Shown: piece after piece, positions 1 through 5,916 of the stretch
Layout: the number at the start of each line of letters is the position of its first letter
Position numbering within the stretch: position 1 is the stretch's first letter
Assembly: GCA_023475455.1 (NCBI GenBank)
Contig: JAMCVR010000069.1
Coordinates: forward strand, 1 to 5,916
Reading direction: 5' to 3'
DNA: 5,916 nt
Source: Thermoplasmatota archaeon
GTDB lineage: Bacteria; Pseudomonadota; Gammaproteobacteria; Burkholderiales; Thiobacillaceae
Position numbers and translations under genes: made by a program
Notes under the pieces: model-generated
What the model was told of the DNA's origin: nothing
Databases searched by the model: none
The model's input: only the letters and a program-made list of their open reading frames with translations

Positions 1-129
1 CGACGTGGATAATTTCAAGCTGATCAACGACAGCCTGGGCCACGACGCCGGCGACAGCCTGCTGAAATTGGTCGGTCAACGCCTGAAAAGCTGCGCTCGC
101 GATACCGACACGGTGGCGCGGATGGGCGG
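1..129 (+). repeat. Direct repeat copy A1: detached GGDEF fragment at the left end
   Basis: This stretch is identical base for base to 494-622. It encodes the central part of the GGDEF domain, from DVDNFK to ARMGG, in the frame that starts at base 2, and ends just before the DEF of the GGDEF motif. At base 130 the sequence switches to the second half of a PAS domain in a different frame. The coding frame downstream (positions divisible by 3) has stop codons inside this stretch, the last at 84-86, so the fragment cannot be read into the PAS-GGDEF-EAL gene. It is either one unit of a tandem duplication or an assembly end artefact, and not an independent gene. Confidence 0.95.
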
Positions 130-1688
130 GCAAAAACCCGCGCATCCTGGGTTCCGGCCGGCAGCCGCCCGAATTTTACAAGGAAATGTGGGCCTCGCTT
201 GGCGAGAATGCGCAATGGCAGGGGGAAATCTGGAATATCCGCAAAGACGGCGATATCTATCCGCAGTGGTTGAACATCAGCCGCGTGTCGGACGAATACG
301 GCAAGGCGATCAATTACGTGGGGGTGTTCAGCGACATCACGGAACGCAAATCGGCCGAGGACCGCATTCTGCACCAGGTTTACTACGATTACCTGACCGA
401 TTTGCCCAACCGTGTGCTCTTCGTGGACCGGCTGAACCAGGCCATCGCCCTGGCCATGCGTCATCCCGAGAACAGCCTCGCGGTGCTGTTTCTCGACGTG
501 GATAATTTCAAGCTGATCAACGACAGCCTGGGCCACGACGCCGGCGACAGCCTGCTGAAATTGGTCGGTCAACGCCTGAAAAGCTGCGCTCGCGATACCG
601 ACACGGTGGCGCGGATGGGCGGCGACGAATTCACCGTCATCCTGACCAAGATCGCGCACGCGGAGGACGCGGCGATCGTCGCCAAGAAAATCCTGGACAG
701 TTTCAGCCTGCCTTTCACGCTGGAGGGCCAGGAGGTATACGCCTCCCTCAGCATTGGCATCAGCCTGTTCCCCGGCGATGGCATCACGTCCGACATATTG
801 CTGAAAAATGCCGATACCGCCATGTATCGCGCCAAGAGCACCGGCGGGATGTGGTACCAGTTGTACAACGAGGAAATGAGTGTGCGCGCGGACGAGCGTC
901 TGTCACTTGTGACCGGGCTGCACAAGGCGCTGCAACGTCACGAACTGGTGCTGCATTACCAACCCCAGTTCGATTTCCAGGGCGGCCGGCTTACAGGCTT
1001 CGAGGCTTTGCTGCGCTGGCAACACCCGCAACGCGGACTGCTCTATCCGGAGGCGTTCATACATCTGGCGGAAGAAACCGGTCTCATCATCCCGATCGGA
1101 AACTGGGTGCTGGAAACCGCCTGCACCCAGGCAAAGATCTGGTGCGAGATGGGCTTTCCCAACCTGGTCATGGCGGTGAACGTGTCCCCGCGCCAGTTCC
1201 AGCACGCCGACCTGGTGAGCCAGGTCATCGCGGCGCTGGAAAAAACGAACCTGCCCCCCAATTGCCTGGAGTTGGAAATTACCGAAAGCATAATCATGCA
1301 GGAAATCGACAACAGTATTCGCATCATGGAGTCGCTGGCGGAACGGGACGTACGGTTCTCGGTGGATGACTTCGGCACCGGCTATTCTTCCCTGGGCTAC
1401 CTGAAGAAACTGCCGATCAACGTCCTCAAGATCGACCGGTCTTTCATCCGGGATATTGCCAGCGATCAGGACGACGCGGCCATCGTCGGCGCCATCATCG
1501 CCATGTCCGACAAACTCGGCCTCCAGGTCGTGTTGGAGGGGGTCGAAAACCACGAACAGCTGGCTCAGCTCAAGGAATATGCCGGAATTCGCATACAGGG
1601 CTTTCTACTCGGGAAACCGCTGACCGCGGCCGGGACGACCGACCTGATCCGCGCCAGGGCCGAAGCCATGCAGACGGCATTACCATAG
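129..1688 (+). CDS. PAS-GGDEF-EAL cyclic-di-GMP synthase/phosphodiesterase, 5' partial
   Basis: This is a cytoplasmic signalling enzyme that may make cyclic-di-GMP (GGDEF) and/or hydrolyse it (EAL). The frame is open from base 87, but recognisable protein begins near 129 with the C-terminal half of a PAS domain (GKNPRILGSGR, then WQGEIWNIRKDG and the closing DITERK). The first ATG, at 186, lies inside the PAS fold and is unlikely to be the true start, so the N-terminus is lost at the repeat junction. Numbering from that ATG, GGDEF is at 145-149 with an RxxD inhibitory site (RDTD, 136-139) five residues before it. The EAL domain spans roughly 252-490 and keeps the expected residues: E273 of EAL, N332 of NVS, E364, D394 and D395 of DDFGTGYS, K415 of LKID, E451 of EGVE and Q471. 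Both domains look catalytically competent, but which activity dominates cannot be read from sequence. It converges on the cytochrome gene with 13 bp between stop codons. Confidence 0.93.
   Translation, partial: GKNPRILGSGRQPPEFYKEMWASLGENAQWQGEIWNIRKDGDIYPQWLNISRVSDEYGKAINYVGVFSDITERKSAEDRILHQVYYDYLTDLPNRVLFVDRLNQAIALAMRHPENSLAVLFLDVDNFKLINDSLGHDAGDSLLKLVGQRLKSCARDTDTVARMGGDEFTVILTKIAHAEDAAIVAKKILDSFSLPFTLEGQEVYASLSIGISLFPGDGITSDILLKNADTAMYRAKSTGGMWYQLYNEEMSVRADERLSLVTGLHKALQRHELVLHYQPQFDFQGGRLTGFEALLRWQHPQRGLLYPEAFIHLAEETGLIIPIGNWVLETACTQAKIWCEMGFPNLVMAVNVSPRQFQHADLVSQVIAALEKTNLPPNCLELEITESIIMQEIDNSIRIMESLAERDVRFSVDDFGTGYSSLGYLKKLPINVLKIDRSFIRDIASDQDDAAIVGAIIAMSDKLGLQVVLEGVENHEQLAQLKEYAGIRIQGFLLGKPLTAAGTTDLIRARAEAMQTALP
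494..622 (+). repeat. Direct repeat copy A2: native GGDEF segment
   Basis: This is the second copy of the 129-bp left-end repeat (offset 493). It sits in frame inside the intact GGDEF domain of the PAS-GGDEF-EAL gene and continues naturally into the DEF residues and the rest of the domain. This is therefore the native location and copy A1 is the misplaced one. Confidence 0.95.
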
Positions 1689-1701
1689 CAGCCTGCCGAG
1701 G

Positions 1702-2592
1702 TCACTTGTCGTGGCAGGTTTGGCACAGGACACTGTTGTTGTTGGCGACCCGCAGGAACGAAGGATTGAACACGCTGCCGGGGCCGCCGCTGGGCACGCC
1801 GTGCGGATCGTGACAGGACGCGCATTCCACTTCATGGCCTTCGCCGCTGCTGTACAGGCGCACGTTCTTGGGATCGGCGCGGCCGTTGCCGTCGCTGTCG
1901 AAAAACGAGACGCCGCCGACAGTCGCGGTGGGCGGCTTGAAATCCAGCCCCGCCCCGAAAGTCGTTGGGTAGCGGATGCCTACGGGATGGTCATTGGTCA
2001 GGTCGGTGCCGATGGCGAATACGGTGAAATCGGCCGCCAGGGCCGGCCCCGCAGGATTATGGCAAGACAGGCAGCCGGTGGCGTTCAGCGCCTCGTGGTT
2101 ATCGGTCGGATTGCTGCCGCTGGCGTTGCTCCAGGTGTTGAGGAAGGCGTTGTTTTGGGAGGATGCCTGGGCCGCGCTGTACTTTCCGGAGCCGGGCATG
2201 TTGATGATGGAGTCGATCGCCACGGTGCCGTCATGGCAGGACAGGCAGGTGAGCGAATTGACGCCCGGCTGCGTCACCGTCGCGCTGGTGGGACGGTTGT
2301 ACAGCGCGTAGGCGGCGCTGGTCGCGGTGCGGTTCCACAGCGGCGCCGCCACCACCGCGCTCGCGCCGTGGGGGGTGTGGCAGTACACGCACACCTCGCC
2401 ATAGTCGTTGCGGCTCAGATCCATGAAAATCTTTCCCGCGCCTGACATAAAGCTTTGAGTCATATTATGGCGGGTGTTGATAATGCCGCCCTGGTTGAGC
2501 GCCTTGCTGGGCACATCGCCGTCGCCGAAGACGGCCGTCCCCCAGGCGATCAAAACGGCCAGTCCAAGCAGTCGTTCAGCTTTCCCTGTCAT
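1702..2592 (-). CDS. Secreted pentaheme c-type cytochrome
   Basis: This is a 296-residue electron-transfer protein predicted to be exported and to carry five covalent hemes. An N-terminal hydrophobic stretch (about residues 8-22, LLGLAVLIAWGTAVF) acts as a signal peptide. Five CXXCH motifs lie at residues 68-72, 116-120, 174-178, 257-261 and 290-294. The first and fourth continue into the CHTPHG and CHDPHG patterns seen in cytochrome c3-like and doubled-CXXCH multiheme families. Other histidines (for example H42, H166, H202 and H253) are candidate distal ligands. Residues 232-240 form a DxDGNGxxD loop resembling an EF-hand calcium site. The start is well supported by GGAGGT seven bases upstream. 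It is the last visible gene of the minus-strand cluster after the NHL lipoprotein, which suggests an envelope electron-transfer role. Its partners and final location (periplasm or outer surface) are not shown by sequence. Confidence 0.93.
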   Translation of the reverse strand: MTGKAERLLGLAVLIAWGTAVFGDGDVPSKALNQGGIINTRHNMTQSFMSGAGKIFMDLSRNDYGEVCVYCHTPHGASAVVAAPLWNRTATSAAYALYNRPTSATVTQPGVNSLTCLSCHDGTVAIDSIINMPGSGKYSAAQASSQNNAFLNTWSNASGSNPTDNHEALNATGCLSCHNPAGPALAADFTVFAIGTDLTNDHPVGIRYPTTFGAGLDFKPPTATVGGVSFFDSDGNGRADPKNVRLYSSGEGHEVECASCHDPHGVPSGGPGSVFNPSFLRVANNNSVLCQTCHDK

Positions 2593-2599
2593 CGCGCAT

Positions 2600-2605
2600 A
2601 CCTCC
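2600..2605 (-). promoter_or_regulatory. Ribosome binding site of the pentaheme cytochrome gene
   Basis: On the minus strand a perfect GGAGGT lies seven bases before the ATG at 2592. It lies in a short AT-rich patch, unlike the GC-rich surroundings. An ATG immediately after the GGAGGT is too close and out of frame, so the ATG at 2592 is the start. Confidence 0.85.
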
Positions 2606-2620
2606 AGAATTTAAATGAAT

Positions 2621-3229
2621 GCAAATCGCGTGCTTTCACAATCGAACAAAGGGAATCAACGGCGCGCGCGGACGACGCGCTCGCCCTCCTCCGCCGACAG
2701 GCGGCGGATCACTTCCACCTTGCGGAAGTACTGGTCCACCACGTATACGCGCCCGGTTTCGTCCACCGCGATGCCGCCCGGCAGGGCGTAACGCCCGGGC
2801 TTGTCGCTGTCGCCGCGCCTCCCCACCGGGAGCAGCAATTGCCCGGCGGGGTTGAACACCTGGAAATTGCCGTAGCCGGCGTCCGTCACGTATATGTTTC
2901 CTTCCCCGTCCACGGCGATGCCGCGCGGGCGCGCGAAATCGCCGAACTCGCTGCCGGCCTTGCCCCAGGTGCGCAAAAACCGGCCATCCCGGTCGAACGC
3001 CTGGACCCGGAAGTTGCCGGAATCCAGCACGTACAGCGTGCCGTCCGGCGCCACCGCGGCTTGCACCGGCACGTTGAACCGTCCCTCGGCGGAGCCGCGC
3101 GTGCCGATGACGAACAACTTGCGCCCGGTGCCGTCGTAGGCGACCACGCGGTGGTTGAGGCTTTCGTTGCTGCTCCGGTCGACGACGTAGACGCGCTCCC
3201 CGGCGGCGTCCACCGCCACCCCGGTCGGC
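2621..3229. repeat. Direct tandem repeat copy B1 (609 bp, offset 607)
   Basis: This stretch is identical to 3228-3836 as far as can be read. Encoded products on both strands match exactly between the copies. The two copies share two bases (GC, 3228-3229), a 2-bp microhomology at the junction. On the minus strand the unit covers the propeller gene from the start of blade 3 through its stop and the first part of the spacer after it. Together with the native flank this gives a perfect head-to-tail duplication. There is no transposase, terminal inverted repeat or target-site duplication. Confidence 0.95.
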
Positions 3230-3246
3230 AAATCGCGTGCTTTCAC
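2656..3246 (-). pseudogene. Truncated tandem copy of the NHL propeller gene (blades 3-6)
   Basis: This is a 196-codon open frame whose residues from PTGVAVDAAG to the stop are identical to the last 190 residues of the complete propeller gene just upstream. Its first six codons (MKARDL, from a GTG) come from what is normally the non-coding spacer after that gene. It lacks the lipoprotein signal and blades 1 and 2, and no Shine-Dalgarno-like sequence precedes the GTG, so a stable secreted product is unlikely. It fills most of the 670-bp interval between the complete propeller gene and the cytochrome gene; without the duplication that spacer would be only 63 bp. It may be a genuine gene remnant or an assembly product. 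Confidence 0.8.
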
Positions 3247-3836
3247 AATCGAACAAAGGGAATCAACGGCGCGCGCGGACGACGCGCTCGCCCTCCTCCG
3301 CCGACAGGCGGCGGATCACTTCCACCTTGCGGAAGTACTGGTCCACCACGTATACGCGCCCGGTTTCGTCCACCGCGATGCCGCCCGGCAGGGCGTAACG
3401 CCCGGGCTTGTCGCTGTCGCCGCGCCTCCCCACCGGGAGCAGCAATTGCCCGGCGGGGTTGAACACCTGGAAATTGCCGTAGCCGGCGTCCGTCACGTAT
3501 ATGTTTCCTTCCCCGTCCACGGCGATGCCGCGCGGGCGCGCGAAATCGCCGAACTCGCTGCCGGCCTTGCCCCAGGTGCGCAAAAACCGGCCATCCCGGT
3601 CGAACGCCTGGACCCGGAAGTTGCCGGAATCCAGCACGTACAGCGTGCCGTCCGGCGCCACCGCGGCTTGCACCGGCACGTTGAACCGTCCCTCGGCGGA
3701 GCCGCGCGTGCCGATGACGAACAACTTGCGCCCGGTGCCGTCGTAGGCGACCACGCGGTGGTTGAGGCTTTCGTTGCTGCTCCGGTCGACGACGTAGACG
3801 CGCTCCCCGGCGGCGTCCACCGCCACCCCGGTCGGC
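3228..3836. repeat. Direct tandem repeat copy B2 (609 bp, offset 607)
   Basis: This is the copy embedded in the intact propeller gene. Its right edge falls between the codons for R192 and P193 of the lipoprotein, where the gene continues naturally upstream. Its left edge is the duplication junction with copy B1. The absence of any visible difference between copies means the event is very recent, maintained by gene conversion, or artificial. Confidence 0.95.
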
Positions 3837-4411
3837 CGCTCCAGATCGGCTTCGCCGCCGATCTCCCGCAAATACAGCCCGAGGCTGTCGTATACCACCA
3901 CCTTGCGCGCGCTCACGTCCGCCACGTACACGCGCATCTTCCCGTCCAGGGCGATGCCGACCGGCTTCAGCAGGGTTCCCGGCGGGCGCAATCCCATGTG
4001 GAAAAACCTGCGCCGCGGCACGTCGAACACGGCCACGCTGCGCGTGACGGTGTCCGTGACATAAATCCTGCCCATGCGCGCCGCCACCCCGAACGGCTTT
4101 TCGAAAGCCGGTCGCGGGTCCGCGTCTCCCGCAACCAGGCGCCGGAAACGGTCGGCTTCATTGTTCTCGACGAGATCCGACGGGTTGCGTAGCGCCGTCT
4201 CGAACGCAAAGCGCGGCGTCTCCGGGGGCGTCGGCCAATAAAGCGCCGGCGCGTCCGCATGTCGGTCGAGCGTGCCCGTGCATGCGCCGAGCGCAACGGC
4301 CAGCCCCAGCGCGAGCAGCGTAGCGGAGTGGCGCAACCGCTTCGGGTTGAGCGCTTCGCGGACAGCGTTTTCCGCGTTACGCCGCTTCCGGAATATTCGC
4401 ACGGGGAACAT
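3263..4411 (-). CDS. NHL-repeat six-bladed beta-propeller lipoprotein
   Basis: This is a predicted envelope lipoprotein of up to 382 residues. A hydrophobic segment (about 31-43) ends in the lipobox LGAC with C44 as the lipidated cysteine. The mature protein starts with a YWPTPPETPRF segment, then six NHL-type repeats at roughly 103-140, 146-185, 191-234, 243-281, 290-328 and 340-370. Each follows the pattern P-x-G-(I/V)-A-(V/L)-D ... (I/V)-Y-V-x-D ... V-x-(A/V)-(F/Y)-D, enough for one closed six-bladed propeller. Such propellers usually bind proteins or scaffolds and are not enzymes. From the ATG at 4411 the gene overlaps the cyclase gene by 35 bp, suggesting translational coupling. The leader is long; a TTG at residue 26 would give a more typical signal (C at position 19), so the start is uncertain. 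Sitting between a heme-sensing cyclase and a multiheme cytochrome, it may help organise an envelope redox complex (inference). Confidence 0.9.
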   Translation of the reverse strand: MFPVRIFRKRRNAENAVREALNPKRLRHSATLLALGLAVALGACTGTLDRHADAPALYWPTPPETPRFAFETALRNPSDLVENNEADRFRRLVAGDADPRPAFEKPFGVAARMGRIYVTDTVTRSVAVFDVPRRRFFHMGLRPPGTLLKPVGIALDGKMRVYVADVSARKVVVYDSLGLYLREIGGEADLERPTGVAVDAAGERVYVVDRSSNESLNHRVVAYDGTGRKLFVIGTRGSAEGRFNVPVQAAVAPDGTLYVLDSGNFRVQAFDRDGRFLRTWGKAGSEFGDFARPRGIAVDGEGNIYVTDAGYGNFQVFNPAGQLLLPVGRRGDSDKPGRYALPGGIAVDETGRVYVVDQYFRKVEVIRRLSAEEGERVVRARR

Positions 4412-5789
4412 CGTTCCTGTCGGTGCTAATCACCACCCGGTTCCGCCCCAACTCCTTGGCCCGGTACAGGGCTTCATCGGCCCGGCGGATGATGTCCTCG
4501 GCCCGGTCTTCGCCGCTGCACAGCAAGGCTCCGCCCACGCTGACGGTAATGTTCAGCGGGGTGTTCCCCTGGTCGATCATGACCGGAGAGGCGGCGACGC
4601 AAGCGCGGAACGCTTCCGCCGCTTCCGCCAGTTTCACGGCATCGGCACCGGGCAGGATAATCATGAATTCCTCGCCGCCGTAGCGTGTCAGGACGTCCGA
4701 CTTGCGCGCCCGGTTCAGCAGGCGCGCGCTGATTTCCCGCAGTACGCAGTCACCCGCTTGATGTCCATGGTTGTCGTTGACGGCCTTGAAGTGATCCAGG
4801 TCCAACATCAATACGCCGAGCGGAGCCGCGTGACGTTCCGCGTAATAGATCGCTTCGTTGAGGCGGGCAAGCCCGTAGTTCTTGGCGCGCAAACCGGTCA
4901 GCCCATCGGTGATGGCATTGGTGTAATGGCGGGCGTTCTGCAGGGCGAGGCCGATGTGCGCCGACAGATTGCGCAGCAGCTTGTCGTCCAGAAGGGAGAG
5001 TACCTCTGCCGCGAAGCCGCAGCCCGCCAGCAGCGCCACCAAACGCTCGCCATCGAAGAACGGGATCACGAAATACCATTGCCCCTCGATCGAATGTTGC
5101 ATTTCCGTCCGCTGCGCACAAGCCTCGCCCACCAGCGTCGGGGGAATGCGCGCCAGCGCCGGGCATTCTTCCATGCGCCCGGTCCCGCAGACATGGGGTT
5201 CCTCGCCGCCCGCTCCGGCCACGCTGCAGCACCACCCTGCCTTGCCGCTTTCCACGCAGAACACCAGCAGGCTGAGCGGCAGCCGGTCGCGCAGAATCAT
5301 CAGCACGATGGACTGCACATCCGTCACGTGCAGGCTGCGGCTGGCTTCCACCATGATGGCGTAGAGCAGGCCGAGCTCCTTATTGGTGCGCTCCATCGCC
5401 GCCATCTGCTCCTCGATCTGCGCCGCCATCTGGTTGAAGCGCTTGGTCAGCAGCCCGAGTTCGTCGCGCCGCCGCACCGGAACCCGCGTGTCCATGTCGC
5501 CGCGGGTGATCGCTGATGCCGCTTTGGCCAGGGCGCGCACGGGCTTGTGGACCAGGTAACGCAACAGCAACGCGACCATCGCCAGCATCGCCAGGGCGGA
5601 GGCGGCGGCGATAGCCAGCACCAGCCGGTTCCGCTGCGCCGCCGCCCGCTCTGCCGGCGCGCGATCGAAATCGATCGCGATCATGCCGCGGAACGCCTCG
5701 GGCCGGGTGTGGCAGCGGGCGCAGGCAGGCTGCTTGGGGATCGGGCTGAGGACGCGCAGCAGAGGGCTGCCGTCGGCGGCGCGGAATTC
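4377..5789 (-). CDS. Membrane diguanylate cyclase with periplasmic heme-c, HAMP, GAF and GGDEF domains, N-terminus missing
   Basis: This is a transmembrane receptor predicted to make cyclic-di-GMP from GTP in response to a periplasmic signal. An ATG at 5684 opens 435 residues, but the frame continues upstream through 35 more codons that match a known sensor pattern: LLRVLSPIPKQPACARCH, with CARCH at 5709-5723, a heme-c attachment motif, followed by RGMIAIDFD before the membrane. The true start therefore lies beyond 5789 and is cut off by the right-end repeat. Numbering from the ATG at 5684: transmembrane helix about 21-41, HAMP about 42-97, linker helix, a GAF-like region about 105-255 with seven cysteines, and GGDEF about 258-420. 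The active site is GGEEF (336-340, bases 4665-4679), with an RxxD inhibitory site (RKSD, 327-330) five residues earlier. The gene overlaps the downstream lipoprotein gene. Heme attachment and GAF assignment are from motifs and order; a ligand cannot be named. Confidence 0.92.
   Translation of the reverse strand, partial: EFRAADGSPLLRVLSPIPKQPACARCHTRPEAFRGMIAIDFDRAPAERAAAQRNRLVLAIAAASALAMLAMVALLLRYLVHKPVRALAKAASAITRGDMDTRVPVRRRDELGLLTKRFNQMAAQIEEQMAAMERTNKELGLLYAIMVEASRSLHVTDVQSIVLMILRDRLPLSLLVFCVESGKAGWCCSVAGAGGEEPHVCGTGRMEECPALARIPPTLVGEACAQRTEMQHSIEGQWYFVIPFFDGERLVALLAGCGFAAEVLSLLDDKLLRNLSAHIGLALQNARHYTNAITDGLTGLRAKNYGLARLNEAIYYAERHAAPLGVLMLDLDHFKAVNDNHGHQAGDCVLREISARLLNRARKSDVLTRYGGEEFMIILPGADAVKLAEAAEAFRACVAASPVMIDQGNTPLNITVSVGGALLCSGEDRAEDIIRRADEALYRAKELGRNRVVISTDRNDVPRANIPEAA
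5549..5675. repeat. Direct repeat copy C1 (127 bp): native membrane-helix segment
   Basis: This is identical to 5790-5916 (offset 241). It is in its native place inside the cyclase gene, where it encodes the transmembrane helix and the residues just before it in frame. Confidence 0.95.
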
Positions 5790-5916
5790 GGACCAGGTAA
5801 CGCAACAGCAACGCGACCATCGCCAGCATCGCCAGGGCGGAGGCGGCGGCGATAGCCAGCACCAGCCGGTTCCGCTGCGCCGCCGCCCGCTCTGCCGGCG
5901 CGCGATCGAAATCGAT
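5790..5916. repeat. Direct repeat copy C2 (127 bp) at the right end
   Basis: This is a perfect 127-bp copy of 5549-5675 running exactly to the last base of the window. It follows the heme-motif region of the cyclase directly, where the missing N-terminal coding sequence should be, and in the wrong frame: read in the cyclase frame it gives Cys/Trp/Arg-rich nonsense. The exact 127-bp length ending at the sequence end suggests a de Bruijn-graph end overlap, although a real 241-bp tandem duplication is not excluded. Confidence 0.95.

Follow-up and report, generated by a model that had tools for sequence, protein, structure and literature searches.

A diguanylate cyclase with a predicted Cache heme-c sensor, usually of two hemes, encoded beside multiheme cytochrome genes

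The stretch of DNA analysed here (the window, 5,916 nucleotides in its entirety) contains on its minus strand the last three quarters of a gene whose product is predicted to be a Cache–HAMP–GAF-like–GGDEF diguanylate cyclase, usually endowed with two hemes. Judging from the intact relatives, it is rather probable that this product is an inner-membrane diguanylate cyclase with a Cache sensor, in most cases a two-heme one, and that what it most likely senses is how oxidised or reduced the periplasmic electron-transfer chain is; the cyclase may report the state of the electron supply of the cell. For bacteria that feed on electrons from minerals or electrodes and must choose whether to settle there, a two-heme cyclase encoded beside cytochromes offers a testable link between external electron supply and a biofilm signal.

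The interrupted gene and its apparent start

On the minus strand an open reading frame terminates at 4377; its first ATG lies at 5684, and the frame meets no stop further upstream as far as the contig end. Positions 5685-5789 provide exactly 35 codons above this ATG, encoding PIPKQPACARCH / EFRAADGSPLLRVLSPIPKQPACARCHTRPEAFRG, with CARCH coded at 5723-5709; both the open frame and the alignment described below confirm the claim of the initial annotation that the same frame continues for 35 codons above the ATG and contains a CXXCH. In the six frames of the window this motif occurs six times, five of them in the frame of a pentaheme cytochrome and one in that of the cyclase.

BLASTP with the 470-residue product, for which the best 120 of 7084 proteins at E ≤0.001 were listed, returned as top match P0001 (617 amino acids, 99% identical over 100% of the query), followed by P0002–P0005 (78–87% identical). 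In alignment A1, which comprises the top 16 homologues and the window, the latter begins at residue 148 of P0001, and what is missing from it by comparison with P0001 is the N-terminal membrane helix, most of the periplasmic domain and the first CXXCH, present in P0001 as ECARCH (C132, C135, H136). The N-terminus of this uninterrupted orthologue thus extends some 147 residues beyond the window, with CXXCH kept. The features of the gene are the following.

4377..5789, minus strand: membrane diguanylate cyclase gene, 3′ part; 470 codons and stop, corresponding to residues 148-617 of P0001
5685..5789, minus strand: Cache heme sensor domain, C-terminal part (P0001 residues 148-182), predicted from the open frame, the alignment and the predicted fold of the domain of relative locus L001
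5709..5723, minus strand: CARCH, putative heme-c attachment motif of the window (C170, C173, H174 of P0001), aligning with the heme site of GSU0582
5682..5684, minus strand: ATG that looks like a start codon but encodes an internal Met (M183 of P0001) within the sensor's final strand
5565..5630, minus strand: second transmembrane helix, approximately residues 201-222 of P0001, predicted from hydropathy and the model helix 191-242
5409..5564, minus strand: HAMP domain (Pfam PF00672, 57.6 bits in the window protein)
4917..5333, minus strand: GAF-like linker domain, approximately residues 300-438 of P0001, from the secondary structure of the model and below the Pfam cut-off
4437..4916, minus strand: GGDEF diguanylate cyclase domain (PF00990, positions 1-161 of 161, 148 bits)
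5790..5916, no strand: contig-end duplicate of 5549-5675, exact over its 127 bases; not a genuine 5′ part of the cyclase gene
1..129 and 494..622: exact direct repeat of 129 bases at the contig end
2621..3229 and 3228..3836: exact direct repeat of 609 bases, internal

The last three entries are the only repeats detected in the window by a script that scans for exact repeats of at least 25 bases. Because 5790-5916 repeats 5549-5675 exactly, genuine reading of the cyclase stops at 5789; over 5790-5916 the aligned intact relatives differ from the window, and the open frame found above 5789 (SISIARRQSG...) was rejected as protein, being the contig-end repeat read in another frame. The gene's own 5′ part is absent from the window. 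All three direct repeats are likely assembly artefacts, the 609-base one because it has no counterpart in L001, and the two copies at the ends are unsuitable for gene calling.

A gene start at Met 5684 was also rejected. None of the 16 top homologues uses this Met as a start, P0010 beginning at Met75 and the others earlier, and all 16 reach further upstream and carry the CXXCH there, which supports the earlier contention that an annotation from 5684 would miss a heme-c sensor. Such a start would delete the first transmembrane helix (TM1) together with the sensor domain, and an ATG-based annotation of the window would yield a HAMP–GGDEF protein stripped of its heme domain; more generally, start-codon calls made on gene fragments can conceal heme sensors. 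The segment initially proposed as a sensor is genuine but constitutes only the tail of the domain, the intact relatives having a full Cache domain and, in most cases, a second CXXCH. By comparison with relative locus L006, the dN/dS of the 35 codons is 0.35 and that of the remainder of the gene 0.33; by comparison with L001, the 35 codons display three nonsynonymous and no synonymous changes, hence no ratio, the remainder giving 0.37.

Domain order, heme motifs and kinship of the sensor

The full-length model of P0001 (pLDDT 81.8, pTM 0.43) consists in order of a helix (17-75), the sensor, a second helix (191-242), the GAF-like region and the GGDEF domain. In P0001, the one protein for which membrane helices were computed, hydropathy windows above 1.6 lie at 18-49 and 201-228, with two short further peaks within the GAF-like region, for which weak Pfam GAF matches occur in P0001 and several relatives. 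The GGDEF domain is full-length with a canonical signature, from which c-di-GMP synthesis is predicted; its active site reads GGEEF and has an RxxD five residues earlier (motif RKSDVLARYGGEEF in P0001, RKSDVLTRYGGEEF in the window), the pattern of product-inhibited cyclases.

The two cysteines and the histidine of the window's motif are invariant in A1. This CXXCH is kept in 16/16 top homologues and both motifs in 13/16, since the first motif is missing from P0015 and P0016 and in P0003 gives way to a disturbed stretch. The cyclase gene of L002 (10001-11846) lies in two frames, split between the two CXXCH motifs, and these split frames, as well as the disturbed stretch of P0003, may be due to a sequencing error or to a real frameshift. 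CXXCH is found in 21 of the best 120 of the 7084 BLASTP matches and, when the full-length listing is combined with a search made with the P0001 sensor, in 24 of 123 proteins, 19 having two and five (P0003, P0015, P0016, P0074 and P0123) having one; the single motif of P0015, P0016 and P0123 aligns with that of the window. Furthermore, throughout 50 sensor rows (the top 17 BLASTP matches, P0023, P0027, P0029 and the matches of both sensor-only searches) Met75 and the window's motif are kept without exception, the upstream motif being present in 46.

Prediction gives the sensor a single Cache fold in which the CXXCH helix is inserted between late strands. In the model of the L001 sensor (pLDDT 84) there are helices at both motifs, and the CXXCH helix (124-128) is flanked by strands 112-121 and 136-145. 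A structure search with this model is led by WalK, DctB and CitA, whose periplasmic sensor domains we take to be of the Cache type, and also retrieves GSU0935 (3b42; E 1.4e-4, 19% identity). A profile of 17 sensor rows run against the PDB with hmmsearch has as its first match GSU0582 (3b47, E 4.3e-6), followed by GSU0935 (3b42, E 1.1e-3), and thereby bears out the resemblance, initially suggested, to the heme-c sensors of HAMP kinases and chemoreceptors. In the 3b47 match, whose domain E-value is 1.8e-4 and whose alignment accuracy is 0.64 and low near the Met, the window's CXXCH aligns with the CQSCH of GSU0582 and Met75 with chain position 26, that is Met60 counting from His143. Met75 thus probably occupies the position of this known heme ligand, an equivalence which the low accuracy near the Met and the short 3b42 match, spanning profile positions 104-151 only, leave probable rather than firm.

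Foldseek superposes the model poorly on 3b42 and 3b47 (TM 0.28-0.41), and neither GSU0582 nor GSU0935 is among the 50 VIA-align rows; the sensors of these two proteins form swapped dimers (PMC3460858), which may account for the poor superposition. As to family names, P0001 scores 15.5 bits for Tll0287-like (cut-off 24.1) and 15.1 for Mcp40H-20_sensor (cut-off 27), the best scores of eight relatives being 17.4 and 21.6, respectively, against the same cut-offs, and no Pfam or NCBIfam name is given to the sensor above cut-off in the proteins scanned, one of the scans covering 25 of 40-54 families per cyclase. PF21563, Mcp40H-20_sensor, is presumably the Pfam family of the GSU0582 and GSU0935 sensors. 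Since the scores remain below the Pfam cut-offs and yet our own profile reaches GSU0582, what we claim is homology to the covalent-heme Cache sensors, as judged by profile and alignment, and not Pfam membership. With sCache_heme/DUF3365-Tll0287 (PF11845), GSU0582 and GSU0935 the cyclase sensor would share a periplasmic single Cache fold preceding HAMP, a CXXCH ahead of the last strand and a Met in the helix that precedes the first one. On the other hand, the cyclase relatives have an extra CXXCH 38 residues upstream, of which there is none in the aligned part of 3b47, and whereas GSU0582 and GSU0935 are chemoreceptors the output of the cyclase is a GGDEF domain.

The search with the P0001 sensor alone returned 14 proteins. 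When the sensor of P0023, which also has two motifs but is less closely related, served as query, 29 were returned, among which P0149 and P0150 have histidine-kinase domains. In the order sample of 399 genomes the 17-row sensor profile has matches in 13 (nine candidates scored per genome) and a P0001-type cyclase, at E up to 1e-80, is found in five (three candidates scored per genome); no match was obtained on plasmids at E 1e-60. Besides A1, use was made of alignments A2, A3 and A4, of 23, 22 and 17 hand-picked rows, and of a tree of 33 picked rows in which long branches were flagged. In this tree five one-motif rows (P0015, P0016, P0123, L017 and L018) form a clade with support 100/100 that nests among two-motif rows (nodes 89/80 and 91/89), the one-motif L009 standing apart on a long branch. 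The nesting suggests that the upstream motif was probably lost in the five-row clade, and the existence of a clade without it implies that two hemes are not essential.

Gene neighbourhood and the Uet-like cluster

In addition to the cyclase, the window encodes three further products.

3263..4411, minus strand: NHL beta-propeller protein (ORF and Pfam; same order in L001)
1702..2592, minus strand: pentaheme doubled-CXXCH cytochrome (PF09699, five CXXCH), third gene of a probable operon
186..1688, plus strand: PAS–GGDEF–EAL protein, converging (Pfam, with PAS below cut-off), its 5′ end disturbed by the contig-end repeat

The last 35 bases of the cyclase gene are shared with the predicted start of the NHL gene, so that the two probably belong to one operon. 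The order cyclase–NHL–pentaheme is kept in L001 at 82–88% identity, with a single NHL gene between cyclase and cytochrome, and the homologues of the pentaheme cytochrome (82%) and of the PAS–GGDEF–EAL protein (88%) occupy the same positions; upstream of the L001 cyclase the contig, before it ends, encodes a same-strand diheme cytochrome (1842-2333) as well as a divergent NHL protein. A triheme c7 cytochrome gene divergent from, and adjoining, the cyclase is found in L004 (9190-9876, minus strand) and L005 (7377-6838, minus strand), and L003 has at the equivalent divergent place beside the cyclase a triheme c7 fragment (9881-9711, minus strand; 70% identity over 57 residues), only the last part of the gene being found in one frame. 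A c-type cytochrome gene or fragment therefore lies within a few genes of the cyclase in 6/6 relative loci, counting L006 and L002, in which the cyclase is divergent from genes for an NHL protein, a tetraheme cytochrome, a PPIase, a long barrel-like protein, triheme c7 proteins, two NHL proteins and an 11-heme cytochrome, the latter cut by the contig end in L002. The triheme c7 proteins of the L004, L005 and L003 type are 28–43% identical to those of L006 and L002 over 83-149 residues. The barrel-like protein has 788-847 amino acids in these two loci; neither Pfam nor NCBIfam matches the 788-residue one of L006, which we take to be barrel-like from its position in the cluster and its general look.

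By their list of parts, the divergent clusters of L006 and L002 can be likened to the Uet (undecaheme electron transfer) cluster described in Tenderiales and some Gallionella, whose parts are UetJ (undecaheme), UetA (tetraheme), UetDEG (triheme), UetB (PPIase), UetHI (NHL) and UetC (barrel) (PMC10734462). The window, which does not reach upstream of the cyclase, differs from the Uet cluster in having only one NHL gene and the pentaheme cytochrome gene out of such genes. Of the Uet-like parts, L003, L004 and L005 show beside the cyclase no more than the triheme c7 gene or its fragment.

Taken across genomes, the cyclase and Uet are only weakly linked. A UetC-type protein is found in 12/399 genomes of the order sample (two candidates scored per genome), and ten of these 12 have no P0001-type cyclase at the cut used, the two proteins occurring together in two genomes only (G003 and G006) of the 399, or in three if the wider sensor profile, with its 13/399 genomes, is considered instead. 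Among 26 genomes examined UetC-type proteins are present in four (G002, G003, G005 and G006), all of them cyclase carriers, two other carriers (G001 and G004) being without. GGDEF frames are present in 7/15 Uet-type loci (L054, L056–L058 and L060–L070, with L001, L071 and L072 left out); set beside a background of 19–31 profile matches, mostly GGDEF, per genome of 1.9–3.9 Mb, this count, which includes near relatives, hints at an excess over expectation.

The NHL–pentaheme pair is situated directly before Uet-type genes in L058 (7007-9070) and 2.4 kb before them in L060 (938-3115), an arrangement which suggests that the pair is an accessory module of a Uet-type cluster. In genome G346, which is outside the 12 with UetC, NHL, pentaheme and tetraheme genes are found at a contig end, and no Uet-type cluster is evident, from frames and CXXCH counts, in the 19 kb around the pentaheme homologues of G006:C51. 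A MASE3–PAS–GGDEF–EAL gene lies on the same strand directly upstream of another Uet-type cluster in L055 (13516-16851, minus strand) and likewise in L068.

Probable signal, rival readings and known systems

The order of parts predicted for the intact protein is TM1, a periplasmic Cache domain with (mostly) two CXXCH heme-c sites, a second transmembrane helix, HAMP, the GAF-like region and GGDEF. Heme binding at the CXXCH sites would imply attachment by the cytochrome c maturation machinery at the window's motif, where the ligands may be His174 and an exchangeable Met75, and likewise at the upstream motif where present; the upstream heme would probably act as an electron entry relay or set the working potential. 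A redox (or ligand) change at the heme would shift the Cache dimer, and the shift would pass via the second transmembrane helix and HAMP to the GGDEF pair, with a change in c-di-GMP that could govern whether cells attach to an external electron source or form a biofilm on it. A precedent for the ligand exchange is GSU0935, in which one heme of the dimer is ligated by His144/Met60 and signalling is proposed to occur through a ligand switch tied to redox state (PMC8396549).

A bolder version, which we hold to be possible though doubtful, makes of the cyclase an electron-flow meter of extracellular electron uptake: the upstream heme would be reduced by neighbouring cytochromes of the periplasm (triheme or tetraheme proteins of the Uet type) and would in turn reduce the Cache heme, at which the Met ligand would switch with redox state, so that c-di-GMP would follow the electron supply from minerals or a cathode. 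If true, a conduit in the outer membrane would in effect be wired directly to a second messenger.

The same architecture could instead respond to nitric oxide (or CO), NO displacing the distal ligand of the window's heme and thereby altering the c-di-GMP output, and this we consider unlikely but the foremost rival of redox sensing. Indeed, NO and CO bind to the hemes of GSU0582 and GSU0935 in place of Met60 (PMC8396549), the ligand with which Met75 aligns; a HAMP-linked heme Cache protein is described as releasing NO slowly and forming no stable oxy complex, and NO sensing has been proposed for signal-fused members of the heme Cache group (PMC12889525). However, the identified neighbours of the cyclase are cytochrome and NHL genes in 6/6 relative loci (one cytochrome being a fragment), and gas binding needs no second heme site; on account of these neighbours and of the second heme, redox is preferred over NO sensing.

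That the heme-binding domain is mainly an electron carrier or a relic, the cyclase being controlled by the GAF-like domain or by partner proteins, appears quite improbable: stand-alone heme Cache proteins do seem redox-like rather than sensory (PMC12889525) and the GAF-like region is present though weak, but in the aligned rows of ~600 amino acids the heme domain stands ahead of HAMP and GGDEF, where an input domain is normally found. Finally, two Cys and a His could bind a metal or form a disulfide, or be there by chance, and an ATG with an open frame does exist at 5684, yet a gene truly beginning there is hardly credible in view of the upstream extension and conserved motif of all 16 top homologues, of the cost of TM1 and the domain, and of the covalent-heme domains that are the first matches of the profile.

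Several elements of the redox reading have precedents. Heme-c Cache domains fused to GGDEF/EAL enzymes are already published in PMC12889525, and a word search of its main text for two-CXXCH or diheme domains gives no match; also published is a cyclase with a heme-binding periplasmic CHASE4 domain (PMC13277305). Signal-transduction proteins with additional or two c-type heme motifs are likewise published, namely GSU0591 and GSU0599 of Geobacter and Adeh_2011 and Adeh_3383 of Anaeromyxobacter (PMC3831638, PMC8396549); compared by description, GSU0599 is a two-component protein and GSU0591 belongs to a cytochrome family, neither being a diguanylate cyclase (PMC8396549). DgcO, PdeO, PdeC and PA14_53310 share with the cyclase a heme or redox input to c-di-GMP (PMC8846402, PMC13277305) and differ from it in that this input is a protoglobin or PAS heme, a disulfide, or heme added to a periplasmic CHASE4; in the rows considered of the redox-sensor table of PMC8846402 no CXXCH heme-c sensor appears.

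What is apparently new is the combination of a two-motif heme sensor with GGDEF, placed beside cytochrome genes in 6/6 relative loci, two of which apparently carry a Uet-like extracellular-electron cluster. Two-motif heme sensors of Geobacter and Anaeromyxobacter were reportedly the subject of work by Londer in 2006. Searched by title and abstract, and for the most part outside subscription papers, the literature yielded neither a two-heme Cache cyclase nor a Uet-tied cyclase.

Proteins with a single CXXCH were met on several occasions. A cluster named “diguanylate cyclase with PAS/PAC sensor”, with one CXXCH, is recorded in 36/87 iron-oxidiser genomes (PMC10734462). A different GGDEF protein of ~644-666 amino acids with one CXXCH (PNCLQCH) is encoded in L009, L010, L011, L012 and L014, that is in five genomes of the family of G006, and in L014 a two-CXXCH protein is encoded near it. 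In L019–L024, L027 and L028 proteins of 542-625 amino acids with one CXXCH and without a GGDEF motif match the sensor profile, that of L019 being a HAMP–HisKA–HATPase kinase.
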